Notes under the pieces: generated by a model
Seen by the model: the letters and a program-made list of their open reading frames with translations, nothing else
Told to the model about the DNA's origin: nothing
Database searches by the model: none
Source of the DNA: Rhodothermia bacterium
GTDB taxonomy: Bacteria > Bacteroidota > Rhodothermia > Rhodothermales > UBA2364
NCBI GenBank assembly: GCA_017303715.1
Contig: JAFLBZ010000021.1
Location: 1-64,000, forward strand
Direction of reading: 5' to 3'
Length of the DNA: 64,000 nucleotides
Shown: piece by piece, positions 1-64,000 of the stretch
How the letters are laid out: every line of letters begins with the position of its first letter
How positions within the stretch are numbered: position 1 is the first letter of the stretch
Position numbers and translations under genes: made by a program

Positions 1-364
1 AAACACCTTCCCTTAAAAGGCTGGTCATAGCATGGCAATCATTTTCGGTTATGCCTATTTCTTGAGCTATTTGTGCATTTGACAAGTTTAAACTCATCAA
101 ATACAAGCAAATAATCCATATTTTTAAAGGCTGATGATGCCCTTGAAATATTGTATTGGTCAAATCATCAATGTATTTTGAGCAAGTTTTACACTGGTAG
201 CGATAACGATGTTCGCAATTGTTGTGATGTCCATGACGTTTATGCTCTTTACTTTGACAAAATGGGCAGTTTACACCCTCTGACCATATAAGTTCTCGAA
301 CTTTTTCGTAACTTAGACGGTCATCTACTATATCTTTTATTCTAAATAAATCTTGTAGTTGCAT
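1..364 (-). CDS. IS1595-like transposase, N-terminal part (cut by window edge)
   Basis: Partial reading frame running off the left edge; 121 codons are visible from an ATG at 364. The N-terminus carries a zinc ribbon (C33-x2-C36 as CPFC, C58-x2-C61 as CKTC), followed by an F-x-G-HHQPLKIWI block and an L-N-L-S-N-x-QIAQEIG helix-turn-helix-like segment, the usual start of IS1595-family transposases. The DDE catalytic domain would lie outside the window. The ATG at 364 puts the zinc ribbon at the usual distance from the N-terminus; the frame also stays open upstream to a GTG at 562, which I read as non-coding. The gene is AT-rich, like the next 2 kb. I could not identify the terminal inverted repeat. 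Confidence 0.8.
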   Translation of the reverse strand, partial: MQLQDLFRIKDIVDDRLSYEKVRELIWSEGVNCPFCQSKEHKRHGHHNNCEHRYRYQCKTCSKYIDDLTNTIFQGHHQPLKIWIICLYLMSLNLSNAQIAQEIGITENDCHAMTSLLREGV

Positions 365-705
365 CTCTTTTTTTTTACAATGATACGGCAGCAACTTGAA
401 ATCATAATTGAGTCTTATTTTTTTATAACTGACATGGTTTTGCCAATTACACAGACGCAAGATTTCCACACCACGCGCTAAAGGCTCTAAGGTTCGTGGG
501 AAAAGAGGGCTTTCAACGCTCTTTGCCGTATAAAAGAAGCATTCCTCTTTAAAATCAATCACCTATTAAGCCACCTTTTAGCCTTTCTCGTTTGACGTAT
601 AGACATTTTAAGCGTCGAGAGGTTATTTTTGTGTCAAGTCATTTCGTCTTTCTACGAAAGACTATTATCTTTGCCTTGCTAAATTTTCAAACTAAAGTTC
701 AGGTT
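365..705. other. Intergenic region between IS transposase and thioredoxin gene
   Basis: About 340 bases with no gene I can support. It must hold the right end of the insertion sequence and the promoter of the thioredoxin cluster. On the minus strand, 365-562 is open in frame with the transposase but resembles nothing I recognise. A TATCTTTG at 666-673 matches the Bacteroidota -7 consensus TAnnTTTG and lies 32 bases before the thioredoxin ATG, but I see no -33 element at the right spacing. Confidence 0.4.
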
Positions 706-942
706 ATGAAGACAATCAAAATACTGGGCACAGGTTGCCCTAAATGCAAAATGACTTTTGCCAATGCGGAAGAAGCCGTCAAGCAAACGGGCGTTTCCGC
801 AAAAATCATCAAAGTAGAAGATATTCAGGAAATTATGGAATATAATGTACTGAGTACACCCGTTTTGGTCATTGACGAAATCATCAAAGCGAGAGGGCGA
901 GTGGCTTCCGTCGAAGAAATCAAATCATTTTTAACCGTTTAA
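706..942 (+). CDS. Small thioredoxin/glutaredoxin-like protein (CPKC)
   Basis: 78-residue thioredoxin-fold protein of the small archaeal/bacterial TM0996-MTH895 type. The redox motif CPKC is at residues 11-14 directly after strand one, a cis-proline region (STPVLVID) follows near residue 50, and there is no signal peptide, so it should act in the cytoplasm. I chose the ATG at 706 because it starts the fold; an upstream in-frame TTG (592) would only add low-complexity sequence. It is followed 12 bases later by a rhodanese gene and then a COG0701-type permease. This trio recurs in metalloid- or sulfur-handling clusters, so a role in reducing a thiol on the permease or handling sulfur/arsenic species is plausible but inferred. 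Confidence 0.85.
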   Translation: MKTIKILGTGCPKCKMTFANAEEAVKQTGVSAKIIKVEDIQEIMEYNVLSTPVLVIDEIIKARGRVASVEEIKSFLTV

Positions 943-954
943 AATTTAAAAAAA

Positions 955-1338
955 ATGGAAATCAAGAATAAGGCAACAGAAATCTGCCCGACAACAACAT
1001 TTGGGCGGGTTCAAGAAGGTGCATTGCTGGTGGATGTGCGGGAAGTGGCTGAGGTGGCTGAGGTGGCTTATGATGTCCCTAATATTATCAATATCCCATT
1101 GAGCGAATTTGAAGAACGCTTTGCGGAAGTGCCAAAAGATAAAGAAGTGGTCATGGTTTGTCGGAGTGGAGGGCGAAGCCTCAAAGCCACTTATTTTTTG
1201 GCCAATCATGGTTATACAAATGTTGTGAATATGCAGCACGGTATTTTGCGCTGGGCGGAAAAAGGCTTTCCAATTAAATGTGCAATAGGGCCTAATAGTA
1301 CCAGTTCATGTGGTTGCAATATCCCCAATTGCTGTTAA
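955..1338 (+). CDS. Rhodanese-like sulfurtransferase with cysteine-rich tail
   Basis: 127-residue single rhodanese domain. The catalytic loop is C69-R-S-G-G-R-S, the classic sulfurtransferase active site, and LVDVRE at residues 25-30 is the conserved early strand. Two oddities: an in-frame 9-base tandem repeat gives EVAEVAEVA at residues 30-38, and the C-terminus ends in a CGC...CC cluster (last nine residues) that could bind metal or accept sulfur. It has no export signal. It lies between a CPKC thioredoxin and a permease, all on the plus strand with gaps under 160 bases, suggesting one transcript. The substrate is unknown; thiosulfate, persulfide or an arsenic-sulfur species are possibilities. 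Confidence 0.85.
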   Translation: MEIKNKATEICPTTTFGRVQEGALLVDVREVAEVAEVAYDVPNIINIPLSEFEERFAEVPKDKEVVMVCRSGGRSLKATYFLANHGYTNVVNMQHGILRWAEKGFPIKCAIGPNSTSSCGCNIPNCC

Positions 1339-1491
1339 AAGGAAACATCAAGAATCTCATTCTTTGTGCAGACAAGTTTTGTCTTGTACAATTTGAGAGA
1401 GGAAGTCGTAGAAGCAAAAGATGAATTCAAGCAAATTAGAAATGACATTCTAAGCGCTTATTTCATTCTTACAAAAAAATATCAGGAAATA

Positions 1492-2469
1492 ATGTTCGAT
1501 TGGATACAGCATCTTGCAGATTGGTTAATTTATGGTGTTTTTGGGTTCGCACAAAGCACACATTTGGGCATAGCACTCAACTTCTTTGTCTTTGACACGA
1601 TAAAGATTTTGTTCTTGCTGTTTGTTATCACTTTCCTGATGGGAATTGTTAATGCTTACTTCCCCATTGACCGCATCCGCAATTTCCTATCTCGGAATAA
1701 AATGTACGGATTGGAATATTTGCTCGCTTCGTCATTCGGCGCAGTAACGCCATTTTGCTCGTGCTCTTCTGTCCCATTGTTTATTGGATTTGTAAAAGGC
1801 GGTATCCCTTTGGGAGTGACCTTTGCGTTTTTGATAACATCGCCCTTGGTAAACGAGGTGGCGGTTGCCATATTTATTGGGATGTTTGGATTAAAAACAA
1901 CCCTTATTTATATAACAACTGGAATTTTTCTGGGTATGGTTGCTGGTTTTATTCTAGGGAAAATGAATTTAGAGCCGTTATTGACCGATTGGGTAAGAAA
2001 GATACAAGCAAATGCAGAGACGGAAAGAGAGTCTTTTGAATTAGAAAACAAATCCTTTATTCAGCGCATACCCGATATTGCAAAAGAGGCTTTTAGGATT
2101 GTAAAAAGCGTTGTTTTGTACGTCATCTTTGGCATTGGGATTGGCGCAGTGATGCACGGTTATATTCCAGAAGGCTTTTTTGTGAAGTATATCGGGAAAG
2201 ATACTTGGTTTGCCGTTCCTTTGGCAGTTATTTTGGGTGTGCCAATGTATGCAAATGCAACGGGGATTATTCCAATCATCCAAGTTTTTGTGGTAAAAGG
2301 TATTCCGATTGGAACCTCGCTGGCATTTATGATGGCAGTTATTGGACTTTCTATTCCCGAAGCAACTCTTTTGAAAAAAGCGATGACGACCAAACTGATT
2401 GCTATTTTCTTTGGTGTTGTTACCATTTGTATCATTATTTCAGGCTATGTTTTTAACATAATTTTATAA
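1492..2469 (+). CDS. COG0701-type permease (DUF318/ArsP-like)
   Basis: 325-residue integral membrane protein with about eight predicted helices. The signature TPFCSCSSVPLF, with its vicinal-type cysteines in a membrane helix, and the repeated motif PMYANATGIIPI in the second half are characteristic of the COG0701 permease family, which includes the organoarsenical exporter ArsP. The ATG at 1492 (MFDWIQ) matches where family members begin; an upstream GTG at 1366 would add 42 hydrophilic residues. The thioredoxin and rhodanese genes immediately upstream fit a thiol-linked export function. The specific substrate cannot be told from sequence. After the stop comes about 225 bases of very AT-rich non-coding DNA. 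Confidence 0.85.
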   Translation: MFDWIQHLADWLIYGVFGFAQSTHLGIALNFFVFDTIKILFLLFVITFLMGIVNAYFPIDRIRNFLSRNKMYGLEYLLASSFGAVTPFCSCSSVPLFIGFVKGGIPLGVTFAFLITSPLVNEVAVAIFIGMFGLKTTLIYITTGIFLGMVAGFILGKMNLEPLLTDWVRKIQANAETERESFELENKSFIQRIPDIAKEAFRIVKSVVLYVIFGIGIGAVMHGYIPEGFFVKYIGKDTWFAVPLAVILGVPMYANATGIIPIIQVFVVKGIPIGTSLAFMMAVIGLSIPEATLLKKAMTTKLIAIFFGVVTICIIISGYVFNIIL

Positions 2470-2695
2470 TGAAAGAAATTCTAATGTATTTGTTTGTTGA
2501 AAGTACAAAATTCTATAAATAAGGTGTTGTGTAAAATTCATGCAGGTCAAGGGCTACCTCAATAAACAGAATATATTTTATATTTATTTGTTTAAATTGA
2601 CTTTAATTCACAATTTTAGATAAAAGCACAAACAATCATTATTTAAATTTGATATTACATTAATTCTAAATAACATATAATAAATATCATAGGCA

Positions 2696-3319
2696 ATGAA
2701 GTACCTTGTTTTTATTTTCGTTTTTGTCTTTTCCGCAAGACTTAAGGCTGAAAACACGCAACCCTTATTGTTTAAAAGTGCTGTTTCAGATTCTGCTATC
2801 ACTAAAAATAAGCCCTTTTTTCAATACTTTCCGAAAAGATCACGTGAGCGGACGGCCCTTATTATTTCGGCATTAAATACGTCAATTCCGTTCATATTGG
2901 CATCATGCGTTAGACTGCCTAATGATAAGGCAATTTTGAATTTAGTCCGTTACAGCTTTGTCATTGGACCAGCTGGTGGTAATCTTTATGCTTTAGATTG
3001 GAAGCGCGCTTTAGTAGGTTCCAGTCTGCGGTATGTAGGCGGGAAAGTGATAGTCCAAAACTTCTTTGCGTGTTGGGAACCGGGCTGTACCAGAGCGCAA
3101 GTAATACAACACGGCATCAAAACCATGGTCGGTACTACTCTTTATTCTATGGGAATTACCTATTCCATCATCACCATCCCCCAGTCTGTTCAAGCCTACA
3201 AAAAACGGCGGTCATCAAAAGCAAACGTGACCATCTCGCCAACTCTCCTTGAAAACCCACAATTAATAAACCAAAATCGAGATATTGTTGGTGGAATGCG
3301 TTTACAACTAAGTTTCTAA
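2696..3319 (+). CDS. Secreted protein of unknown function, paralogue A
   Basis: 207 residues. A clear signal peptide (charged MK, hydrophobic VFIFVFVFSA, cleavage near ARLKA) points to export. I do not recognise the family. A VIGPAGGNLYALD segment in the middle and the C-terminal GMRLQLSF match the pattern IGPSAGQMRVQD ... ATLQLRF in the gene two bases downstream, so the two are probably diverged tandem duplicates. The terminal alternating hydrophobic/aromatic F resembles a membrane-barrel end strand, but the protein looks too short and too helical for a full barrel. C97 and the C129/C133 pair (CWEPGC) could form disulfides. Confidence 0.7.
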   Translation: MKYLVFIFVFVFSARLKAENTQPLLFKSAVSDSAITKNKPFFQYFPKRSRERTALIISALNTSIPFILASCVRLPNDKAILNLVRYSFVIGPAGGNLYALDWKRALVGSSLRYVGGKVIVQNFFACWEPGCTRAQVIQHGIKTMVGTTLYSMGITYSIITIPQSVQAYKKRRSSKANVTISPTLLENPQLINQNRDIVGGMRLQLSF

Positions 3320-3321
3320 AA

Positions 3322-3906
3322 ATGATGAAGTATTTATTCCTGTTGTTTTTGTTTCCGCTGGGTCTTGTTGCGCAGGAACATGCTGCAAGCAAAGACGCAG
3401 AGATCGGTTTACTTTTGCGCGAAGTCGCCGCTCATACGGTCGTTCCAGTTGGGGCAGGTGGCGCTTTGTTTCTTAAAGGGCACGAAAGTAAAAAAAGTTT
3501 GCTCGAAAAAGTTGGACTGGCCGTATCTTTGTATGGCTTATTCATCGGCCCATCCGCCGGACAAATGCGGGTTCAAGACCCCAAAGCTGCAGCTCGGTTT
3601 ACGGCTGGGCGAATTGGCGTAGGGCTTGTAACCCTTGCTTTGGGCGATCATTACCAAAAAAATGGACAGTGCAACTCAACCGAAAACGATTTTGATGACC
3701 TGTGTGATACGATTGGCTGGGCTGGCTCGGCCTCATTAACGTTTTTAGCCCTTTGGGATGTATTGTCTGCCACACGAAAAGTACAAAATGGTATGAACAA
3801 TACACCTCGTGGAAACACACCGAGCCAATCATGGCGTATAATCCCAAATATCCTCCGAGTGAGCAACTCCAAAGGAGCGGGCGCTACTTTACAACTACGT
3901 TTTTAA
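3322..3906 (+). CDS. Secreted protein of unknown function, paralogue B
   Basis: 194 residues with an N-terminal signal peptide (MMKYLFLLFLFPLGLVAQ). Family not recognised. It shares with the preceding gene the order: signal peptide, helix-rich hydrophobic middle, IGP-A-G segment, a pair of cysteines (C137 and C149 region) and a C-terminal LQL-F strand. It starts two bases after its neighbour's stop, and its own stop TAA (3904-3906) overlaps the ATG of the large metallopeptidase-like gene as TAATG, so the set is probably one operon. A structural or envelope role is inferred from export only. Confidence 0.7.
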   Translation: MMKYLFLLFLFPLGLVAQEHAASKDAEIGLLLREVAAHTVVPVGAGGALFLKGHESKKSLLEKVGLAVSLYGLFIGPSAGQMRVQDPKAAARFTAGRIGVGLVTLALGDHYQKNGQCNSTENDFDDLCDTIGWAGSASLTFLALWDVLSATRKVQNGMNNTPRGNTPSQSWRIIPNILRVSNSKGAGATLQLRF

Positions 3907-6900
3907 TGACACCTACTCAGACCCAAGGCTATACAAAGCAACAAAAAATCCAAACGTTATTTTTCATGACAGGATGGCTATTCTTACTTTGTTTTGGAAC
4001 AACAAAAGCCCAAGATTGGCCGTCGGAACAAAATTTTAACCGTTCTGGACTTCGTTGGCATACCCTCGAAACCGCGCATTTTCGGATCCATTTTCATGCT
4101 GATGAGAACGGAAAGGGAAATGGCAGAACTGCCGCCGTTGTTGCACGGATTGCGGAAGAAATTTATGACCCAATAACCAGCCTTTATCAACATACGCCAG
4201 ACAGCAAAGTGGATTTTGTGCTGAAGGATTATGAGGACTATTCCAATGGCGCTGCATACTTCTTTGACAATAAGATCGAAATCTGGACTCCTGCCTTAGA
4301 ATCGCCCTTGCGTGGAGATCATCACTGGCTAAGAAATGTGATAACGCATGAGTTTACGCATATTGTTCAGGTGCAAAAAACGATGCGAACCAGTCGGAAA
4401 ACGCCCATTTTCTTTTTTCAGTATCTCGGTTATGAAAATGTACGACGGCCAGACGTTCTCTATGGTTATCCGAATGTTGTCGCTTCGTATCCGGTTCCAA
4501 TGATGAACAATCCCGCATGGTTTGCAGAAGGGACTGCCCAGTTCCAGCGATCCGGTTTACACTATGAGACGTGGGACAGTCATCGCGACATGCTTCTTCG
4601 GACGCTGGTGCTGGGCGATCAGGCTTTTTCTTTGGCCGAAATGGGTTCCTTTTTATCCAAAAACAGCCTTGGGCGGGAACTCGTTTACAACCATGGATTT
4701 GCTTTTACCCAATATTTGGCACAGCGGTTTGGGGAAGAGGTACTCCGCGAAATTTCGGCAGCCTTGGCGAAACATTGGAATATGGAAAAGGCTTTAGAAG
4801 CCGCCACGGGTATTTCGGGAGAAAAACTACATCAGGAGTGGATTTCGGCCTTAAAGGTTGCTTATGAGACATCCACTTTGCCCATCCGCCAACATGCAAA
4901 TGAAGGCGAAACGTTCGAGGTTGATGGTTTTTTTAACTTCCATCCACGCTGGTCACCAGATGGGAAGCGTGTTGCATATCTCTCAAACAAAGGATACGAT
5001 TTTAGTGCAACTTCCCTTTACGTTAAAGACCTTGCAACAAACCTAACCACGAATTTTCCAATCGAGGGGCTTCAGGAAACGTATTTTGCAACCCAATGTT
5101 CTCACGGCCACCGTTTGCAAGCAGGGGTTTCGGGTGCATTTTCTTGGACGCCGGATGGAAAAAAAATTATTTTTGCCAAAATTAAAGACACGGCAAGTGG
5201 CCATTTATATTCTGATTTATATGAATTAGACCTAACAACCAAAAAAACAAAACAACTTACCAAAAATCAACGGGCTGCTTCACCAACCATAAGCCCAAAT
5301 GGTGCAGAAATTGCCTTTATTCAGCAATATGATGGGACTACCAATTTGGCAAAATGGAATGGAAATGGCGAAATCAGCCCCGTAACGGATTTTAAGGATG
5401 GCAGCCAAGTATTAGATGCCCAATGGCATGGCGATTGGATCTACTTCACCAAGTCCGGCGGGGGAAATCCAGACCTTTTCCGTATTAAACCGGATGGAAC
5501 GGCATTAGAATCTGTTTATCAATCTCCTCACGACGAACGAAACATTAGCGTTTCTGGCAATTATCTGTATTTTTCTTCCGATGCGAGTGGGATCTTTAAC
5601 CTATACCGATTGCCCTTAAATCACCTAAATGAAACTTTGCCCGAAGCCCTGACGAATGTCTTGGGTGGGGCTTTTATGCCAAACGTACATCCAACGGGCG
5701 AGGTTTTGTTTGCTCGTTACGAAGCAAGTGGCTATAAAATTGCGAAAACAAACAGCAACAGCACCGTAAAAACGAATCCTTATTCACCTCCTAAAATAAT
5801 CGAAAAACAACTTCTCCATCAAGATTTTGATTGGAACACGCTGAACAATGCGGATGATCGTGAAACCAAGCCACTCGTAACGAATGAGCCACCCGTAAAG
5901 CCATATGATCCCACGTTTAGCAAACTCGGTTTTATCCCCGTTTTGCGGATGGACGATTACAACAGCCCCGCAAGATCGGTGGATGCCGCGATACAGCGTT
6001 CTGGAACCGAAGAACTCCTGCGTGCTACCAAGGTTGGTGTAATGATGACATCTCGCGAGGTTTTGGAAGGGGTAAATTTGTATGCCAGTGCCCTTGTTGC
6101 GCCAGCCTCCGTAGAAGCAAAAACCGTTCGGGATTTCTTGGTGCCGAGTCGCCTCCTCAAGTTAGAGCGCGATCTTCAGATGCAGTTGGAATACAATCGA
6201 GGGGTTTCTTTTCTGCCCAAATCGTGGGGGCCGAAGTTCACCTTAGATGTGTTTAACATTCAACGGATCGTCCCCAATGGACTAACCATCGAGGAGTTCC
6301 CATGTACGGCCTGTTTCCCGGAAAAAAGTTATGCAGACCTCACCTATACGCTTTGGGAAGTTGCATTTAACGCACGTTCCAAGTTCTCACGGAATTTTTC
6401 GGCATTGGCGGGTTATAAAATAAGTCCATTTAATGTTCGGACAGAGTCCTTTTATTCGCGAGAATACCAACAAACGATTGGGGCAAGCGCTAGCCGCTAT
6501 TTTATGGGTAGAGGGCTTACGTTACAAGGTTTTTTTGAAGCCAGAAAACCCACTCGCCACGACCATTTACTCCCAGAGGGTATCCGCGCATCCCTCACTT
6601 ATGAACATCAGCCCGGCAAACTCTTAGACCGTTACGATATCCAAGACAATACACTTGTTTCCATATACAAGTCTTATAAAATTAACCGCTTGGTTTTAGA
6701 TGCAAAGTATGGAATGGCCCTTGGTAAAGTGCGCAATGTCCCGCATGGATTAGAGGCACGGTTACGGGTGAGTGGCATTTTGGGCGAAGAAGTGGATGAC
6801 TTTTTTAACGACTATGTGGGCGGCTTGATCGGAGCAAGGGGTTACCCGTTTTATGCCATTGGTGGGAATAATGCTTCATGGATGCAGGTTTCTTATCAAT

Positions 6901-7229
6901 TCCCGATTGTGTCAAAATTCACTCGTCAATGGGGCTTTTTGGCGCCAGACAAACTCTATGGTCGTGTTTATGCAGATGCCGCCACTGGTTGGATGGGGAG
7001 CAACTTAAAGGTTGGGGATATAAGAAAAGATGCTGGTGCTGAACTCCGCCTTAGCTTGGGTTCGTTTTACCTTTTCCCTACAGCTGTATTCATTAGTTCC
7101 ACCTATGGTTTCGACCAATTTGATTATCAACTGAAAAACCGCTTAACCACCGTCGAAGGCGAAACATTCGTCACGTACGGTCGTCAATGGCTCTGGCATT
7201 TTGGCATTTTGTTTAATTTTGACCTATGA
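3906..7229 (+). CDS. Exported HEXXH peptidase-like / TolB-type propeller / Omp85-like barrel protein
   Basis: 1107 residues with three parts. After a signal segment (hydrophobic stretch 18-35), residues 50-340 hold a gluzincin-like peptidase domain: HEFTH at 148-152 and a third ligand E208 in AWFAEGTAQ. Residues about 375-660 contain repeated PD40/TolB-like blades (SPDGKRVAYLS, TPDGKKIIFAK, SPNGAEIAFIQ). The C-terminal 350 residues look like an Omp85/surface-antigen barrel, with the RGYPFYAIGGN motif and final aromatic-rich strands. Such a protein would sit in the outer membrane with its propeller and peptidase on one face. The start at 3906 overlaps the previous stop; 3966 (MTGWLF) is an alternative giving a shorter signal peptide. 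It overlaps the next gene by ATGA. Confidence 0.8.
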   Translation: MTPTQTQGYTKQQKIQTLFFMTGWLFLLCFGTTKAQDWPSEQNFNRSGLRWHTLETAHFRIHFHADENGKGNGRTAAVVARIAEEIYDPITSLYQHTPDSKVDFVLKDYEDYSNGAAYFFDNKIEIWTPALESPLRGDHHWLRNVITHEFTHIVQVQKTMRTSRKTPIFFFQYLGYENVRRPDVLYGYPNVVASYPVPMMNNPAWFAEGTAQFQRSGLHYETWDSHRDMLLRTLVLGDQAFSLAEMGSFLSKNSLGRELVYNHGFAFTQYLAQRFGEEVLREISAALAKHWNMEKALEAATGISGEKLHQEWISALKVAYETSTLPIRQHANEGETFEVDGFFNFHPRWSPDGKRVAYLSNKGYDFSATSLYVKDLATNLTTNFPIEGLQETYFATQCSHGHRLQAGVSGAFSWTPDGKKIIFAKIKDTASGHLYSDLYELDLTTKKTKQLTKNQRAASPTISPNGAEIAFIQQYDGTTNLAKWNGNGEISPVTDFKDGSQVLDAQWHGDWIYFTKSGGGNPDLFRIKPDGTALESVYQSPHDERNISVSGNYLYFSSDASGIFNLYRLPLNHLNETLPEALTNVLGGAFMPNVHPTGEVLFARYEASGYKIAKTNSNSTVKTNPYSPPKIIEKQLLHQDFDWNTLNNADDRETKPLVTNEPPVKPYDPTFSKLGFIPVLRMDDYNSPARSVDAAIQRSGTEELLRATKVGVMMTSREVLEGVNLYASALVAPASVEAKTVRDFLVPSRLLKLERDLQMQLEYNRGVSFLPKSWGPKFTLDVFNIQRIVPNGLTIEEFPCTACFPEKSYADLTYTLWEVAFNARSKFSRNFSALAGYKISPFNVRTESFYSREYQQTIGASASRYFMGRGLTLQGFFEARKPTRHDHLLPEGIRASLTYEHQPGKLLDRYDIQDNTLVSIYKSYKINRLVLDAKYGMALGKVRNVPHGLEARLRVSGILGEEVDDFFNDYVGGLIGARGYPFYAIGGNNASWMQVSYQFPIVSKFTRQWGFLAPDKLYGRVYADAATGWMGSNLKVGDIRKDAGAELRLSLGSFYLFPTAVFISSTYGFDQFDYQLKNRLTTVEGETFVTYGRQWLWHFGILFNFDL

Positions 7230-8131
7230 AATACCTTTTTATTGTAAGCTTATGTATGGCCTTGGGGCATCCATTATGGGCACAGCAACAGCGTCTGGAA
7301 AGTCAACTCTTATATTACCCGTTAGAAAAGACCGTTGATTCGCCCAATCTTTACCCGCAGATGGGTCATAAGCAAAGAAGTGTTGCCATTGCTTTTTTTG
7401 CTTCAGCAGCCCTTCCCGGAGCAGGGCAAGCCTACAATAGGCAATTTGTTAAAATGGGTGTCTTTACTGGAACCGAACTTGCCTCCATTCTTTTCCAAAG
7501 AAAGTGGCAAAACCAAGGCAATACAGACTATGAAACTGTAAAATTAACCGCACATAAAGGCTGGAGTATAATCCGATATGCCCAGTGGCTAAATGGCTTC
7601 TCTGGTTATAATGGTCCCAAAATTACCATCTCCGACGCCATAAAGAAAATAGACCTCACGAATCCCATTGCTTGGACGAATGAGGACATACAAACGGTTC
7701 GAGACCTCTTTATCGCCGTTCGTGCTGCCGAAGATCAATCTAAAAACCCAAAAACTGGTGCGGCCTTTTCACATAAAATTCCGTTCTTTGGTGAGCAGCA
7801 ATACTACGAGTTGGTGGGAAAATACTATCAGTATGGCCCTGGTTGGCCAGATTATAATGGCGCAGACGACCCCGACGAGAAGGTTGATGGGAAGTACATA
7901 AATGCGCCAGAGCAGTTCTTGGCCTATGCAAAAGCACATGGCGCGTCGCAAGCACTCTTGCGTAAAGCATCACGGATAAGTACCGTCATTGTTTTTAATC
8001 ATTTTGTCTCTGCATTTGATGCCGGAATTTCGGCGCGGCTACACAACCGCAAGATCGCGGCTACTCCAATGACAATGCTCTCCGAAGCGGGTGAGGTGAT
8101 CCCCGCCGTGTCCTTGTCTTTCCAGTGGTAA
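7226..8131 (+). CDS. DUF5683-like envelope protein
   Basis: 301 residues. A signal peptide (MKYLFIVSLCMALGHPLWA) is followed by a short linker and a hydrophobic segment containing LPGAGQAYN, the hallmark of DUF5683-type proteins in Bacteroidota, usually annotated as small membrane proteins linked to envelope assembly. A second hydrophobic stretch near residue 255 (STVIVFNHFVSAFDAG) is followed by a short tail ending FQW. The ATG overlaps the stop of the upstream Omp85-like gene (ATGA, 7226-7229), so translation is coupled and the two products may work together. Function unknown. Confidence 0.7.
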   Translation: MKYLFIVSLCMALGHPLWAQQQRLESQLLYYPLEKTVDSPNLYPQMGHKQRSVAIAFFASAALPGAGQAYNRQFVKMGVFTGTELASILFQRKWQNQGNTDYETVKLTAHKGWSIIRYAQWLNGFSGYNGPKITISDAIKKIDLTNPIAWTNEDIQTVRDLFIAVRAAEDQSKNPKTGAAFSHKIPFFGEQQYYELVGKYYQYGPGWPDYNGADDPDEKVDGKYINAPEQFLAYAKAHGASQALLRKASRISTVIVFNHFVSAFDAGISARLHNRKIAATPMTMLSEAGEVIPAVSLSFQW

Positions 8132-8208
8132 TTAGACTGGCTTGATTGGCCTTAAGGGGTGGGGAAATACTGGCTCTGGTGGTGCTTTACATCGAAACCT
8201 CATGCAGG

Positions 8209-9048
8209 TTAAAACATGAGCTTTTTTTTGAGTAATTTGGAGCGCTCCCGACTGGCAATGACTTCATGGTTTCCGGTTAGAATTAATTTATACCGCCCAC
8301 TAAACCAGCCAACCATCTCCTTGATCTGGTCTAAACGTATAATGGCCGCGCGGTGTACACGCATAAATTCGGCTGGATTCAAACGGCTTTCTAATTCGTC
8401 TAAGGTATGAGAGACCATGTGGCGAGCTAACTTGGGATTTTGACCAACTTGATCCGGAAGGGCAAAAAGCCTCGTTAGGTTGTCTTGGACCTCGATCGAG
8501 ACAATTTGGCGAATGGGCACGATAACCAAACGATCTCGGTGGGGAACCGAGATTTGCGTGACATACGGTTCAAAGGAACTTTTTGAGGCTTGGAGTGCGG
8601 GAGTGTTCGTACCTTGCGTGTCTAACCAATCCAGTAATTTGGCAATTTTAGCCTCGTCCAATTCCTTTTTTTCAGGCATTTTACGAAGTCGCTCCGCACG
8701 TTCGATAGACTCTGCCAACTGCGTTTGGTCAATTGGCTTGAGCAAATAATGCAAGGCATTTGCCTGAAACGCACGGAGGGCATATTCATCAAATGCCGTC
8801 GTAAAGATCACAATGGGGCGATTATCGGGCGGAATCCGCTCCAGCAGGGAAAAACCATCCATCTCCGGCATTCGAATGTCTAAAAATAGGAGGTCAATTA
8901 TTTGTGTTTCAATGGTCTCTAACGCTTCCCAGCCGCCAGCCGCATCTTCACAAAGTGAAAGTCTTCCAGACGCAACATAGGGATGGAGCAATTTTCGCAT
9001 ACGGTTTCTTGCCGGAGCTTCGTCATCAACAATCAGGGCTTTTAACAT
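8209..9048 (-). CDS. LytTR-family response regulator
   Basis: 279 residues. An N-terminal receiver domain (acidic D8-D9, phospho-acceptor D57 in LFLDIRMPEMDG, K104 in YLLKPID) is joined by a linker to a C-terminal LytTR DNA-binding domain (about 175-275; RDRLVIVPIRQIVSIE ... FMRVHRAAIIRLDQI). It acts in the cytoplasm as a transcription factor phosphorylated by a membrane kinase. The kinase gene lies immediately upstream on the same strand with a 12-base gap, so they are co-transcribed and almost certainly a cognate pair. It converges on the DUF5683-like gene; I see no clear terminator in the 77 bases between. Target genes are unknown; LytTR regulators bind paired direct repeats, which I could not locate here. 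Confidence 0.9.
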   Translation of the reverse strand: MLKALIVDDEAPARNRMRKLLHPYVASGRLSLCEDAAGGWEALETIETQIIDLLFLDIRMPEMDGFSLLERIPPDNRPIVIFTTAFDEYALRAFQANALHYLLKPIDQTQLAESIERAERLRKMPEKKELDEAKIAKLLDWLDTQGTNTPALQASKSSFEPYVTQISVPHRDRLVIVPIRQIVSIEVQDNLTRLFALPDQVGQNPKLARHMVSHTLDELESRLNPAEFMRVHRAAIIRLDQIKEMVGWFSGRYKLILTGNHEVIASRERSKLLKKKLMF

Positions 9049-9060
9049 GTTTTACAAGGT

Positions 9061-11577
9061 TTAATGGTCGTTGGCGGAAAGTTTTTTGGGTGGAATTAAC
9101 GGGATTTTTAGCTGGGCGCATGTCCCAAATTGGGGATCACTTGAAAAGAAGAGCAAGTCTGAGCGGTGGTAAATTTGTACAAGTCGGTCTGCTACGTTTT
9201 TTAGCCCCGTCCCCAAAAAAGGTAGATTGCTACAGGCTTGCTCACCTTGGCCATATAAATAAGGAATCCCAAGTCCCGAATCTTTCACCGATATTACTAC
9301 AAATCTTTCTTCGTCATACATTGTTGAAACCTCCAGTTTGCCACGGCGTCTGCTTTTTTCCAAACCATGTTTAACCGCATTTTCAACTAAGGTTTGTAAA
9401 GCAAAAGCCGGAATTTGTACCTGTTCCAATTCGGAGGGAAGGAGCATTTCAATCTTTAGGTCTGGCCCAAATCGTGATTGTTCGAGGGCTAAATAGTGTT
9501 CAACCAAGCCAAATTCGGCTTTTAAAGTTGCGAAAGTGTTTCCACCCGTTTGTAAAACATACCTGAAAATTGCAGCCAAATGCTGTACGTTTTTTTCGGC
9601 CTCTTTCGGGTTTTCGTCAATCAAAGCCGCTAAGGTATTTAAGGTGTTAAACAAAAAGTGAGGACTAATTTGTGCACGGAGCGCCACCAATTGTGCCTCA
9701 GCGTGTTGCTTAATCAGGTTTTTTTCGCGCTCGATCAACACAATTCGCTCACTCACCAAGCCGAGTTGGTTACAAAGTCCACGCAACATTTCTAAATCCC
9801 CCAAATTATAGAAAGACTGATACCGCCTTTTCCGGCTCAGGAGTAGTAACCCCACAGGATGGTTACTGCCGGGGATGGGGATGACCAATTCAAAACCAGA
9901 GACTTGCAACAAATCCCGCGTTGTACGCTTAAGACTACGTTCTGTGAGTTCGGCGTTTGACGTCCAAATGGCCTCACTATCGGCAAATTCCTCCCAAATC
10001 CGATTCATCTGAAGCTCGGAAAAATAAGGAGGTTCCAATTGAATGCTTCTTGAAATCCACTGCTCGGTTGGGTTCATTGCCTTTAGGAACAAGGCTCCAG
10101 AGGGAACCTGAAGACCTTGCAGGATTTTCTCTAAGGTCTCGCTTACTAAAACACGGTGGTCTAATATATTAAACATGTGTTCGCCAAAGCGGTTTAGGCT
10201 TTTTTGTACAGCCTGCTTTTCCGAGGAAATAATCCGCGAGATGATGTTTTGTAGGTGTGTCAACAACCATTCAAAAGCAATAATCATACACAACGCCCAA
10301 AATGCACTCAAGATATTTGTTGGGATGTTTGGCAAGAATGGCGGAAAGACTTCCATGCCAACCAAGAAAAACACAAATGCCGCCAGAAGGCTTACTGCAA
10401 AAGAGAGATAACGGCTAATAACTTCATCCACTTTGCCGTATTTCAATATCGCATAAGAGACCAAAAGAATCGGTGTGGTAGAACTTAATTGCGCCGTGAC
10501 CAAAATCCAACCGGCTTGGACATCGGTGAAGTCTGAAACAGGAAGCAGTCGGCTGATCGTCAAAACCAAGATCGCCATCATGGCCGATAAGCCGAGTAAA
10601 ACAGAACTGCCGATCCGAGACCAGATTTGCCTTTCTTCATCGGTATTTTCTACGGCGGAAGAACGGTCTAAGAATAAGTACAAAGCCATGCTGGCTGCAA
10701 TGTAGAGGTAAACATAAAATAGGATTGGCGGCAGGATATTTTTATGTGAAATAGGGCCAAAGGGGCCTAAAATAAAGATATATAAGGTTAAAATAACAAA
10801 GACAAAGGAAGGCAAATAGATCAGGGCAACGTGCTTCCCCAATCGTGTTCTTAACGCAGAACGGTCGTGAAGTACCGTGTGTAGCAAAAGCGCAGGAAAG
10901 ACCGTCCAACCCACTAAACCAATAAGGGAAAGAAACTGGAAAAAAGTTCCGGTGACGCCATTTAGAACCGTTGCGCCACCAAAAGTAAGCATAAGCAGGC
11001 GGATCAAGTTTCCAAACACGGCAATAGAGGCCATACCGATAAGCCCAATGGACAAGTTTGCTTTAGCACTCCGGTTCCTTAAGGGCAAAATAATGCCCAA
11101 AGCCATAAAGTGGATAAATGCAATTACCGCAAAACCCCAAAGTGAAAGGCTCCATAAACCTATGGAGTGTGGGTAAATAAAAATAGGATAAGCCGTAAAG
11201 GGAACATCAAAAAGATACGTCTTTGTACCTCTAAGGATGGTGTAGCGGTGTAGCTGATTGGGTTGAATGGCATCAATGGCTGTTTTGAAAGCCTCAGCAT
11301 CAAAATAGCGTATGTAGTCCAGCTCGGTGAGTACATCTCCTTTACGAATACCTGCTTCATAGGCCGTCCCTTTAGGGAAAACATACATGGCCATAATTTT
11401 TCCATCTATAAACTCCCACTGTACCCAATCAAAGCCGCGATACGCATTTTCAGGCATCTTGAGCTGAATATCCGACGTTACCTGATACCAACTCCAGAAA
11501 AAGGGCATGAGCGGAAACAAAGCAAATACAGTAACAATGGCTATAGATATTTTTATTTTCCGAATAATTATGTCCAC
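9061..11577 (-). CDS. LytS-type sensor histidine kinase with PDZ-like and GAF-like domains
   Basis: 838 residues, GTG start. Order: TM helix (10-30); a PDZ-like extracytoplasmic domain (about 55-125; KGTAYEAGIRKGDVLTELD); about eight TM helices (130-430); a GAF-like cytoplasmic domain (about 470-600); a His_kinase (PF06580) domain with phospho-acceptor H640 in ISPHFLFN; and an HATPase with N-box ENAVKHG near 733 and G-box GLGIP. The lone PDZ domain on a LytS-type kinase suggests it senses a peptide or protein terminus in the periplasm. It is followed by its LytTR regulator. The 226 bases upstream separate it from the divergent PorV-like gene and must carry both promoters. Confidence 0.88.
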   Translation of the reverse strand: MDIIIRKIKISIAIVTVFALFPLMPFFWSWYQVTSDIQLKMPENAYRGFDWVQWEFIDGKIMAMYVFPKGTAYEAGIRKGDVLTELDYIRYFDAEAFKTAIDAIQPNQLHRYTILRGTKTYLFDVPFTAYPIFIYPHSIGLWSLSLWGFAVIAFIHFMALGIILPLRNRSAKANLSIGLIGMASIAVFGNLIRLLMLTFGGATVLNGVTGTFFQFLSLIGLVGWTVFPALLLHTVLHDRSALRTRLGKHVALIYLPSFVFVILTLYIFILGPFGPISHKNILPPILFYVYLYIAASMALYLFLDRSSAVENTDEERQIWSRIGSSVLLGLSAMMAILVLTISRLLPVSDFTDVQAGWILVTAQLSSTTPILLVSYAILKYGKVDEVISRYLSFAVSLLAAFVFFLVGMEVFPPFLPNIPTNILSAFWALCMIIAFEWLLTHLQNIISRIISSEKQAVQKSLNRFGEHMFNILDHRVLVSETLEKILQGLQVPSGALFLKAMNPTEQWISRSIQLEPPYFSELQMNRIWEEFADSEAIWTSNAELTERSLKRTTRDLLQVSGFELVIPIPGSNHPVGLLLLSRKRRYQSFYNLGDLEMLRGLCNQLGLVSERIVLIEREKNLIKQHAEAQLVALRAQISPHFLFNTLNTLAALIDENPKEAEKNVQHLAAIFRYVLQTGGNTFATLKAEFGLVEHYLALEQSRFGPDLKIEMLLPSELEQVQIPAFALQTLVENAVKHGLEKSRRRGKLEVSTMYDEERFVVISVKDSGLGIPYLYGQGEQACSNLPFLGTGLKNVADRLVQIYHRSDLLFFSSDPQFGTCAQLKIPLIPPKKLSANDH

Positions 11578-11803
11578 TTAAATGGTATTTAGGCGTGTAA
11601 AGATGTAAAATGGGATTACTCAAACCCTGTTCAGCAAATTTTGCTCCATTGCGGGTTCTGCTTGGAACGTATTTAACTTTAGCGTGTTCAAAGATGAAAA
11701 ATGAAGTATATTATACACTTTGGCACGCCACTCGAACCAGCTTGTGAACCCATAGTACTATTGTTACGAAACCAATCGTTTCTTTTCAGTTAATCCAATA
11801 CCA

Positions 11804-12886
11804 ATGGTACATAATCGTATGTTCAAACGTCTTTTTTTATGGGTGAGTGGTCTTCTTGCCCTCTTCCCAATGACCACTGTTTCCCAGAGTACCGCCAAAT
11901 ATGGTGCTGATTTTTTGTCTGGCGGCGTAGATGCACGTGCAATGGCAATGGGTAATACACATCTCGCTTTTGCCGAAAATGCCTCCGCCACATATTGGAA
12001 CCCAGCCGGGCTTGCACACCTAAAAAACCCAGACATTGGCTATATGCACGCGGAACGGTTTGGTGGAATTGTCTCGTTTGATTATGCTGCACTGGCTTTT
12101 CCGGTCGGCAAAAAGTCTGCGTTTGGCATAGCCGCTATCCGAAGCGGGGTAAATGACATTAAGGATACGCGGGATGCGTGGGATTTTGAGCGAGATACCC
12201 CAAAACCGAATCCAGAAAACAATTTTCGCCTTTTCTCGGCGGCAGACTATGCGTTTTATTTGACGTATGGCCGAAAAGTGCGGGAAAACCTAACCTTGGG
12301 TGCTTCTAGTAAGGTCATTCGTCGTAAAATTGGCCCTTATGCCGATGCTTGGGGGTACAGTTTAGATGCTGGCGCACAATATCGCAAAGGGCGGCTTCGT
12401 TTGGGGGTTAACTTACAAGATATAAGCACCATGCTGCAAACATGGAGCATCAATCAGGATGAATTTGCAGATTATCCAGAATATGGCGTACCAAAAGGCG
12501 GAACAGAGATGGTTCTTCCAGTGATTAGGCTTGGTTCTGGCTACGATCTGCCCATCGGTGATGGAGGGTCTCGTTTTTTGTTGGGTTTCGATCTGGATAT
12601 GGCCTTCGATGGCCAACAAAAATTTGCGATTTCAGCCGGAAGTCTTTCGTTGCATCCGCGAATGGGAGCGGAATACCAGATTAAACAGGCATTTGCCCTT
12701 AGAACTGGCATTGCCAACTTCTCTAAAAATGCTGATGGTGATGTGGAAGTTCGCCCAATGGTGGGAATTGGTTTGAAGATCCGGCAGGCCGCGATTGACT
12801 ATGTTTTTGGGGATTTTTCTGGCCCAACGGCTGAATTGGGCAATTCGCATATGATTTCGGTTCGTTTGGCCTTGGAGCGACAATAG
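11804..12886 (+). CDS. PorV/PorQ-family outer-membrane protein
   Basis: 360 residues. After the signal peptide (cleavage around TTVSQ), the N-terminal FLSGGVDARAMAMGNTHLAF and YWNPAGLAHL motifs are those of PorV/UPF0164-type FadL-like barrels. In Bacteroidota PorV shuttles type IX secretion cargo to the attachment complex; several paralogues usually exist, so this copy may have another role. The rest alternates in barrel-like fashion and ends with a typical C-terminal strand (ISVRLALERQ). The start may instead be the ATG at 11819 (MFKRLF). The TonB-like gene follows after 33 bases on the same strand. A GH18 protein in this window carries a type IX sorting domain, so the secretion system is present in the organism. 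Confidence 0.8.
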   Translation: MVHNRMFKRLFLWVSGLLALFPMTTVSQSTAKYGADFLSGGVDARAMAMGNTHLAFAENASATYWNPAGLAHLKNPDIGYMHAERFGGIVSFDYAALAFPVGKKSAFGIAAIRSGVNDIKDTRDAWDFERDTPKPNPENNFRLFSAADYAFYLTYGRKVRENLTLGASSKVIRRKIGPYADAWGYSLDAGAQYRKGRLRLGVNLQDISTMLQTWSINQDEFADYPEYGVPKGGTEMVLPVIRLGSGYDLPIGDGGSRFLLGFDLDMAFDGQQKFAISAGSLSLHPRMGAEYQIKQAFALRTGIANFSKNADGDVEVRPMVGIGLKIRQAAIDYVFGDFSGPTAELGNSHMISVRLALERQ

Positions 12887-12919
12887 TATGGTTGCTTTTG
12901 GGCCGCAAAGAGGGAAATA

Positions 12920-13906
12920 ATGAAACGGAAAAGAGATATTCAGGCTTCGGTAATAAGTGTATTGGCTCATGCGGCTTTGCTGGGCGGCTTTGCAGTTGTA
13001 CCCTTAAGCAATGTAGCGCCGCCTACACGTAAGATGCCGCCGGAAATAGTCGTAGAACCGATTGCCCTATATGCCTTGGGTTCGGAAGACGCTAAACCTT
13101 CCACTACTCTGCAAGGAGAAGATAGCGAGCCAGAGGAAGAGCCTTTGCGTGCAGAACGTGATAAGCCAGAACCAACACCTCCACCACCTCCCAAAACGGA
13201 ACCGGTTAAGGCTAAGCTTGTACCACCAGCACCTTCTAAGCCTGTGAAAACACCCGTTCAACGGAATGTCCCTAAGACGCCCGAAAGAGTGGTTACGCCC
13301 CCAAAAACACCCATTAGCAAACCACTTAGCAATACGCCCTCACCTAGCGTCAATAAACCACAATCCAATACAACGACCCAAAATACAGGGCAACCCAGCC
13401 GGCCTTCCGCCGCACCAACACCACGCACGAGCAACGAGCCACGCCCAGAGACCGCTGCTCCACGCCCTCGACCCACACCCCAGCCTCCTGTGCCGCAACC
13501 TCGGCCAGAGACACCCTCGCGCCCAACATCAAATACGGGCACGTCTGGAGCCACAACTGGTACAGGTTCAACAGGAACGGGTACACGAGACGAGCCAAGT
13601 GGCCGGCCTGATGCACCTGCAAGATCGGGAGGAACTGGCGCTTCCGGTGGACAACTGCCCGGTCGGTCGGTTGTGCGCCGATCCATGCCGAGACACACGG
13701 TTTTGGTGAATGCAACCATTACGGTTCGTGTAACCGTTGATCCTGAAGGAAGGGTTGTGGGGGCAACCATTGCTCGTAAGGGGAATCCCGCTTTGGAAGC
13801 ACAAGCACTTTCTGCGGCACGGGGATGGAAATGGACGCCACTTGCAGATGGTGGTGGTGAGATTAATCAAACGACGACGATCACGTTTAGGTTTGAAGTG
13901 GAGTAA
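12920..13906 (+). CDS. TonB-family energy transducer
   Basis: 328 residues. Architecture typical of TonB: a short cytoplasmic stretch (MKRKRD), one TM helix (about 9-30), a long proline-rich periplasmic spacer (about 70-235, with PTPPPPPKTEP and many PRP repeats, changing to a Gly/Thr-rich TGTGSTGTGT segment), and a C-terminal TonB domain (about 245-328; TVDPEGRVVGATIARKG ... ARGWKWTP). It should couple the inner-membrane proton-motive force through ExbB/ExbD to outer-membrane receptors. No exbB or exbD lies nearby, so it must use partners encoded elsewhere. A strong terminator follows at 13950-13990. Confidence 0.88.
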   Translation: MKRKRDIQASVISVLAHAALLGGFAVVPLSNVAPPTRKMPPEIVVEPIALYALGSEDAKPSTTLQGEDSEPEEEPLRAERDKPEPTPPPPPKTEPVKAKLVPPAPSKPVKTPVQRNVPKTPERVVTPPKTPISKPLSNTPSPSVNKPQSNTTTQNTGQPSRPSAAPTPRTSNEPRPETAAPRPRPTPQPPVPQPRPETPSRPTSNTGTSGATTGTGSTGTGTRDEPSGRPDAPARSGGTGASGGQLPGRSVVRRSMPRHTVLVNATITVRVTVDPEGRVVGATIARKGNPALEAQALSAARGWKWTPLADGGGEINQTTTITFRFEVE

Positions 13907-13949
13907 AAAGCTCTTTCTTATGTCTCGTTCAAGAGGAATTAGGTTTATG

Positions 13950-13990
13950 AATGCCAAGGGGTGTAGCACGTTACCCTTTGGCATTTCCTT
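13950..13990 (+). terminator. Rho-independent terminator after the TonB-family gene
   Basis: Twelve-base-pair stem with one G-T pair: AATGCCAAGGGG at 13950-13961 pairs with CCCTTTGGCATT at 13974-13985, 12-base loop, followed by a T-rich run TCCTTTTC. It lies 44 bases after the tonB stop. Confidence 0.75.
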
Positions 13991-14102
13991 TTCATTTAAA
14001 CGTCTTCGAACTTCTTTTTTCCAAATTTTGTTCGTTTTTTGTCCGCCACTCATTACCGAGATTGATACAGAAACAACGAGATACACACGCCAAATCTAAT
14101 CA

Positions 14103-14144
14103 ATAAAAAAAACGGCATTAACACACCTGTGTATTAATGCCGTT
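14103..14144 (-). terminator. Terminator downstream of tRNA-Lys
   Basis: Near-perfect stem with arms AACGGCATTAA (14111-14121) and TTAATGCCGTT (14134-14144). Read on the minus strand it is followed by eight Ts and lies 27 bases after the 3' end of tRNA-Lys. On the plus strand only four Ts follow, so it mainly serves the tRNA. Confidence 0.8.
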
Positions 14145-14170
14145 TTCGCTATTTTGTACGGATTTGATAG

Positions 14171-14243
<73 letters not shown>

Positions 14244-14324
14244 ATAGTCGAGGATGTAATATACGGAATCCCAATTCCATTATACCAATTTCCCGAAATT
14301 GTTCAACAAACTTTCTGAAGGGCG

Positions 14325-15200
14325 TTACGTCCGTGCAATTTTAACCGCTTGTAGAACTTCATCCGGCGTCCAAGTATTTCCCCGAAAGATTTTGACCACT
14401 TTACCGTTTGGGGAAATGACAGCGGTTGATAAATTATGCTCAATGACATTGCCTCCAGCATCTCGGAGGGAAACACCAAAAGCGCCGACGGCCTTGCCAA
14501 TGGCCTCTTGTGTTCCGGTAGCGAAAGTCCAGTTGTCAAAGTTTTTGGTATATCGCGAAGCGTACTCCATTAATTTGTTTGGCGTATCTCGCTTGGGATC
14601 GAAAGAAATACTGAGTAAATGTACGTCTTTTTGCCCGGTACTGGCCAAGATGTTTTGGATTTTACGGAAATTATCCGACATCCTGGGGCAAAGTGAAGGA
14701 TCGGGACAATTGGCATAAATGAACGTCATAACCAAAATCTTGGGGGCAAAAGACCCTAATTTGAATGATTCCCCAGTTTGATTAACGAGGTCAATCTCCG
14801 GTATTGTGTCACCGGGTTGTAGTACCTTTACATCATTCGGAAGTACGGACTTGGGTGCATCCGTCTTGCCAGGTAGGTTTAATTCTTCCGGACGAATTTT
14901 CTTAATGTCAGAAATCCAAGAATCGGTTTCCGTCATGTGGAAGACAAACGAGATGGCGTCTCCAGTTTCTAAGCCCTTTAATTGTTCAGGACTGCGAACA
15001 GTAAAGGGCATGGTCATGGATTCCATCACATTGGGAATGGTTTCGTGTTCAATAAACACAACACCCGCATCTCCAAATCCAGTCACCCGACCTTTAACGT
15101 TGTAGGAATTGCCTTCATTGTTTTCTAAGGTCATCAGGAAATACAGCAATGAAGCTACGCCAAGAGCCAATAAAATGCCTAATAATAGTGGTTTTTTCAT
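14325..15200 (-). CDS. SCO1/SenC-type copper protein with N-terminal CusF-like domain
   Basis: 291 residues. An N-terminal TM anchor (residues 4-23) leads to a CusF-like copper-binding domain (about 35-105, with M59/M62/M64 in MESMTMPF) and then a thioredoxin-fold SCO domain (about 125-290). The SCO metal ligands are C165 and C171, spaced CPDPSLC (five residues between cysteines rather than the usual three), and H255 in VIEHNLS. Such proteins deliver copper to the CuA site of cytochrome oxidase from the periplasmic face. No oxidase genes are nearby. It follows the LD-carboxypeptidase gene by 22 bases on the same strand, so it may be the second gene of a two-gene transcript. Confidence 0.88.
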   Translation of the reverse strand: MKKPLLLGILLALGVASLLYFLMTLENNEGNSYNVKGRVTGFGDAGVVFIEHETIPNVMESMTMPFTVRSPEQLKGLETGDAISFVFHMTETDSWISDIKKIRPEELNLPGKTDAPKSVLPNDVKVLQPGDTIPEIDLVNQTGESFKLGSFAPKILVMTFIYANCPDPSLCPRMSDNFRKIQNILASTGQKDVHLLSISFDPKRDTPNKLMEYASRYTKNFDNWTFATGTQEAIGKAVGAFGVSLRDAGGNVIEHNLSTAVISPNGKVVKIFRGNTWTPDEVLQAVKIART

Positions 15201-15222
15201 AATTTTAATTTAGTTATAATGG

Positions 15223-16254
15223 TTATTCTACTGCTGGTTCTAACATCTGTATCGTTCCTGCTACGGCGTCTATGCGGGCACGTACTCCATTTGGAATGGT
15301 GAATTTATTTGGTATGTGTCCAATCATTGAACCATACCAAGCCGGAACACCGAGTGTGGACAAGTGATCCCAAAGTACATCGTTTAAGGTGAGGGCTGGC
15401 GATTGGTTGGGGTTGCAACTGCGGCAATCGCCAAAAACCACGCCTCGTACTTGAGATAAAACACCTGCAATTTTAAGGTGTGTAAGCATCCGATCAACGC
15501 GATAAATGTCTTCATCCACATCCTCAAGGTAAAGAATCTTGTCAGACCAATCTGTAGGGACATAGGGTGACCCCATCATCCCACAAATTACCGATAAATT
15601 CCCCCCAATAAGAATGCCTTCCGAGGTTCCAGACCGAATGGTCTTTACACGGGTAGGACTAGAGGTCGAGGGTGTTTGGTTATTAAAGTTAGACAGGCCT
15701 GCCTCAAACAAGACTTCATTTACATAATATTTGGTAAAACTGTTCCATGTTGCTGTTCCCACGGGGCCATGAAAGGTTACAACATTTGACCGTACATAAA
15801 GAGCTATCAGAAGGGAGGTAATGTCACTATAGCCCATTATAATTTTGGGATTTCTGCGAATGAGATCGAAGTCTAAATAGGGGAAAAGCCGTGTACAACC
15901 CCAGCCACCTCGGACGGCCAGAATGGCATCCACCTCCGGATCTGCAAACATATTATTGATATCGGCTGCACGGTCATGGTCTTGTCCACCCAAGTAACCA
16001 TATTGATCCAGTATATGTTCACCGAACTTGACCTGAAGACCCATTGCTCTTAACTTGGAAGCCGCTTCGTTGACGTCGCTTGAGCCAACTTGACTTGCAG
16101 GTGTGACCAAACCAACCACCGAGCCGGGAGCAAGCCGTTTGGGTTTCCTTACGAATGTGGGAGTAAGGTTGGCTTGCGCAAGTTTAGGAACAAATGGAGC
16201 CGCGAGGGCGCTTAAGCCGGCTGAACGAAGAAAAGTTCTTCTGGAAAAAGACAT
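15223..16254 (-). CDS. LD-carboxypeptidase (peptidase family S66)
   Basis: 343 residues. The N-terminus has a twin-arginine-type signal (SRRTFLRSAGLSALAAPF), so it is probably exported folded. The S66 fold follows: GSVVGLVTPAS near residue 45; the nucleophile serine in IIMGYSDITSLL about residue 143; a glutamate in LYLEDVDEDIYRVDRM and a C-terminal histidine (GSMIGHIPNKF) complete the Ser-Glu-His triad. Family members remove the terminal D-alanine from muropeptides (LdcA, peptidoglycan recycling) or cleave related LD bonds; LdcA is usually cytoplasmic, so an exported one suggests periplasmic wall remodelling. It is divergent from the Ser/Thr kinase gene, with 237 bases between. Confidence 0.88.
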   Translation of the reverse strand: MSFSRRTFLRSAGLSALAAPFVPKLAQANLTPTFVRKPKRLAPGSVVGLVTPASQVGSSDVNEAASKLRAMGLQVKFGEHILDQYGYLGGQDHDRAADINNMFADPEVDAILAVRGGWGCTRLFPYLDFDLIRRNPKIIMGYSDITSLLIALYVRSNVVTFHGPVGTATWNSFTKYYVNEVLFEAGLSNFNNQTPSTSSPTRVKTIRSGTSEGILIGGNLSVICGMMGSPYVPTDWSDKILYLEDVDEDIYRVDRMLTHLKIAGVLSQVRGVVFGDCRSCNPNQSPALTLNDVLWDHLSTLGVPAWYGSMIGHIPNKFTIPNGVRARIDAVAGTIQMLEPAVE

Positions 16255-16491
16255 ATTAACACCTCGTACTTTGTGAATTAGGTTACAGTATAAAATAGGG
16301 CGGAACCGATGAGGCGGATGGGGTTTTATTGTGATTTAACCAAAAGACCTATTATACGATCTTTGTATAGGATGTGTAACGATTCTTGGAATCAATTTTG
16401 TATGCGAAATTCTATTGAGACGGATTTTGAGACCAAAATATGGGTATTTTACATCCGCTTTTCCTTCTTCATGACGTAAAAAACAGCTTAA

Positions 16492-19260
16492 ATGGCTCAA
16501 TGGGATTATTTTTGTCCGGGATGTTTCCGGGAAAAGGGGGCAGTTGCCATTTGTCCGCACTGTGGATTTGATGAGAACGCCCGCCGTTCCCCGCTCATAC
16601 TGCCGTACAGAACCCTTATCGGAAAACAATACATAACCGGTCGCCTGCTTGGAAAGCCGGGTGGTTTTGGTATTACCTATCTTGGTTTCGATACGGTTTT
16701 AAATACCCGTGTTGCAATAAAAGAATTTTTACCTCGCGAATTGGTAAGCCGTGCACCGGATGGCGTACAAATCCAGTTACACTCCGAGGAAGACCATGCC
16801 TTATTTGAATTCAGCAAAGACCGCTTTCTTCACGAGGCGAGAACGTTGGTGCGCATAGATCATCCCAATGTTGTGCGGGTACGGAATTATTTAGAGGCAA
16901 ACGGGACGGCCTACATCGTGATGAATTATTATGAAGGCGCAAACCTAAGTGAGTACCTTGAAGGAAATCGGGGGAAGATGCCAGAAGAGCAAGTCTTAGC
17001 ATATCTATTGCCCATTTTATCGGGGCTGTCGGAAGTACACCACAAAGGCTTCTTGCACAGAGACATCAAACCCGGAAATATATACATTACAAACGAAGGA
17101 CGGCCTATCTTATTGGATTTTGGCGCGGCACGGTCTGCCGTCAAAGAGCAATCGCGCGGCTTATCAGTGGTGCTTTCTCCCGGATTTGCACCGATTGAGC
17201 AGTACCATAGGAGTGGTGAGCAAGGCACTTGGACGGATGTTTACGGTTGTGCAGCCACATTGTATTACGCATTAACAGGAAAATTACCGCCAGAGGCCAC
17301 AGAGCGTCTTGGGCATGACGATCCTGATCGGCTCCGCAACCGACTTCAAGGGGTTTCGCCGAAGGTGATAGAAGCCATCTTAAAAGGCTTAGCGGTACAC
17401 CCTAAAGAACGACCCCAGACTGTAGAAGCCTTTTCGGCAATGCTGGCAGGGACAGAGATGCCCTTCTCGGAGCAGAAAACGGTTGCGAAGCCAGAAGTGC
17501 CCAATCAAGAGACCCGACCGACAGCAACGCCTGCGTCATTGGTCATGCCCCAAACGGTCGGCTATGATTATCCAGTCGCTTATTTTCCTACGGATGCGCC
17601 AGCAGCCCAAGCCGTTAAAGTAGAGCGCCGTTGGGATTGGACGTCGTTAGGGATCTTTTTTGCGGGTGTACTAATGGCATTATTGGCCTTGGCGGTATGG
17701 TTTTACAAAACGAATCGCCCTACCCAACTCATTGTCTCGGCATCGGGACAAGGTGACTATCGGAAGATCATGGAGGCGGTGGAGGCTTCCGGCGAAGGCA
17801 TGAAGATTTATGTGGAACCGGGGACTTATCGAGAAGTTCTGGTCTTGGATCGGGATGTGGAGATCATTGCACGTAAGGAGAAAGGGGATGTGATGATCGA
17901 AAACAGCAATAACCATGTCATCACCGTAAAAACCGCTACTCCTGTTCTTAAAGGGTTTAAGGTTCGTGCAACCGGAAAAGAAAAAAGTGGTCAACATGCC
18001 TTGTTTGTGTCGGGTGGAACGCCCGTTTTTGAAGACTGTGTATTTACTTCGACCGGCGGTGTACCCATCCAGATCAGTGGGCGTGATGCCAAACCCTACT
18101 TAAAACGGATTTCGATTCCTAAAAGCCCAACCGACGGCATAGCAATGGATCAGCAAGCTGGAGGAACCATTGAAAATGCCGAAATTGCAAACACCAAGGG
18201 CTGGGGTATGGTCATTTTGGGTGCGAAGGAGCCTAAAATCCAACAGTCAAAAATTTACAATGTGGAAGAAGGAGGTGTATGGATTGAAAATGGGGGCGGG
18301 ATTTTGGTTGATGTGGAAATATATGGGATGAATAAGCCGGGCGTACAAATCAGCCGAAATGCGGATGTGACCTTATCGCTTTTGAACATCCATGACGGTA
18401 AGCAAAATGGTATTTTTATCTCTGAAAACAGTAAAGCAAAAATTGAAAAGAGTAAAATCTATAAAAATGCTTTTGCTGGAATAGCCATTCGAGATGGAAG
18501 TGATCCGATAATTACCGATACCCAAATCTTTGATGGGCTTGACAATGGGGTCTGGATTTATAATGGGGGGAAAGGCCGATTGGAAAATGTGGCCATCTAT
18601 GGCAATCAAAAAAATGGGATGCAAATTAGCAGTGGTGCTATGCCAGCCATTATTAAGTCTAAAATTTACAGTAGCTCACTGGCTGGGATATTGTTTGACC
18701 AACGCGCCAAAGGAACCGTAGATGAGAGCGAAATTTATGGGAATGAAAAAACGGGCATTGTGATCAAAGATGGGAGTGAACCGCTAATACGTCGCTCTAA
18801 AATTTATGATGGTAAGGAAGTTGGTATCCTGATAGCCTCCAATGGGAAAGGAACCATAGAATTTACGCAAGTCTTTCGTAATGCGTTTCAAAATATCCAT
18901 ATTCAAGGTGGAGGAAACCCCACCATCCGCCAATCCGATATTTATGATGGTCAAGGTGGCGGGGTATGGATTACCGATAAAGGGAATGGCTTGATCGAGA
19001 ATTGCAACATTTACAACAATGCACGATTTGGTGTCGGTATTGAAAAACAGGGAGACCCGACTATCCGCCAATCCAAAATATATGGAAGCCATTCGCATGG
19101 GGTTTGGATTTCGGTGGGTGGACGTGGAACCATTCAAGAAAACCAAATATATGGAAACGCTGAATATGGCGTTTATATTAATCCCAATACCGCACCTTCT
19201 TTGGTGAGCAATACCATCAATTCTAATGGGCAAGGGGATGTTCTCGACCTCGGTTTCTAA
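16492..19260 (+). CDS. Ser/Thr protein kinase with zinc ribbon, TM helix and beta-helix ectodomain
   Basis: 922 residues. Order: zinc ribbon (CPGC 8-11 and CPHC 21-24); Hanks-type kinase domain (about 44-320) with the glycine loop GKPGGFG (54-60), K77 in VAIKEF, catalytic HRD 189-191 and DFG 209-211, so it should be active; a linker; one TM helix (386-406); then about 500 residues of right-handed parallel beta-helix built from 22-24-residue turns (motifs such as IRQSKIYDG and GVWIENGG recur). The repeats would lie outside the cytoplasm and could bind a polysaccharide or wall fragment, making this a receptor kinase. A trypsin/FHA protein follows 25 bases downstream; its FHA domain would suit a phosphothreonine made by this kinase. 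Substrates are unknown. Confidence 0.9.
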   Translation: MAQWDYFCPGCFREKGAVAICPHCGFDENARRSPLILPYRTLIGKQYITGRLLGKPGGFGITYLGFDTVLNTRVAIKEFLPRELVSRAPDGVQIQLHSEEDHALFEFSKDRFLHEARTLVRIDHPNVVRVRNYLEANGTAYIVMNYYEGANLSEYLEGNRGKMPEEQVLAYLLPILSGLSEVHHKGFLHRDIKPGNIYITNEGRPILLDFGAARSAVKEQSRGLSVVLSPGFAPIEQYHRSGEQGTWTDVYGCAATLYYALTGKLPPEATERLGHDDPDRLRNRLQGVSPKVIEAILKGLAVHPKERPQTVEAFSAMLAGTEMPFSEQKTVAKPEVPNQETRPTATPASLVMPQTVGYDYPVAYFPTDAPAAQAVKVERRWDWTSLGIFFAGVLMALLALAVWFYKTNRPTQLIVSASGQGDYRKIMEAVEASGEGMKIYVEPGTYREVLVLDRDVEIIARKEKGDVMIENSNNHVITVKTATPVLKGFKVRATGKEKSGQHALFVSGGTPVFEDCVFTSTGGVPIQISGRDAKPYLKRISIPKSPTDGIAMDQQAGGTIENAEIANTKGWGMVILGAKEPKIQQSKIYNVEEGGVWIENGGGILVDVEIYGMNKPGVQISRNADVTLSLLNIHDGKQNGIFISENSKAKIEKSKIYKNAFAGIAIRDGSDPIITDTQIFDGLDNGVWIYNGGKGRLENVAIYGNQKNGMQISSGAMPAIIKSKIYSSSLAGILFDQRAKGTVDESEIYGNEKTGIVIKDGSEPLIRRSKIYDGKEVGILIASNGKGTIEFTQVFRNAFQNIHIQGGGNPTIRQSDIYDGQGGGVWITDKGNGLIENCNIYNNARFGVGIEKQGDPTIRQSKIYGSHSHGVWISVGGRGTIQENQIYGNAEYGVYINPNTAPSLVSNTINSNGQGDVLDLGF

Positions 19261-19285
19261 TGCCAGACCAATCAAACCGGTAGGG

Positions 19286-20686
19286 ATGGTTTTTGGAATA
19301 AGAAAATTATATTGGGTTTGGGTTATTTGCTTTGGGGCAAGTGGCTTGATGCCCCTTCATGCGCAGGAGCCTTTTGAAGAGGCAGCCGAGCGAATGCGTG
19401 GCGTTGCAATCCGTATTTGGACGGAAGTGGAGGACTTGGACGAGAGCGAAACGGTGACGTCACAAGGTGGTTCTGCATTGGTGATTGACAAAAGATATGT
19501 GGTTACGAATGCACACGTTGCCTTTGACCGAGATTTTTTCTTGAGAACCATTGGGGATCCTTGGGAACAACGGCGATTTGCAGCCGCAAAACTGAAATTC
19601 TCCTATATTGTTTCTTTGGGGCCGGGGCGGGAAATTCCTGCCGAAGTGGTTTGGCGCTCTCCAAAAGATGTGGCAATTCTTAAGCTATCGGAACCAATCC
19701 CGAAGGAGATTGTGCCATTTGTACCAGCAAATTGGGTGAGGATGGGGCAAACGGTGAATGTTATGGGCTATCCAGCGGCGGCGGATCGGGATGCTGGTGG
19801 GGATGATTTTTATATTCCCACTTTAACTAGAGGGATTATCAGCAAGGAAGTGCGGAAAGATGAATATGGAAGGAAACTGTTCCAGACGGATGCTGCAATC
19901 AACGCCGGAAATTCGGGTGGACCAATGTTCAACGCTTGTGGTGAAGTGATTGGGATAAATGTTGAAAAAGCGCTTACCACCATACGCAATACCAAAGGAG
20001 AAGAGGAACGGCTTGCCGTAGGCGAGGGCATAGGTTGGGCCTTGCCATTTGATGAGTGGGTATTGGGATTGGACGAATTAAAAATCCCTTATACCTATGC
20101 CACAGCGCCATGTACGGGATTGGCAACGAATGGCGGAAATAATTCAATCGCCAGCGGTGTAAACACCATCCGAGATCGGCTTTATTTAATTGGTTTATTG
20201 GTGGCGATTCTGTTTAGTGTAACCGCGCTCATTCTCGCCTTAACCAAACGCGGGCGCGTTATGATGCGTGAGGCGGTAACCAAAAGCCGTGAATTGGTGA
20301 GTCGTCGGATCCCAAGTGGACGGAATGCAAAATTTGTCGCCGGACCTCATGTACCTGTTTTGGCTTGTGTTGGTGGGTACTATGAAGGAACCTCAATTGA
20401 ACTAGGTGAAAAACCGCTTGCCATTGGGCGAGATGCCCGCATGTGTCAGTTGGTTTATCCGCAAGACAAGACCGAAATCAGCCGAAGACACTGCGTAATT
20501 CGCTACGAAGAAAAGGATCATGCTTTTTTTCTGGAAGACTGCTGGTCTAAAAACGGGACATATGCCTTAAGTAGTGGCAAAATCCCCGGTGGCGAACAAA
20601 TTGTGTTGAAGACCGGAGAACGCTTCTATGTTGGGGATTCTGGGAATATGTTTGAGGTCAATATCGAACCACTTGCGACTTCATGA
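19286..20686 (+). CDS. Trypsin-like serine protease with C-terminal FHA domain
   Basis: 466 residues. A signal-like segment (residues 8-26, ending HAQ) is followed by a DegP/trypsin-type domain with H77 (TNAHVAF), D128 (SPKDVAIL) and S210 (AGNSGGP), an intact triad. A TM helix (about 297-317, LIGLLVAILFSVTALILAL) leads to an FHA domain (about 375-460) with IGRDARMCQLV, SRRHC and WSKNGTY, the phosphothreonine-contact signature. The predicted topology is protease outside, FHA inside. I chose the ATG at 19286 because it has the better signal sequence and avoids overlap; 19226 is an in-frame alternative overlapping the kinase by 35 bases. Co-transcription with the kinase suggests signalling that couples phosphorylation to external proteolysis. 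Confidence 0.85.
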   Translation: MVFGIRKLYWVWVICFGASGLMPLHAQEPFEEAAERMRGVAIRIWTEVEDLDESETVTSQGGSALVIDKRYVVTNAHVAFDRDFFLRTIGDPWEQRRFAAAKLKFSYIVSLGPGREIPAEVVWRSPKDVAILKLSEPIPKEIVPFVPANWVRMGQTVNVMGYPAAADRDAGGDDFYIPTLTRGIISKEVRKDEYGRKLFQTDAAINAGNSGGPMFNACGEVIGINVEKALTTIRNTKGEEERLAVGEGIGWALPFDEWVLGLDELKIPYTYATAPCTGLATNGGNNSIASGVNTIRDRLYLIGLLVAILFSVTALILALTKRGRVMMREAVTKSRELVSRRIPSGRNAKFVAGPHVPVLACVGGYYEGTSIELGEKPLAIGRDARMCQLVYPQDKTEISRRHCVIRYEEKDHAFFLEDCWSKNGTYALSSGKIPGGEQIVLKTGERFYVGDSGNMFEVNIEPLATS

Positions 20687-20693
20687 TTCAAAA

Positions 20694-21266
20694 TTAGTTG
20701 TTCAGTGCCATGAGAACTTTGGCAAAGAGTTCGGCTGTTTCCTCGTTTATGTCCACTAATCGAATGGTGTCAATTGTAGAAGTAGAATGGTTTTTGAAAT
20801 AGGATACCACCGTTCCAATTATCACAGTAATACATCTGGGTATTGGGTAGGCAAAAATACCACTGCTCACGGCTGGAAGTGAAAGGCTTTTTGCGCCCAG
20901 TTCATCTGCTTTTTTAAGCACATTTAGTATGGCTGTTGCCAATAAAGCATCTTCGTTGTGGTTCCCATCCACCCAGACAGGCCCAACCGCATGGATGATT
21001 CCGCGTGATGCCAATAAACCTGCACCTGTTACTACCACATCCCCAACAGCTACCGTTCCATTTTCTCGGACGTAATCGGAACTTTCCTCTTGGATCTTTT
21101 TGCCACCTTTGGCGAGGATCGCACCTGCGACGCCACCGCCGTGCCGCAGACGGCCATTGGCGGCATTTACAATCAGATCCGTTTTTTCTTCGGTTAAGTC
21201 ACCAATACAAGCTTCGATGGTTACGCCTTGTGGCAGCGTAAATCGGTTAAGGACAATTGCAGACAT
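20694..21266 (-). CDS. Macro-domain protein (ADP-ribose-binding hydrolase)
   Basis: 190 residues, almost entirely one macro domain. The signature is clear: IVNAANGRLRHGGGVAGAI at about 32-50, the catalytic/binding loop of MacroD-like ADP-ribosyl hydrolases, and the phosphate-binding loop AVSSGIFAYP near 130. Family members remove ADP-ribose from proteins or deacetylate O-acetyl-ADP-ribose. It is convergent with the protease gene (7 bases apart). On its own strand the nearest upstream gene is 92 bases away, with the amidohydrolase operon terminator lying between, so it is likely transcribed alone. Which ADP-ribosylated substrate it serves is not evident. Confidence 0.9.
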   Translation of the reverse strand: MSAIVLNRFTLPQGVTIEACIGDLTEEKTDLIVNAANGRLRHGGGVAGAILAKGGKKIQEESSDYVRENGTVAVGDVVVTGAGLLASRGIIHAVGPVWVDGNHNEDALLATAILNVLKKADELGAKSLSLPAVSSGIFAYPIPRCITVIIGTVVSYFKNHSTSTIDTIRLVDINEETAELFAKVLMALNN

Positions 21267-21300
21267 GGGGTGTTTTTTACGTGAAGGAAACTGTAAAATA

Positions 21301-21328
21301 AAAAAGCCTCTCCCGTAAAAGAAGAGGC
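21301..21328 (-). terminator. Terminator of the amidohydrolase operon
   Basis: Stem GCCTCT (21306-21311) with AGAGGC (21323-21328). On the minus strand it is followed by five Ts and further AT-rich sequence, and lies 30 bases after the stop of the amidohydrolase at 21359. Confidence 0.75.
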
Positions 21329-21358
21329 CACGAACAAAATATGTACTGAATCCGTTTT

Positions 21359-22645
21359 TTATTTATCCAATCCGGGATTTCTGTTCAGAAATTCGTCGTA
21401 TAGGCGAGTTTGCATCGAAGTCAACGTAATGTTTCTTCCCGCAATCAAGACATGTGAGATTTGGGTTTTTGGCTCAAAGGGGTCGCCATTTGCCACAAAT
21501 ACCGTAGCCTCTTTGCCAATTTCGAGGGAGCCTAATTTGTTAGCAACCCCGAAAATTTCAGCAGGGATAATGGTAACGGCTTTTAGTGCCTGCTCTTTTC
21601 CCAAGCCATATGCTGCTGCATATCCGGCAAAATAGGGTAAATTACGGGCGTTCTCATTCGCCTCCGAGCGTAGCGCCACCTTAACCCCAGCTTTGTGTAG
21701 GAGTCCGGGGTTAGCATAGCCTCGGTCATAGCGATCGGAAGAGCGGGTTGGGAAAGCAAAGACACTTGCGGCCACAACAGGTACGCCAGAAGCGGCAATT
21801 TTATCCGCAACACGCCAACCTTCCCGTACACCGGTTAGAATGGCCTTTACTCCTTTGGCTTTAATCCATTGCAAGGCTGCTTCAATATCTTTTGCGGTGT
21901 TTACCTCGATAAGCAAGGGCATTTCTCCGCGTACAACTGGTGCTAATGCCTCCATTTCTGGAACATATTCAGGCGCTTTTGTACCAGCAGATGCTTTGTA
22001 GCTCCCTTGAATGCGGTTATAGTTTTGTGCTTGTTCCCAAAGATTGTTCAAGTCTTCCAGTGCTTTTTGATAGGCTTTGGTTATTTCTTCCTCTGAGCGA
22101 CGATCAAAACCACCAAATCGCCCTGTGTTGGGAAAGTTCATGACCACACCCTTAAAGCCCGCAAACATCTGATCGGGGTTGTACCCGTGAAGGCGGACCA
22201 AGGCGGAGGTTCCCGGAAAGAGTCCGCCTGTGGGTACGGCTAAGGTGAAAAGCACGCCATTTACCCGAGTTACTGGAATCAATTCGGAGTTGGGGTTGAT
22301 GGCTGTTAAAGCTTGCATTTGTGGAGTTATGTTTCCCAATTCGTCGTGATCTACTGTTTCGGGTAAAGACCCAACCTCCATTAACCCCAACTGGCCACCA
22401 CTTTCAATGAATCCGGGGTAAACAGATTTTCCCGCACAATCAATGATGGTAGCGCCTGTTGGGATGACGACTGCCTTGCCAAGTGCGGCAATTTTTCCAT
22501 CACGAATCAGTAAGGTGGCATTTTCTATAACACCATTGGTTACCGTTACCAAGCGTGCATTCGTCAGGGCAATCACTCTGGGGTCTGGATCGGTATGAAA
22601 ACCAACCAAAAGCAAGGCCAAAGTGGAAAAAAAGAGTTTTAGCAT
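21359..22645 (-). CDS. Exported amidohydrolase-superfamily protein, metal motif degenerate
   Basis: 428 residues with a signal peptide. The overall fold is that of imidazolonepropionase-like amidohydrolases (composite beta-sandwich GKIAALGKAVVIPTGATIID, then the barrel, ending GSLEIGKEATVFVANGDP). However, the place where active members have the DAHSH metal motif reads FIESGGQLGLME, and the later Asp site is in VALRSEANENARN. The protein therefore probably lacks the usual binuclear metal site. It is the last gene of a minus-strand operon with two other amidohydrolases and a TonB-like protein. It could be a catalytically inactive partner subunit or use another mechanism. Confidence 0.8.
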   Translation of the reverse strand: MLKLFFSTLALLLVGFHTDPDPRVIALTNARLVTVTNGVIENATLLIRDGKIAALGKAVVIPTGATIIDCAGKSVYPGFIESGGQLGLMEVGSLPETVDHDELGNITPQMQALTAINPNSELIPVTRVNGVLFTLAVPTGGLFPGTSALVRLHGYNPDQMFAGFKGVVMNFPNTGRFGGFDRRSEEEITKAYQKALEDLNNLWEQAQNYNRIQGSYKASAGTKAPEYVPEMEALAPVVRGEMPLLIEVNTAKDIEAALQWIKAKGVKAILTGVREGWRVADKIAASGVPVVAASVFAFPTRSSDRYDRGYANPGLLHKAGVKVALRSEANENARNLPYFAGYAAAYGLGKEQALKAVTIIPAEIFGVANKLGSLEIGKEATVFVANGDPFEPKTQISHVLIAGRNITLTSMQTRLYDEFLNRNPGLDK

Positions 22646-22664
22646 TTAGGTATAGATTACAAGT

Positions 22665-23048
22665 TTAAACCCGTTTGATGGTAAAGTTTACCGGAAGGGT
22701 CATCCGAGACCGGACTTTTGTCCGTCCTCTCATACCCGGCAACCACGAAGGCATGTTCTGTACTAATTTGAGGGCCTCCTCGTCTAATTCTGGTGCAATT
22801 CCTTGCTTTAGGGTAATATTGCTAATGGATCCATCCCGCTCGACATAGAACTGGACAAATACGGTTCCTTCCAATCCAGCATCATAAGCAGCATCCGGAT
22901 AACGAAGATTTAGACCAATATAGTTGCCCAATTCTTGTTCACCCCCTGGAAACTCGGGGGAAATCTCGGTTTGTGGCCCGAATAGCGTACAATTCAGACC
23001 GGAAAATGCAATAAGTAAGAGAACGAGAAGGTATAGTTTTTTTTTCAT
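22665..23048 (-). CDS. Small TonB-domain protein, possible lipoprotein
   Basis: 127 residues: a hydrophobic N-terminal segment ending at LNC (C20, only a weak lipobox) and a TonB C-terminal domain (about 45-127; VFVQFYVERDGSISNITLKQG ... MPSWLPGMRGR). Unlike the TonB at 12920 it has no proline-rich spacer and no cytoplasmic tail, so it is unlikely to energise receptors across the periplasm. Short TonB-domain proteins of this kind are common in Bacteroidota envelopes. It lies inside the amidohydrolase operon with gaps of 36 and 19 bases, which implies co-expression rather than a known shared pathway. Confidence 0.82.
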   Translation of the reverse strand: MKKKLYLLVLLLIAFSGLNCTLFGPQTEISPEFPGGEQELGNYIGLNLRYPDAAYDAGLEGTVFVQFYVERDGSISNITLKQGIAPELDEEALKLVQNMPSWLPGMRGRTKVRSRMTLPVNFTIKRV

Positions 23049-23084
23049 GTCTTTTCTTGGCTCTATTATTTGCTAATGCAAGGA

Positions 23085-24464
23085 TTAATCATGACGGTGA
23101 AAGATTTTCTCACCTAATGACTGTGCGGCTTCTTCCATCAACCAATCCACGCCCTGCATACAGCGGTCTTCCGCATCATTTGAGAGATCGGCGGTCTCGA
23201 TGGGCGCATCCGGACGCACGAGCAAGCGCATATCGTCAGGATCGGCTTCTCGGTCAAAACGAACAACACCGTCCACGATGGTAAATTGATTGATGGCATA
23301 CACAGAAAGCGGATGGGCATTAAAAATCGCAATATCCGCATCTTTTCCAACCTCAAGGGAGCCGGTGCGGTGGTCTATGCCCAATTGGGAAGCCGGATTG
23401 ATGGTAATCATCGCTAACGCTTCGTCATCGGTCATTCCGCCATATTTTTGCGTTTTAGCTGCCTCTAAATTTAGGTGGCGTATAAAGTCCGCAGAGTCCG
23501 AGTTGATAGAAGTTTTTACCCCGTTTTTGGTTAAGATACTGGCATTATAAGCGGTTGAATAATACACCTCCATTTTATAAGCCCACCAATCTGCAAAAAC
23601 AGAAGCAGTTGCCCCAAAAGCGGCGAGTTCGGGCGCTACTTTGAATGCCTCGTTGGCATGTTGGAAGGTGACTTTTTGGATGCCATAGTCTTTTAAGACC
23701 TTTAAAAGCATCAGGATTTCATCAGCACGGTAGGAGTGGGCATGAATGAGGATATTGCCCTTTAGAATATCGGCCACCACCTCATTGCGGAGGTTATATG
23801 CCGGTGGAGGGCCAATGGGGTTCTTCTTATAGGCTTCCCATTCGTTCAGGTAACGTTTGCCACGCTCGAAAGCATCTCGGATGACAAACTCAACACCCAT
23901 ACGTGTTGAAGGATTAATACCGTTTCCGCGACCATGAACGCGGGTTGGATTTTCGCCAAGTGCAAATTTGATGGTACGTGGTGCTCCTTCCATGACCAAT
24001 TCTTCGGGCAACTTAACGCCATATCGGTGTTTAAGGGTCTGGCATTGTCCTCCAATCGCATTTGCGGAGCCGTGCATGGCATGAGAAATGGTGGTTCCTC
24101 CAGCCAAAGCTCGGTAGATACTAATGTCTAAGGGGTTTACCACATCCCGTATTTGGACTTCAGCAGTAACGGGGTTGGTGGCCTCGTTTACGGCATCTAT
24201 ACCAATATGCGAATGGGCATCAATTATGCCGGGCATCACAAAACGTCCGGTTGCATCTATGGTTCGGTAGCCTGCCGGCGCACCGATGTTCTTACCAATT
24301 TTTGCAATTTTCCCATTGGTTACGAGCACATCCGCGGCCTCCAATGTGCCTTTTGTTACGGTCATAACCGTTCCATTGCGTATGAGTAGATTGCCTTTTT
24401 CTTGGGCAAAAACAAGAGATAAGCTCAAGAAAAATAGAGCTGAAAAAATAAATTTTGACTTCAT
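23085..24464 (-). CDS. Exported amidohydrolase, metal site intact
   Basis: 459 residues, signal peptide ending VFAQ. The binuclear amidohydrolase signature is complete here: PGIIDAHSHIGI (HxH near 83-85), H in IHAHSYRADE, H in VTFQHANEA and the catalytic Asp in KTSINSDSAD. The C-terminal beta-sandwich closes with GSLEVGKDADIAIFNAHP. Exported members of this group act on cyclic amides or dipeptides; the substrate here is unknown. It starts two bases after the upstream paralogue's stop, so the two are translationally linked, and it is the only one of the three neighbours with all metal ligands, hence the likely catalytic member of the set. Confidence 0.87.
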   Translation of the reverse strand: MKSKFIFSALFFLSLSLVFAQEKGNLLIRNGTVMTVTKGTLEAADVLVTNGKIAKIGKNIGAPAGYRTIDATGRFVMPGIIDAHSHIGIDAVNEATNPVTAEVQIRDVVNPLDISIYRALAGGTTISHAMHGSANAIGGQCQTLKHRYGVKLPEELVMEGAPRTIKFALGENPTRVHGRGNGINPSTRMGVEFVIRDAFERGKRYLNEWEAYKKNPIGPPPAYNLRNEVVADILKGNILIHAHSYRADEILMLLKVLKDYGIQKVTFQHANEAFKVAPELAAFGATASVFADWWAYKMEVYYSTAYNASILTKNGVKTSINSDSADFIRHLNLEAAKTQKYGGMTDDEALAMITINPASQLGIDHRTGSLEVGKDADIAIFNAHPLSVYAINQFTIVDGVVRFDREADPDDMRLLVRPDAPIETADLSNDAEDRCMQGVDWLMEEAAQSLGEKIFHRHD

Positions 24465-24466
24465 GA

Positions 24467-26182
24467 TCAGTTAGGTTTAGCCGTTCTGGAGCCAGTAACA
24501 GGTAGGTCCGATTGAAGGGAGGTGACATACACAGAGCCGCTCAGGGTGTCACCCTCTATTTTAAGGGTGAAAGCAATCTCCGAGTTCTGGGCAAAGCCTT
24601 TACAATTTATGGTTTGTCCCTCAACCTTAATGTCTTTCAGCTCAGAAGTTTCATTTTCAGTTTTGAGTAATCCACTAAGTGCCCGACCAGCAGCAAAAAA
24701 TTGGATGCTCCCTTGTTGTGTTCCGCCGGGTGTTTCTACGGAAATGCTCCAAGTGCCTAAAGCAGCGGAGAAATCGTTTGTAGTGTCATTTGTTTTAGGG
24801 GTCTTATTTGTGGTTTGCTTTGGGTATTTGAACAATTGTCCTTCCACCATGACCATCCGAATTTGGCTTTTTTCATCAAAGATGGGGCCATCAGAGAAAA
24901 CCAAATTAGCAATTTTCCCTTTTTCAATAGAGCCAAGCTGGGTTTCTATCCCCAATATTTTTGCAGGTTGGGTGGTCAATGCCGCAAGAAGTTGGTTCTC
25001 GTTTAGGCCATTTTGAAGCAAGACTGTAAAGTTTTTCTTGATATTGGTTACTTTAGCATCTTTTCCGGCGAAGCCAAAAGGGATTCCTGCTTCGGCAAAT
25101 GCGGCTGCTTGACGGGCATACTGCTGAAAAGAACTTTTTTGGACTTCATACAGCCTCCTCAACTCGGATGGAAGTTGGGCTGGCATGTCTATACGGTCCT
25201 TCTTGGTCGCTGCGTTGGCTTGTTCTTTCGGCTCTTTTGGTGCTTCTGGTAAATCCAATGATAGAAAAACCGGCGTGGCCCTGTTTTTTAGTTGTGGGAT
25301 AATCTCGTGACCATCTTTAAGACCGACCAAAATAGGCTTGTATCCCAAGTCATCGCCCATCCTTAGGCCACGAAGTGCATCTATGTATTCATTCGCAAAG
25401 AAGAAAAGTGGCTTTTCGCCTTTAATAAAAGGAAAAAGGGCCGTATGCACTGGATCGGTGATGGGGCGTTGTAAGCCTGCGGGATTTTTTTGATAGGTGG
25501 CCTCGTATGCCATGCTTTGTTTGGCCGCACCAAAGGCTTGTCGCCAGAAGGCCATTGTTCCCAAATCGTTAGAAGGATAAACCTGTTGCCCCTGACCACG
25601 CGCTGCGCCGAGCAATTGGCCCAAAAGTCCAACCTGTGGTACAAATATCATTTCGTTGGCATCCTTACCTGATAGAAACAGGAGGGCTGTTCTCCCCGGC
25701 ATCATTCTGCCGTAAGGGGCTACATGGGCAGTCGTAAAGCCTAATTTTCGCCACTCAGCCACACTTGCATCATCGGCTTTTAAGACCGAGCGCACGTCAA
25801 AATCCGGCTGGATGCCTGCGCGGTGGTAGTCGGGTTCTCCGGGTCGAGGTATTCTTGGTAGTGGATCATCTTTTGGGCGTGGCACGCCGATGTGCGACAA
25901 GCCATCAATAAAACCCGCATAAACGGTGAGAGAGTCGCCCCGAAGTATTAAGGCGTCATAAGGTGCGGTTACAGAGGTTCCAATTTGTGTTATGATGCCA
26001 TTTTCGATGACAATAGACCCTTTTTCTACTATCTTGCCCGGAGATTGCACAATTCGGGCGTTCACAATATGCCAATTTTTAGAAACTGGCGCGAGGGGTT
26101 TGTCTGGTGTTGGTTGCCCAAATGCGGGCGGGATCATCAAAATACACAACAGCCCCCACAAACGAAGATGTCTAAATCGCAT
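24467..26182 (-). CDS. Exported amidohydrolase-superfamily protein with C-terminal beta domain
   Basis: 571 residues with a signal peptide (MRFRHLRLWGLLCILMIPPAFG). The amidohydrolase core spans about 35-455; the first metal motif is changed to FIDGLSHIGV (first His of HxH replaced), so metal binding is doubtful. The core ends GSIEKGKIANLVFSDGP. A Thr/Lys-rich linker (about 458-470) leads to a separate all-beta domain of about 100 residues (LGTWSISVETPGGTQQGSI ... LSGSVYV), lipocalin-like in appearance. It is the first gene of the operon that continues with the intact amidohydrolase two bases downstream. Confidence 0.82.
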   Translation of the reverse strand: MRFRHLRLWGLLCILMIPPAFGQPTPDKPLAPVSKNWHIVNARIVQSPGKIVEKGSIVIENGIITQIGTSVTAPYDALILRGDSLTVYAGFIDGLSHIGVPRPKDDPLPRIPRPGEPDYHRAGIQPDFDVRSVLKADDASVAEWRKLGFTTAHVAPYGRMMPGRTALLFLSGKDANEMIFVPQVGLLGQLLGAARGQGQQVYPSNDLGTMAFWRQAFGAAKQSMAYEATYQKNPAGLQRPITDPVHTALFPFIKGEKPLFFFANEYIDALRGLRMGDDLGYKPILVGLKDGHEIIPQLKNRATPVFLSLDLPEAPKEPKEQANAATKKDRIDMPAQLPSELRRLYEVQKSSFQQYARQAAAFAEAGIPFGFAGKDAKVTNIKKNFTVLLQNGLNENQLLAALTTQPAKILGIETQLGSIEKGKIANLVFSDGPIFDEKSQIRMVMVEGQLFKYPKQTTNKTPKTNDTTNDFSAALGTWSISVETPGGTQQGSIQFFAAGRALSGLLKTENETSELKDIKVEGQTINCKGFAQNSEIAFTLKIEGDTLSGSVYVTSLQSDLPVTGSRTAKPN

Positions 26183-26268
26183 AAGTTTGTTTGTTCAAAC
26201 GCAAAAAAAAACGATTAAAAAGAGAATGTAAGGCTTATCCGATAAGCAGGCAAGCACAAATGAATGTA

Positions 26269-27378
26269 TTAATGGAGCCATGCAATTGGGGAAAGGACTT
26301 GACGGCCTTTATATACCGCCACAAAAAGTGCGGTTCCCATAGGTTGTTCTTCTTTTCCAGAGGTTCCGATGAGGTCACCCTTTTCAAGGCGATCACCGAC
26401 TTTCCGCTTGATGTTGGATAGATTCCCATAAACTACCGAGTACCCTTCGGTTTCGACGACGGCGCATTCTCCATATCCGGGTTGGGAAAAAATCTCTTTG
26501 ACCACACCAGCCAATGCGGCGCGAACTACGGTCTCTGGAGGAGCCGAAATTAGGATTCCTACGCCATTGGGGTCACTTTTAGGTCTTAAATTTGTGGATA
26601 GGATGTCGGAAAGGCTAATGGCGGGGAGGCTTTTCGGGTGATGGGAATCATTCCCGTCTTGGTTGGAAAGGTTTTGGACTTGGCGATTCATGCCTTGGAT
26701 ATACCATTGCTTCAACTCGGCGGCTTCTTCAAGGTGAAGCCTTTCGTTCTGGAGCGTATTAAGCGAAGTTGCGGCTTGTCCAACCTCACGATTGAGTTGT
26801 TGGTGATAGCTTTCTGCTTCTTTTAGCAGGCTTTTAGTTCGTTCTACAAGGATGTTTGAGTTTCTAAGTTGGTTAGACAATTTGGCTTGAACCTGTAAAT
26901 AAGAAGCAATTCGGGCGTCTCGTTGCTCCTTAAACTGCCTCAAATAATACAACCGTATCAAGAGTTCGTTTACCGAGCGCGAGCTAAAAAGTAAAACCGT
27001 TTCGTGTTGTCTGCCGTATTTGTACAAATAGATAGCCCGCTTTTTGGTGAACTGACTTTGTTCGTTCAGAAATTGCTGTAATTGCGCAATGCTCGCTTGT
27101 AAGGAGTCTTGTTGTGCATACAGTTGGGTTAATTTTTCTGAATACGACCGCATTTGTTGCTCGCGTTGGTAAAGATTCTGATCCTTTTGTTGGAGTCTTT
27201 TCCATTGTTTACGCTCTTTTTGGCGCAGATCTTCAATGGATTCTTCAAGCGTTTCCAATTCCTTCCGGAGGGTATCTTGTACCAAAAAAGCACGGTAAGG
27301 CTCGGCTGGGAGGTCTTTGTCAGCCGTTTTTGAAAGAAAAAACAACACAATGATGGCAAAAAATATCCACTTTAACAT
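26269..27378 (-). CDS. EnvC-like murein hydrolase activator (degenerate LytM)
   Basis: 369 residues. A signal/anchor segment (3-16), a long coiled coil (about 30-240, heavy in Gln/Lys/Glu) and a C-terminal LytM/M23-like domain (about 275-369). The fold is recognisable from GYGECAVVE, GDRLEKGDLIGTSG and the final SPIAWLH, but the zinc ligands are gone: the usual YAHLS is YGNLS and the H-x-H near the end is absent. Like E. coli EnvC it should therefore activate an amidase rather than cut peptidoglycan itself, at the cell-division site. It is third in the order TPR, DUF4292, EnvC, a recurring operon in Bacteroidota. Confidence 0.88.
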   Translation of the reverse strand: MLKWIFFAIIVLFFLSKTADKDLPAEPYRAFLVQDTLRKELETLEESIEDLRQKERKQWKRLQQKDQNLYQREQQMRSYSEKLTQLYAQQDSLQASIAQLQQFLNEQSQFTKKRAIYLYKYGRQHETVLLFSSRSVNELLIRLYYLRQFKEQRDARIASYLQVQAKLSNQLRNSNILVERTKSLLKEAESYHQQLNREVGQAATSLNTLQNERLHLEEAAELKQWYIQGMNRQVQNLSNQDGNDSHHPKSLPAISLSDILSTNLRPKSDPNGVGILISAPPETVVRAALAGVVKEIFSQPGYGECAVVETEGYSVVYGNLSNIKRKVGDRLEKGDLIGTSGKEEQPMGTALFVAVYKGRQVLSPIAWLH

Positions 27379-27444
27379 ATTGCGGCAGATTTAATTTGAA
27401 CCTATAAAGACATATAGACAGCCTTTGGGTAAAGTTGGAATCAT

Positions 27445-28368
27445 TTAACGAATAAGAACCAACTTGGCTTTTTTTCGATCCACATTCAAGTCGAAGCTCA
27501 TCGGTTCTGGATTGAATTCAAAATTACGGTGGTAAATTTTTACCGTGCGTTTTGCCAAGGGCTGGGTCATTTCCACCCGCCTTGGAATGACGATGTTTCC
27601 AAAAGCTGCTGGTTCGCTATAAACAATTTTTTCCGTCAATTCGTTTTTTACATTGCGGATCTCGGCTGTACGGATGCGGTAGGTTTTGGCATCTACGGTG
27701 TATTGTTGTCTAAGGTCGGGTGTACGAACCAAGATTTCATCCCCATTCTGGTAGGCTTCCCAATTAAAGCCACTTTCGGGTACGATCGTTCCAGTTAAAA
27801 TGGCCATAATTTGCTCTATGGTTCCAGAAACGGGCAAAAACCGGTTCGCAAATGAAATGGAGCCATACGTCAATTCTTTTTCAATACGATTATAAACAAA
27901 AAAACTATCGCGGGTAACCAAACTTCTTGCCCCCTCAAAATTGAGGGCAGTAGCCCGATAGCTGGTGTAAAGCCCTTTTGCGGTGTCGTAACGGGAAAGG
28001 GCCGTAACGCTTTGTTCTAATTCCGGCGAATCAATGTCCATAGAGGAGGTGGCTGTTAACCTGTTGAATTTTGGGCGAACATTTTCCATCTTTGCAATAG
28101 TATCTTCTGCCAGTTGAATTTCTGGTGCTTTTTGTGGCGGTACGGGTGGTGCAATAAGGGGAGGATGGGTTATGGGCGGATTCTTCACTTCAATAGTTGG
28201 GGGCGGTGTGGGTGTTTCCTGCGGAATAATGAGGTTGCTTTGGATGCCACTACCATAAACGGGTTCGATACATGGTTTTGCACTGTTGCAGCCCGTAAGT
28301 AAGATGAGCAAGGCAAAAGCAAGCAGTTGGGTTTTGGGAAGGCGGGTCTTTAAGAAAAAAAAGGCCAT
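27445..28368 (-). CDS. DUF4292 outer-membrane-associated lipoprotein
   Basis: 307 residues. The signal ends in a good lipobox (LLTGC, C27). A proline-rich linker (about 50-85, TPTPPPTIEVKNPP) precedes a LolB/LolA-like domain typical of DUF4292: strands such as TALNFEGARSLVTRDSFFVYNRI, then GTIEQIMAILTG and a final set ending VDRKKAKLVLIR. A role in envelope lipoprotein or LPS handling is inferred from the fold only. It lies between the TPR gene (11-base gap) and the envC-like gene (66-base gap) on the minus strand. Confidence 0.85.
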   Translation of the reverse strand: MAFFFLKTRLPKTQLLAFALLILLTGCNSAKPCIEPVYGSGIQSNLIIPQETPTPPPTIEVKNPPITHPPLIAPPVPPQKAPEIQLAEDTIAKMENVRPKFNRLTATSSMDIDSPELEQSVTALSRYDTAKGLYTSYRATALNFEGARSLVTRDSFFVYNRIEKELTYGSISFANRFLPVSGTIEQIMAILTGTIVPESGFNWEAYQNGDEILVRTPDLRQQYTVDAKTYRIRTAEIRNVKNELTEKIVYSEPAAFGNIVIPRRVEMTQPLAKRTVKIYHRNFEFNPEPMSFDLNVDRKKAKLVLIR

Positions 28369-28379
28369 ATTGAAATCGG

Positions 28380-29798
28380 TTATTGGTTTTGAAATTCTAA
28401 TTTGGCGCGAATGGTGGCTTGGTTTGGATCAATGGCCAAGGCCGCCTGCCAGCGTTTACGGGCTTCGATCAGGTTGCCTTGTTTTTGCAAAAGGTCTCCT
28501 TCAGCATCGTATTGCGCAATTTGGAATGCTGGAACATGGGCAAAATCGGATCGGATAATAGCCGCTGATTCGTTTAGAATGTTTTGTGCATCTTTTAGTT
28601 TTCCTGCCGCGATAAGTGCGCCGGATTGTGCATGTAATAATGCTGGTTGACCGGGGAACAAGAATCCCGCTTCCTGAACCAGTAGGAGTGCTTTAGAGGC
28701 ATCCCCAACACGGGTTTGTGCCGCTACTGCCATCACCCAAGCATCCAAGTCTCGCGGAAACTTCTTGAGCCAAGTCTCCAATATATTGGCTGATTCTGGA
28801 TATTTTCCTTGTTCGTAACGCACTTTACCAAGGAGAATCCATGCTTCGGCATTGTTGGGTTGCTCGCGGGTTACGACAAGAAGTGCTTCCTCGGCCTGAT
28901 TTAGCGCAGTGGGTTCGGTGTAAATGCGTTTATAGAAGGCTTTTGCATGGTCAAGCGTCCAAGCATTGCCCGAAGGCACAATGCTGATTTCGGCGGATGC
29001 ACGATTGTCTGGGCCTCGGTTTCCCGATAATTCTTGAAGTTTCAGGCGCGACTCCACATCGGAGGCATCCTGAGCAACTACTTTTTCTAAAAGAGTGATG
29101 ATCGCCGCTTTTTGTTGTAAACGCTCCTGTGCCAAGACGATTTTCCGCAGAGACGCTTTGTCGAAGGGGTCTGAAGATACCACGGGCAACAACAGAGAAA
29201 TCACTTCTTGGAAATTTCCGATGCGTTCGTACAATTCGGCCAATTTAAGGGTGTAAAGGATGTTATCTGGACGTAGCGCCACCATCCGCCTGAAGGTCTC
29301 GATAGCGTCGTTGGTATTTCCGGATTGGAGTTGTAACGCTGAAAGGTGGGTCAAGGCAACAAGATCGGTTGGATGTTGGTCTGCAAATTGTTGCCAAAGC
29401 TGCGTAGCCCGCCCTGCGTCCCCTTGTTGGTCAAGTAGCTTTGCCCAAAAGCCGATATAAACACGGTTCATGGGCGCGGCATGGCTGGCTTGTTGTGCAT
29501 AAAATAGCGCACCTTGCCTGTTCCCGTTTTCGTGATGGGCCTCGGCTAATGCAAATAAGATGGCGGCTTGCCCCGGCGCAGCCAATAGAGCTTTCTCATA
29601 TGCCGATATGGCTTCTTGATAATCCCGTTGAAAAGCCCGCGTCATCCCCTCGATGAGCAGTTGTGTGGCTTGGTTGTTTTCCGGAGCTGGAGTATTGGTG
29701 GCGGAAGGTTCTTGCGCCAAAACCGATGAGGCCATAAAAAACCATAAAAGAACGGGATAAATCAAGAAATTGTAAGGTTTTCGATCGGAATTGTTCAT
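28380..29798 (-). CDS. Tetratricopeptide-repeat periplasmic protein
   Basis: 472 residues from the ATG at 29798 (an upstream TTG at 29822 adds eight). A signal peptide ending SSVLAQ precedes about twelve TPR units, for example AISAYEKALLAAPGQAAILFALAEAHHENG and repeated pairs with the W/L-G-Y-A-F-A-P pattern. It probably scaffolds other proteins in the periplasm or at the outer membrane. It is the first gene of the TPR / DUF4292 / EnvC operon; in this genomic setting the group is thought to act in cell-envelope division or lipid transport, but the partner proteins are not shown by sequence. Confidence 0.85.
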   Translation of the reverse strand: MNNSDRKPYNFLIYPVLLWFFMASSVLAQEPSATNTPAPENNQATQLLIEGMTRAFQRDYQEAISAYEKALLAAPGQAAILFALAEAHHENGNRQGALFYAQQASHAAPMNRVYIGFWAKLLDQQGDAGRATQLWQQFADQHPTDLVALTHLSALQLQSGNTNDAIETFRRMVALRPDNILYTLKLAELYERIGNFQEVISLLLPVVSSDPFDKASLRKIVLAQERLQQKAAIITLLEKVVAQDASDVESRLKLQELSGNRGPDNRASAEISIVPSGNAWTLDHAKAFYKRIYTEPTALNQAEEALLVVTREQPNNAEAWILLGKVRYEQGKYPESANILETWLKKFPRDLDAWVMAVAAQTRVGDASKALLLVQEAGFLFPGQPALLHAQSGALIAAGKLKDAQNILNESAAIIRSDFAHVPAFQIAQYDAEGDLLQKQGNLIEARKRWQAALAIDPNQATIRAKLEFQNQ

Positions 29799-29985
29799 GT
29801 CTATGTTTGAGGCTTGGTTCAAAAAGGGGTTGGTTAGCGGTCGTTTCGTTATAAACGCCTAAACGTACAATTTTCTTGCCATCTTTTTTTCTACACTTAC
29901 ACTTGCATATCAAAGATAATTCTTGCACTTGGAAAGATAATTCAAGATATTAAGTCTTTGCGCACAAATTCCAAAAAATTAGACA

Positions 29986-31905
29986 ATGGGCGATCACAAT
30001 ATTAATCGGTACTTAGACGAAGAACAATTGCGTCGGTTCACGGCGGCCATTCTTAGAGATGTTCGTGCTTTAGATTACATGTTGGAAAACAACCTAATCG
30101 AAAGCGGAAAACGCAGAATTGGCGCTGAACAAGAGATGTTTCTCATAGACGATCATTGGCATCCGGCCATGATTGGGGTGGAGGCTTTAGAAAAAATCAA
30201 GGATGACCATTACACAAGTGAATTGACCAAGTTTAATTTGGAATTTAACTGTGATCCTTTGCCTTTTACTGGAAAATCGTTGCGCCAGATGGAAAACCAA
30301 ATTCAAGAACTGTTGGAACTTGGGCGCGATGTCTTGGCGACGTTTAATGCACATCCTTTGTTGATTGGTATTCTACCGACCATCACTCTTGCAGACTTGA
30401 CCTTAGACAACCTGACCCCCAATCCAAGATACTTTGCCCTGAATGAGAGTATTAACCGCCTTCGGGGTAGCGAATTGTTTGAATTTCAAATTAGAGGAGA
30501 GGATGAGCTCCTCCTGAAGCACGATTCGGTGATGCTCGAAGGGTGCAACACCAGTTTCCAATGCCACTTCCAAGTGGGGCCGGAAGAATTTGCCAAAATG
30601 TATAACATTTCGCAGGCGGTTACGGCTCCAGTGATGGCAGTTTCTTGCTTTTCGCCCATTTTATTTGGCAAACGGCTATGGCGGGAAACCCGAATTGCCC
30701 TCTTTCAACAATCCATAGACACGCGGAGCAGCCATCAATATCTTCGGGAGATGAGTCCCCGTGTTCATTTTGGAAATGCTTGGGTGAACGAGTCGGTTTT
30801 AGAAATCTACAAAGAAGATATTGCCCGTTTTAGGGTTATTATGGCAGATGATAACATCCCAAACCCTTGGGAGGCGATAGAAAAAGGTGAAGCTCCCAAG
30901 CTGCGTGCGCTTCAATTGCATTATGGGACGGTTTATCGCTGGAACCGCGCTTGTTATGGCATTGGTGATGGGAAAGCCCATCTTCGGATTGAAAACCGCG
31001 TGATACCTTCTGGCCCAACACCCATTGATGAAATGGCCAATGCGGCTTTTTGGTTCGGATTGGTCAATGGTATGGCGGATGTTTATCCCGATGTACGAAA
31101 AGTAATGCGCTTCGATGATGCTCGTGGGAATTTTATGAATGCAGCTCGTTATGGAATGGGCTGTGAGTTCATTTGGACCAATGGTAAGCGCTTGCCCGCC
31201 GCCGAATTAATCGCAAACGAGTTGATTCCCTTGGCCACCGAAGGGCTTAAATCCGCACAAATTGCCACCGAGGACATTGATCGGTATATGGATGTATTAA
31301 AAGAACGTGTCGCTAATAAACAGACCGGCGCACAGTGGTTGGTTTCTTCCTTTAACCATATGGATGATGCCACCCGCGCACAAAAAATGAATGCACTGGT
31401 AGCGGCAACCCTCGAAAACCAAAAAGAAAACAAGCCTGTGCATACTTGGCCACTCGCAAAAGTTGAATCCATCCAAAAGTCAAAAGCCAATTTTGCTCGG
31501 GTGGAGCAATATATGACCACCGATTTAATCACGGTAAACGAGGAGGAGTTGATAGACTTGGTTGCCTCGCTTATGGTTTGGCGGAAAATCCGGTACGTAC
31601 TTGTGGAGGACAATGAACACAAATTGGTGGGAATCGTTTCTCAAAGATCTTTGCTCAAATATGTGGTTGGGAATCCCGATCGCGATATTTATGCCCCGAT
31701 TCCCGTTAAGCAAGTGATGACGGCTAATCCTGTGTTTATTTCCCCCGAAACGTCAACCGTTCAGGCGATTTCGATTATGCGAGACCAAGGTTTTTCTGCA
31801 CTTCCGGTTGTGCGAGACGAAATGCTGGTCGGTATTGTCACCGAAAACGACTTTATGAAGATTGCTTCTGGATTGATGGATGATCTTTTTAAGGGAGAGC
31901 AATAG
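29986..31905 (+). CDS. Glutamate-cysteine ligase family 2-like protein fused to two CBS domains
   Basis: 639 residues. The first 490 are GCS2-like: GAEQEMFLIDD near residue 47 (the substrate-binding Glu), NLEFNCDPLPFTG and RIENRVIPSGPTP are core family motifs. Residues about 505-635 contain two CBS domains (VEQYMTTDLITVNEEELIDLVASL and VKQVMTANPVFISPETSTVQAIS), which usually bind adenine nucleotides and regulate the attached enzyme. It has no signal peptide. It would make gamma-glutamylcysteine or a related gamma-glutamyl amide under energy-charge control; the true substrate is uncertain. It is divergent from the TPR operon and convergent (5-base gap) with the GH18 gene. Confidence 0.85.
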   Translation: MGDHNINRYLDEEQLRRFTAAILRDVRALDYMLENNLIESGKRRIGAEQEMFLIDDHWHPAMIGVEALEKIKDDHYTSELTKFNLEFNCDPLPFTGKSLRQMENQIQELLELGRDVLATFNAHPLLIGILPTITLADLTLDNLTPNPRYFALNESINRLRGSELFEFQIRGEDELLLKHDSVMLEGCNTSFQCHFQVGPEEFAKMYNISQAVTAPVMAVSCFSPILFGKRLWRETRIALFQQSIDTRSSHQYLREMSPRVHFGNAWVNESVLEIYKEDIARFRVIMADDNIPNPWEAIEKGEAPKLRALQLHYGTVYRWNRACYGIGDGKAHLRIENRVIPSGPTPIDEMANAAFWFGLVNGMADVYPDVRKVMRFDDARGNFMNAARYGMGCEFIWTNGKRLPAAELIANELIPLATEGLKSAQIATEDIDRYMDVLKERVANKQTGAQWLVSSFNHMDDATRAQKMNALVAATLENQKENKPVHTWPLAKVESIQKSKANFARVEQYMTTDLITVNEEELIDLVASLMVWRKIRYVLVEDNEHKLVGIVSQRSLLKYVVGNPDRDIYAPIPVKQVMTANPVFISPETSTVQAISIMRDQGFSALPVVRDEMLVGIVTENDFMKIASGLMDDLFKGEQ

Positions 31906-31910
31906 CAACC

Positions 31911-34556
31911 TCAGTGGATGAGCAATATTGGGCGTCGAACCACTTGCTTATGGGCCTCTAACCTCAAAAAATAATAACCACTTGCAAGATTTCCGGCCTT
32001 CAGCGTAAACCGTTGGAGGCCCTTTTCAAAAACGCCCTCGGCAATGACCATTCGTTCGCGCCCCAAGACATCGAAGAGTGTCAATCTAATTCGCTGTGCC
32101 ATGGGTAACTCAAACGCTATTTGTGTAGTCTGGCTAAAGGGATTTGGAAAATTAATCAGGCTTATATCGCCAAGTGGTTGCTCTTCGCGGGAGAGTTGTG
32201 TGACGGGGATTGGTAGGTTTTTTCCGTCGGTACGAAACGAAGAAAAGAGTTTGGTGAAGGCAAAATCCGTTTGCGTCGTCCCTGAACACGTTAATGAAAC
32301 GGAGGTAGGTTGTGCTTCTTGACAGGGGAAATCTCGCTGGATAGACCACATAGAAAGCAGTCCGAGGCCTTTTTGTTTGGCAAAAGTAGCCAGATTTTCA
32401 CCATGTGATACCTTAAAAACTTCTTTTTCAACATTGTTGATGCCAATCATAGGTGTTACGCCCAACATATGCCAAATGTCTTCGTCGGTGCGTTGTAAAC
32501 GTGCTTTTTGGAAAATAGCTTTAACCTGCTGAAAAGTACTGTCCAAGGCTTGTATAGCATAAAGGTCTAATTTTGTCACATCTTTAACCACCGACTCCCC
32601 ATAGTTCATGGCCATGATGTTGAGGCCCATTAACCTTATCCCTGCATCTACAAAATCTTGTACAATCTTCTGACCAGCACCCGTTAAACCGGATGGCAAA
32701 ACGGGCAAGGTTAACCAAATTTTAAGCATGGGGCGCTTTTTTTGTAGCAACACAAGGGCTTGAATACGTCTTGACAAGGACTCTTCGTCTGCTATCCAAT
32801 CTCCTTCGATGTCAAAATCAATTTCGTTTTGATCGTATGCACGTAGAATTTCGTCCATGACCGCAGAAAGGGAAGCCGCATCTGGACATGTTTTCTCAAT
32901 GGGAGTGCCTAAGGCTCCACCAAAAGACAGTGCAGCATGTCCACCTGATTTCCTAAATTTTCTTAGCATTTCTAAAAGATAGATTGATCCATCTCCAGCT
33001 GCTTCCTGCGATTTTGTTGTACTGTAAAGGGTGTACCCACCCCATTTGGGCGTGCAAGGTTTTGCATTTTGGTCATTCACGATAAATCCCATGACAAAAC
33101 GATTGAGATTGGTTTTGTTCTGATATTCGTTAAAGTCAGGAGGAGGCCAGAGTGAGGCATCGGCGAATGGTGCAAAGCGCCCTAAGTTGGAGTCCGAAAT
33201 TTCAAAATGAACAGGTAAAACTTCCGAAACATCGTTCTCAAACAAATCGGGTAAGCTGATTAACGAAAAGGATTGCAAGGTAAAGGGCGGATACATCACC
33301 GCTTCGGACGTTGCTTCATATGAACCCGGGCGCAAGTTCTCCCAACGAATAGGGCCGTTAGAAAGCGAATCTGTATAAACATGTACATCATTGGCTAAAC
33401 GGATAAACGATCTTGTCTTGGCCGGTAAACCAGTAACATCCAATAATAATGTGGCGGGTTTTTCCGGCGAAAAAGGGGTAATTTTATATGCTAACGTGAC
33501 CTCGTTGGGCTTGTCAAAGAGCGGTATTGTGCTTATCGGTGTTTTCTCCAGTTGTGCAATTTCAAAGTTGTAACCGGGATCATTGCTGGTGATCGTGAAA
33601 GTAGAGTCGGCCAAAAGTTCTGTAAACTCTTTTTGGGATCCCCAAGGAATGGTTTCTTGCCAAAAATACCCCCCATGACTCGTTACAGTGATGCGCGGAG
33701 CGGGTATGTTGGGGTGTGGCTGAGGCGGCATTACAAGCTGCATCTTCGTCCACAGTACTATGGGCAGCCATTCTAACTGAACTTGTTCCTCCCAAATTTC
33801 TGGGGTAATCTCAATCGGAATTGATCCGGGTTTTGGGTCTAATGTGTACCTGCCTTGTTCATAGAGTCGTTCTTGTTCAATGGAATAAGACCCAAATGGA
33901 AGTTTCTCATAAACATAAGTTGAATCCCAAGAAGCAGTAAAAGGGACACTGAAATCTGGCCCTACCAAGGTAAGTTGTGGTGCGCGTGCTTCGATAACAG
34001 GATGTGGGGATGAGGGCATTTTGAGGTGAATGACGCCTTTTTCGGGCGACCATACGGATGTCGTCGTTGTGAGACGAAAACTGTTCCATACGGCCTCCGA
34101 GGATTCCGTCGTATCTGCATGGACAACAACATAAAAAGAACTGTCTGGCCGAAGTAGTGTTGTTTCTGGTGTACCTTCCAAAAAGAAAAGGGAAACTTGA
34201 TGAGCATAATCTTTCTCTGCTGTTACGCGGCTTTGTGCAACGATATACGCTGTTGTAGCGGTCTCGAATCTGCTCGAATCTGCTATCGCTTGTTTTTGTG
34301 TACGGAAGAAAATTTTTCCATTGTGAAGATATAAACCGTTATTGCTTTTGTTTTGAAAGAAAATGGTAATCAAATCCTTTGGTTTGTCGGGAGAGCGTTT
34401 GCGGAACATGGCCACACGCCAAACAGAAGAGGAATCTGAATAAACCCGAAGTGAATCAGAGGCTAGGGGATTAAGACTGGTTTGAAAGGGCTTGGCTGCG
34501 TGTACATAGTACGGTATGGCAATCATGCCCAAAACCATTAACCAAGTATGTTTCAT
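31911..34556 (-). CDS. GH18-like secreted protein with type IX sorting domain
   Basis: 881 residues from the ATG at 34556, which begins a good signal peptide (MKHTWLMVLGMIAIPYYVHA); an ATG at 34712 would add 52 residues of poor quality and overlap the divergent peroxiredoxin start. Residues about 25-480 are beta-rich, probably Ig-like/carbohydrate-interaction modules. A GH18-type barrel follows (HAALSFGGALG; catalytic motif EIDFDIEGDW with the acid Glu). The last 80 residues form a type IX (Por) sorting domain (FPNPFSQTTQIAFEL ... LASGYYFLRLE). It should be secreted across the outer membrane and cut chitin-like or peptidoglycan-derived glycans. Confidence 0.85.
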   Translation of the reverse strand: MKHTWLMVLGMIAIPYYVHAAKPFQTSLNPLASDSLRVYSDSSSVWRVAMFRKRSPDKPKDLITIFFQNKSNNGLYLHNGKIFFRTQKQAIADSSRFETATTAYIVAQSRVTAEKDYAHQVSLFFLEGTPETTLLRPDSSFYVVVHADTTESSEAVWNSFRLTTTTSVWSPEKGVIHLKMPSSPHPVIEARAPQLTLVGPDFSVPFTASWDSTYVYEKLPFGSYSIEQERLYEQGRYTLDPKPGSIPIEITPEIWEEQVQLEWLPIVLWTKMQLVMPPQPHPNIPAPRITVTSHGGYFWQETIPWGSQKEFTELLADSTFTITSNDPGYNFEIAQLEKTPISTIPLFDKPNEVTLAYKITPFSPEKPATLLLDVTGLPAKTRSFIRLANDVHVYTDSLSNGPIRWENLRPGSYEATSEAVMYPPFTLQSFSLISLPDLFENDVSEVLPVHFEISDSNLGRFAPFADASLWPPPDFNEYQNKTNLNRFVMGFIVNDQNAKPCTPKWGGYTLYSTTKSQEAAGDGSIYLLEMLRKFRKSGGHAALSFGGALGTPIEKTCPDAASLSAVMDEILRAYDQNEIDFDIEGDWIADEESLSRRIQALVLLQKKRPMLKIWLTLPVLPSGLTGAGQKIVQDFVDAGIRLMGLNIMAMNYGESVVKDVTKLDLYAIQALDSTFQQVKAIFQKARLQRTDEDIWHMLGVTPMIGINNVEKEVFKVSHGENLATFAKQKGLGLLSMWSIQRDFPCQEAQPTSVSLTCSGTTQTDFAFTKLFSSFRTDGKNLPIPVTQLSREEQPLGDISLINFPNPFSQTTQIAFELPMAQRIRLTLFDVLGRERMVIAEGVFEKGLQRFTLKAGNLASGYYFLRLEAHKQVVRRPILLIH

Positions 34557-34710
34557 AGACGCTGAATCAAGTGTGCCTTTTAATTTATTAATCGTATATC
34601 GCAAGATAAAGATTATTAATTCTGCCAAAGGAAAAAACTTTTTGTGTATTAAAAGACCCTGTGGAACCTGAACGGGTTTAAGGGCTTTACATTTTTTTAT
34701 CACATTAACC

Positions 34711-35193
34711 ATGCCAATTATGACAACTGTTGGACAAATTGCACCAGAAATTTCCCTTTATGCACACGACAAGAAATTGGTGAACGTCTCTGCACTAAAA
34801 GGCGAAAAACATGTACTCTTGCTCTTTTTTCCTCAAGCATTTACGGGGGTATGTACCAACGAGCTGAATATGGTGAATAACGAGTTGGAAGAATATGACG
34901 AAAATCATGTACAAGTATATGGTATCTCTACCGATTCGCCTTTTACACTTGCTGAATACGCAAAAGTGAACGCCCTGAACTTTCCCCTGCTAAGCGATCA
35001 TGACGTGGCGGTGGGCGAGGCTTTCGGGATTAAATATCCCACGGGTGGCTTTGCACTCGGCATGAGCCGTGTTTCTAAAAGATCTGCATTTCTTATTGAT
35101 AAAGAGGGTATCGTTCGATATGCAGAAATACTTGAAAATGCAGGGCATCTGCCAAATTTTGAAGCCATTAAGTCCTGTATTAAGAGCCTCTGA
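34711..35193 (+). CDS. Peroxiredoxin (AhpC/TSA, BCP/AhpE-like)
   Basis: 160 residues of thioredoxin fold. The peroxidatic cysteine is C48 in FFPQAFTGVC, matching the P-x3-T/S-x2-C motif. The only other cysteine is C157 near the C-terminus, so resolution is through that or through an external thiol. No signal peptide. It reduces hydrogen peroxide or organic hydroperoxides in the cytoplasm. An alternative start is 34720 (MTTVGQ). moaD begins 11 bases after the stop on the same strand. The promoter must lie in the 154 bases shared with the divergent GH18 gene. Confidence 0.9.
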   Translation: MPIMTTVGQIAPEISLYAHDKKLVNVSALKGEKHVLLLFFPQAFTGVCTNELNMVNNELEEYDENHVQVYGISTDSPFTLAEYAKVNALNFPLLSDHDVAVGEAFGIKYPTGGFALGMSRVSKRSAFLIDKEGIVRYAEILENAGHLPNFEAIKSCIKSL

Positions 35194-35204
35194 AGTTTAC
35201 GGCG

Positions 35205-35450
35205 ATGCGCATCAAGATTTTGTTTTTTAGTGTAATCAGAGACCGTTTAGGCCAAACAGAAAAATGGCTGACCCTTCCCGAAAATGCTTCAGGGAAAGAT
35301 CTGTTAGACCACTTAACTACTGAATTCCCTGATATTGCACCCTTCCGATCTGTTATTCGGTTAGGGGTAAATCAGGTGTTTTGTGCGGAAACGGTGCAAC
35401 TTATGGACGGCGATCATGTTGCTTTGATTACGCCAGTTAGTGGAGGGTAA
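35205..35450 (+). CDS. moaD: Molybdopterin synthase small subunit MoaD
   Basis: 81 residues, ubiquitin-like beta-grasp fold ending in the obligatory Gly-Gly (PVSGG), which is adenylated and converted to a thiocarboxylate to donate sulfur to precursor Z. The sequence ILFFSVIRDRLG and GDHVALITPVSGG is typical. Its stop (35448-35450) is followed directly by the moaE ATG, so the subunits are made from one transcript in equal supply. No other Mo-cofactor genes lie in the window. Confidence 0.92.
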   Translation: MRIKILFFSVIRDRLGQTEKWLTLPENASGKDLLDHLTTEFPDIAPFRSVIRLGVNQVFCAETVQLMDGDHVALITPVSGG

Positions 35451-35924
35451 ATGGGTTTTGAAATGCCAAATTCAGACACTTGGGTGGGTATTTCTGATGC
35501 TATAATTCCCAGTCAAGGCGCGTTGACTTTCCTTTCCCACCCCAATGCTGGTGGAACTGCCTTATTTATAGGAACAACGCGGCAGAAAACGGGCGCTTTA
35601 GAAACCAAATATCTCTTTTATGAAGCCTACGTGCCGATGGCGTTGGCTGAGATGAAACAACTTAGCATAATTGCGAAAGAACGCTGGCCTATTCTGCGAT
35701 TGGTTCTTTTGCATCGTTTGGGCGAAGTTGCCATTACAGACACAAGCGTCCTGATTGGGGTTGCCACGCCCCATCGGGATGCGGCTTTTGCGGCGTGCCG
35801 ATGGCTGATAGATAACCTAAAAGAAACCGTTCCCATTTGGAAAAAGGAAACCTTTTACGATGGAACGTCTATATGGGTAAACTCATTAGGAGATCAAAAG
35901 GGTATTTCCCCGGAACGCTTGTAA
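35451..35924 (+). CDS. moaE: Molybdopterin synthase large subunit MoaE
   Basis: 157 residues. MoaE accepts sulfur from two MoaD thiocarboxylates to convert cyclic pyranopterin monophosphate to molybdopterin. Recognised by GGTALFIGTTR near 37-47, YEAYVPMALAEM, LHRLGEVAITDTSVLIGVATPHR and the catalytic lysine region VPIWKKETF. The ATG follows the moaD stop with no gap; an alternative start at 35463 (MPNSD) would remove four residues. The N-terminus is slightly longer than usual. Confidence 0.92.
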   Translation: MGFEMPNSDTWVGISDAIIPSQGALTFLSHPNAGGTALFIGTTRQKTGALETKYLFYEAYVPMALAEMKQLSIIAKERWPILRLVLLHRLGEVAITDTSVLIGVATPHRDAAFAACRWLIDNLKETVPIWKKETFYDGTSIWVNSLGDQKGISPERL

Positions 35925-35975
35925 CAATGTAGTTGATGTTGGGAAAATTAACACAAGAGGTTTGTCGTAAAGCAA

Positions 35976-36851
35976 ATGAAAACCGATAAAATCTTCCATA
36001 AACTCTTTGCCGAGTACCCTTACATTCTCTTTGAACTGATAGGCAGGGTCAATGAAAAAGACAAGTATCACCCGTATAAATCGGTAGAAGTGAAAGAAAA
36101 GTCTTTACGGATAGACGGGGTACTTGTTCCTTTACTTCCGCCGTTTCCACTGCTGATTGTTGAAGTGCAGATGCAGCCTGATGTGCGTTTTTATCGGAGG
36201 TTGTTCGCCGAAACCATGCTTTACCTCCATCAGCAAGACTATGCGGGGCTGTGGAAAGCGATTGTCATCCTTCGCGACCGTTCCATGGAACCTGTGAAGG
36301 ATCCTGCTCACCAAGTTTTTTTTGATGCAGGTTTTATTGAAGTTTACTTCATCGAAGATTTGCGAACAAATCAGGTCGAAAATTTAGCATTCGATTTGTT
36401 ACGACTAATCATTGCATCGCAAGCAGAAGCCGTCCCTTTGGCTAAAAGGGTAATGCACTTGTCTCACAATCCTACTACGAAAATTACGGAACAAAATCTG
36501 GCACAAGTCATTGAAATGATCGTCTTTAGCAAATTTCCAAAGCTAAGTAGAGAGGAGATTCAAGCCATGTTAGCATTAGATTTTGACATCAAAAACACGG
36601 TGATTTATCAACAAGCCGAAAAAGAGGGTCTTGAAAAAGGCATGGAGAGGGGTCTTGAAAAAGGCATGGAGAAGGGTATAGCTTGGGAGCGCAAGCGCAC
36701 GATTGAGCATCTCAAGAAAGTGATTGTCAAGCGATTTGGAACAATTCCGGATACGTTGTTGGTGAAAATAGAGCAAGCCACCTCAGAACAACTTTTCGAT
36801 CTTTATGGCCAAGTCATTCTGGCACAACGCATAGAAGAACTGAGTGCTTAA
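35976..36851 (+). CDS. Rpn/DUF2887-type putative transposase/nuclease (PD-(D/E)XK)
   Basis: 291 residues. The N-terminal half matches the Rpn / DUF2887 family: MKTDKIFHKLF, then KSLRIDGVLVP and LLIVEVQMQPDVRFYRRLFAE, where D, E-x-Q form a PD-(D/E)XK-like nuclease site. Near residues 215-232 is an imperfect EKG(L/M)E(K/R)G repeat, a length-variable linker common in this family, followed by a helical tail. These genes behave as selfish or recombination-promoting elements and are often multicopy. It lies alone between moaE and the M1 peptidase; 51 bases separate it from moaE. I see no terminal repeats around it. Confidence 0.85.
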   Translation: MKTDKIFHKLFAEYPYILFELIGRVNEKDKYHPYKSVEVKEKSLRIDGVLVPLLPPFPLLIVEVQMQPDVRFYRRLFAETMLYLHQQDYAGLWKAIVILRDRSMEPVKDPAHQVFFDAGFIEVYFIEDLRTNQVENLAFDLLRLIIASQAEAVPLAKRVMHLSHNPTTKITEQNLAQVIEMIVFSKFPKLSREEIQAMLALDFDIKNTVIYQQAEKEGLEKGMERGLEKGMEKGIAWERKRTIEHLKKVIVKRFGTIPDTLLVKIEQATSEQLFDLYGQVILAQRIEELSA

Positions 36852-36984
36852 GCTGTTTTCAAAACTATATTCAAAACAAGTCCCAAAAACATATTATGCC
36901 CTTAAATAGAGAGGGTATTGGCATACTTGTCTTAGGGATTTAATTCGTTTAATAACAATAATTTAAAACACTAAGCGTACGTCA

Positions 36985-37021
36985 CAAAAAACAAGGGATA
37001 GAAGACAACCTCTACCCCTTG
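36985..37021 (-). terminator. Terminator of the M1 metallopeptidase gene
   Basis: Eleven-bp stem with one mismatch: CAAGGGATAGA (36992-37002) and TCTACCCCTTG (37011-37021), eight-base loop. On the minus strand it is followed by a run of Ts and lies 24 bases after the peptidase stop. Confidence 0.8.
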
Positions 37022-37045
37022 CCAGATCAATCACAACGGAAAAAT

Positions 37046-38962
37046 CTATTGCTTTGACCAAATGTTATTGCTTCTGTTTAGGTCCATAGAAGTTTGCTTG
37101 GGGTCAATCTCAACCTTTTGGACAACTCCTTTTGTAACTTCTAACTTGGTTGTCCGGCTACCTTTCAGCCAATCCGTAACAGGAAGTGTAAGGGTTTCTT
37201 TTTGCCCGTTGGTGTAAGTGACTTCTACCAGCGACATCATAGGGAAATTGCCCTTGTCCTCAATAACGATTGTAGTTTTTTTTCCCTTCGCCGTGACTTC
37301 TTTAACGCCTTGGTCAACTGTCCAAGTGGTGTACCAACCAGCCGACCAGAACCAGTCCATATCTTTCCCCAAAACATTTTCAAACGTATTAAAAAAGTCT
37401 TGGTCATAGGGATATTTAAAGGCCCAACGTTTGGCATATTCCCTGAGGACGTCCACCACTTTATCATGACCAATTACGCCACCCAATGCACGTAAAAGTG
37501 TAGCTGGTTTGTCATAAGCGGCGATGCCTCTTGCTGGTGAAGTGATGGGGTAATTATCGGTATGCCGCCCGATTTCAATTTCATTGCCCGTTCCTGCAAT
37601 GCGGAAATAGCTGTTTATTTTTGGATCCCAAGCATTTTCTTTTGGGAAGAATGCGTTGTAGCCATCATTTTCGTTGTAGGTAGTCAATCCTTCTTCTGCC
37701 CAACAAAACGACTTCTCATCTACACCAACGATCATAGGGAACCACATGTGTGCGATTTCATGGTAGGTAACGCCAAAAAGTGCTTGTGGGGTACGCGAGC
37801 CGCCAATATGGGTGAGCATTGGGAATTCCATTCCACCACCAATAAAGCCTTCTAAGGTGCTCATGTGTGGCCAAGGATAGGGAATATAACGTTTGGAAAG
37901 ATGCTCAATGCTGAATCGGGCATACTTTGCAGATTGCTTCCAGACGGTTTTTTCGGGGCGGTAAAAAGCGTGGATCATTGAATAATCGGTTTTACCGTCG
38001 TTGTTCAAATCCCCAACGGCTGCGCGTGTGGCATCCCAAATGTATTTGTCGGAGGTTGCCCACGTAAAGTCTCGAACCTTCTCGGCGGTGAAGTGCCACG
38101 TTAATTTTTCAGATGTGGTAAGGGTTGCTTTGCCAGCATCCCGTTCTTCTTTGGTCAGGACATGTACCACCGAGTCTTGCGAGGCGGCCTCACGGAGGCG
38201 CGACAAACGGTCTGCATCTAATAAGGCTTCTGGATTTTGTAGCGCACCCGTACCGGAAACTAAATAGCCTTTCGGAACGGTAATTTTTACGTCATAATTC
38301 CCAAAGTCATTGTAAAACTCTCCGTTGCCAACATATTGATCGCTGTCCCAGCCACGAACATCATCATAAACAGCCACCTGCGGGAACCAATAAGCCACAA
38401 TATGGACTTCTTTATCGTGCCCCATTCTGAAGGAGCGTTCTGGCAACGTAAAAGACCACTTAATGCCTAAGGAAATGCTTTGTTTTGACTTAAGTGGTTG
38501 CGACAATTGCAAACGCATCTGGGTTCCATTGATTTGTGGTGTAACGGTACTCCACTTCTCTGTTTCACCGGGTTTGCTGGTTAATACTTTCGTTTCACTA
38601 ATGACCATTCCATCTGTAGCAAAGGGTATGGGACGATTTCGGAAAGCCGTAGGCTTGTAGAGGTTTTGCCGCAGGTTAAGAATGACGAAGTTTAAATCAT
38701 TGGGACTATTATTGGTGTATTGAATGGTCGAGGTGCCTGTGATGAGTTTTGAAACCGGATCTAATTCAGTCTCCATAACATAATTGGCGGTATTTGTCCA
38801 ATAATTAGGGCCGGGAAGCCCTGTAGTGGTTCTTGTTCCTTTCGCAATGGCGGCCTCAAATTGCGGAGAGGGAAAAATAGGGTATGGAATTGGGCGGTTT
38901 TGTTGTTGTGCCCAAGCAGCCCAAGGCAGGAAAAAGCATAAAAGTAAGGTTCGGATCCACAT
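37046..38962 (-). CDS. Exported M1-family metallopeptidase
   Basis: 638 residues with a signal peptide (WAAWAQ). The gluzincin site is complete: HEIAH at 401-405 and the third zinc ligand E424 in WAEEG, 18 residues after the second His. GGGMEFP (375-381) is the variant of the M1 GxMEN exopeptidase motif. The N-terminal domain (about 55-290) is the usual saddle-like beta domain. It would trim peptides in the periplasm or outside the cell. The final segment (about 540-638) is a small beta domain rather than a complete ERAP-type C-terminal domain. Single gene with its own terminator. Confidence 0.9.
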   Translation of the reverse strand: MWIRTLLLCFFLPWAAWAQQQNRPIPYPIFPSPQFEAAIAKGTRTTTGLPGPNYWTNTANYVMETELDPVSKLITGTSTIQYTNNSPNDLNFVILNLRQNLYKPTAFRNRPIPFATDGMVISETKVLTSKPGETEKWSTVTPQINGTQMRLQLSQPLKSKQSISLGIKWSFTLPERSFRMGHDKEVHIVAYWFPQVAVYDDVRGWDSDQYVGNGEFYNDFGNYDVKITVPKGYLVSGTGALQNPEALLDADRLSRLREAASQDSVVHVLTKEERDAGKATLTTSEKLTWHFTAEKVRDFTWATSDKYIWDATRAAVGDLNNDGKTDYSMIHAFYRPEKTVWKQSAKYARFSIEHLSKRYIPYPWPHMSTLEGFIGGGMEFPMLTHIGGSRTPQALFGVTYHEIAHMWFPMIVGVDEKSFCWAEEGLTTYNENDGYNAFFPKENAWDPKINSYFRIAGTGNEIEIGRHTDNYPITSPARGIAAYDKPATLLRALGGVIGHDKVVDVLREYAKRWAFKYPYDQDFFNTFENVLGKDMDWFWSAGWYTTWTVDQGVKEVTAKGKKTTIVIEDKGNFPMMSLVEVTYTNGQKETLTLPVTDWLKGSRTTKLEVTKGVVQKVEIDPKQTSMDLNRSNNIWSKQ

Positions 38963-39132
38963 AAATATTGGATGTTTAGATTAAACAATAGCGTCTAAGA
39001 TGGACGCCAAGATATTTTTCAAGTTACGAACCTATCACATGAAGAAAAAGGTAAGGCGCAAATATTTCTACTTCCTCCTTGCTTTCAAACTGAAAATAAC
39101 GCTATCTTCGGTTCCGTTTAAAAAACGTATAA

Positions 39133-39216
39133 GCCCAAATGGCGGAATTGGTAGACGCGCTACATTCAGGGTGTAGTGGGCGTATGCTCGTGGAGGTTCG
39201 AGTCCTCTTTTGGGCA
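39133..39216 (+). tRNA. tRNA-Leu (CAG anticodon)
   Basis: 84-nt class II tRNA. Acceptor GCCCAAA/TTTGGGC, discriminator A; anticodon stem CTACA/TGTAG with loop TTCAGGG giving anticodon CAG (reads CTG); a long variable arm (TGGGCGTATGCTCG) as expected for leucine; T loop TTCGAGT. CCA is not encoded. A plus-strand terminator follows six bases later. Confidence 0.95.
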
Positions 39217-39222
39217 CGTTTT

Positions 39223-39254
39223 AAGCCTGTCTTCGGATATGAAGGCAGGCTTTT
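39223..39254 (+). terminator. Terminator of tRNA-Leu
   Basis: Stem AAGCCTGtCTTC (39223-39234) with GAAGgCAGGCTT (39241-39252), six-base loop, ending in TTTT; lies directly after tRNA-Leu. Confidence 0.8.
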
Positions 39255-39273
39255 CCCATCATGTAACCATATG

Positions 39274-39303
39274 AAAAAGGGCACCACACTTGTTGTAGTA
39301 CCC
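39274..39303 (-). terminator. Terminator of the lipoprotein gene
   Basis: On the minus strand, GGGTACTACA pairs with TGTGGTGCCC over ten positions (two G-U), loop ACAAG, followed by five Ts. Located 27 bases after the stop at 39331. Confidence 0.7.
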
Positions 39304-39330
39304 TATGGAAAACAAATTGGAGCGACCTTT

Positions 39331-39981
39331 TTAGAACTTCAAGTGTACATCCGCCTTTTTAAGCGTAAACTTGCCCCGTAACGTTCCCTGAAGCACCACA
39401 ACCGTAACGGTTCCTTTAACCTTTAAAGCACGAATGGCTTTATTTACAGCCTGCTTAATACCGTCAACTGATAATGTTAGGTAGTCTGGAGCCAAACTTG
39501 CCTTTACCGATTCTGGGAGTATTGGATAATCCGCAGCAAGTTCTGTACATGCCCCAATGGGAACTGGATTTGGAGAAATCGCAGTTACCACACTATTGGT
39601 AATGGTCAGGATAACTTGACCTGCACAGTAACCTTGGAGATTAATGGCTATACGTACTTTTCCATTTTGTGCAGAGGTCTTGCCAAGTGCATCGGTAGTT
39701 TCGGTAAAGACGAGTTGGTCGGTTGCTAAGCGAATCTCGTCTGCCTCAAATACTTTAGGCAGGGTTACGTTCCCCAAGCTTACTTCGCCAGAGGAATAGC
39801 CTATGGAACCATTCGCGACCGGAAGTTCTGTGGCAAATTTATCCATTGGAACCGTAACATAGTCCACACCCAATTTTTCTGCAAGGAAGTCACACCCGTT
39901 TGAGGTCAGAGCAACTGTCGCGAGTACCATAAATGCGACAAGACGACGAAGACTCGAACGTAATAACAGATTGTTTTTCAT
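39331..39981 (-). CDS. Putative lipoprotein of unknown function
   Basis: 216 residues from the ATG at 39981 (MKNNLLLRSSLRRLVAFMV), which starts a lipoprotein-like signal ending SNGC; a longer frame to 40131 has no credible signal. The mature part is beta-rich and hydrophilic with a second Cys pair (GYCAGQ and IGACTE). I do not recognise a domain. It probably attaches to the inner face of the outer membrane or to the surface. It is divergent from the hydroxyproline epimerase gene, with 279 bases between in which I see no gene. Confidence 0.65.
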   Translation of the reverse strand: MKNNLLLRSSLRRLVAFMVLATVALTSNGCDFLAEKLGVDYVTVPMDKFATELPVANGSIGYSSGEVSLGNVTLPKVFEADEIRLATDQLVFTETTDALGKTSAQNGKVRIAINLQGYCAGQVILTITNSVVTAISPNPVPIGACTELAADYPILPESVKASLAPDYLTLSVDGIKQAVNKAIRALKVKGTVTVVVLQGTLRGKFTLKKADVHLKF

Positions 39982-40260
39982 GAAGTTGTTGATTTTGGTT
40001 GGTAGTTGTGTTGTATATAAAAAATGATTGGTGGTATAAGTGAAGGGTTGGTTGAAAGGCGATATTGTTGAAATGAATAAGGGATAACCAGAAAGGTTAA
40101 TAAGTCCCAAACTACAACATAAATGAAGCAAGATGCAAGTAACCTTTTCTGGTTGAAAGATTTTTTTTCAAGGCCAATGTTCAGTAATTTAGCCCTACTT
40201 TATCAAAACCTGCTCCTGATACAACTTGTATTGGAATTTTGCCATCGTTAATCTGTCATA

Positions 40261-41262
40261 ATGATTGCTACCTTTTTTTGTATAGATGCCCATACTTGTG
40301 GTAACCCCGTACGGGTTGTAACCGGTGGTGGCCCTTTTTTAGAAGGCCGGACGATGGCCGAACGCCGTTTGGATTTCTTGGCGCGGTACGACTGGATCCG
40401 CAAAGGACTGATGTTTGAGCCAAGAGGGCACGATATGATGTCCGGTTCCATTTTGTACCCGCCTGCTGATGATGCCCGTGATGTTGGAATCTTGTTTATC
40501 GAAACCAGTGGGTGTTTACCCATGTGTGGTCATGGAACCATTGGAACCGTGACCGTGATGATTGAAAGAGGCTTAGTCCAGTCGAAAACACCCGGTTTGT
40601 TACGTTTAGAAACCCCAGCCGGAAATGTAGATGCTTACTACACCTTGAACAACGGAAAAGTAACCTCGGTGAGGATCGTTAATGTACCTTCTTTTTTGTA
40701 TGCGACCAATTTGGTGGCCGAGGTGCCGGGATTAGGAACCCTTACTTGTGACATTGCGTATGGGGGGAATTTTTATGCGATTGTAGAACCTCAAGCCAAT
40801 TACGGTGGATTAGAAACCTTCTCTGCCAGTGATGTCCTCCGATATAGCCCGCTGCTTAGAAAAGCCCTGAACAAAAAATACACCTTCCAACACCCTACCG
40901 ATCCGCGGATTTCTGGTCTAGGGCATATCCAGTGGACAGGGACGCCCACCAAGCCGGAAGCACACGCCAGAAATGCCGTATTTTATGGAGATAAGGCCAT
41001 AGACCGTTCGCCTTGTGGAACCGGAACCTCTGCAAGAATGGCACAATGGGCGGCGAAGGGGAAATTATCGGTTGGCGACTCGTTTGTGCACGAAAGCATC
41101 ATTGGCAGTATGTTTATTGGGCGGATGGAGGCTAAAACGAACGTAGGAGACTACAATGCCATTGTTCCGAGTATTGAAGGTTGGGCAAAGATCACAGGAT
41201 TTAATACCATTACCATAGACCCAGAGGATGATCCATATGCGTATGGATTTACCGTTGTATAA
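40261..41262 (+). CDS. Proline racemase family, probable 4-hydroxyproline 2-epimerase
   Basis: 333 residues, two-fold alpha/beta epimerase. Both catalytic cysteines are present: C89 in PMCGHGTIG and C252 in DRSPCGTGTSARMA, so it is an epimerase/racemase and not the Thr-containing dehydratase variant. It would interconvert trans-4-hydroxy-L-proline and cis-4-hydroxy-D-proline in the cytoplasm. The next gene, a DadA-like FAD oxidoreductase 19 bases later, could oxidise the D-product. The remaining deaminase and aldehyde dehydrogenase of the pathway are not in this window. Confidence 0.87.
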   Translation: MIATFFCIDAHTCGNPVRVVTGGGPFLEGRTMAERRLDFLARYDWIRKGLMFEPRGHDMMSGSILYPPADDARDVGILFIETSGCLPMCGHGTIGTVTVMIERGLVQSKTPGLLRLETPAGNVDAYYTLNNGKVTSVRIVNVPSFLYATNLVAEVPGLGTLTCDIAYGGNFYAIVEPQANYGGLETFSASDVLRYSPLLRKALNKKYTFQHPTDPRISGLGHIQWTGTPTKPEAHARNAVFYGDKAIDRSPCGTGTSARMAQWAAKGKLSVGDSFVHESIIGSMFIGRMEAKTNVGDYNAIVPSIEGWAKITGFNTITIDPEDDPYAYGFTVV

Positions 41263-41281
41263 TCAAAATAAACAATAATTT

Positions 41282-42526
41282 ATGGCAAAGGTGACTATTG
41301 TTGGTGGTGGGATTATTGGACTCTGCGCGGCTTATTATGCACTTGCGGATGGCCACGAAGTAACTGTCTTAGATAAAGGAGAAGTGGGACATGGTAGTTC
41401 TTGGGGCAATGCTGGATGGATTACTCCAAGTCATGTTGTCCCTTTGGCCGCACCCGGTGTAATCCGAAAAGGTTTGAAATGGATGCTCGATCCTGAAAGT
41501 CCGTTTTACATACAACCTCGCTTAGAACTGTCTTTGGCAAAATGGCTTTGGGATTTTCGATCTTATGCCAATGAAAAACATGTTAACCGTAGTATTCCGA
41601 TCTTGGGTGATTTGTGCAAGACAAGTTTAGCATTGTTCAAAGAATTGAATGAAGTCCTTGAGCATGCGTTTGGTTTCGAGGAGAAAAGTTTGATTTTTGC
41701 AGCAAAAACCGATACCGGCTTACATTCTTGTTTGCATGAAGTAGCGGCAGTAAACAACGCAGGAATGGAGGCGAGGCCGCTACTGCTGGAGGAAATGATC
41801 GCTTTAGAACCAACCTTACGTGCGGATTTAAAAGGCGGCGCCTTGTTTAAAATAGATTCGCATATGGATCCCGCCCAATTTATCCTTCGATTGACCGACT
41901 ATCTGAGGGCTTCTGGAGCGACCATTCTGGAAAACACGGCTGTCAAGGGTTTTGAAGTCCAAAAAAGCGAAATTAAAGCGGTTCGTACAGCCCACCAATC
42001 TCTCGAAAGTGATGTCGTGGTACTGGCCATTGGGGCTTGGTCTTCCGCAATTAGCCAAGTATTAGGGCTAAAATTGCCTGTTCAGCCGGGAAAAGGGTAT
42101 AGCTTAACCGTTCCGCAAACCAGAACCAAAACCAAAACCCCTGTATTGTTGGTTGAACGTAGCGTGGCCATCACCCCACTTGGAGATAATATCCGGTACG
42201 CCGGTACGATGGAAATGGCAGGAATGGGCCTGAAGATCAATCAACGACGGGTGGAGGCAATCAAAAAAGCCATCCCTGCATACCTTACGAATTATGATCC
42301 TACGGTAGCAGATAAAGCAATACCTTGGGCTGGATTGCGTCCTTGTTCCCCAGATGGCTTACCGTTAATTGGTGCTGTGAAAACACTTCCCAACTTATTT
42401 GTTGCTACAGGACATGCCATGATTGGTGTAACTACGGCAACCGGAACCGGAAAAATTATTGCAGATTTAATTGCAAACAGGGCTTCCTTTATGGATCATA
42501 GACCATTTGCCGTAGAACGATTTTAG
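41282..42526 (+). CDS. FAD-dependent D-amino-acid oxidoreductase (DadA/D-hydroxyproline dehydrogenase-like)
   Basis: 414 residues of the DAO superfamily. The dinucleotide fold is VTIVGGGIIGLCAAYY at residues 4-19; NAGWITPSH (about 44-52) is typical of DadA-type enzymes; near the end TGHAMIGVTTATGTGKIIADL closes the FAD site. It should oxidise a D-amino acid to the imino/oxo acid and pass electrons to a membrane acceptor. Placement after the epimerase points to cis-4-hydroxy-D-proline as substrate. lptC starts five bases later, perhaps by read-through rather than a shared function. Confidence 0.87.
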   Translation: MAKVTIVGGGIIGLCAAYYALADGHEVTVLDKGEVGHGSSWGNAGWITPSHVVPLAAPGVIRKGLKWMLDPESPFYIQPRLELSLAKWLWDFRSYANEKHVNRSIPILGDLCKTSLALFKELNEVLEHAFGFEEKSLIFAAKTDTGLHSCLHEVAAVNNAGMEARPLLLEEMIALEPTLRADLKGGALFKIDSHMDPAQFILRLTDYLRASGATILENTAVKGFEVQKSEIKAVRTAHQSLESDVVVLAIGAWSSAISQVLGLKLPVQPGKGYSLTVPQTRTKTKTPVLLVERSVAITPLGDNIRYAGTMEMAGMGLKINQRRVEAIKKAIPAYLTNYDPTVADKAIPWAGLRPCSPDGLPLIGAVKTLPNLFVATGHAMIGVTTATGTGKIIADLIANRASFMDHRPFAVERF

Positions 42527-42531
42527 GTTGT

Positions 42532-43116
42532 ATGAGTTATATTTTTTTGTATAAATATTATGTTTTAAGTTATTTATTTGTCCTGCCTTTGGTTGTGGTG
42601 GGGGGATGCCAATTTACAGAAATACAGCCCTCAAAACCCCAGATCAAAGATCCAAAGAAGCCTTCACAACAAATTGAGGGCGTTGCTTTGGAAATTTTGG
42701 AAGATGGAAAACCTAAACTGCGGGTGAGAGCAGGAAAAATGGCACGTTTCGAGCGAGGAGATTCTGTTTTTGCGTTATTGGAAGCGGGAAAATCCAAAAA
42801 TCAAGTTATGGTGGATATTTTCGATGAAGCAGGCTTGCCTTCTGCAAAAATCAATATGGATAAGCTACGGTTCGAGGAGGCAACGTTGCACCTCACGGCT
42901 ACCGGAAATGTTCAAGTAGAAGCCGGTAAGGGGCGTCGCCTACAGGCGGAGCACTTGGTTTGGGACAACCTCACACGTAAACTTTCAGCAAAAGGGCTTG
43001 TTAAAATAATTTCTGACAAAGAGCAATTACAGGGCTATGATTTGGTTACGGATGAAACCATGACCAATTATAGCGCGCGCAAACTGACGGGCCAAGTACG
43101 TGTGAGTGGATTATGA
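42532..43116 (+). CDS. lptC: LPS export protein LptC
   Basis: 194 residues. One N-terminal TM/signal segment (about 9-26, VLPLVVVGGC, possibly a lipobox) followed by the LptC beta-jellyroll: repeated A-x-M-A/L-E strands, for example LRVRAGKMARFERGDSVF and HLTATGNVQVEAGKGRRLQAEHLVWD. In Bacteroidota LptC can be a lipoprotein. It bridges the LptB2FG ATPase complex and the periplasmic LptA-like bridge. Its stop overlaps the next ATG (ATGA at 43113), giving translational coupling with the OstA-like gene. Confidence 0.85.
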   Translation: MSYIFLYKYYVLSYLFVLPLVVVGGCQFTEIQPSKPQIKDPKKPSQQIEGVALEILEDGKPKLRVRAGKMARFERGDSVFALLEAGKSKNQVMVDIFDEAGLPSAKINMDKLRFEEATLHLTATGNVQVEAGKGRRLQAEHLVWDNLTRKLSAKGLVKIISDKEQLQGYDLVTDETMTNYSARKLTGQVRVSGL

Positions 43117-44888
43117 CGAAGCGCAGAACCAGTTGTTTATTTCTCATTTTATTGGGTTTTATATATCCAAAAGTGCTCGTTTTTGCACAAGTTACCCCTC
43201 CAAATGTGCCCACACCAAGAACTGCACAAGTTGATACAACCCAAGTACCTTCTGGCCCAATTGGTAAATTGGTGGAAATCCTAAATGCGGATGAAACCAT
43301 TGGAACAGCAACCTCCCGTACCTTGCGCGGAAACGTCCGTTTGCGCCAAGAAAATACATTGTTGCGTGCCCAGCAGGTCGTGGAACGGTTTGATAGCAAT
43401 GTAATTACCCTAAGTGGAAAAGTTTGGATGGTGCAAAATGGTGATACCCTCACGGCGGATCAAATTGTCTATAATGCCATCAATAAACAAGCTAAAGCCA
43501 CCGGCAATATTCGCGTTTCCAATGGTCAAACACGTATTTTTACAACCTCTGGCGACTACGACGCACAAACCAAGTTGGTTCATTTTACGACGGGTGCGCG
43601 GATTTTAGACAGTACGGCAGTGATTACAGCCAAAATGGGTCGCTTTTCTAACCAAGATAAATGGGGAAATTTTGAGGGTGATGTGAAATTGGTGGATGGC
43701 AAAACCATTCTAACGGCTGCAAAAGGATCATATAATACAACCTATAAATGGGGAGAATTTGAAGGAAATGTCCGACTAATAGACGAGAATATAGAATTAA
43801 AATCATCTAAAGGAGTGTATTATAGAGACTTACAGGAAGCCTTCTTTTATGGAAATGTGGTGTTGAAACATCCTGATTTTCAACTAAAAGCAGACTCCGT
43901 TACCCATAATCGTAAAACCGATATTTCATTTGCTCGTGGGAATGTTTATTTAGAACGTTTTGACAAAGAAAGCGAAAAAAATAATACTTCCGTAGCCCGT
44001 ACTTTTTTATTTGGACGTTCCCTTTACCATACAAATAAAACCAAAACTTCTGTATTGCGTGGAAATCCGTTGGTTATCCGGCTCAAATCCAAAAAGGAGA
44101 ACCAAGCCGTATTAGATACTCTTTTTATGGCTTCTCGGATGATAGAAACCAATGAGCCATCGGCAGGCCAGCAAATTATCTTAGCAAGAGGCCAAACCCG
44201 CATCCGACAAGGCAGTTTTGCGGCACGCTCGGATTCTTTGAGGTATGAAAAAAGCGAAACATCAACGCAATTTCGCGAATCAATTCGGCTTTTTAAGGCT
44301 CCGTTGGTGTGGTCGAGAGATAGCCAAATTTCCGGTGATACATTACGTTTAAACCTTAAAGAAGGTAAACCAGATACACTTTTTGTATTTGGAAGGGCCT
44401 TTGTGGCTAAATTGGATTCTGTGCTCAATAAAATAAACCAATTAAAAGGGAAAAAATTAGTGGGCTTTTTTAAAGAAGACACCCTGCGTACCGTAACTAT
44501 TTCGCCGCAAGCCGAAGCGATATATTTTACGAAAGATGAATTAAATAAACTTTCTCAAGGCATCGAGCTAAAGTCAGATTGGTTATACCTTACATTCGAA
44601 AATGAAAATATAAAAACATTAGATGCTTTTAAACCCGATGGAACCATTTACGAAGCAGAAATTATACCTGAAAATCTTCAGTTAAATGGATTTAATTGGC
44701 AACCTGAAGAACGACCTAAAAAATCGGATTTTCCGGTTGATGCTGCACAATGGGCTTGGATTCGAGAACGGATGGAACTGCCGCCGGAACGGAAAGCGTC
44801 CGAAACCGTTACACCACTAACCGCTAAGCCTAAAACACCTCGGAAACCTCGTGGAAAACGAACAAATACCGCTCGAACAAAGCGTTGA
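43113..44888 (+). CDS. OstA/LptA-domain protein (LPS transport bridge)
   Basis: 591 residues with a signal peptide ending VFAQ. Several OstA-like jellyroll repeats (about 50-400): TSRTLRGNVRLRQENTLLRA, NVITLSGKVWMVQNGDTLTADQIVYN, KWGNFEGDVKLVDG, KWGEFEGNVRLIDE. A long non-OstA C-terminal part with a basic tail (PRKPRGKRTNTARTKR) follows. It probably forms the periplasmic LPS bridge and is larger than E. coli LptA. It overlaps lptC by four bases and lptB by 38. Confidence 0.83.
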   Translation: MTKRRTSCLFLILLGFIYPKVLVFAQVTPPNVPTPRTAQVDTTQVPSGPIGKLVEILNADETIGTATSRTLRGNVRLRQENTLLRAQQVVERFDSNVITLSGKVWMVQNGDTLTADQIVYNAINKQAKATGNIRVSNGQTRIFTTSGDYDAQTKLVHFTTGARILDSTAVITAKMGRFSNQDKWGNFEGDVKLVDGKTILTAAKGSYNTTYKWGEFEGNVRLIDENIELKSSKGVYYRDLQEAFFYGNVVLKHPDFQLKADSVTHNRKTDISFARGNVYLERFDKESEKNNTSVARTFLFGRSLYHTNKTKTSVLRGNPLVIRLKSKKENQAVLDTLFMASRMIETNEPSAGQQIILARGQTRIRQGSFAARSDSLRYEKSETSTQFRESIRLFKAPLVWSRDSQISGDTLRLNLKEGKPDTLFVFGRAFVAKLDSVLNKINQLKGKKLVGFFKEDTLRTVTISPQAEAIYFTKDELNKLSQGIELKSDWLYLTFENENIKTLDAFKPDGTIYEAEIIPENLQLNGFNWQPEERPKKSDFPVDAAQWAWIRERMELPPERKASETVTPLTAKPKTPRKPRGKRTNTARTKR

Positions 44889-45666
44889 CATAGCCCAGTC
44901 CTCTATAACGATCCCCGATGAACAAAAGCACTCGGTATTATCAACCCGTGGTTTGGTAAAACAATACCGGAGGCGTGCAGTCGTAAACCATGTGGATGTT
45001 CAGGTGAAGCAAGGGCAAATTGTGGGGCTGCTTGGACCAAATGGCGCAGGAAAAACCACTACCTTCCTGATGATGTGCGGCATGGTGACGCCAGACGAGG
45101 GAGAGGTTTATATAGATGAACGGAAAATTACCCGCTTGCCCATGTACAAACGCGCAAGGCTTGGGATCGGATACTTAGCGCAAGAAGCCTCCGTATTCCA
45201 GCATCTAACGGTGGAGGACAATCTGAAAGCTGTTTTGGAATACCAATCTATCTCGAAAACAGAACGGAACAACCGAATTGAGCAGCTTTTAGAAGAGTTT
45301 GGGATTGAACGCATCCGAAAATCAAAAGGGTATATGCTTTCTGGTGGTGAGCGGCGGCGTTGCGAAATTGCCCGCGCACTCGCTACCCAACCTAAATTTC
45401 TCTTGTTAGACGAGCCTTTTGCAGGAGTAGATCCCATCGCGGTCGAGGATATTCAACGGGTTGTGGCACACCTCAAGAAAAAAAATATTGGTATTGTTAT
45501 TTCAGACCACAACGTCCATGAGACATTGGCCATTTGTGACATTACCTATATTTTATACAAGGGCGAACTCTTGCGGCATGGTACGGCGGAGGAACTCGCC
45601 GCCGACGACGTGGTGCGTAAAAGTTATCTCGGTGAGAATTTTTCACTCGAACGGTATCGGTTTTAA
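44851..45666 (+). CDS. lptB: LPS export ABC transporter ATPase LptB
   Basis: 271 residues. Walker A GPNGAGKTT, signature LSGGERRRCEIARAL, Walker B FLLLDEPFAGVDP and the switch histidine in VISDHNVHET are all present; the family-specific GYLAQEASVF Q-loop matches LptB. About 30 extra residues precede the ABC core. Starts with GTG at 44851, overlapping the OstA-like gene by 38 bases; there is no in-frame ATG before the core. It energises LPS extraction with LptF/LptG encoded elsewhere. Confidence 0.9.
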   Translation: MENEQIPLEQSVDIAQSSITIPDEQKHSVLSTRGLVKQYRRRAVVNHVDVQVKQGQIVGLLGPNGAGKTTTFLMMCGMVTPDEGEVYIDERKITRLPMYKRARLGIGYLAQEASVFQHLTVEDNLKAVLEYQSISKTERNNRIEQLLEEFGIERIRKSKGYMLSGGERRRCEIARALATQPKFLLLDEPFAGVDPIAVEDIQRVVAHLKKKNIGIVISDHNVHETLAICDITYILYKGELLRHGTAEELAADDVVRKSYLGENFSLERYRF

Positions 45667-45774
45667 AGATAAAAGCGTTTCCAAATCTAAAGTGATTTGT
45701 GTAGTCATGCCGTTTAATTGTATTATGATGGTACAATCCCTGTACTTCCTCATTAAACAACAAACAAGGAAATC

Positions 45775-46809
45775 ATGGTCGTAATCATGGATGCCGACGC
45801 CCCCGAACAACAGGTGGAAGAGGTTATCGGTAAGTTAAACAACTATGGGTTTGATGTTCACCGCTCAACAGGTGTGCGCCAAACGGTTCTTGGAGCCATT
45901 GGCGTAAAACCCGATTTCGACATTCGGCACATTAAGGTTTTGGATGGCGTCTCCGATGTGTACCGCGTCACAACACCCTATAAATTTGCAAGCCGTACTT
46001 GGAAGAAGGAAAATACCATCATTGATGTGGCTGGTTTACCCATTGGAGGGGACGAATTGGTCGTGATGGCGGGGCCATGTTCCGTAGAAAGTGAAGAACA
46101 GATCGAAACCTCGGCGGCGGTTGTAGCGGCATCTGGCGCCCAAATCCTGCGCGGAGGTGCCTATAAACCACGTTCTTCGCCGTATGCATTCCAAGGCTTA
46201 GGGGTTCCTGGTCTGAAAATGATGCGAGAGGCCGCTGATCGTCATGGCCTTAAGGTGATTACGGAAGTCATGGAAATCAACCAAATAGATGTGGTGGCGG
46301 AATATGCCGACATTCTCCAGATCGGTGCGCGAAATATGCAGAATTTTTCTATGCTGCGCGAATTGGGAAAGGTCAATAAACCCATCTTCTTAAAACGCGG
46401 CCTTTCCTCTACGTTCGAGGAATGGATTATGAGTGCCGAATATGTGATCGCTAACGGCAACCCGAACGTGATGTTCTGCGAAAGGGGCATCCGGACGTTT
46501 GAAACCTATACCCGCAACACGTTAGACCTCTCTGCTGTTCCCGTAATCAAACAAAAAAGCCACCTGCCCATCATTGTTGATCCAAGTCACGGCGTTGGGA
46601 TTCGCGATAAAGTCGCCCCGCTTGCAAGAGCAGGTGTTGCTGTTGGGGCAGATGGTCTCATGATCGAAATTCACCCCGATCCGCCAAAAGCGATGAGTGA
46701 TGGGCCGCAATCTTTGTATTTCCCACAGTTCCGCGACATGATGCTGGAACTTAGAATGATTGCGCAAATTGTAGGACGCCACCTCCCAGAGCAAGTTCTT
46801 AGTGCCTAA
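45775..46809 (+). CDS. aroF: 3-deoxy-7-phosphoheptulonate (DAHP) synthase
   Basis: 344 residues of the type I-beta (Bacillus/Thermotoga-like) DAHP synthase group. An N-terminal ferredoxin-like regulatory domain (about 1-70, VVIMDADAPEQQVEEVIGKL) precedes the barrel with VVMAGPCSVES, LRGGAYKPRSSPY (phosphoenolpyruvate site), IQIGARNMQNF and VDPSHGVG (metal site). It makes the first committed intermediate of the shikimate pathway in the cytoplasm. Single gene, 108 bases after lptB, with a terminator directly downstream. Confidence 0.93.
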   Translation: MVVIMDADAPEQQVEEVIGKLNNYGFDVHRSTGVRQTVLGAIGVKPDFDIRHIKVLDGVSDVYRVTTPYKFASRTWKKENTIIDVAGLPIGGDELVVMAGPCSVESEEQIETSAAVVAASGAQILRGGAYKPRSSPYAFQGLGVPGLKMMREAADRHGLKVITEVMEINQIDVVAEYADILQIGARNMQNFSMLRELGKVNKPIFLKRGLSSTFEEWIMSAEYVIANGNPNVMFCERGIRTFETYTRNTLDLSAVPVIKQKSHLPIIVDPSHGVGIRDKVAPLARAGVAVGADGLMIEIHPDPPKAMSDGPQSLYFPQFRDMMLELRMIAQIVGRHLPEQVLSA

Positions 46810-46816
46810 AAACAAC

Positions 46817-46849
46817 AGCGCCTCGTCGTAAGAGGGGGCGCTTTTTTTA
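46817..46849 (+). terminator. Terminator of aroF
   Basis: Stem AGCGCC (46817-46822) with GGCGCT (46837-46842) followed by seven Ts; starts seven bases after the aroF stop. Confidence 0.85.
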
Positions 46850-47108
46850 TTTCTTGCATTGCCATAAATTTTGATGTAATTTATCAATCAATCTTCTTGT
46901 TATCCATTAAAGGTGAAAAGTAATTTCGTTAAGTATTATAATTAAAAAGCTTAACCCAAATTAATAAACCCATTAATGCCTACCAAGTATGTATTCTAAG
47001 AAACGTATCTGAAGCAAATTCCTCATGCGCATTCTGCGCTCTTCCAGATCTCTTTCCCAAACTGTTTATCTCCTTTTTGTCTTGTAAATCCTTAAAATAA
47101 TTAAAGTT

Positions 47109-48941
47109 ATGTGTGGAATCGTAGGTTATATAGGCCATCGTGAAGCAACGCCTATTTTATTAAGTGGGCTTCAACGGCTCGAATATCGTGGGTACGACTC
47201 GGCAGGTGTTGCGGTCATCAATGGCGCATTGCATATCCGGAAAAAAAAGGGTAAGGTCAAAGAACTTGCCAAGCTCATCCAAGAAAATCCTGTGCAAGGC
47301 CAGTTAGGCATTGGGCATACCCGCTGGGCCACACACGGCGCACCGGACGACATCAATGCGCACCCACACGCGGCTGGAAACCAGCAATTTGCGATGGTTC
47401 ATAATGGAATCATCGAGAATTATGCGGCACTGCGCGAAAAATTGATGATCGAAGGGCACACCTTTACCAGTCAGACCGATACCGAAGTCCTTGTGAAACT
47501 TATCGAGGACGTTAAAAATAAAACCAATCTGCCCTTAGAAGAAGCCGTCATCCAAGCCCTTAGCCAAGTGGAGGGAACCTATGGCATTGTGCTGGTCTCG
47601 CACGAAGACCCCGACTTGATGATCGCAGCTCGGAACGGAAGCCCGTTGATTCTGGGTATTGGTGAAGGCGAGTATTTCCTTGCTTCGGATGCCTCTCCGT
47701 TGATCGAATACACCAAGCAAGTGGTTTATCTGAACGATGGCGATGTATTAACCGTCCGTAGAAGTGGGTTCGAGATTAAAACCTTAGACCATCATGTACT
47801 CAAACCAGAAGTGCATGAACTTGAAATGGAATTGGAGGCCATCGAAAAGGGGGGATACGACCATTTTATGCTCAAAGAAATTATGGAGCAGCCAGAATCT
47901 ATCCGAAATTGCTTGCGGGGACGGATTCGTCTGGACGAGAACATGATTCAATTGGGTGGCTTGGTGGATGTGATGGATCGGCTTCTGGCGGCAAAACGGA
48001 TTGTGATTGCGGCTTGTGGAACCTCGTGGCACGCGGGTTTGGTGGGGGAGTACCTTATCGAATCGTTGGCGGGGATTCCAGTAGAAGTGGAGTATGCCAG
48101 TGAATTTCGCTACCGGAATCCTATTCTTTCTAAGGAGGATGTGGTCATGGTAATCTCTCAAAGTGGCGAAACGGCCGATACCTTGGCCGCCGTCCGCGAA
48201 GCCAAAAATCGGGGGGCACTCACCTTGGGCATTTGTAATGCAGTCGGCTCTACTATTGCCCGCGAAACCGATGCAGGGGTGTATCTACACGCAGGGCCAG
48301 AAATCGGGGTGGCTTCTACCAAAGCCTTTACAGCACAAGTGACCGTACTAACGATGATTGCCCTGAGAATGGGGCAAGGACGCACCATTACCGATGCCGA
48401 AATGACCACCTACCTACAAGAATTGGCCGATATTCCCGAAAAAGTCTCCGAGGTGCTTAAGCTAAACGAGAACATTAAAGCACTTGCACCCATGTACCGC
48501 TATGCCTCCAATTTCCTCTATATGGGTCGCGGCTATCATTTCCCCGTTGCGCTCGAAGGTGCGCTTAAACTCAAAGAAATTAGCTACATACATGCCGAAG
48601 GATATCCGGCTGCCGAGATGAAACACGGCCCAATTGCACTCATTGATGAGTTTATGCCTGTGGTGATGATTGCCAACCGAGATGCCATTTATGATAAGGT
48701 GGTCTCGAACGTGGAGGAAATCCGCGCGCGGAAAGGCTCCATTGTCGCCATTACCGATGAAGGAAACAACGACTTAGACCGCCTCTGCGAAAAAGTCTTC
48801 CATGTCCCGCATACGGTGGATTTTTTGATGCCACTCCTTACCGTAATCCCACTCCAACTCCTGAGCTACCATGTGGCTGTGATGCGTGGGTGCAATGTGG
48901 ATCAGCCCCGAAACCTCGCCAAAAGCGTCACAGTGGAATAA
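47109..48941 (+). CDS. glmS: Glucosamine-fructose-6-phosphate aminotransferase (isomerizing)
   Basis: 610 residues, the usual length. The N-terminal glutaminase domain begins with the catalytic Cys directly after Met (MCGIVGYIGH) and contains GIGHTRWATHG; two SIS domains follow (AACGTSWHAGL, ISQSGETADTLAAV; then the C-terminal DQPRNLAKSVTVE). It makes glucosamine-6-phosphate for peptidoglycan and LPS precursors. The 260 bases upstream hold no gene and I did not see a glmS ribozyme. A terminator follows 22 bases after the stop. The CRISPR leader begins beyond it. Confidence 0.95.
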   Translation: MCGIVGYIGHREATPILLSGLQRLEYRGYDSAGVAVINGALHIRKKKGKVKELAKLIQENPVQGQLGIGHTRWATHGAPDDINAHPHAAGNQQFAMVHNGIIENYAALREKLMIEGHTFTSQTDTEVLVKLIEDVKNKTNLPLEEAVIQALSQVEGTYGIVLVSHEDPDLMIAARNGSPLILGIGEGEYFLASDASPLIEYTKQVVYLNDGDVLTVRRSGFEIKTLDHHVLKPEVHELEMELEAIEKGGYDHFMLKEIMEQPESIRNCLRGRIRLDENMIQLGGLVDVMDRLLAAKRIVIAACGTSWHAGLVGEYLIESLAGIPVEVEYASEFRYRNPILSKEDVVMVISQSGETADTLAAVREAKNRGALTLGICNAVGSTIARETDAGVYLHAGPEIGVASTKAFTAQVTVLTMIALRMGQGRTITDAEMTTYLQELADIPEKVSEVLKLNENIKALAPMYRYASNFLYMGRGYHFPVALEGALKLKEISYIHAEGYPAAEMKHGPIALIDEFMPVVMIANRDAIYDKVVSNVEEIRARKGSIVAITDEGNNDLDRLCEKVFHVPHTVDFLMPLLTVIPLQLLSYHVAVMRGCNVDQPRNLAKSVTVE

Positions 48942-48962
48942 ACGATCCATTCCAAAATCTGC

Positions 48963-48991
48963 AAGCGGCTTCAGACGGAGCCGCTTTTTTT
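48963..48991 (+). terminator. Terminator of glmS
   Basis: Stem AGCGGCT (48964-48970) with AGCCGCT (48979-48985), eight-base loop, followed by a run of Ts. It separates glmS from the CRISPR leader. Confidence 0.85.
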
Positions 48992-49371
48992 GTTTTAGAA
49001 TAGGGGACTTAAATATTTCTTCCATCATCCTCGAACGACAGGGCTAACCTGTGAAGAATCTGTCATCGTAAGGATGGCTTCGTCTTTGCTCAATTCATGC
49101 GATATTGCAAAAATTTTTTGTAGTGCGTAGATTTAGTGTGAATGGACGAATCAAAAAAGCCATTTTGGAAAACTGTAGAATGTCCTTAAAAAACAATTAC
49201 TTAGGCCATTTTAGATTCGTCCGTACTAATTAAGTACTTGTTTTTTATAGCCGTTTCTTGCATCTTTGGGGACTTTTTTTGTACTTTCTGGACGGTTCCC
49301 CGTACTTTTTTTGTTGGTTCGTCCATTCTTCCCCGTAAGTGCTTGTTTTTTAATGGGCAAAATCGCCTACT
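48992..49371 (+). promoter_or_regulatory. CRISPR leader and upstream non-coding region
   Basis: About 380 bases with no supported gene, directly before the first repeat. AT-rich with T-runs in the last 180 bases, as leaders are. Contains a perfect 9-bp inverted repeat GGACGAATC (49144-49152) / GATTCGTCC (49214-49222) and three degenerate copies of a CCGTA...CTT-G-TTTTTT motif (about 49220-49250, 49299-49315, 49332-49352). The last two carry TTCCCCGTA, close to the reverse complement of the repeat's 5' end. Leader side is assigned by the predicted crRNA orientation, not by transcription data. Confidence 0.6.
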
Positions 49372-51332
49372 GTGCGGGGAACTACTCTGATTGAAGAGAT
49401 CAAAACAATTTGCATCTTCGATCACGGCGTCTTGAAGTTTTGCGAGTGCGGGGAACTACTCTGATTGAAGAGATCAAAACATTATAACAGCTCTGGCAGA
49501 CGTTTCGGGGATACGTGCGGGGAACTACTCTGATTGAAGAGATCAAAACTTATTGCAAGTCAAACGACCAATCGCCAGAATGTCCGTGCGGGGAACTACT
49601 CTGATTGAAGAGATCAAAACAAGGCTATTCTCTTTTCTTCTAGGGTGAGGTTTTTAAAGTGCGGGGAACTACTCTGATTGAAGAGATCAAAACGCGGAGT
49701 TGGTGCCGGGGGTGGCGGAGTAGGTGGCGTGCGGGGAACTACTCTGATTGAAGAGATCAAAACGTGGCTGTTGCTGTGGCTGTGGCTGTGCGGGGAACTA
49801 CTCTGATTGAAGAGATCAAAACGTAGGTACATCCCATCCGGCGGAAGGGGCGGTATAAGTGCGGGGAACTACTCTGATTGAAGAGATCAAAACCAGGCCC
49901 GAAGGCCGAGGTGGATGATGAAATGCCACCATGTGCGGGGAACTACTCTGATTGAAGAGATCAAAACCTTCGTATGCCTGGCTGCGGCACGTGTTTCCTT
50001 TTGTGCGGGGAACTACTCTGATTGAAGAGATCAAAACTTTGGTGGCCGAAGGGGGTTCCACCTCCACCTTCACGGGTGCGGGGAACTACTCTGATTGAAG
50101 AGATCAAAACTCGGGGTTGCACGTTGTGCAAATTGCCCTCAATGCGAGTGCGGGGAACTACTCTGATTGAAGAGATCAAAACATCGTCCAACGGGTTATG
50201 TTTCCGCAAACCTTTAAGTGCGGGGAACTACTCTGATTGAAGAGATCAAAACCTTTTAGTGTTTGAGTATCGGGCGGTTCGTCTGTTACAAGTGCGGGGA
50301 ACTACTCTGATTGAAGAGATCAAAACAAAAAATCTTATAGGGGCGGTGGGAGTGACAAAAATCGTGCGGGGAACTACTCTGATTGAAGAGATCAAAACCA
50401 AAGTTGGAGGTGGAGAGATTTATCTCTCCTTCAATGTGCGGGGAACTACTCTGATTGAAGAGATCAAAACATTTGGTTGCGGAGGGGATTACCACCACAC
50501 CACCGGTGCGGGGAACTACTCTGATTGAAGAGATCAAAACTTGACGTTGTTGTGTCCGAGTGTGTAGACCTCGTTCCAAGTGCGGGGAACTACTCTGATT
50601 GAAGAGATCAAAACGTTACCACCAGGCAACACCACACCACCGCTAAAGCGGGGTGCGGGGAACTACTCTGATTGAAGAGATCAAAACTTTCCAGCTGTGT
50701 ACGCCATAAACTCCCAGAGTTTGTGCGGGGAACTACTCTGATTGAAGAGATCAAAACATAACATTTGTTTGGAGTACTCATCCAACCTAGCGTGCGGGGA
50801 ACTACTCTGATTGAAGAGATCAAAACTCACCACCACCTTCATTATGGGTGCCGGGGTTACCACCAGTGCGGGGAACTACTCTGATTGAAGAGATCAAAAC
50901 TCATCTCCTCCGAAGAGGCGGCGGTGGTGGTGGAGTGCGGGGAACTACTCTGATTGAAGAGATCAAAACCCTTTTGATACTGACGGCCACGGCCAGATTC
51001 GCCGTGCGGGGAACTACTCTGATTGAAGAGATCAAAACAAAAGTAGACGACATAATTCCCCTCAATGAGGGAAAATGTGCGGGGAACTACTCTGATTGAA
51101 GAGATCAAAACGTTTGAGTATCACACGCTGTCAATGCACAGAGCAATAAAGTGCGGGGAACTACTCTGATTGAAGAGATCAAAACGTTTTTGATATCCAG
51201 TAGATACGGATACCGTTCCATTTTGTGCGGGGAACTACTCTGATTGAAGAGATCAAAACGTAATACACACGACTCCTAACCCTTCTGGAATATCTTCGTG
51301 CGGGGAACTACTCTGATTGAAGAGATCAAAAC
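49372..51332 (+). CRISPR. CRISPR array, 28 repeats and 27 spacers (type III-B)
   Basis: Twenty-eight copies of a 35-bp repeat that starts GTGCGGGGAACTAC and ends GAGATCAAAAC; by my reading all copies, including both ends, are identical. First repeat 49372-49406, last 51298-51332. Spacers are 34-39 bases except number 6 (49764-49787), which is 24. In plus orientation the repeat contains a CTCT-GATTGA-AGAG hairpin followed by exactly eight bases, ATCAAAAC, matching the 8-nt 5' tag that Cas6 leaves on type III crRNAs; this supports plus-strand transcription toward cas6. Long minus-strand reading frames across the array are translations of the repeat and are not genes. Several spacers are rich in GGT/CCA triplets. 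Confidence 0.97.
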
Positions 51333-51498
51333 GAAAGATAAAGGAAGAGTGGATAATGGCTATAGTTTATGTGTGGTGATTTCCCTTTCTGGTGATTGCT
51401 TTTCAATTTTCAATCGTCAAATTTCAATTCAAGAGGGTTGCTTGGGTCTCTAAAAAGCGTTAGATTGCTCAAATTCACATCCACCCACACCCAATCCA

Positions 51499-52494
51499 AT
51501 GCCAAGTGTAAACCCTGATGGTTTTCCTTACGAAAAGCTAAGTATCTCTCGCTTCCGGTTTACTTTATGGGCGGAGACAGACGTTGTTTTTCATAGCCTT
51601 CCGGCCTCGCATTGGCGAAGTGCCCTCGGAAGTTTATTGTATGATGTTTCTGGTCAATCCATACCAAAATACCATGAAACCACCTATCAAGAACTGTTCA
51701 ATCCACAACCGAGGTCATCCACAGATAAGCGCGATCCGGTGCGCCCCATTATGCTTCATGCGGATCCATGGAAACCCACTACGCTTTCGGCAGGATCCTT
51801 TTTTTATTTAGAGGTGAGTATTTTCGGGAATTACCTCCGTGGTATCGAAACGCTACTCCATGCCGTTTTATCGCTGCAATCGTTAGGGCTTGGAAACAAG
51901 AAATCACATTCTGGTGGTCAATTTCGCGTTTTATCATTAGATCAAGCCCTTCCCGACCAAAAACCGCAGAGACATTATGATCCTTGGCAATATACGACTC
52001 CACATCATTGGGCTACACCTATCTTGAATTCTTTGTCCACACATCCTTTGGAGTCATGGCTCCGGTCAAACATGGCAGAACCGAATGGTAAGCAAAACAT
52101 TTTTCTTCGCTTTACTCGTCCTTTGAATTTCAAGATTAAGGGCAAACCGATTCAAGCGGAAAATTTCACCTTTTCTGAATTTATTCGTGCCCTATATAGG
52201 CGAAATGTGGATTTGTTTTTGAATTTTGGAGAGGGTGAATTGTTGTTCCCAGACTTGGAAGACCTGTTGGATGAGGCAGGGAAAGTGCAGATTTTTTCTA
52301 AAAATATTTGGTACAAAAATGATTTAAGCCGCTATTCTGCACGTCAATTGCAAGAACTTAAGCTCTCTGGTATGATCGGAGAATGGGGGCTAAAAGACGT
52401 ATCTCAACCTTTGAGGAGGTTTTTAGAGGCTGGTTCCTTTACCCATTGTGGTAAAAATACTGTTTTGGGTTTAGGAAAATATGAGCTATACTGA
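51499..52494 (+). CDS. cas6: CRISPR pre-crRNA endoribonuclease Cas6
   Basis: 331 residues, RAMP-fold. The C-terminal part is diagnostic: GMIGEWGLKDVSQPLRRFLE followed by the glycine-rich loop HCGKNTVLGLGKYEL (about 317-331), matching the CRISPR_Cas6 domain; the N-terminal half (about 14-160) forms the first ferredoxin-like domain. It cuts the array transcript within each repeat. It lies 166 bases downstream of the array on the same strand and could share the leader promoter. The stop overlaps the end of convergent cmr6 by nine bases. Here Cas6 is a free-standing protein, whereas some RT-Cas1 systems carry it fused to the RT. I cannot assign the catalytic residue. Confidence 0.88.
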   Translation: MPSVNPDGFPYEKLSISRFRFTLWAETDVVFHSLPASHWRSALGSLLYDVSGQSIPKYHETTYQELFNPQPRSSTDKRDPVRPIMLHADPWKPTTLSAGSFFYLEVSIFGNYLRGIETLLHAVLSLQSLGLGNKKSHSGGQFRVLSLDQALPDQKPQRHYDPWQYTTPHHWATPILNSLSTHPLESWLRSNMAEPNGKQNIFLRFTRPLNFKIKGKPIQAENFTFSEFIRALYRRNVDLFLNFGEGELLFPDLEDLLDEAGKVQIFSKNIWYKNDLSRYSARQLQELKLSGMIGEWGLKDVSQPLRRFLEAGSFTHCGKNTVLGLGKYELY

Positions 52495-53655
52495 TTGCAC
52501 GATACATACTTTCACATTCAAGGCATTATGTACATTTTTTTTGTATTCAGCATTAATAATTATGGTTACCTTACTTCCTAATTCTAGGTGTTCACTTTTC
52601 TCAATTTTATTTATTGCCTTTTGGATGATATTTTTAAATATAGATGTTCGGTTTTTTACCTTTTCTGTAGATTCAAATTCTATAAAGACCATATCATTTT
52701 CAATCCCGACAACTTTACCCTCATAACGGTCATTCTTTTTTAAGTATGTTGCTTGTATGACGTCTCGCATAATGATCATATCATTCGTATCATTACGGCT
52801 TATCTGCTCTAAACGCCCATAACCAACATTTGTTTTTGCACCAATACCTGAGGACAACAATACCTTTTCAAAAAAAGCCATTAACTTTTCGGAAGTTATA
52901 CCAAAATAGGTTGGTAATTCTGGTATCAAAAACATGAAATTTAGCTCAACCCCAGAACCGATTTTAAGAAAAGGTAGTGGTATAGGGTCTTCAAAAGTAC
53001 CTTTGTGAGGTGCAAGTGAATCGCTTTGTAAAATTGTTTTCTCAACAGAAACGGGGAAAGCATCAAAGAAGGAAACCACGCGGTTTCTCGAAATAAAACA
53101 ATCATTAATATCAACTTTATTAGGATCTATTCCTTCAAATAAAAATAGTTCTAATTGATGAATATAACGCTCTTTGGTTAGACCATTGGGAAGCGGTGAG
53201 GGTGTCTCAAAAGCATTAATTAAAAAATCTATTTTAGCCTTTTGGATTTCATCTGTTGTTAAAAGTTCTGGAAAATATCTTTTTTTTCCAATATGGTTAA
53301 TGGTTAATTTAGGAAAGAAATCTCGGATAATGCCTTTGATACTTGAGCCGGGGATAAAAGGTACGCCCGTTGTATGGTCAAAAGAAAATCCCAATTTAAG
53401 TTCGCCTTCTATCCCAATTTCATGGGTATAGCCCGTTCCCATCAAAAGTCCGGGATATGTTGTGCGTAGCTTAATCGTCTTTACTTGCGTAAGCTCTTTT
53501 ATGCCTTTGAGGTATAAGGGAAAGCTGTTCTCAAGTTGAAATGAAAAAAGATAATTGTTTTTTATTGCTATTAATTCTTTATTTCGATTCTTTTGAATTT
53601 GCTCAAAATCAAAGCCTTCAAAATAGCCTCTATAAAATTGATAACCTACATTCAT
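52486..53655 (-). CDS. cmr6: Type III-B RAMP Cmr6 with C-terminal OB-like extension
   Basis: 389 residues. The RAMP core (about 65-295) has GLLMGTGYTHEIG, the conserved GVPFIPGSSIKGIIR loop and a G-rich GIGAKTNVGYGRLE loop, matching Cmr6, the small-subunit cap at the 3' end of the crRNA backbone. Residues about 310-389 (YEGKVVGIENDMVFIEFE ... GSKVTIIINAEYKK) look like an additional OB/S1-type RNA-binding domain that ordinary Cmr6 lacks. Last gene of the minus-strand operon; 12 bases after cmr5; ends tail-to-tail with cas6. Confidence 0.85.
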   Translation of the reverse strand: MNVGYQFYRGYFEGFDFEQIQKNRNKELIAIKNNYLFSFQLENSFPLYLKGIKELTQVKTIKLRTTYPGLLMGTGYTHEIGIEGELKLGFSFDHTTGVPFIPGSSIKGIIRDFFPKLTINHIGKKRYFPELLTTDEIQKAKIDFLINAFETPSPLPNGLTKERYIHQLELFLFEGIDPNKVDINDCFISRNRVVSFFDAFPVSVEKTILQSDSLAPHKGTFEDPIPLPFLKIGSGVELNFMFLIPELPTYFGITSEKLMAFFEKVLLSSGIGAKTNVGYGRLEQISRNDTNDMIIMRDVIQATYLKKNDRYEGKVVGIENDMVFIEFESTEKVKNRTSIFKNIIQKAINKIEKSEHLELGSKVTIIINAEYKKNVHNALNVKVCIVQSV

Positions 53656-53667
53656 GGTCTTGATGGA

Positions 53668-54030
53668 TTAGGTGGATGATTTTTTTTCAAAAACCCGAAT
53701 AGCCAATTTGACAGATACCGCAGCATCTAATAGCTCATCTTCAATTTCGGGATGGGTAATCGCATGTCGCAATAATTGGTCTCCAGTTGTCATCTGGGGA
53801 TTTTCCAACAAGGTAGTAAGTATATTGAGCAAGCCTTTCCGCCTTTTCCCGGCTTCAGAATCACCAATGAAGAAGCAAATTGCTGCCAATAAACCACTTT
53901 GGCGGATACTAGTCCCAAAAGCAGAAATATCAGACGTCAATTCTTTATTCAATTTTGTACCACCAACCTCCATTCCTCTTAAAAGCTCAATTGCTTTTGG
54001 AATCCGACGATTTATTCTTTCCTTTCCCAT
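53668..54030 (-). CDS. cmr5: Type III-B small subunit Cmr5
   Basis: 120 residues, all helical, from the ATG at 54030 (MGKERINRRIPKAIELL) two bases after the cmr4 stop; a longer frame to 54057 would overlap cmr4. The pattern SAFGTSIRQSGLLAAICFF is typical of Cmr5, where a helix packs along the Cmr4 filament opposite the target RNA. It has no catalytic residues of its own. Position between cmr4 and cmr6 agrees with the standard order. Confidence 0.85.
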   Translation of the reverse strand: MGKERINRRIPKAIELLRGMEVGGTKLNKELTSDISAFGTSIRQSGLLAAICFFIGDSEAGKRRKGLLNILTTLLENPQMTTGDQLLRHAITHPEIEDELLDAAVSVKLAIRVFEKKSST

Positions 54031-54032
54031 TT

Positions 54033-54803
54033 TTAGTTTAGTTTTTGGATTAAGCAAAAACCCATTCCAACGCTTGCATTTGCGCCAAATTGGATCACAT
54101 TCTTATCAAGGGTATTTTCAAAACGTTCTTTCAAGGAAGAGTCATTATCACATCGAATACAAAAAATGAACCGCGTTTCGCGAGGGACAAACTCCTCGTA
54201 CCACAAGTTTTTACTTTCGCCATTCTCTAATTGATTCCGGGCACGTACTGGCAGGTTTTTACAAGCTAAGTTGAAGTCTTCTTCGCAAAGTTGAATCGAA
54301 GAATCGCCGAGGTATTTCGGGTTTTGAAGCATCCTTCCTTGGCCATACTCCGTAGAAATGTTACCATTATTAATGTTTTCAGTTGGCCAATTCCAATCCT
54401 GCATATTGTTCACCTTTACCAAAGTTGCCAATTTTGTTTTCAAGTCATTACATGCACGAGCACTGGTGGCACGATAAAAGGGTTCACTATTTATTCTGTT
54501 GCTTCTTATTGGCATAGATAATAAATCCGCTCCAAAAAAGCGATAATTGCCTTGTGCCATTTGCTCTTCATTTGAGGCGTGTTCGGAGCCAAAAATCTTT
54601 ACAATATCTTCAGGACTCAAACTATTTTTTTCCAACTTTAGATGCTCACGCAAAGCACCTTTCAAGCTCGTGGCATAAATGGTAGGAAAGTTGGTTATAG
54701 CATCACGTTGTACAGTTTTATCTATATAGCCGTAATTAGCGTCTCCACTACCAGCATGAAGGTCTGTAAGACAAGTGATTAAAAATGCAAGATGATTAGA
54801 CAT
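54033..54803 (-). CDS. cmr4: Type III-B backbone RNase Cmr4
   Basis: 256 residues, RAMP fold. The N-terminal LHAGSGDANYGYIDKTVQRD includes D28, the position of the Asp that cuts target RNA at 6-nt intervals in Cmr4/Csm3; TIYATSLKGALREH is the standard RAMP glycine-loop region; the C-terminus has FGANASVGMGFCLI. Several copies polymerise along the crRNA. Complete, with no sign of loss of activity. Gaps are 27 bases to cmr3 and two to cmr5, indicating one operon. Confidence 0.92.
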   Translation of the reverse strand: MSNHLAFLITCLTDLHAGSGDANYGYIDKTVQRDAITNFPTIYATSLKGALREHLKLEKNSLSPEDIVKIFGSEHASNEEQMAQGNYRFFGADLLSMPIRSNRINSEPFYRATSARACNDLKTKLATLVKVNNMQDWNWPTENINNGNISTEYGQGRMLQNPKYLGDSSIQLCEEDFNLACKNLPVRARNQLENGESKNLWYEEFVPRETRFIFCIRCDNDSSLKERFENTLDKNVIQFGANASVGMGFCLIQKLN

Positions 54804-54830
54804 ATTTGTAGGAATTATGGTTAATCTAAT

Positions 54831-55982
54831 TTATAAAACGTGGTAATAATTGTAGCCTATTTTTTTAAATCCCGGATTATTTAGCGTTTCCAAAAGGGCG
54901 TTCAGATTGCTTTTCTTAACAAAAAGAACGCTTCCTGTGGACAACAAGTGTTGGCGCTCACTTTTGGTGAGGGCTGCCTCATCTGTGCTTTTTCCTTTTT
55001 TGAAAATGACCCATTTTGTTGTTTTTCCAAGGTTGGTCTGAATAAATCGGTGTGTTACTTGTTCATAAATGCCCGCCACAAGGTGCTTACTCATGGTCTC
55101 CAAATCTACACGGGCGGGTGAAAGAAGAATAACTTTATGGTACTCTGGGATTGAATCATCTTTAAAATTAGCCTTTAAAAGGGTTTCAAAGACGTCTTCA
55201 ATCGGGGTATTTGGGGAGGTGTGTTCGTCAATATTCAAATAAAACATAGATCGTTCTGCACCCAGAAAAACCTCCTCGGAGGTAATCCCATGACCGTCCT
55301 TCAAGCGCACATAAAAAGCAAAACAAAGGTCGGTTTCTTTCATCCTTTTATACACTTGACGATAATACCCTTCATCTTTATTTGACCGTAGTGTTCCTTC
55401 CTTTATTATGCCAACCCGTTCATCATTAATAAACAGGTCTGCTTCAAGGGAGAAGGATTGGTCGGTACTTACAAAGCCCTTACGGAGTTCGTATTTAGAA
55501 GAATATGGTGTTTCGTCATCACCAGACGTTCCAAGCAACTCATATAGGGGATTAACTGTCTCATTTTTTAAGGTGAAGAAGGACGCACGGCTTTTACGTG
55601 GAAAAATTTTATAATCCTTATTTTCTGAAATGAAAGTATCAAGAGGAGCAATGAAATATGGTTTTTTATCTGATTTATGGTACAAAAAAATTGGAGAAAT
55701 TGACTCAATATAACCAAAAGATTGGGGCATATCAGATCCAGCAGTAAAACTTTCCCCCCCAACTTTTTTTTTAGCATTAATTAGGTCTTTAGAGTTTGGT
55801 ATAGGCGACAATAAATTCCTTTTTACCAAAATTTGATAACGCAACATCCCTAAAATGCTTGTCTGTTGTGGGAAAACTTCTGAACGGACAAAATAGTTTT
55901 TCTTTTCGCCGCTGTCAAAGGTAATATCTCCGCCAAAGAAGTAGGCATCAAGTGGAGAAAGTGTGATGAAATAGGTTTTCAT
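54831..55982 (-). CDS. cmr3: Type III-B RAMP Cmr3
   Basis: 383 residues from the ATG at 55982 (MKTYFITLSPLDAYFFGG); an ATG-less upstream extension overlaps cas10 and is rejected. The N-terminal LSPLDAYFFGGDITFDSGE and VFPQQTSILGMLRYQILV are typical for Cmr3/Csm4, which holds the crRNA 5' tag and contacts Cas10. The C-terminus is less conserved. 17 bases downstream of cas10. The tag it would recognise is predicted here as AUCAAAAC. Confidence 0.87.
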   Translation of the reverse strand: MKTYFITLSPLDAYFFGGDITFDSGEKKNYFVRSEVFPQQTSILGMLRYQILVKRNLLSPIPNSKDLINAKKKVGGESFTAGSDMPQSFGYIESISPIFLYHKSDKKPYFIAPLDTFISENKDYKIFPRKSRASFFTLKNETVNPLYELLGTSGDDETPYSSKYELRKGFVSTDQSFSLEADLFINDERVGIIKEGTLRSNKDEGYYRQVYKRMKETDLCFAFYVRLKDGHGITSEEVFLGAERSMFYLNIDEHTSPNTPIEDVFETLLKANFKDDSIPEYHKVILLSPARVDLETMSKHLVAGIYEQVTHRFIQTNLGKTTKWVIFKKGKSTDEAALTKSERQHLLSTGSVLFVKKSNLNALLETLNNPGFKKIGYNYYHVL

Positions 55983-55999
55983 AATACTATGTTTTAGGG

Positions 56000-57487
56000 T
56001 TAACGTCCATTTTTTAGGGGAGTTTGCAAAAAGTCGGCATAACGTGCGCAAGTGAAAACCAACTTCAAAGTGGACGCTACTTTATCTTTGGGTTCAATAA
56101 GGCTTTTGTCCAAATAATTGGTCCATAAACTTGCGATGAGTAGGTCTTTAATTTTATTCAAAAAATCACTATCTTGGTGCGGTTTCTCATTGAAATTGTT
56201 ATCAAACCAATGTGGAACTTGATCCACAAATTTTTCATTGAATGTGGTAAATATTCCTGAAAATACCGATTCATGAACAGATAGTTTGTAGATCATTGAA
56301 GATAATATTTGATTCTGTCTATTTTGATTGAGCGCCAACTTGATTAGATCCGAGAATGTCTCTATAATTTTAACATTAGACTTGTCCAGAACGATTTCCA
56401 TACTTTGGCCGCTATGTTTCCGTAAAGAAAATGCGAAACTATTACGGTCTTTTTTTGCTTGTTTTAATAGGTAGTGTGCTTGGTCTAACATTTCTCTTAG
56501 GGGATATTTGATGTAGCCTATTGAAATCCCCGCAGAAAGTGAAGGAGGATTTTTAGTATTCATAAAAGGTTTTATTTCTGTATTTTTGGTTATAAAATCT
56601 TCAAATTTACTATCTAAGTCTTTTATTAACCCGAAGATGTCTTGGTTGTTTACTCCCACTAAAGGGGCAAAAAATAAAAGGTCGTCTCCGCCCGCATAAA
56701 CCGTTAATCCTCCAAAATTTTCTACTATTTTTGTGGCTGCTACGCTATAGTCCATCAAGTATTTTGATACTATTTTAATTCTGTCGCTACTATTGGCACT
56801 TTGAATGAGCTTACCAATATGATCCGCATCTAAAGAACAAACGGCTACATATTTTTGACGTTGAAATTTTAATGGCTTACCCCCTTTTGCGATTTCAGAC
56901 AAATCTTTGAAACTTTCTAAACGATTTGCCTCTAAATACGCTTTAGCAAAACAATTATAATCTGCTTTTTCAAAAAAATCTAATAAGACTGTTTTGAAAC
57001 CATCCCCTTGAATTGGGAAAAAAGGCATTTTCTCCAATCCATCCAAATAAGTGTTTCCTGTTTTAATGACGTCGTGATCTGCCTCATAGGTTATGATGTG
57101 AATATTTAAGTAGGAATATAGAAATGTCTTAATGTTTTCTTGGCTGATTTTGTTATTCTTCAAATCCTTGGCAATCAAAGTAGAAAAGGCATCCATCGTA
57201 TTACCTAATTCACCTCTAAAGGTTTTTTCAGCGGCTTTTGGATTATTGACCTGAAGAAAGAAACGATCTGGGAAAAGCCCAACCTTTTTGGTAATCGCCT
57301 GCCGTTCTGGTTCGAGTAACCCATTTACATCAGGGATTAAAAAATCACCAACGTGTTGACATTTTGTGGCCACTTCACGCATGAGATACGAAAATATATA
57401 ACTCGCTGTCCACATGGCTTTTGTGCTTTTTGCCTGGCGGATCGTGTTATGTATTGGTCCTATGGTTGCTGCAAGGTAATAAGGCAT
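56000..57487 (-). CDS. cas10: Cas10/Cmr2 large subunit, HD domain absent
   Basis: 495 residues, short for Cmr2. It begins directly with the palm-proximal YYLAATIGPIHNTIRQAKSTKAMW and has no N-terminal HD nuclease motif and no CxxC zinc-binding pairs. The catalytic palm is intact: metal-binding SLDADHIG around D220/D222 and GGDD at 266-269 (VYAGGDDLLFFAPL). It should therefore sense target RNA and make a nucleotide messenger without cutting DNA. With CorA and a DHH phosphodiesterase next door, the messenger is expected to be SAM-AMP rather than cyclic oligoadenylate, by analogy with Bacteroides fragilis. Four bases after cmr1, 17 before cmr3. Confidence 0.9.
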   Translation of the reverse strand: MPYYLAATIGPIHNTIRQAKSTKAMWTASYIFSYLMREVATKCQHVGDFLIPDVNGLLEPERQAITKKVGLFPDRFFLQVNNPKAAEKTFRGELGNTMDAFSTLIAKDLKNNKISQENIKTFLYSYLNIHIITYEADHDVIKTGNTYLDGLEKMPFFPIQGDGFKTVLLDFFEKADYNCFAKAYLEANRLESFKDLSEIAKGGKPLKFQRQKYVAVCSLDADHIGKLIQSANSSDRIKIVSKYLMDYSVAATKIVENFGGLTVYAGGDDLLFFAPLVGVNNQDIFGLIKDLDSKFEDFITKNTEIKPFMNTKNPPSLSAGISIGYIKYPLREMLDQAHYLLKQAKKDRNSFAFSLRKHSGQSMEIVLDKSNVKIIETFSDLIKLALNQNRQNQILSSMIYKLSVHESVFSGIFTTFNEKFVDQVPHWFDNNFNEKPHQDSDFLNKIKDLLIASLWTNYLDKSLIEPKDKVASTLKLVFTCARYADFLQTPLKNGR

Positions 57488-57491
57488 TATT

Positions 57492-58769
57492 TTATTTTTT
57501 TTTATAATTTTTTATGTTACCTGATAAAATTGGTTTCGCTCCAGCTTGGGCGGTTGCACAATCAAGAAAGTTTATTAAATCAAAATTAGATGGTATTTGT
57601 AGAGACAAAATGTTTCTTTCTATGCGACGGCTACCGTTTGTACTTACTGAAAAATCAAACATTCTAGGACGTTTGTCATTCAAATAAAGATTTTCAGGAA
57701 TTTGGCCACCAATCATATATATCTGTTTCTTGAATATTTTAAACATAATTGGGGATTTAAAGCGATTCACAACATTGTCGTTACTTGCATCTGAGATGTT
57801 AATAACGACTTTGTCATTATGATTGTTTGTTAAATATTCATTATTTTCCGCAAGGCCAAGCAAGGCGCGTATATACATATGGTTATATATGGCATCCTTT
57901 GTACACTCTAAAACAGGGTGTGTCCCCGGATTTATCATACCCCAAATATCAGGATGATTGTTTTTTAGTGTTACTTTTAATTCTCTTTTTTCCCATCTTA
58001 TATTATGTTTTTCACAAAAATATTCCCAAAGGATAGATTTTGCATAGCCTAAACGAGCACGTGAAGACCTACCGGATTTTAATAACTGATAGTCGTCATT
58101 AATTTTCTCTAGGGTTTTATTATAGTCATTTAATTTGCTGGTTTCTTGATATATCGCTAAATTTGTTGGCCTTTTCTTAAGAATTTCTATAAATTTATTT
58201 TCAGTCATATTTTCTACAGTAAAACTTCCAAAAGCTTTAGATTGACGTGAACCAAAATTTTCAAGTACAAAAATATATTCAAGTGACAATAATAAAAGGT
58301 CATTTAATTTTTTATACCATGAAGATATGTGAATACAGATATCGTTGTACATTATCCCTAATTTTATGGGAAGGCCATTCGGTGTGTGATTATTTATTAT
58401 TTTTTCGATGTATTGAGAATCAGCAAAATAGGCAACGTTACCAATTGCTTTCAAGTCGGTATTATTTTCAATATCTTGGATTTTTTTTTGGGAAATAACG
58501 GTATTGTAAAAATACTTTTTGTCTTCCTTCCCTGTCACCCATAATTTATAAGGAGCGAGATAACCATTTTCATTTGGGGAGGGCTTAAAATGTTGATTGA
58601 TAATGTCTTTGTATTCATCGTAGCGATCTGGATCAACCACTTGTAGTTCATTTACGATAAAACGGTTCAGTTTTGGCCGGAGTTCGGTCATCCGGAGTAG
58701 CCCATCTTGCTCCCACTGAAAGTGTAATAAGGGGCTGTGTTGGATAAGTTTTACGGAGGTGCTAAACAT
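57492..58769 (-). CDS. cmr1: Type III-B RAMP Cmr1-like protein
   Basis: 425 residues. The start VKLIQHSPLLHFQWEQDGLLRMTELRPKLNRF is the Cmr1 signature (target-RNA/PFS end of the Cmr complex), and FGSRQSKAFGSF (about 173-184) is its glycine-rich loop. The C-terminal half has a weaker second RAMP fold. The middle and C-terminus are rich in Lys/Asn/Ile and diverge from classic Cmr1. It stands at the head of the cmr genes, 20 bases after the small membrane protein. Assignment rests on the N-terminus, the loop and gene order. Confidence 0.82.
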   Translation of the reverse strand: MFSTSVKLIQHSPLLHFQWEQDGLLRMTELRPKLNRFIVNELQVVDPDRYDEYKDIINQHFKPSPNENGYLAPYKLWVTGKEDKKYFYNTVISQKKIQDIENNTDLKAIGNVAYFADSQYIEKIINNHTPNGLPIKLGIMYNDICIHISSWYKKLNDLLLLSLEYIFVLENFGSRQSKAFGSFTVENMTENKFIEILKKRPTNLAIYQETSKLNDYNKTLEKINDDYQLLKSGRSSRARLGYAKSILWEYFCEKHNIRWEKRELKVTLKNNHPDIWGMINPGTHPVLECTKDAIYNHMYIRALLGLAENNEYLTNNHNDKVVINISDASNDNVVNRFKSPIMFKIFKKQIYMIGGQIPENLYLNDKRPRMFDFSVSTNGSRRIERNILSLQIPSNFDLINFLDCATAQAGAKPILSGNIKNYKKK

Positions 58770-58789
58770 TGTTTTCTTTTTTGGCTATG

Positions 58790-59044
58790 TTACTTATAAA
58801 TCTGTTTTCTTTCTTCGGCACGGTCTTCGAGGCGGTCTTTCTCCATACAATAATCCAGCCAGTGTTTAAACGAACGGCCCATTGCAAAAAACATGGCAAG
58901 GAAAAACAACATAATCGAGACGCCAGCCCAAAGTACATTTCCCGCATCAAGTTTGGAGAAATACTGATCTGTTTTGTATAAGGCGTATTCCAAAATGCTG
59001 ATACATGTAAAGAGGAAAAGCCCGAATGGTAAATGTTTGTTCAT
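58790..59044 (-). CDS. Small two-TM membrane protein coupled to CorA
   Basis: 84 residues from the ATG at 59044, whose ATGA overlaps the corA stop (59041-59044), the arrangement of translational coupling; an upstream ATG at 59056 adds four residues. Two hydrophobic helices (about 6-22 and 37-56) are followed by a highly charged tail (57-84, HWLDYCMEKDRLEDRAEERK) that could form an amphipathic helix in the cytoplasm. I know no named family. Being locked between corA and cmr1 in a CRISPR operon argues that it works with the CorA effector, for example as an accessory subunit, assembly factor or pore modifier. That role is inferred. Confidence 0.75.
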   Translation of the reverse strand: MNKHLPFGLFLFTCISILEYALYKTDQYFSKLDAGNVLWAGVSIMLFFLAMFFAMGRSFKHWLDYCMEKDRLEDRAEERKQIYK

Positions 59045-60636
59045 CGTCTTCCCCATTGTTTAATGATTCGAACCAAGGGTTTTGCCAAAAACAAGCTTAT
59101 AAAAGCAAGCAAGACAGATGAAACAATCAGGTAGAGCACCAATTGCCCTCTGATTTCTTCAGGCCAGTTCAGGCCGAAGAGTGCCAAAAGGGACGCAACA
59201 AATGATGCAGGAAGGAAGAGGGTGGCTACGTAGGTTAGTCGGCTGTTTTCTTTAGTTTCGGCATAGGTGTTGATTTCTGCAATTTCTTCGCGTAAATCTT
59301 TAACCTCGTCACGGATGCGCATTTGCTCCTGGAGCAAGTCGTAAAGTTCTATTCCTTGTTCTTGTGGGGTTACTTCCCTAAAGAAAATCCGGTTCACAAA
59401 TTTAATGTACTGGACGTATAGGTGTGCGATATTGCTTTGTTCCCCGTCTATCTCTTGGGCATCTCCGGTAAGACGACGGGCTATACGTGCCACCTCGCCA
59501 GAAAATTGTATAATGGAAGCACGTTGGAGAAGGCAGAGCAATACCAACTGGAAATACATATGACGGAAGTGGTTTAGCAAGACATTTCGTACAAAAACGT
59601 CACTACTATCACTTACCATCATCATAAAGGAATATCGTGTAATGCCAAAGAAGGTGCTATCTTTAGGAGAGTTGGTATTTAGCCAGCGGGTATAGGTTGC
59701 TTTTTCGATGAGCAGTTTGCGCATCTCTGGGTTGGGGCAGGACATGTTACCACCGTCTATAAATAGATATTGATACCATTCTGGGTCTGATGTCCAATTC
59801 GTATCTTTGTCATCAGCGGGTTTGGCCAAGAGATGTTTCATGTGGGCTGCCTGTGCCGAAAAGCACATCACAAACATGCGATCGTCCAAAAGAGGGGCGA
59901 TAAGGTAGTCCCCTTTTTTGGCAAGAGCAGGGTGGTCTCTTACGCCCGTACCCAACAATGCCATAATGTGATTGGGCAAATGGGATGGTAAACGTCTAAC
60001 TTTTTCCTGAACATCAAAATGGGAGAAGTCTTCTTCTATATTGTTCGCATAAACGGATTTTACACCGTTTAGCGTAATTTTGGAAGCTAAAAAGGCCGTT
60101 TTCGGTGCCTTTGTTTGTTGGTCTTTCTCAGAGCCAAGGAATTGGGGGTATAACCGTCGTCCATAATCATTAATCCGTCGAATATCGCTTAATGCCGGAT
60201 ACGTGTTATTTTGAAGCAAGTAGGTTATAATCCCTACCCCATTTTCATAGATATTGAGTAAAATTTCCTTGAGTTTCAAGATGTAGGCGGTGCTGTTGTT
60301 AATTTCGATTTCGAAAGAGGCTTTTGGGATTTCAATAGCTTCATATTTAAACTGTGCAATTCGCACACTGGCTTCTGGATCGTTCATGGAGATGTTTAGG
60401 ACATCCCTCGCAAAGTCGTAGAAATAGGCGAATTCATTATAGGTATTGTATTGTTCATCATTTACGACCGGCTCAAAAGAGAATTGCCGCCAAGGCCCAC
60501 GCTCCAAATACGTCGCAAATTGATCTATACTTGCGCGTAAGCTTAGTGGCGTCCGAGAAGCATCAGAGCCTACATATTTTTCCCATTTAAAAGGGAAGAT
60601 AAAAATGTGTTCGCTATGTATCGGAGGTACATTCAT
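59041..60636 (-). CDS. corA: CorA-like membrane effector of the type III CRISPR system
   Basis: 531 residues. About 450 N-terminal residues form the soluble, presumably ligand-sensing domain; a long helix (about 415-465, EQMRIRDEVKDLREEIAEIN) leads to two C-terminal TM helices (467-488 and 498-519) with the CorA topology. The canonical Gly-Met-Asn selectivity motif is replaced by G488-L489-N490 (FGLNW). In B. fragilis a CorA homologue in the same operon type is the membrane effector triggered by SAM-AMP. Overlaps nrN by 23 bases upstream and the small TM gene by four bases downstream. Ion specificity cannot be read from the sequence. Confidence 0.87.
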   Translation of the reverse strand: MNVPPIHSEHIFIFPFKWEKYVGSDASRTPLSLRASIDQFATYLERGPWRQFSFEPVVNDEQYNTYNEFAYFYDFARDVLNISMNDPEASVRIAQFKYEAIEIPKASFEIEINNSTAYILKLKEILLNIYENGVGIITYLLQNNTYPALSDIRRINDYGRRLYPQFLGSEKDQQTKAPKTAFLASKITLNGVKSVYANNIEEDFSHFDVQEKVRRLPSHLPNHIMALLGTGVRDHPALAKKGDYLIAPLLDDRMFVMCFSAQAAHMKHLLAKPADDKDTNWTSDPEWYQYLFIDGGNMSCPNPEMRKLLIEKATYTRWLNTNSPKDSTFFGITRYSFMMMVSDSSDVFVRNVLLNHFRHMYFQLVLLCLLQRASIIQFSGEVARIARRLTGDAQEIDGEQSNIAHLYVQYIKFVNRIFFREVTPQEQGIELYDLLQEQMRIRDEVKDLREEIAEINTYAETKENSRLTYVATLFLPASFVASLLALFGLNWPEEIRGQLVLYLIVSSVLLAFISLFLAKPLVRIIKQWGRR

Positions 60637-61363
60637 GTAGGAGTGAATTTATAATGGTCTGAAGTGGTATTTTTGCTTGAAAGCCACCAAAAAAACCATT
60701 TGGTCCGCCGCCATAATATGCATGTCCACTTCGGATTTCTTGTTCAAACTTTTGGGCCAAGTTTTGTGCGCCAATGCCAAAGTATGTAAAGGTAGTGGGG
60801 TTGTGTACCAAGAGTTGATTTTCCGTTTTGCCAAAAAGTCGGTCGGTTACAGGCGAAAAGCGTTTGCCAGAGAAAGAGACAACGGTGAGGGCTTTAATCA
60901 TTTTTTTTTCGGTGATGGCTAAAACAGCTGCTTGCTCTTCTTCGGGCGTAACACCTTGTGCTTTGCGGTCAGCGATACGGATTTCCTCAATTTCAGCTTC
61001 GGAAGCACCGATTTCCAAAAGCGCCGGAATGTACCCGCTATCATTGGCAGCAACCAATTTCATGTGCCAGTCGGGTGGGTGTCCTAAAATCTTGGCGACT
61101 TGTAAAATCGCGGCCTCGCGGTTGGCGTATTCATTGTGGTGGTCAATACGGATGTAATGCGCTGGCGGAGTTATATCTTCTATCAATTCTATGCCATAAA
61201 CCTGCGAAAAGGCGCGGAAATCGGGAAAATCGGCTTGATAGGCACTTAGACGGGCACCCCAAGATAGTTTTTTGTCTAAAAAAGGTATCTTCTTACGATC
61301 TAAAATATGTCGTATTTCCAACATCTCTAAATCATAACCCCCTAATAAAAAAAGTGGACTCAT
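60614..61363 (-). CDS. nrn: DHH-family phosphodiesterase NrN (predicted SAM-AMP hydrolase)
   Basis: 249 residues from the ATG at 61363 (MSPLFLLGGYDLEML). The DHH motif is I-D74-H75-H76-N-E-Y; further Asp sites are in LLGGYDLEM (D11) and AANDSGYIP (D108), fitting the bimetal centre of DHH/DHHA1-like enzymes. A C-terminal glycine-rich GGGPNGFFGGF motif resembles the substrate-binding GGG-H loop of DHHA1. First gene of the minus-strand CRISPR operon. In B. fragilis the corresponding gene degrades SAM-AMP and so switches off CorA; I assign the same role by context. Confidence 0.85.
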   Translation of the reverse strand: MSPLFLLGGYDLEMLEIRHILDRKKIPFLDKKLSWGARLSAYQADFPDFRAFSQVYGIELIEDITPPAHYIRIDHHNEYANREAAILQVAKILGHPPDWHMKLVAANDSGYIPALLEIGASEAEIEEIRIADRKAQGVTPEEEQAAVLAITEKKMIKALTVVSFSGKRFSPVTDRLFGKTENQLLVHNPTTFTYFGIGAQNLAQKFEQEIRSGHAYYGGGPNGFFGGFQAKIPLQTIINSLLHECTSDT

Positions 61364-61470
61364 ATGCAAAGGGAGTTTATTTTATATATTTTCAATATAA
61401 AGAAGCTTAAACAAGAAAGCAATTGTTTTTAGGGTAAGGTCTGATATTTTTTAAACCTTTTGGAGGGCAT
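61364..61470. promoter_or_regulatory. Divergent promoter region between nrN and RT-cas1
   Basis: 107 AT-rich bases that must hold start signals for both the interference/effector operon (minus) and the adaptation operon (plus). Stretches such as TTTATTTTATATATTTTC lie near the nrN start and TGATATTTTTTAAACC near RT-cas1. I cannot fix exact promoter boxes. One control site here could tie adaptation to defence. Confidence 0.45.
61462..61466 (+). promoter_or_regulatory. Strong Shine-Dalgarno (GGAGG) of RT-cas1
   Basis: GGAGG ends four bases before the ATG at 61471 (TTTTGGAGGGCAT-ATG). It fixes the start of the RT-Cas1 gene. Most other genes here have no recognisable Shine-Dalgarno, as is usual in Bacteroidota, so it stands out. 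Confidence 0.75.
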
Positions 61471-63714
61471 ATGCAACTTTGGTCTTCCTTTATAGATCCG
61501 GCAAACTTTATGGTGGCTTGGGACCAAGTTCGGATGAACAACGGCACTTCGGGGATTGATGGGGTTTCGTGCTTGGCCTTTGCGGATCGGTTAGCGGTAG
61601 CGCTTAAAAATCTGATGGGTGAATTGGAGGCGGGGACTTATCAAACGGCTCCTTTAAGGCCCATTGAACTTCGTTTACCAGATGATCGGACACGTACTTT
61701 ATTGATCCCAACTGTCAGAGATCGGGTGGCACAGACTGCTTTACACTTTGTATTACTCCCGCGTTTGGAGGCGGAATTGGCCGATTGCACCTTTGCGTAT
61801 CGGCCGGGCCTTAGCCATCACGATGCTGTAAAAACAGTGGGTGAGTGGCGACTTTTGGGATATGAATGGGTTGTGGATGCAGACATTACCCGATATTTTG
61901 ATGAGGTACCCCATGATCTGCTCATTGATCGGTTGCGGGTAATGGTTCCTGAAGACCGGATTTTGTCGTTGGTGCGTCAATGGATTGCAGCGCCTGTGGG
62001 CAGGCATCCAAATGCACCAAAGAGAACCAAAGGACTTCCGCAAGGCAGCCCGATTTCTCCCATTTTGTCCAACCTGTTTTTGGATAAATTAGATGAGGCG
62101 CTTTTGGCAGAAAACCTAAAGTTGGTGCGCTTTGCCGATGATTTTGTAATCTTATGTAAGACTCAAAATCAAGCCCTTTCTGCATTGGCTTTAACGATTG
62201 CGGTATTGGATGAACTGGAATTGTCCTTACATCCGAAAAAAACCAGAATTGCCCATTTTAATGAGGGTTTTCAGTTTTTGGGTCATCTATTCCTAAGAAG
62301 CCTAATCTTGCCCTTACGGTCTAAAAAACGGTTGGTGTTGCCCGCTACCACCGCGATTGAACACTTGATCCAGACGAAAGAGAAGGCCGATCAGGTGGTA
62401 CTGAAGTCTCCTAATGCTCCCCCAAACCCCACTTCTGATGCACCTTGGCCGCTGCCTTCTTCGGTTGCGATCGGAGCCGCACCAGATACAACGCTGGCCG
62501 ATGCCTTGGCCCACGCCTTGGCTGAAAAAGGCGTGACTTTAAAGGACTTTAAGACAGATTTGCCCGAATCATTACCGCTTTCCAGCGAACCCACCCCAAA
62601 AAGCACCGTTGTGCAGCGCCCTTTGCAGACCAATCCCCCCACCTTTAGCCCATTATTACCAGCTTTGCCTCAGGTAAAAGGCGCCTTATTACTCCGAACC
62701 CTCTACCTTCATGAGCAAGGGGCTTGGTTACAAGTGGAGGGAGATCGTTTCAAGGTGACGAAATCTCGTGACCAAGTCCGTGAAACACTTTTAAACATCC
62801 CCCAAATTAAAGTGGCGCAAGTGGTTGTTTTTGGGAGTATTACCATAAGTCCAGCTGCTATACGCCTTTGTTTGTTGAAAAACATCCCCATTACCTATTT
62901 ATCTGTTACAGGAAAGTACTATGGGCGTTTGGAACAACCCGATGCCAATATGTTAGACCGAAGGCGCAGTCAGTTCCGGCTTTCGGAAGAGGAAGAACGA
63001 TCTTTAAGACTGGCACGTGCATTTGTTCAAGGGAAATTGATAAACCAGCGCATGTACCTCCAGCGGCTACACCAAGAACACCCACAAGCAGATATTGTAG
63101 CGGCCATTCAATATATTGGAAAGCGGATCCGACGAATACCGGGAATGAAAACCACTGATATGTTACGGGGCTTGGAGGGGTTGGCCGCCCATCGTTTTTA
63201 TGCAGCTTGGGCCACCTGTATTCGTCAGGAAGGAATGGCGTTTACACACCGCCAGAGAAGGCCACCGCCCGATCCGGTAAATGCTTTGTTGAGTTTGGGA
63301 TATACCTTACTCTACCAAAATATGATCAGTTTGTTGTGTATTCATCGCCTCGACCCCTATATGGGCATCCTTCATGCAGAACGGGGCGGACATGCGGCTC
63401 TGGCAAGTGACCTGATGGAGGAGTTCCGCTTTCTTATTGATCGTTTGGTTTTGCGATTGATCAACAAAAGTATTATCCAACGTTCAGATTTTTTTATCTC
63501 GGACGATGGCTTTGGTCAAGCAGCCTGTTACCTCAAGCCCGAAGCTCGGAAGACCTATATCCGCGCATTTGAGGAATTGATGCAGACCACCCTGAAGCAT
63601 CCCAGACTAAGACGAGCCGTTACATATCGGCAGGCCATGGATGTACAGGTACAGTACTTTGTTCGGACGCTACAACAAGACGAACCCTATTTGCCTTTTC
63701 GACTCCCTAAATAA
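61471..63714 (+). CDS. Reverse transcriptase-Cas1 fusion
   Basis: 747 residues. RT domain about 1-285: motif A VDADITRYFDEVP (D138), GLPQGSPISPILSNL (188-202) and the catalytic FADD (221-224), all intact and group II intron-like. A Pro/Ser/Thr-rich linker of roughly 100 residues (about 305-400) joins it to Cas1 (about 402-747) with the metal triad E569 (RGLEGL), H635 (LHAERGG) and D647 (SDLMEEF). There is no N-terminal Cas6 domain. Such fusions can integrate spacers from RNA after cDNA synthesis. It is followed by cas2 after 11 bases and is divergent from the effector operon. Confidence 0.95.
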   Translation: MQLWSSFIDPANFMVAWDQVRMNNGTSGIDGVSCLAFADRLAVALKNLMGELEAGTYQTAPLRPIELRLPDDRTRTLLIPTVRDRVAQTALHFVLLPRLEAELADCTFAYRPGLSHHDAVKTVGEWRLLGYEWVVDADITRYFDEVPHDLLIDRLRVMVPEDRILSLVRQWIAAPVGRHPNAPKRTKGLPQGSPISPILSNLFLDKLDEALLAENLKLVRFADDFVILCKTQNQALSALALTIAVLDELELSLHPKKTRIAHFNEGFQFLGHLFLRSLILPLRSKKRLVLPATTAIEHLIQTKEKADQVVLKSPNAPPNPTSDAPWPLPSSVAIGAAPDTTLADALAHALAEKGVTLKDFKTDLPESLPLSSEPTPKSTVVQRPLQTNPPTFSPLLPALPQVKGALLLRTLYLHEQGAWLQVEGDRFKVTKSRDQVRETLLNIPQIKVAQVVVFGSITISPAAIRLCLLKNIPITYLSVTGKYYGRLEQPDANMLDRRRSQFRLSEEEERSLRLARAFVQGKLINQRMYLQRLHQEHPQADIVAAIQYIGKRIRRIPGMKTTDMLRGLEGLAAHRFYAAWATCIRQEGMAFTHRQRRPPPDPVNALLSLGYTLLYQNMISLLCIHRLDPYMGILHAERGGHAALASDLMEEFRFLIDRLVLRLINKSIIQRSDFFISDDGFGQAACYLKPEARKTYIRAFEELMQTTLKHPRLRRAVTYRQAMDVQVQYFVRTLQQDEPYLPFRLPK

Positions 63715-63725
63715 ACTTCCAAAAA

Positions 63726-64000
63726 ATGACCCGAACTTTGATCTTCTATGACCTGCCCGATGACCGCCAACGTTATCGCCTTTCGCGGCTGCTTGAAGCC
63801 TATGGCGAACGGGTGCAAGGAAGCGTCTTTGAGTGCCTATTAACCCCAACCCAAATCACCCAATTGATCCAGAGCCTTCAGGGGTTTGATCCCGGAAAAG
63901 GTAGTATCCGGCTCTACCGTATTTGTGGGCGTTGCGAGCCACATCGTTTGGTTTGGGGGACTGCAAAAGAAGTGGAAGACCCGCCCTATTATTTGGTTTG
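63726..64000 (+). CDS. cas2: CRISPR-associated Cas2 (3' end outside window)
   Basis: 91 codons visible with no stop, which is nearly full length for Cas2 (90-100 residues), so only the end is missing. It starts MTRTLIFYDLPDD, with the conserved Asp (D9) of the ferredoxin-like fold, then RLSRLLEAYGERVQGSVFEC, the typical Cas2 dimer strand, and RLYRICGRC. Cas2 bridges two Cas1 dimers in spacer integration. 11 bases after RT-cas1, same operon. Confidence 0.92.
   Translation, partial: MTRTLIFYDLPDDRQRYRLSRLLEAYGERVQGSVFECLLTPTQITQLIQSLQGFDPGKGSIRLYRICGRCEPHRLVWGTAKEVEDPPYYLV

What the first reader, a model, noticed from the sequence alone, without database searches (positions are those of the whole stretch)
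56000..57487. Minimal Cas10: no HD nuclease and no zinc-binding pairs, but intact palm
At 495 residues it is much shorter than usual Cmr2; the first residues already match the palm-proximal domain, and no CxxC pair exists. DxD and GGDD are kept. All immunity beyond target RNA cutting must then come from the messenger and CorA.
Basis: seen in the sequence. Interest (0 to 1): 0.6.

Follow-up and report, generated by a model that had tools for sequence, protein, structure and literature searches.

The report
Typical SAM-AMP-type Cas10, no HD
This is the signalling subunit of a bacterial RNA-sensing CRISPR system of an already described kind, whose Cas10 has no DNA-cutting domain and most likely makes the messenger SAM-AMP to open a CorA membrane channel; it is a good but ordinary member of that family.

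Summary
Window 56000-57487 (-) encodes a complete 495-residue Cmr2/Cas10 that begins directly with the Cmr2_N (first palm) domain. It has no HD domain, no CxxC pair, an intact DAD (220-222) and GGDD (266-269), and a confident model (pLDDT 92.9). It is not an exceptional minimal Cas10. All 62 CorA-linked Cas10s I collected lack the HD domain, 60 of 62 lack CxxC, and 15 of 62 are shorter. The solved relative 9lq5-9lq8, whose numbering matches the Bacteroides fragilis enzyme (Chi et al. 2023), also lacks both. HD loss in this family was published in 2023.

The query also keeps the two acidic residues (D74, E152) equivalent to B. fragilis D70/E151. These are D plus E/D in 62/62 CorA-linked Cas10s and N plus K/R in 18/18 non-CorA Cas10s of the same phylum. 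It groups with the B. fragilis-type enzyme, next to genes for CorA and a DHH (NrN-like) hydrolase. Best reading: a SAM-AMP synthase of the known type III-B/CorA/NrN kind.

The zinc point does not discriminate: 15 of 18 controls also lack paired CxxC. The genome has other CRISPR systems, including a Cas3 HD elsewhere. A small membrane-protein gene beside corA may be the newer lead.

The parts
56000..57487 (-). Cas10/Cmr2, 495 aa: palm1 (Cmr2_N, residues 4-89 by Pfam), short linker, palm2 (213-351), C-terminal helices; no HD domain, no CxxC
57266..57268 (-). Cas10 D74, equivalent of B. fragilis D70 (SAM acceptor pocket)
   Evidence: alignment; role from PMC10600005
57032..57034 (-). Cas10 E152, equivalent of B. 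fragilis E151
   Evidence: role from PMC10600005
56822..56830 (-). DAD motif, residues 220-222
56681..56692 (-). GGDD motif, residues 266-269
60614..61369 (-). DHH-family hydrolase, NrN-like (DHH at 76-78), predicted SAM-AMP phosphodiesterase
   Evidence: PADLOC DHH_CorA 1.2e-68; motif
59041..60636 (-). CRISPR-associated CorA channel effector, 531 aa
   Evidence: PADLOC CorA 2.4e-108; invariant R159/R160 and D250/D251
58790..59056 (-). small membrane protein (88 aa, two hydrophobic stretches, charged tail) overlapping the corA stop
   Evidence: no family
57492..58769 (-). Cmr1
   Evidence: PADLOC 7.3e-58
54831..55979 (-). Cmr3 (Cas5-like), from internal ATG
   Evidence: Pfam Cas_Cmr3 1.9e-18
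54033..54803 (-). Cmr4 (Cas7 backbone), catalytic Asp D28 kept
   Evidence: NCBIfam 2e-39; motif
53668..54057 (-). Cmr5
   Evidence: PADLOC 1.7e-23
52486..53655 (-). Cmr6
   Evidence: NCBIfam 7e-28
51499..52494 (+). Cas6
   Evidence: PADLOC 1.1e-50
49372..51332 (+). CRISPR array, 28 copies of a 35-nt repeat
61471..63714 (+). reverse transcriptase-Cas1 fusion
   Evidence: Pfam RVT_1 5e-31 and Cas1 4.5e-89
63726..64000 (+). Cas2-like ORF (ends one base past the window)
   Evidence: ORF in L139 2727-3002, directly after RT-Cas1; name from position and appearance, not scanned

Best explanation
A type III-B (Cmr) complex of the known CorA/NrN (SAM-AMP) kind. Cas6-processed crRNAs guide Cmr1-6 with Cas10 to foreign RNA; Cmr4 cuts the RNA. 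Target binding switches on the Cas10 palm site (DAD/GGDD), which joins SAM (acceptor pocket carrying D74/E152) to ATP to make SAM-AMP. SAM-AMP opens or activates the CorA membrane protein, and the DHH (NrN-like) enzyme degrades it. Cas10 itself cuts no DNA because the HD domain is absent. Shown here: domain content, motif and acceptor-residue conservation, clade membership, operon, fold. Inferred from B. fragilis biochemistry: SAM-AMP chemistry, CorA activation, NrN hydrolysis.
For: Domains without HD. AF2 model pLDDT 92.9 / pTM 0.93, best PDB matches 9lq7/9lq5/9lq6/9lq8 Cas10 of a type III-B complex, TMq 0.79-0.86. That chain carries D70, E151 and GGDD 326-329 as numbered for B. fragilis Cas10 in PMC10600005. 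Acceptor signature D+E/D in 62/62 CorA-linked versus N+K/R in 18/18 controls. CorA-linked Cas10s plus 9lq5_B form one group against controls, support 0.91. CorA 2.4e-108 and DHH_CorA 1.2e-68 next door. In B. fragilis, cyclase site, CorA and NrN are all required.
Against: No biochemistry on this protein; identity to 9lq5_B is only 28.9%. Controls were few (18, one phylum). The tree is FastTree on 493 columns; the exact position of the query inside the clade is poorly supported (0.45). The identification of 9lq5 with B. fragilis rests on matching residue numbers, not on a record title.
Confidence: 0.9

Rival explanations
1. An HD-less Cas10 that makes cyclic oligoadenylates; CorA responds to a cOA, as was speculated for the Actinomyces CorA group.
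For: HD-less cOA-type Cas10s are common: 8 of 18 controls lack HD (the eighth, L126, by Pfam). PMC11229360 proposes a cA6-type CorA subclass.
Against: The acceptor residues have reversed charge exactly as in the SAM-AMP enzyme and opposite to all 18 controls; a DHH SAM-AMP-type hydrolase is adjacent; no Csm6-2-like gene seen in the operon.
Confidence: 0.06
2. The Cas10 lost its HD and zinc parts recently and the locus is decaying or inactive.
For: Short for a Cmr2; this Cas10 type was found in only one genome among 245 of its class.
Against: All operon genes are intact ORFs with overlaps; GGDD, DAD, DHH and Cmr4 D28 kept; HD is absent in the whole group; 28- and 8-repeat arrays with RT-Cas1 and a Cas2-like gene.
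Confidence: 0.03
3. A separately encoded HD nuclease works with this complex.
For: The genome has a Cas3 HD (C5:22812-23231, 777-aa frame, E 1e-5).
Against: It lies on another contig among type I-like genes with its own large array of a different repeat; no HD in the window by profile.
Confidence: 0.01

Closest known systems
Bacteroides fragilis type III-B Cmr with CorA and NrN (SAM-AMP system; Chi et al. 2023, PMC10600005)
   Same: HD-less Cas10 with active palm; D70/E151 acceptor residues; CorA plus DHH hydrolase; cmr1-6 and Cas6
   Different: Cas10 495 aa instead of 600 (shorter palm1-palm2 linker and surface loops); small membrane-protein gene between corA and cmr1, which the text read does not name; RT-Cas1 fusion here (fused RT-Cas1 is also mentioned for the group in that paper)
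PDB 9lq5-9lq8 type III-B effector (apo, NTR-, adTR- and CTR-bound; released 2025-11-26)
   Same: same fold over the whole chain, TMq 0.79-0.86; no HD, no CxxC
   Different: 28.9% identity; extra loops at 180-194, 221-259, 409-429
Arcobacter/Campylobacterota CorA-linked Cmr with DHH-CorA fusion
   Same: short HD-less, CxxC-less Cas10 (453 aa in L032) with the D/E signature
   Different: DHH and CorA fused there; separate but overlapping genes here
Pyrococcus furiosus Cmr2 (3w2v, 4w8y)
   Same: palm1/palm2 architecture and GGDD
   Different: carries HD in the full-length chain and two CxxC pairs; N300/R436 in the acceptor site; cOA type

Membership tests
Type III-B Cas10/Cmr2 | Cmr2_N and palm2 domains with GGDD; NCBIfam TIGR02577 above cut-off | tested here: met
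   Pfam both domains; TIGR02577 105.3 bits against cut-off 79.4
Type III-B Cas10/Cmr2 | operon with cmr1, cmr3, cmr4, cmr5, cmr6 | tested here: met
SAM-AMP-synthesising (CorA-1) Cas10 | two conserved acidic acceptor residues (B. fragilis D70, E151) | tested here: met
   D74, E152
SAM-AMP-synthesising (CorA-1) Cas10 | groups with B. fragilis-type Cas10 apart from cOA-type Cas10 | tested here: met
   monophyly support 0.91
SAM-AMP-synthesising (CorA-1) Cas10 | linked corA and SAM-AMP-degrading enzyme | tested here: met
   CorA and DHH_CorA models
SAM-AMP-synthesising (CorA-1) Cas10 | no HD nuclease domain | tested here: met
SAM-AMP-synthesising (CorA-1) Cas10 | makes SAM-AMP from SAM and ATP on target RNA binding | not testable with these tools
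   needs biochemistry
HD-bearing Cas10 | about 190-235 aa N-terminal HD domain with HDPP-like motif | tested here: not met
   three residues precede residue 4 of the query

The most novel reading that the evidence does not exclude
CorA in Bacteroidota SAM-AMP loci works with an unrecognised small membrane protein encoded between corA and cmr1 (window 58790-59056). Such a gene recurs with diverged sequence but similar layout (one or two hydrophobic stretches, charged tail) in roughly 15 of the fetched Bacteroidota loci, and would be a channel accessory or regulator.
Probability: 0.3. Interest if true: 0.5.

Novelty: new member of a known kind. Interest (0 to 1): 0.2.

Why it matters
It settles that the 'minimal Cas10' is the rule for SAM-AMP-type CRISPR rather than an oddity, and gives a simple two-residue test (acid/acid against Asn/basic) that separated CorA-linked from other Cas10s without exception in this sample. 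A published survey kept only Cas10 proteins above 500 aa (PMC11229360), so a 495-aa Cas10 such as this one and the shorter Campylobacterota ones would be missed by that filter.

Tried and rejected
Missed upstream start or frameshifted HD: rejected, the Cmr1 stop lies 4 nt upstream of the ATG. HD in another operon gene: rejected by profile. Zinc loss as a mark of SAM-AMP chemistry: rejected, since 15 of 18 non-CorA controls also lack paired CxxC; a looser C/H-pair count gave 5/62 and 4/18. First CorA profile search at E<=1e-3 mostly returned ordinary CorA transporters (266 of 394 genomes); only hits of about 1e-20 or better were used. Searches for a paper on the 9lq5 structures found none in the library.

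Full report
What is there. Window 56000-57487 on the minus strand is a complete 495-aa Cas10/Cmr2. The gene upstream (Cmr1) stops 4 nt before its ATG, so no N-terminal domain has been missed. Pfam gives Cmr2_N at 4-89 and Cas10-Cmr2_palm2 at 213-351, and nothing else above cut-off. The surrounding genes are DHH hydrolase, CorA, a small membrane protein, Cmr1, Cas10, Cmr3, Cmr4, Cmr5 and Cmr6 on the minus strand, flanked by Cas6 and a 28-repeat array on one side and RT-Cas1 and a Cas2-like ORF on the other. A second array of eight copies of the same repeat lies just past the window (C21:64268-64819).

HD domain. Residues 1-212 match only Cmr2_N even at E<=10. I built a profile from the N-terminal extensions (187-235 aa, HDPP-like motif) of ten HD-bearing Cas10s from the same phylum. 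It found all ten and no other frame in the window or any fetched locus at E<=1. The AF2 model from 58 homologues is confident (pLDDT 92.9) and shows residues 3-152 as an alternating strand/helix palm-like domain. Foldseek's best matches are the Cas10 chains of 9lq7, 9lq5, 9lq6 and 9lq8 (TMq 0.79-0.86).

Is it minimal? A scan of genome contigs with a CorA alignment gave 80 loci. With two plasmid loci and the window, 62 complete or near-complete CorA-linked Cas10s were extracted. Lengths run 380-645 aa (median 541) and 15 are below 495, mostly Campylobacterota; the 380-aa one appears frameshifted, since a further Cas10 fragment follows it. None has an N-terminal extension near HD size (median 4 aa, largest 77). 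Pfam on 58 of them finds Cmr2_N and palm2 in all and no HD family apart from one chance-level YfbR-like hit (0.008). Thus lack of HD is the family rule, as stated for B. fragilis Cas10 by Chi et al. (PMC10600005).

Zinc pairs. 60 of 62 CorA-linked Cas10s have no CxxC, and neither has 9lq5_B, while P. furiosus Cmr2 and 9arw keep two pairs (visible). But 15 of 18 non-CorA Cas10s of the phylum also lack two CxxC pairs, including HD-bearing ones. Loss of the pairs is real but does not discriminate. Compared with 9lq5_B the query is shorter mainly in the palm1-palm2 linker (15 and 39 residues) and in a loop of 21 residues after query residue 345.

What it makes. Chi et al. found two invariant acidic residues, D70 and E151, in the acceptor pocket of CorA-linked Cas10; the double change abolished SAM-AMP synthesis. 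The 9lq5_B chain has D70, E151 and GGDD at 326-329, so its numbering is that of the B. fragilis enzyme. The query has D74 and E152. Across 62 CorA-linked sequences the first position is D in all and the second E in 60 and D in 2. Across 18 non-CorA sequences the first is N and the second K or R in all (read). CorA-linked sequences plus 9lq5_B form one group against the controls (support 0.91).

Neighbours. CorA (PADLOC 2.4e-108) and DHH_CorA (1.2e-68) are adjacent and overlap. The DHH motif is at 76-78 and Cmr4 keeps the Asp at 28. CorA keeps GRR (158-160) and DDRM (250-253) among its invariant columns; these probably correspond to the R152/R153 and D219/D220 tested in B. fragilis, which I could not align directly. 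In DHH-less relatives, BLAST clustering groups the gene upstream of corA into families that look like the known alternatives, DEDD-type and lyase-type (names by appearance and gene position).

The rest of the genome. A second type III-B locus on C1 has Cmr1, a PtuA/PtuB-like pair, an HD-less 606-aa Cas10 with N/K acceptor residues, Cmr3, a CARF-RelE-type protein and Cmr4-6, with no CRISPR array within the stretches examined. C5 holds a Cas3 with an HD domain, Cas4- and Cas1-like genes and an array of at least 73 repeats of another sequence.

Side leads. (a) The 88-aa gene between corA and cmr1 encodes two hydrophobic stretches and a charged tail. Genes of similar layout fill the same gap in about 15 other Bacteroidota loci, and I saw none in the Campylobacterota or Clostridia loci with a gap of at least 60 nt. 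(b) L138 carries a Cas10 with the D/E signature but no CorA; in its place stand a SLATT_4 2TM protein and a 428-aa protein, next to a stub of about 55 residues of the DHH gene.

Verdict. Observation confirmed; known kind; low surprise.

Noticed in passing
window 58790-59056 (-); L035 11622-11918, L036 8005-8349, L047 6851-7363, L058 11647-12171, L062 2428-2703, L063 7330-7803, L079 11562-11861, L080 11670-12113, L085 11590-12003, L088 11446-11871, L095 3136-3723, L096 1861-2061, L097 11606-11848, L103 11609-11872: A small gene between corA and cmr1 encodes one or two hydrophobic stretches plus a charged tail in many Bacteroidota CorA loci; sequences are diverged (only L035 matched the window protein), no family matched, and the papers searched do not mention it.
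   Followed up: partly
L138 7561-13084 (genome G019, contig C22): A III-B operon whose Cas10 has the SAM-AMP signature (GLFPDR, LDSMELQ) but no CorA; a SLATT_4 2TM protein (PF18186, 3.6e-14) and a 428-aa protein occupy its place, with a stub of about 55 residues of the DHH gene beside them: a possible effector swap.
   Followed up: partly
G000 C1, L136 6337-16797: Second type III-B locus in the same genome: HD-less 606-aa Cas10 of the N/K (cOA) type, a CARF-RelE-type protein, and a PtuA/PtuB (Septu-like) pair inserted between cmr1 and cas10. The PtuA-like gene contains a 9-nt tandem repeat (L136 7398-7487).
   Followed up: partly
G000 C5, L170 5530 to beyond 19512: Type I-like locus: WYL-type regulator, Cas3 with HD, Cas4- and Cas1-like genes, and an array of at least 73 repeats.
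   Followed up: partly
PMC11229360 methods: The 2024 type III survey required Cas10 proteins over 500 aa; this Cas10 (495 aa) and about a quarter of the CorA-linked Cas10s found here are at or below that limit.
   Followed up: yes
genomes of the window's class: Only the window's own genome of 245 searched in its class had this Cas10 type (E<=1e-50), suggesting horizontal acquisition.
   Followed up: no
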